NCBI GenBank assembly: GCA_030698575.1
Contig: JAUYMQ010000574.1
Coordinates: 1-7,236, forward strand
Direction: 5' to 3'
Source: Deltaproteobacteria bacterium
GTDB lineage: Bacteria; JAUYMQ01
DNA length: 7,236 bases
Numbering within the stretch: position 1 is the first letter of the stretch; each line of letters opens with the position of its first letter. The position numbers and the translations under genes are program-made. The notes below the pieces were generated by a model that was not told where the DNA came from, did not search any database, and saw nothing but the letters and a program-made list of their open reading frames with translations. Of this stretch, positions 1 through 7,236 are shown in pieces.

Positions 1-13
1 CCCTTGATAGATT

Positions 14-31
14 ACTGAATGACCATTCAGT
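14..31. promoter_or_regulatory. Perfect 18-bp palindrome, probable TetR-family operator
   Basis: The sequence ACTGAATGACCATTCAGT is an exact inverted repeat with 8-bp arms around a 2-bp centre (AC). It lies 127 bp before the thiolase start. Operators of this size and symmetry are typical of TetR-family repressors, and the TGAATG half-site resembles the one recalled for Bacillus FadR, a repressor of beta-oxidation genes. A candidate -10 box TCTAAT (58-63, 5 of 6 matches) lies downstream, and a TTGATA hexamer (4-9) lies just upstream. Neither has a well-matched partner at normal spacing, so the promoter itself is not resolved. The site could instead serve a gene left of the window. The palindrome is seen; the regulator family and target are inferred. 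Confidence 0.6.
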
Positions 32-146
32 CGCATCCGGGCGGCTGGCGTGTATCTTCTAATAACGCCGACGCGTAGAGCACCCAACCCCCAAGCCGGG
101 GCGCGCCGTGCACCCTCCATCGGGGGGCGCGAGCGGCCCTGAACAA

Positions 147-155
147 GAGGTGAGG
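147..155 (+). promoter_or_regulatory. Ribosome binding site that sets the thiolase start
   Basis: GAGGTGAGG lies immediately before ATG 159 and closely matches the anti-Shine-Dalgarno complement. It supports ATG 159 over the upstream in-frame GTG at 108, which has no such site and would add 17 residues with no thiolase similarity. Confidence 0.8.
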
Positions 156-158
156 AAA

Positions 159-1307
159 ATGGCAGACGCCTACATCATAGACTCGGTACGAACCGCCCGC
201 GGAAAGAGAAAGGGATCATTCGCGCTGATGCATCCAGTCGATGTCGCCGCTGCGCCGCTGCAGGCGCTCGGCGAGCGCAATCCGAAGATCGACGTCCGGG
301 AGATCGAGGATGTGGTCTATGGCTGCGTGACCCAGATAGGCGAGCAGGGCACCGACATCGCCCGCGCGGCGGTTCTGACCGCCGGCTGGCCGATTGACGT
401 CTCGGGTGTGAGCCTCAATCGCTTCTGCGGTTCGGGGCAGCAGGCGTGCAATTTCGCCGCGCAGGCCATCATGAGCGGCACCTTCGATCTGGTCGTCGGC
501 GGCGGCGTCGAGCACATGACGCGAGTCCCCATGGGCGCCGACATGGGTCCCCTCTCGGAGAAGCTCACCGAGTTGTACCCGGATCTCATTCCGCAGGGTC
601 TCTCGGCCGAGATGATCGCCGAGAAGTGGGACATGAGCCGCGAGGAACTCGACCGGTTCGCCTTCGAAAGCCAGATGAAGGCAAAGACCGCCTGGGACGA
701 GAATCGCTTCAAGAAGTCGATCATTCCAGTCAAGGTCCCGACTGAGGGCGGTGGCAACAAGATCTTCGACCGTGACGAGCACATGCGGCCGACCAGCACC
801 CTCGAGGGGCTCGGCAAGCTCCAGCCGAGCTTCAAGCCCGACGGGAGGATGACGGCCGGCAACTCGAGTGGCATCGTGGATGGCGCGGCGGCCGTGCTGA
901 TCGCGAGCGAGAGCTACGTGAAGGAACACGGACTGAAGCCGCGGGCGCGATTCGTTTCGATGTCAGTGGTCGGGACGGATCCCGTCATCATGCTCACCGG
1001 CCCTATCCCTTCCACCCAAAAGGCCCTCAAGAAGGCCGGCCTCAAGCCGGGCGATATCGATCTCTACGAGATCAACGAGGCCTTCGCGCCGGTTCCGCTG
1101 ATCACGATCCGCGAGGTGGGCATCGACCCGTCCCGCGTCAACGTGAACGGCGGCGCCATCGCGCTGGGGCATCCGCTCGGCGCGACGGGGGCGATGCTTC
1201 TCGGCACGCTCGTCGATGAGCTGGAGCGCACCGACAAGCGGTACGGCCTGGCGACGATGTGCATCGGCTTCGGCAGGGGAATCGCGACTATCATCGAGCG
1301 CGTCTGA
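159..1307 (+). CDS. Thiolase family protein (acetyl-CoA acyltransferase)
   Basis: This is a complete 382-residue thiolase, the usual length for the family. Degradative thiolases cleave 3-ketoacyl-CoA with CoA in beta-oxidation; biosynthetic ones condense two acetyl-CoA. All catalytic landmarks are visible: the nucleophile Cys90 in LNRFCGSG, the NEAFA motif at 306-310, His338 in [15 protein letters not shown], and the second catalytic Cys368 in MCIGFGRG. The usual CIGGGQG around the last cysteine is CIGFGRG here. The N-terminal [11 protein letters not shown] and the [13 protein letters not shown] stretch (113-126) are also typical. The start at ATG 159 has a strong ribosome binding site. A TetR-type palindrome lies upstream and an intrinsic terminator follows, so the gene is probably transcribed alone in this window. 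An acyl-CoA dehydrogenase 1.2 kb downstream favours a degradative role, by inference. Family assignment is firm; substrate chain length cannot be read. Confidence 0.96.
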
Positions 1308-1333
1308 TCGCCATGCAGCAACGGTAGATGACA

Positions 1334-1374
1334 GCCGCCGGGCGGGACGCTACCCGTCCGGCGGCGTTCTTTCG
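1334..1374 (+). terminator. Intrinsic terminator after thiolase
   Basis: A 13-bp GC-rich stem (1334-1346 pairing with 1353-1365, one G-U pair) closes a 6-nt loop ACGCTA. It is followed by GTTCTTTCG, a short T-rich tail. It begins 26 bp after the thiolase stop codon and should end that transcript before the phosphatase gene. The T-tract is interrupted by a C, so efficiency is uncertain, but the stem is very stable. Confidence 0.82.
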
Positions 1375-1476
1375 GGCGTAGACAACCGAATGGCGCGTCC
1401 GGTACCAGGGTGATAGCCTGAGCAACGGGCGGCGCTCTCCGGCCGTCGCCGCGACCCGCGATTGCCGAGCCGCCCC

Positions 1477-2412
1477 ATGCCGCGCCATGCCGCCATCGAT
1501 ATCGGGACCAACACCGTATTGCTGTGCGTTGCCGACTGGGACGGGCGGCGGCTGGAGCCCCTTCTCGATCGATCGGTCATCGCCCGCCTGGGCGAGGGGC
1601 TCGAGGCCTCGGGGGTCCTTCGAGAGGAAGCCATGGTCCGCGCGCTGGAGGCGCTGGACGCGCACCTGAAGGCGGCCCGGGCCGAAGGTTGCGAAGTGGT
1701 GGCCGCCATCGGGACCGCGGCGCTTCGCGACGCCGGTAACGCCGATCAATTCGTTGCCGAGGCGAAGCAGCGTTTCGGGCTTGAAATCGAAGTTATATCG
1801 GGCGAGGAAGAAGCCCGCCTCGCCTTCATGGCCGTCGCCCGGGGCCGCGAAGAAGAAGGCGTGCCGGCCGCGGGACGGCGACTGGTGATGGACATCGGGG
1901 GCGGCAGCACGGAGTTCATCCAGGGCGAGGGGCAGAGCGTTCGAGCCCTCCGTAGTCTGCCGCTTGGTTCGGTGCGTCTCACCGAGCGATTCCTCCGGGG
2001 CGATCCGGTCAAGCCCGGCGAACTCGCTGCGTTGCGAGAAGCCGTGCGCGAGGGCCTCGCGGTCCTTCCGGCCGGCGAGGGCGGGGGCGCTGAGATGGTG
2101 GGCGTCGCCGGGACGAACACGACGCTTGCCGCGATGAAGCGCCGCCTCCCGCGCTACGACGCCGCTGCCATCCGGAAAACCCGGCTCACGCGAGTTGATC
2201 TGGATGCGCTCATCGGAATCCTGGCAGAGCGCACCGTGGCCGAGCGCAGGCAACTGCCGGGCCTCGAGCCGGGACGAGCAGACGTGATTCTCGCTGGGGC
2301 CGTGATCGCCCGTGAGGCGATGGGGCATCTGGGTTTCGAGGAAATGGGAGTTTCGGACAGAGGCGTGCGCCACGGCGCGATCTACCGACTTCTGGAGAGG
2401 CTGCAAGCGTGA
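1477..2412 (+). CDS. Ppx/GppA family phosphatase (short form)
   Basis: This is a 311-residue member of the actin-like ASKHA Ppx/GppA family, which removes terminal phosphate from inorganic polyphosphate or converts pppGpp to ppGpp. The first phosphate-binding loop AIDIGTNT is at residues 6-13, GEEEAR at 109-114 holds the likely catalytic glutamate (Glu110), and the second loop DIGGGSTEF is at 139-147. [12 protein letters not shown] (209-220), [15 protein letters not shown] (261-275) and VSDRGVRHG (292-300) complete the core. It ends there, without the C-terminal HD-like domain of the ~500-residue E. coli enzymes, so it resembles the short two-domain form. ATG 1477 places AIDIGTNT close to the N-terminus as usual. 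No clear Shine-Dalgarno precedes it, and an in-frame TTG at 1462 would add only five residues. The 169-bp upstream gap holds the thiolase terminator and a TAGACA hexamer (1379-1384) without a convincing -10 partner. Ppx and GppA activity cannot be told apart by sequence here. Confidence 0.93.
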
Positions 2413-2418
2413 GGCACG

Positions 2419-2434
2419 GCCGGCGGCCGCCGGC
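2419..2434. repeat. Perfect 16-bp GC palindrome between phosphatase and dehydrogenase genes
   Basis: GCCGGCGGCCGCCGGC is self-complementary and starts 7 bp after the phosphatase stop codon. In RNA it could form a 6-bp stem with a GGCC loop. No T-tract follows, so it is not a canonical intrinsic terminator. It may be an mRNA 3'-end hairpin, or chance in GC-rich DNA. Confidence 0.45.
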
Positions 2435-2480
2435 GGACCATAACGGGCGATGCGGGAGGCGGGCGGCTGCACCCGGCGCT

Positions 2481-2490
2481 GGGAGAGGAG
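2481..2490 (+). promoter_or_regulatory. Ribosome binding site that sets the acyl-CoA dehydrogenase start
   Basis: GGGAGAGGAG ends 5 bp before ATG 2496. An ATG at 2491 is closer but runs into a stop after two codons (ATGTCATGA), and that stop overlaps the true start. The in-frame upstream extension to 2409 is arginine/glycine-rich with no family similarity. Confidence 0.8.
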
Positions 2491-2495
2491 ATGTC

Positions 2496-3662
2496 ATGAA
2501 CTTTGCGATTCCCGAAGAGATGAAGATGGTGCTCGACGCGCACCGGAAGTACGTCGAGCAGGAACTGCTCCCGCTCGAGCGCCAGCACGGGATCGAGAAG
2601 CGTGATCCGGACGAGGAGCTTCCTCGCGAGCTGGTCGAGCCCGTCATCCGCCGGTCGGGCGAGCTGGGCTTCTACGGAATTCACATGCCCGAGGACGTCG
2701 GCGGCGGAGGCATGGACAACGTCGGCGTCACGCTTCTCCGGGAGCAGGCCTTCTCCTTCGGCTCGGCGCTTGCGGCGGCCAGCGTGGCCGGTCCGGAGGG
2801 CCCGAGTCTCATCCTCGTGGACGCCAACGAGGAGCAGAAGAAGAAGTTCGTGGAGCCTCTGGTCCGGGGAGAGATCACGACGGCCTTCGCGCTGACGGAG
2901 CCGGGGGCGGGATCCGACGCGCAGTCGATCCGCACGCGGGCGGTGCGCGACGGCGATCACTACGTGCTGAACGGCCAGAAGGTCTTCATCACCAACGGTG
3001 CCCACGCCGCCTTCGCCATCGTCTTCGCGGTCACGAATCCGGAGCTGAAGGGGCGCGGGGGGATCTCGGTCTTCCTGGTCGAGAAAGGCACGCCCGGCTT
3101 CCGCGTGGGACGCAAGAATGTCGGGATGATCGGCGGCACGTCGCAGGTGGAGCTAATTTTCGAGGATTGCCGGGTGCCGGCCGCGAACCTCCTGGGGCAG
3201 GAAGGCTTCGCATTTGTGACCGCCATGCGCTTTCTCGGCGCCGGCCGGCTCTCCATCTCTGCGATGTGCCTTGGCATCGCGCAGCATCTCATCAATCGCA
3301 GTCTGGACTACGCCAAGCAGCGTGAGACCTTCGGCCGTCCCATCGCCGAACGGCAGGCCATCCAGTGGATGCTGGCCGAGATGGCGACCGAGCTGTACGC
3401 CGCCAAGAACATGACCTACCACGCCGCCTGGAAGTGCGATCAGGGCGATCCAATCGTCCGCGAGTCATCGATGTGCAAGCTCTACACCACCGAGATGGTG
3501 AACCGCGTGGCCGATCATGCCGTCCAGATACACGGCGGCATGGGATGGATGCGGGAGCTGGACATCGAGCGGTACTACCGGCTGGTGCGTATGCTCAGGA
3601 TTGTCGAGGGCACCTCGGAGATCCAGAAGATGATCATCGCGCGGTCGCTCCTGGCGGAGTAG
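2496..3662 (+). CDS. Acyl-CoA dehydrogenase
   Basis: This is a complete 388-residue flavoprotein of the acyl-CoA dehydrogenase family, which introduces an alpha-beta double bond into acyl-CoA and passes electrons to ETF. The three-part fold is recognisable: an N-terminal helical domain (about 1-120), a beta domain (about 128-225) with ALTEPGAGSDAQS (132-144) and LNGQKVFITNG (158-168), and a C-terminal helical domain (about 235-388). FAD-contact motifs are TFGRPIAERQAIQ (278-290) and QIHGGMG (344-350). The likely catalytic base is Glu371 in IVEGTSEIQ, where many relatives have YEGTSEIQ; the family variant with valine keeps the glutamate. The gene follows the phosphatase by 83 bp with its own strong ribosome binding site. 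It would supply the first beta-oxidation step while the upstream thiolase supplies the last. No hydratase, hydroxyacyl-CoA dehydrogenase or ETF gene is in the window. Substrate class (straight-chain, branched or aromatic) is not determinable. Confidence 0.95.
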   Translation: MNFAIPEEMKMVLDAHRKYVEQELLPLERQHGIEKRDPDEELPRELVEPVIRRSGELGFYGIHMPEDVGGGGMDNVGVTLLREQAFSFGSALAAASVAGPEGPSLILVDANEEQKKKFVEPLVRGEITTAFALTEPGAGSDAQSIRTRAVRDGDHYVLNGQKVFITNGAHAAFAIVFAVTNPELKGRGGISVFLVEKGTPGFRVGRKNVGMIGGTSQVELIFEDCRVPAANLLGQEGFAFVTAMRFLGAGRLSISAMCLGIAQHLINRSLDYAKQRETFGRPIAERQAIQWMLAEMATELYAAKNMTYHAAWKCDQGDPIVRESSMCKLYTTEMVNRVADHAVQIHGGMGWMRELDIERYYRLVRMLRIVEGTSEIQKMIIARSLLAE

Positions 3663-3668
3663 CTCCCG

Positions 3669-3703
3669 GGCCCGGCGCCTTCTCGCGGAGCGAAGGCCGG
3701 GCC
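3669..3703 (+). other. Long GC hairpin between dehydrogenase and TMTC-like gene
   Basis: Left arm 3669-3682 pairs with right arm 3692-3703 (GGCCCGG with CCGGGCC, CCTTC with GAAGG), leaving a 2-nt bulge and a loop of about 9 nt. It lies 7 bp after the dehydrogenase stop and 23 bp before the next start. There is no T-tract, so it may reduce or separate expression of the two genes but is not a standard terminator. Confidence 0.5.
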
Positions 3704-3725
3704 AACATGGTATGGCGCCGACGAG

Positions 3726-5558
3726 ATGCTGAAAGGCCCCGTCCCCTACGTCCTGCTCGCTTTCCTGACGGTAGGCGCCTATCTCCCCGCGCTCTCCGCC
3801 GGCTACACGAACTGGGACGATCCACCCGCCGTCATCGACAACCCGCTCGTCGCCTCGCTCACCCCCGCGAACGTCGCGGGAATGTTCTACGGGCCCCACG
3901 CGATCGTCGTGGGTCTCTACGCTCCGCTCACACAACTGAGCTTCGCTCTCGACAGGGCCATCCTGGGACCGGGCCCCGCCGGACACCATGTGGTGAACGT
4001 CCTGTTGCACGCCGGGGCGGGACTGCTGCTGTTCGCCTTCATGCGGCGCTACCTGCGGGACTCAGCGGCGGCGCTGCTCGGGGCAGCGGTGTTTCTCGTC
4101 CACCCGGCCCAGGTGGAGAGCGTGGCCTGGATCGCCGAGCGGAAATCGGTCCTCTCGGGGCTCTTCATTTTCGCCGCGCTCCTGGCCTACATTCGCCGGA
4201 CCCGGCCCGGCCCGCGCTCCTTCGCGCTCCGCGAGGAGTGGCCCTCACTCGCCTTCACCCTGCTCGCGCTGCTTTCGAAGCCTGTCGCGGTCGTGCTGCC
4301 GCCGATCCTGGCTGCGCTCGATCTCACGCGTTCCCCTGAGGAGGGCCGCGTCGAGAGGGACTGGCTGTTCGGCCGCACGGTCATGCGCGCGCTACTGTCG
4401 AAGTGGCCCTACTTTCTCCTCGCCGGCGCCGCGTCGGTCGCCACGCTCTGGGGGCATGCGCACCAGGGCGGGTTCAATGCACCGTCGCGGGCATTCGTGC
4501 CCACCCTGGCCACGGCCCTCTCGGTCGTCCCCGAGTATGCGCGGATTGCGCTCTGGCCCACAAACCTTTCCGCGCACCGGGTTGTCGCCGAGCAGGCGAG
4601 CGTGTTCGACCCGGCGGCGCTGTTCGGCCTCCTCGTGTTGCTGGGTGCGGGAGTGCTCGCGTACCGGCTGGCCCGATCCTCGCGCGTGGCACCGTTCTTC
4701 ACCGTCTGGGTCGCCGCGGCCTTCCTTCCCGTGTCGAATATCATTCCGCTCGATGTGTACATCGCCGAGCGATACCTGTACCTGCCACTCGCGGCGCTGG
4801 GTGCGGGCGCGGCCTCATGGCTCGTCCCCTGGGCGCAGCGCCGGGGCGCAGCGCGCCGGCAGGCTGCGACGGCCGCCGCCTGCGCCGTCATCGTCCTCCT
4901 CACGGGGCTGGCTTTCGATCGCGCCAGGGTATGGCGCGACAGCAGGACGCTCTGGACGGACACGCTCGCCAAGTCACCCACCTCGGCGAAAGCTCACGTC
5001 AATCTCGGGCTGGTAGTCATGGAGGGGGGCGATCCGGAAGGCGCGGCGGCGCATTTCAGCGAAGCCGTCAGGCTGGAGGGACTCGCGGACGCCTGGCTCA
5101 ATCTCGGGATCGCGCTGTCGCGGCAGGAGCGACCCGAAGAGGCCCTGCGCGCCTTCGAGGCTGCCAGGGGCGTATCGCGGGATCTGCCGGACGTTGATTA
5201 CTGGCGCGGGCGAATGCTGAGGTCGCTCGGAAACGGCGTGGCCGCCGAGGCGGCCTATCTCGAGGAGATAGCCCGGCGTCCGGCGTTCACGCCGGCGTGG
5301 ATCGACCTGTCGCTGGTCCAGGCGGGGCAGGGCAGGGTCCAGGACGCCCTCGTTTCGATCGAGCGCGCGGTGGCGATCGATCCGGGCAACCCGGAGGCGC
5401 TGTTCAACCTCGGGTTGCTGCGCCTGCATGTGGCGGGGGACCGGGCCGGCGCCCGGGAGGCGTTCACGCGTTGCATCGAGAGAGCGGGCGCGTCGGATCT
5501 GGGAAGGAAGGCAAAGGGGTTCTTGCAGAACATGGATGCATCGGAGGGCGCGCGCTAG
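3726..5558 (+). CDS. TMTC-like multipass GT-C membrane protein with C-terminal TPRs
   Basis: This is a 610-residue integral membrane protein. Residues 1-400 carry about ten to eleven hydrophobic segments (near 7-25, 88-107, 112-129, 139-156, 174-200, 225-243, 260-277, 296-316, 320-340, 350-368, 380-398). Residues 421-590 form about five TPR units (starting near 421, 454, 488, 522 and 556) with the Trp/Leu-Gly/Ala pattern. The first loop has YTNWDDP (27-33), an acidic pair where GT-C glycosyltransferases keep their catalytic acid. HPAQVESVAWIAERK (126-140) and AERYLYLP (347-354) are hallmarks shared with eukaryotic TMTC O-mannosyltransferases and many bacterial relatives. The inferred role is transfer of sugar from a lipid-linked donor, with TPRs binding a partner outside the membrane; bacterial members are mostly uncharacterised. 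ATG 3726 is the only good start, though its ribosome binding site is weak. It follows the dehydrogenase by 63 bp containing a hairpin. Function in acyl-CoA metabolism is not implied. Confidence 0.88.
   Translation: MLKGPVPYVLLAFLTVGAYLPALSAGYTNWDDPPAVIDNPLVASLTPANVAGMFYGPHAIVVGLYAPLTQLSFALDRAILGPGPAGHHVVNVLLHAGAGLLLFAFMRRYLRDSAAALLGAAVFLVHPAQVESVAWIAERKSVLSGLFIFAALLAYIRRTRPGPRSFALREEWPSLAFTLLALLSKPVAVVLPPILAALDLTRSPEEGRVERDWLFGRTVMRALLSKWPYFLLAGAASVATLWGHAHQGGFNAPSRAFVPTLATALSVVPEYARIALWPTNLSAHRVVAEQASVFDPAALFGLLVLLGAGVLAYRLARSSRVAPFFTVWVAAAFLPVSNIIPLDVYIAERYLYLPLAALGAGAASWLVPWAQRRGAARRQAATAAACAVIVLLTGLAFDRARVWRDSRTLWTDTLAKSPTSAKAHVNLGLVVMEGGDPEGAAAHFSEAVRLEGLADAWLNLGIALSRQERPEEALRAFEAARGVSRDLPDVDYWRGRMLRSLGNGVAAEAAYLEEIARRPAFTPAWIDLSLVQAGQGRVQDALVSIERAVAIDPGNPEALFNLGLLRLHVAGDRAGAREAFTRCIERAGASDLGRKAKGFLQNMDASEGAR
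4986..5495 (+). other. TPR-array coding segment of the TMTC-like gene
   Basis: This segment encodes residues 421-590, about five 33-34-residue helix-turn-helix units. The first (AKAHVNLG), second (ADAWLNLG), fourth (TPAWIDLS) and fifth (PEALFNLG) open with close TPR matches. The third (PDVDYWRG) is more degenerate, and the fifth carries a one-residue shift in its second helix. TPRs mediate protein-protein contact. In TMTC proteins they lie on the lumenal side, which corresponds to the periplasm or outer face in a bacterium. Confidence 0.8.
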
Positions 5559-5568
5559 ACGGCGTGCC

Positions 5569-5589
5569 GGTCCGCCAGGGCGGCGGATC
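5569..5589. other. Hairpin in the convergent gap, possible bidirectional terminator
   Basis: GGTCCGCC (5569-5576) pairs with GGCGGATC (5582-5589, one G-U pair) around a 5-nt loop. It sits in the 33-bp gap between the plus-strand TMTC-like stop and the minus-strand peroxiredoxin stop. Such a position suits a terminator used by both strands, but no T-tract follows on either side, so the call is tentative. Confidence 0.4.
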
Positions 5590-5591
5590 CG

Positions 5592-6053
5592 TCAGGCGCC
5601 GAGCCCATCCAGCACGCTCAGCAGCTCAGCGTCGTTCGGCCGCATGATCGAGAGGGGTTCGACGTCCTTGTGCCGGACGGCGCCCTCCTTGTCGATGATG
5701 AAAGTGGCGCGGCGGCTGTGAAGGCCGAGGGGGCCCATGACGCCGTAGGCCCGGGCAACCTCCTTCTTGTCGTCGGCGAGGATGGGAAAGTTCAGGCCGA
5801 GCTTGGTCGAGAACTTCTGCTTCGAAGCCTGCGGTTGCACGCTCACTCCGAGCACCTGCGCGTTCTTCGACTGAAACTTCGACAGATCGTCGCGAAAGGA
5901 ACAGAGCTCTTTGGTGCAAACGGGCGTGAAATCGGCCGGGTAGAAGGCCAGGACCACGTTCTTCTTCCCCCTGTAATCCGAAAGCCTGACCTTTTTCCCG
6001 TCCTGATCGGCCAGTTCGAAATCGGGCGCCTTCTGACCCACCTCGACGCTCAT
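5592..6053 (-). CDS. Peroxiredoxin, BCP/PrxQ-type thiol peroxidase
   Basis: This is a complete 153-residue AhpC/TSA-fold peroxiredoxin that reduces hydrogen peroxide and organic hydroperoxides with thiol-derived electrons, probably in the cytosol because no signal peptide is present. The active site [15 protein letters not shown] contains the family PxxxTxxC pattern (Pro39, Thr43, peroxidatic Cys46). Cys51 lies five residues on, the resolving-cysteine spacing of atypical 2-Cys BCP/PrxQ enzymes. Conserved arginine is supplied by Arg114/Arg115 in [13 protein letters not shown] (112-124). The start ATG (complement of 6051-6053) has a good ribosome binding site TGGAGG (complement of 6061-6066). 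The acidic zinc-ribbon gene ends 27 bp upstream on the same strand, so the two are likely one operon driven from the promoter near 6460-6489. The reductant (thioredoxin or other) is not shown. Confidence 0.95.
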
Positions 6054-6080
6054 ACGCGTGCCTCCAGTCTGCCTGCTGAG

Positions 6081-6383
6081 TTAGTCGTCGTCCTCGAGGT
6101 CATCGTTGTCGTCTTCGTCGTCGAAATCATCATCGTCGTCGAAGTCGTCATCGTCGAAGTCTTCGAAATCATCGTCGTCCCCGTCTGACGCGGACTCGTC
6201 TGACGCGTCGCTCTCCTCGTCGTCATCCTCGGCCTCGTCGTCGTCCTCGGGCTCGTCGGGGTCATTTCCCTCGTCGATGTCGGGGTCAATTTCCTCGCTC
6301 GAGCAGAAGGGACAGCTCGCGATATCGCTCTCCCGCTCGTCCATGTAGAAACGTTTGTGGCAGTCGCCGCAGTAGTAATTCAT
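6081..6383 (-). CDS. Small zinc-ribbon protein with extremely acidic C-terminal tail
   Basis: This is a 100-residue protein of unknown function. The first ~27 residues form a compact zinc ribbon with two CxxC knuckles (Cys5/Cys8 and Cys24/Cys27). All lysine, arginine and histidine residues fall in the first 20 positions. The remaining 73 residues contain 50 Asp or Glu, with phenylalanines spaced through aspartate runs near the end (FEDF, then DDDDF and DDDDDF blocks), so the tail should be disordered and strongly negative. The architecture, and the KRFY segment between the knuckles, recall the FYDLN_acid (TIGR02300) type of small proteins; that likeness is inference and the DLN residues are absent. 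The start ATG (complement of 6381-6383) has only a weak AGG. A sigma70-like promoter lies about 75 bp upstream, and the peroxiredoxin gene follows 27 bp downstream in an apparent operon. Metal, nucleic-acid or basic-protein binding are all possible. Confidence 0.82.
   Translation of the reverse strand: MNYYCGDCHKRFYMDERESDIASCPFCSSEEIDPDIDEGNDPDEPEDDDEAEDDDEESDASDESASDGDDDDFEDFDDDDFDDDDDFDDEDDNDDLEDDD
6084..6255. repeat. Imperfect GTC/ATC-type trinucleotide tract (coding)
   Basis: On the plus strand this stretch is a run of gtc, atc, ttc and cct-type triplets, the complement of Asp and Glu codons GAC/GAT/GAA/GAG in the acidic tail. GAC and GAT are mixed, so it is not a pure microsatellite. 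The low complexity opens long spurious frames on the plus strand (poly-Ser and poly-Val/Ile) that are not genes. In-frame gain or loss of triplets would alter tail length without breaking the gene. Confidence 0.75.
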
Positions 6384-6398
6384 GATGCGCCTGTCGGA

Positions 6399-6426
6399 CG
6401 AACCGCTCTCGGAGCTTCGAGGTTCG
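6399..6426 (-). other. Nested hairpin in the leader of the zinc-ribbon/peroxiredoxin transcript
   Basis: Outer arms CGAACC (6399-6404) and GGTTCG (6421-6426) pair. Inside, GCTC (6405-6408) pairs with GAGC (6412-6415) around a 3-nt loop, leaving a one-sided 5-nt bulge. It would lie in the roughly 70-nt 5' leader, ending about 15 nt before the start codon. It could affect translation or RNA stability; no known riboswitch is recognised. Confidence 0.4.
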
Positions 6427-6459
6427 GATGGGAGTCTTTACGCCCCCGGTCGCGAAACC

Positions 6460-6489
6460 ATACTAGGGCGGCGATCCGGCGGGTGTCAA
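6460..6489 (-). promoter_or_regulatory. Sigma70-like promoter for the zinc-ribbon/peroxiredoxin operon
   Basis: On the minus strand a perfect -35 TTGACA (complement of 6484-6489) is followed after 18 bp by TAGTAT (complement of 6460-6465, 4 of 6 matches to TATAAT). Transcription would start near 6453, about 70 nt before the zinc-ribbon start codon. Position, orientation and an exact -35 in GC-rich DNA make this a credible promoter. Confidence 0.65.
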
Positions 6490-6528
6490 CGGACGAATGC
6501 CCCGCGCCGTGCGAACAACCGCTCTCTC

Positions 6529-6557
6529 TTGACACTTCGGCCGGTGCTGGCCATCAT
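6529..6557 (+). promoter_or_regulatory. Sigma70-like promoter for the ion transporter gene
   Basis: A perfect -35 TTGACA (6529-6534) is followed after the optimal 17 bp by CATCAT (6552-6557, 4 of 6 matches). Transcription would start near 6564, about 80 nt before the transporter ATG. It is back to back with the minus-strand promoter; the two -35 boxes are 39 bp apart. The remainder of the 6384-6643 spacer shows no gene and no clear operator palindrome. Confidence 0.6.
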
Positions 6558-6643
6558 CCCTGCCTCGCATGAACGGGCGGTTTCCGAGGGGGGAGGGCCA
6601 GGCCCGGAGGCGCGGATGAATCCTCTCCCTGGAGACGGGCGGC

Positions 6644-7236
6644 ATGTCGGATTTCTACATTGCGACCGCTATCTTCATCGCGGTCTACGTCTTCATCGTC
6701 ATCGAGAAGTGGCACAAGACAGTGATCGCCCTCGCAGGGGCGAGCCTGGTCCTGTTCTTCAAGATCGTCTCGCAGCACGAGGCGTTCCAGACGGTGGAGT
6801 TCGGTGTCGACTGGAACGTGATCATCCTGCTCGTCAGCATGATGATCATCATCAGTATCATGCGGGAGACCGGGGCATTTCAGTGGACCGCCATCAAGAG
6901 CGCCAAGCTGGCCAAGGCCCGTCCCTTCCGGATCATGATAATCCTGTGCGCCGTGACCGCGGTGCTGAGCGCCCTCCTCGATAACGTCACGACGGTTCTT
7001 CTTCTGGCGCCGGTGACCATCCTCCTTGCGACGCAGCTAGAGATCGATCCCGTCCCCTTCCTGATCGCCGAGGCGCTCTCGTCGAACATCGGCGGCACGG
7101 CCACTCTCATCGGCGATCCTCCCAACATCATGATCGCCAGCCGCGCGCAGCTGACTTTCAACCAGTTCCTGTTCAATCTTGGACCCATCATCGTCGTGAT
7201 CCTCATCGTTTTCATGCTTACGCTTCGCCTGATCTG
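6644..7236 (+). CDS. ArsB/NhaD-type ion transporter, N-terminal part
   Basis: The first 197 residues are present; the frame is open to the window edge and family members are usually above 400 residues, so more than half is missing. It is a multipass inner-membrane permease of the ArsB/NhaD (ion transporter) superfamily, which also includes the human P protein OCA2. Hydrophobic segments fall near 5-20, 27-42, 57-73, 97-130, 136-160 and 178-197. Diagnostic motifs are LSALLDNVTTVLLLAPVT (108-125) and SNIGGTATLIGDPPNIMI (147-164), the conserved substrate-site loops. ATG 6644 is preceded by GGAG (6631-6634) at workable spacing and by a sigma70-like promoter. Sodium/proton exchange, arsenite export or organic-anion transport are all found in the superfamily; no ars genes or citrate genes are visible to decide. 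The gene is divergent from the peroxiredoxin operon. Confidence 0.9.
   Translation, partial: MSDFYIATAIFIAVYVFIVIEKWHKTVIALAGASLVLFFKIVSQHEAFQTVEFGVDWNVIILLVSMMIIISIMRETGAFQWTAIKSAKLAKARPFRIMIILCAVTAVLSALLDNVTTVLLLAPVTILLATQLEIDPVPFLIAEALSSNIGGTATLIGDPPNIMIASRAQLTFNQFLFNLGPIIVVILIVFMLTLRLI

Follow-up and report, generated by a model that had tools for sequence, protein, structure and literature searches.

An unnamed bacterial family of predicted zinc-ribbon proteins with hyperacidic tails, found in two deep lineages

Does the small gene found just ahead of a peroxiredoxin gene in a deltaproteobacterial contig serve peroxide defence, as an earlier note on this DNA had proposed, or does it make a protein with a role of its own? 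The gene lies on the minus strand of the window, by which we mean the whole stretch of 7,236 nucleotides that was analysed, as an open reading frame with an ATG start (6081..6383) that encodes 100 aa. Its product has the N-terminal part MNYYCGDCHKRFYMDERESDIASCPFCSSEEID and then continues into a tail made almost purely of Asp and Glu. The cysteines are at positions 5, 8, 24 and 27, giving two CxxC pairs (5/8 and 24/27) in a zinc-ribbon region of residues 1–33 (6285..6383, minus strand; M-N-x-Y-C-x-D-C-x-K-x-F ... C-P-x-C-x-S-E). The acidic tail, residues 28–100 (6084..6302, minus strand), holds 37 Asp and 13 Glu, that is 50 acidic residues out of 73, and no Lys, Arg or His. Both knuckles and this tail composition had been described in the earlier note, and the open reading frame and our residue count agree with it. 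We infer a predicted zinc-binding knob joined to a floppy acidic tail; a single-sequence AlphaFold model of the protein is of low confidence (mean pLDDT 54.7).

As judged from its relatives, the open reading frame is a real small gene and not a chance ORF, since in four homologues from another phylum the ribbon is retained and the tail, though different in sequence, is again acidic and devoid of Lys, Arg and His. The placing of the protein among the uncharacterised small zinc-ribbon proteins with acidic tails is borne out. Two homologues came from a first search of 389 diverse bacterial genomes, and a profile search then found one homologue in each of the four sampled genomes of the phylum to which those two belong. 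The four homologue ribbons are 50–56% identical, and when the window protein is included thirteen positions are invariant in 5/5 ribbons from the two phyla (M1, N2, Y4, C5, D7, C8, K10, F12, C24, P25, C27, S29 and E30). All homologues have hyperacidic tails, and the tails of the five members vary in sequence and length (29–74 aa) and consist of 65–72% Asp/Glu, never with Lys, Arg or His. It had also been claimed that phenylalanines are set regularly in the tail. This does not hold for the window tail, where the phenylalanines at 73, 76, 81 and 87 are separated by gaps of 3, 5 and 6 and are not regular in a shuffle test (p 0.95), whereas hydrophobic residues are spaced evenly beyond shuffles in three of the four homologue tails (p 0.0008, 0.006 and 0.03).

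By sequence comparison, the window protein belongs to a genuine bacterial family that has no name yet and is seen in two deep lineages. The family is rare in our samples, which cover only a little of the known diversity. The window genome is the sole member of its phylum among the genomes sampled, and no convincing member was found elsewhere in the approximately 1,000 genomes: zero additional members came from the further samples, which comprised 385 bacteria (largely shared with the first set), 195 genomes from the same phylum as a deltaproteobacterial MAG, 396 from an acidobacterial phylum and 23 with related peroxiredoxins. Weak profile matches in other genomes were rejected, as they were isoleucyl-tRNA-synthetase-like or were FmdB ribbons without acidic tails. 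One ribbon from the acidobacterial-phylum sample (MNKVKEYFCRNCNKTFQIAAKDEKVICPMCNSQDV; L128, genome G737, contig C107, 3563–3649, minus strand) is near the present family in sequence but has a Cys/Lys-rich tail and no acidic one. Plasmids and phages gave no match to the window protein, and no relatives turned up when viral and genome contigs were scanned for its eight-mers, although such scans would mostly miss the four homologues and so carry little weight. In the literature we found nothing on such a protein.

Which known family, then, is the ribbon closest to? The window protein scores under the cut-off of every Pfam and NCBIfam model, and the nearest curated family appears to be the FmdB ribbon (TIGR02605), below cut-off. 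Of the curated NCBIfam models, TIGR02605 matches best in each of the five members, every time subthreshold (best E 0.0028), and it scores 16.4 bits on the full-length window protein and 19.7 bits on the ribbon alone against a cut-off of 31.3. In an hhalign comparison the family aligned with an FmdB set at 98.6% and a score of 63.2, where Cys-fixed column shuffles reach 25.4. The same family profile had been used to gather the FmdB set, which inflates this score, but TIGR02605, as an independent result, agrees with it. The FmdB zinc ribbon (CxxC_CxxC_SSSS; Pfam Zn_ribbon_8, PF09723) shares with the window family the pattern M-x-x-Y-x-C-x-D-C-x-K-x-F ... C-P-x-C-x-S-E with its two CxxC knuckles. 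The loop between the knuckles is, however, shorter in the window family, and FmdB tails are Ser/Gly-rich or short and basic where the window tail is Asp/Glu-rich.

The earlier note had pointed to kinship with FYDLN_acid (PF09538, TIGR02300), and a divergent member of that family would indeed have the same overall plan, a small zinc ribbon followed by an acidic C-terminal tail, together with a C-x3-F-Y element. An hhalign comparison of the window family with 17 FYDLN_acid proteins reaches 90% probability, but at a score of 27.6, which is barely above the Cys-fixed column shuffles (24.8) and far under the FmdB score. Pfam and NCBIfam models, TIGR02300 included, give no FYDLN_acid match for the window protein at E≤1. 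It carries KRFYMDE where the 17 members mostly have KFYDL, it has no FYDLN motif, and it lacks the basic, Pro/Ala/Lys-rich linker that precedes the acidic part in FYDLN_acid. The spacing between the CxxC pairs differs as well, with 15 residues in the window protein and 14 in its homologues versus 13 in most of the 17 members. Moreover, PF09538 has no match at E≤0.1 in the whole window genome, though the ribbon gene is present there and a Caulobacter control was positive, and the four homologue-bearing genomes gave no FYDLN_acid match either. Membership was rejected on the HMM results, the motif, the spacing and the profile comparison with shuffles; we consider it largely refuted already, and hardly credible.

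Other known systems share some features with the window protein. The LysW carrier protein is likewise a small acidic protein with two CxxC, but the window protein has neither EDWGE, the C-terminal motif of LysW, nor lysine/arginine biosynthesis neighbours. A small LysW-type-carrier-like ORF with an acidic C-terminal end (CPTCDAEIPVSKEEDGESTCCPYCGTTLKLRLQGETWEAEEDY; L105, contig C316, ~9682–9753, minus strand) is present elsewhere in the window's genome assembly (G000). RNA polymerase delta (RpoE) of Firmicutes resembles the window protein in the acidic tail at its C-terminal end; this tail is long and disordered, and it follows a folded HARE-HTH N-terminal domain and not a zinc ribbon. The window protein has no HARE-HTH match in Pfam or NCBIfam. 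The top profile matches in the PDB include subunit P of archaeal RNA polymerase (E 0.12), which we regard as a lead only.

The gene following the ribbon gene in the window (5592..6053, minus strand) encodes a PrxQ/BCP-type peroxiredoxin (AhpC-TSA; PF00578, 2.3e-46, 157 bits; PRK09437, 96.6 bits against an equivalog cut-off of 140), in which the motif CTKELC has two Cys with four residues between them, as in BCP/PrxQ. Its ATG (6053) comes 27 bp after the stop of the ribbon gene (6081) and 7 bp after a Shine-Dalgarno-like GGAGG (6061..6065, minus strand). A sigma-70-like promoter-like site, TTGACA-18-TAGTAT (6460..6489, minus strand; 10/12 in a consensus scan), lies 77 bp before the ATG of the ribbon gene, in a region where the scan found three promoter-like sites against 0.3 expected. 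The coordinates and the scan thus agree with the earlier description of a gene 27 bp upstream of a BCP-type peroxiredoxin, on the same strand and behind a promoter. The two genes are bounded downstream by a convergent TPR gene and upstream by a divergent gene for a CitMHS/ArsB-superfamily permease (6644..7234, plus strand; PF03600, 7.5e-54), which runs off the contig. The short gap and the orientation of these flanking genes make a two-gene transcript plausible in the window genome. Elsewhere in the window, a Ppx/GppA exopolyphosphatase-like gene (1462–2412, plus strand; TIGR03706, 254.9 bits against a cut-off of 307) sits between thiolase and acyl-CoA dehydrogenase genes.

The spacing, the shared promoter-like site and the two-gene unit would all suit a peroxide-defence factor specific to the window peroxiredoxin. 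We nevertheless find such a factor very improbable, as a ribbon and acidic-tail gene is present in none of the 80 best peroxiredoxin loci and the family is absent from 23 of the genomes behind those loci. A survey of the homologues gave the same picture: the four homologous loci (L114, L115, L119 and L120, from one phylum and two families, 5.5 to 17.5 kb read each) contain no peroxiredoxin. The linkage is not conserved, which counts against the peroxide-defence inference of the earlier note, and the constant upstream gene is instead lpdA.

In all four loci the gene directly upstream, in the same orientation, is lpdA, by TIGR01350 (above cut-off) the gene of a true dihydrolipoyl dehydrogenase (Lpd); the intervals measure 99, 122, 154 and 268 bp. 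This holds although the remaining flanks are not alike in the two families. Counting the window, 5/5 loci have a TTGACA-type promoter-like site immediately before the ribbon gene. In L115 and L119, of one family, the site is TTGACA-N16-TAATAT, 50–55 bp upstream and with the same spacing in both; in L114 and L120, of the other family, TTGACA-N17-TGATAA/T was read by eye, and the consensus scan itself did not report it. We suggest that in each of the five loci the ribbon gene is probably transcribed from a promoter of its own. An lpdA operon was rejected as the simple reading, since the 99–268 bp separation and these separate promoter-like sites make a common operon improbable. Downstream, one family has a gene for a FAD_binding_3 flavoprotein next, 27 bp away in one locus and 16 bp in the second, and in the other family no same-strand gene follows. 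What appears to be constant is thus an autonomously expressed ribbon gene, with the peroxiredoxin as one of several followers and no constant co-transcribed partner. We also note that a conserved pair of genes for an AAA (MoxR/Mg-chelatase-like) and a VWA-like protein adjoins the ribbon gene in two loci (L115:5654–8679 and L119:8224–11270), the VWA-like protein having no Pfam match at 1e-10, and that ispH (LytB) is near lpdA in three of the four loci (L114, L115 and L120).

Thiol-disulfide enzymes do recur near the ribbon gene, Lpd in 4/4 homologous loci and the peroxiredoxin as the next gene in the window; counted as independent observations these come to about two, and they were selected post hoc. 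In mycobacteria, Lpd and peroxiredoxin are coupled through AhpD/SucB. The protein could accordingly be a thiol-redox accessory, in which the CxxC knuckles would form a zinc-thiolate switch whose oxidation frees Zn and alters a partner, or, in a variant, in which the thiols would trade electrons with the neighbouring enzyme (peroxiredoxin in the window, Lpd in the other phylum). However, Lpd is probably not in an operon with the ribbon gene, no homologous locus holds a peroxiredoxin, the four loci come from one phylum and make up approximately one independent event, and ribbons with four Cys tend to be structural. We find no support for peroxide defence as such; a broader thiol-redox role is conceivable, if rather unlikely in our view, and the zinc-thiolate switch is the main rival to the adaptor that we favor below. 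The composition of the tails, polyaspartate without basic residues in 5/5 members, could alternatively suggest a metal buffer or store, with Zn held by the ribbon and divalent cations bound at low affinity by the Asp/Glu arm. This we consider improbable, as it leaves the conserved non-Cys residues of the ribbon unexplained and as no metal-transport neighbour is conserved, the divergent CitMHS-type permease being found in the window only.

Our preference, which is a tentative one, is for an autonomously expressed adaptor, whose FmdB-like zinc ribbon would dock on a partner and whose disordered polyanionic arm would act electrostatically; here we infer zinc binding, disorder, docking, the electrostatic mechanism and the partner. 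The protein would be a stand-alone adaptor of ~11 kDa, in which a four-Cys ribbon with one Zn leads into an intrinsically disordered polyanionic arm, its Asp and Glu interspersed with aromatic or aliphatic residues. The ribbon would have a single specific docking target, a protein or a complex, and the arm (net charge ~-50) would cover a basic surface that binds nucleic acid, either by mimicking nucleic acid or by competing electrostatically, a manner in which the acidic tail of RNA polymerase delta is also thought to act on a basic surface. As the gene seems to have its own promoter, it would probably be expressed constitutively, and the co-transcribed gene would differ between lineages. The thirteen invariant ribbon positions, which go beyond the four Cys, suggest a specific docking surface, and a constant Asp/Glu content with no Lys, Arg or His over a variable tail sequence is what would be expected of a charge-driven disordered arm. 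The evenly spaced hydrophobic residues in three members, the promoter-like sites before the gene in all five loci, the varying followers and the nearest match to FmdB also favour this reading. Against the adaptor, it does not explain the recurrent thiol-disulfide enzymes.

Small proteins that join a zinc ribbon to an acidic tail are met repeatedly in bacteria, and to our knowledge almost none of them has an assigned function. The ribbon described here is highly conserved across two deep lineages, yet it is above cut-off in no Pfam or NCBIfam model. With tails of acidic-aromatic repeats, the family could provide deep lineages that are without FYDLN_acid with a nucleic-acid mimic bound to RNA polymerase or the ribosome, or with a zinc switch for thiol redox that is linked to Lpd and peroxiredoxin, a picture that we think unlikely as it stands. 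Our results suggest that the plan of a ribbon with an acidic tail has an origin on an FmdB-like ribbon in addition to the one in FYDLN_acid, and this hints that the tail may have a shared physical role.
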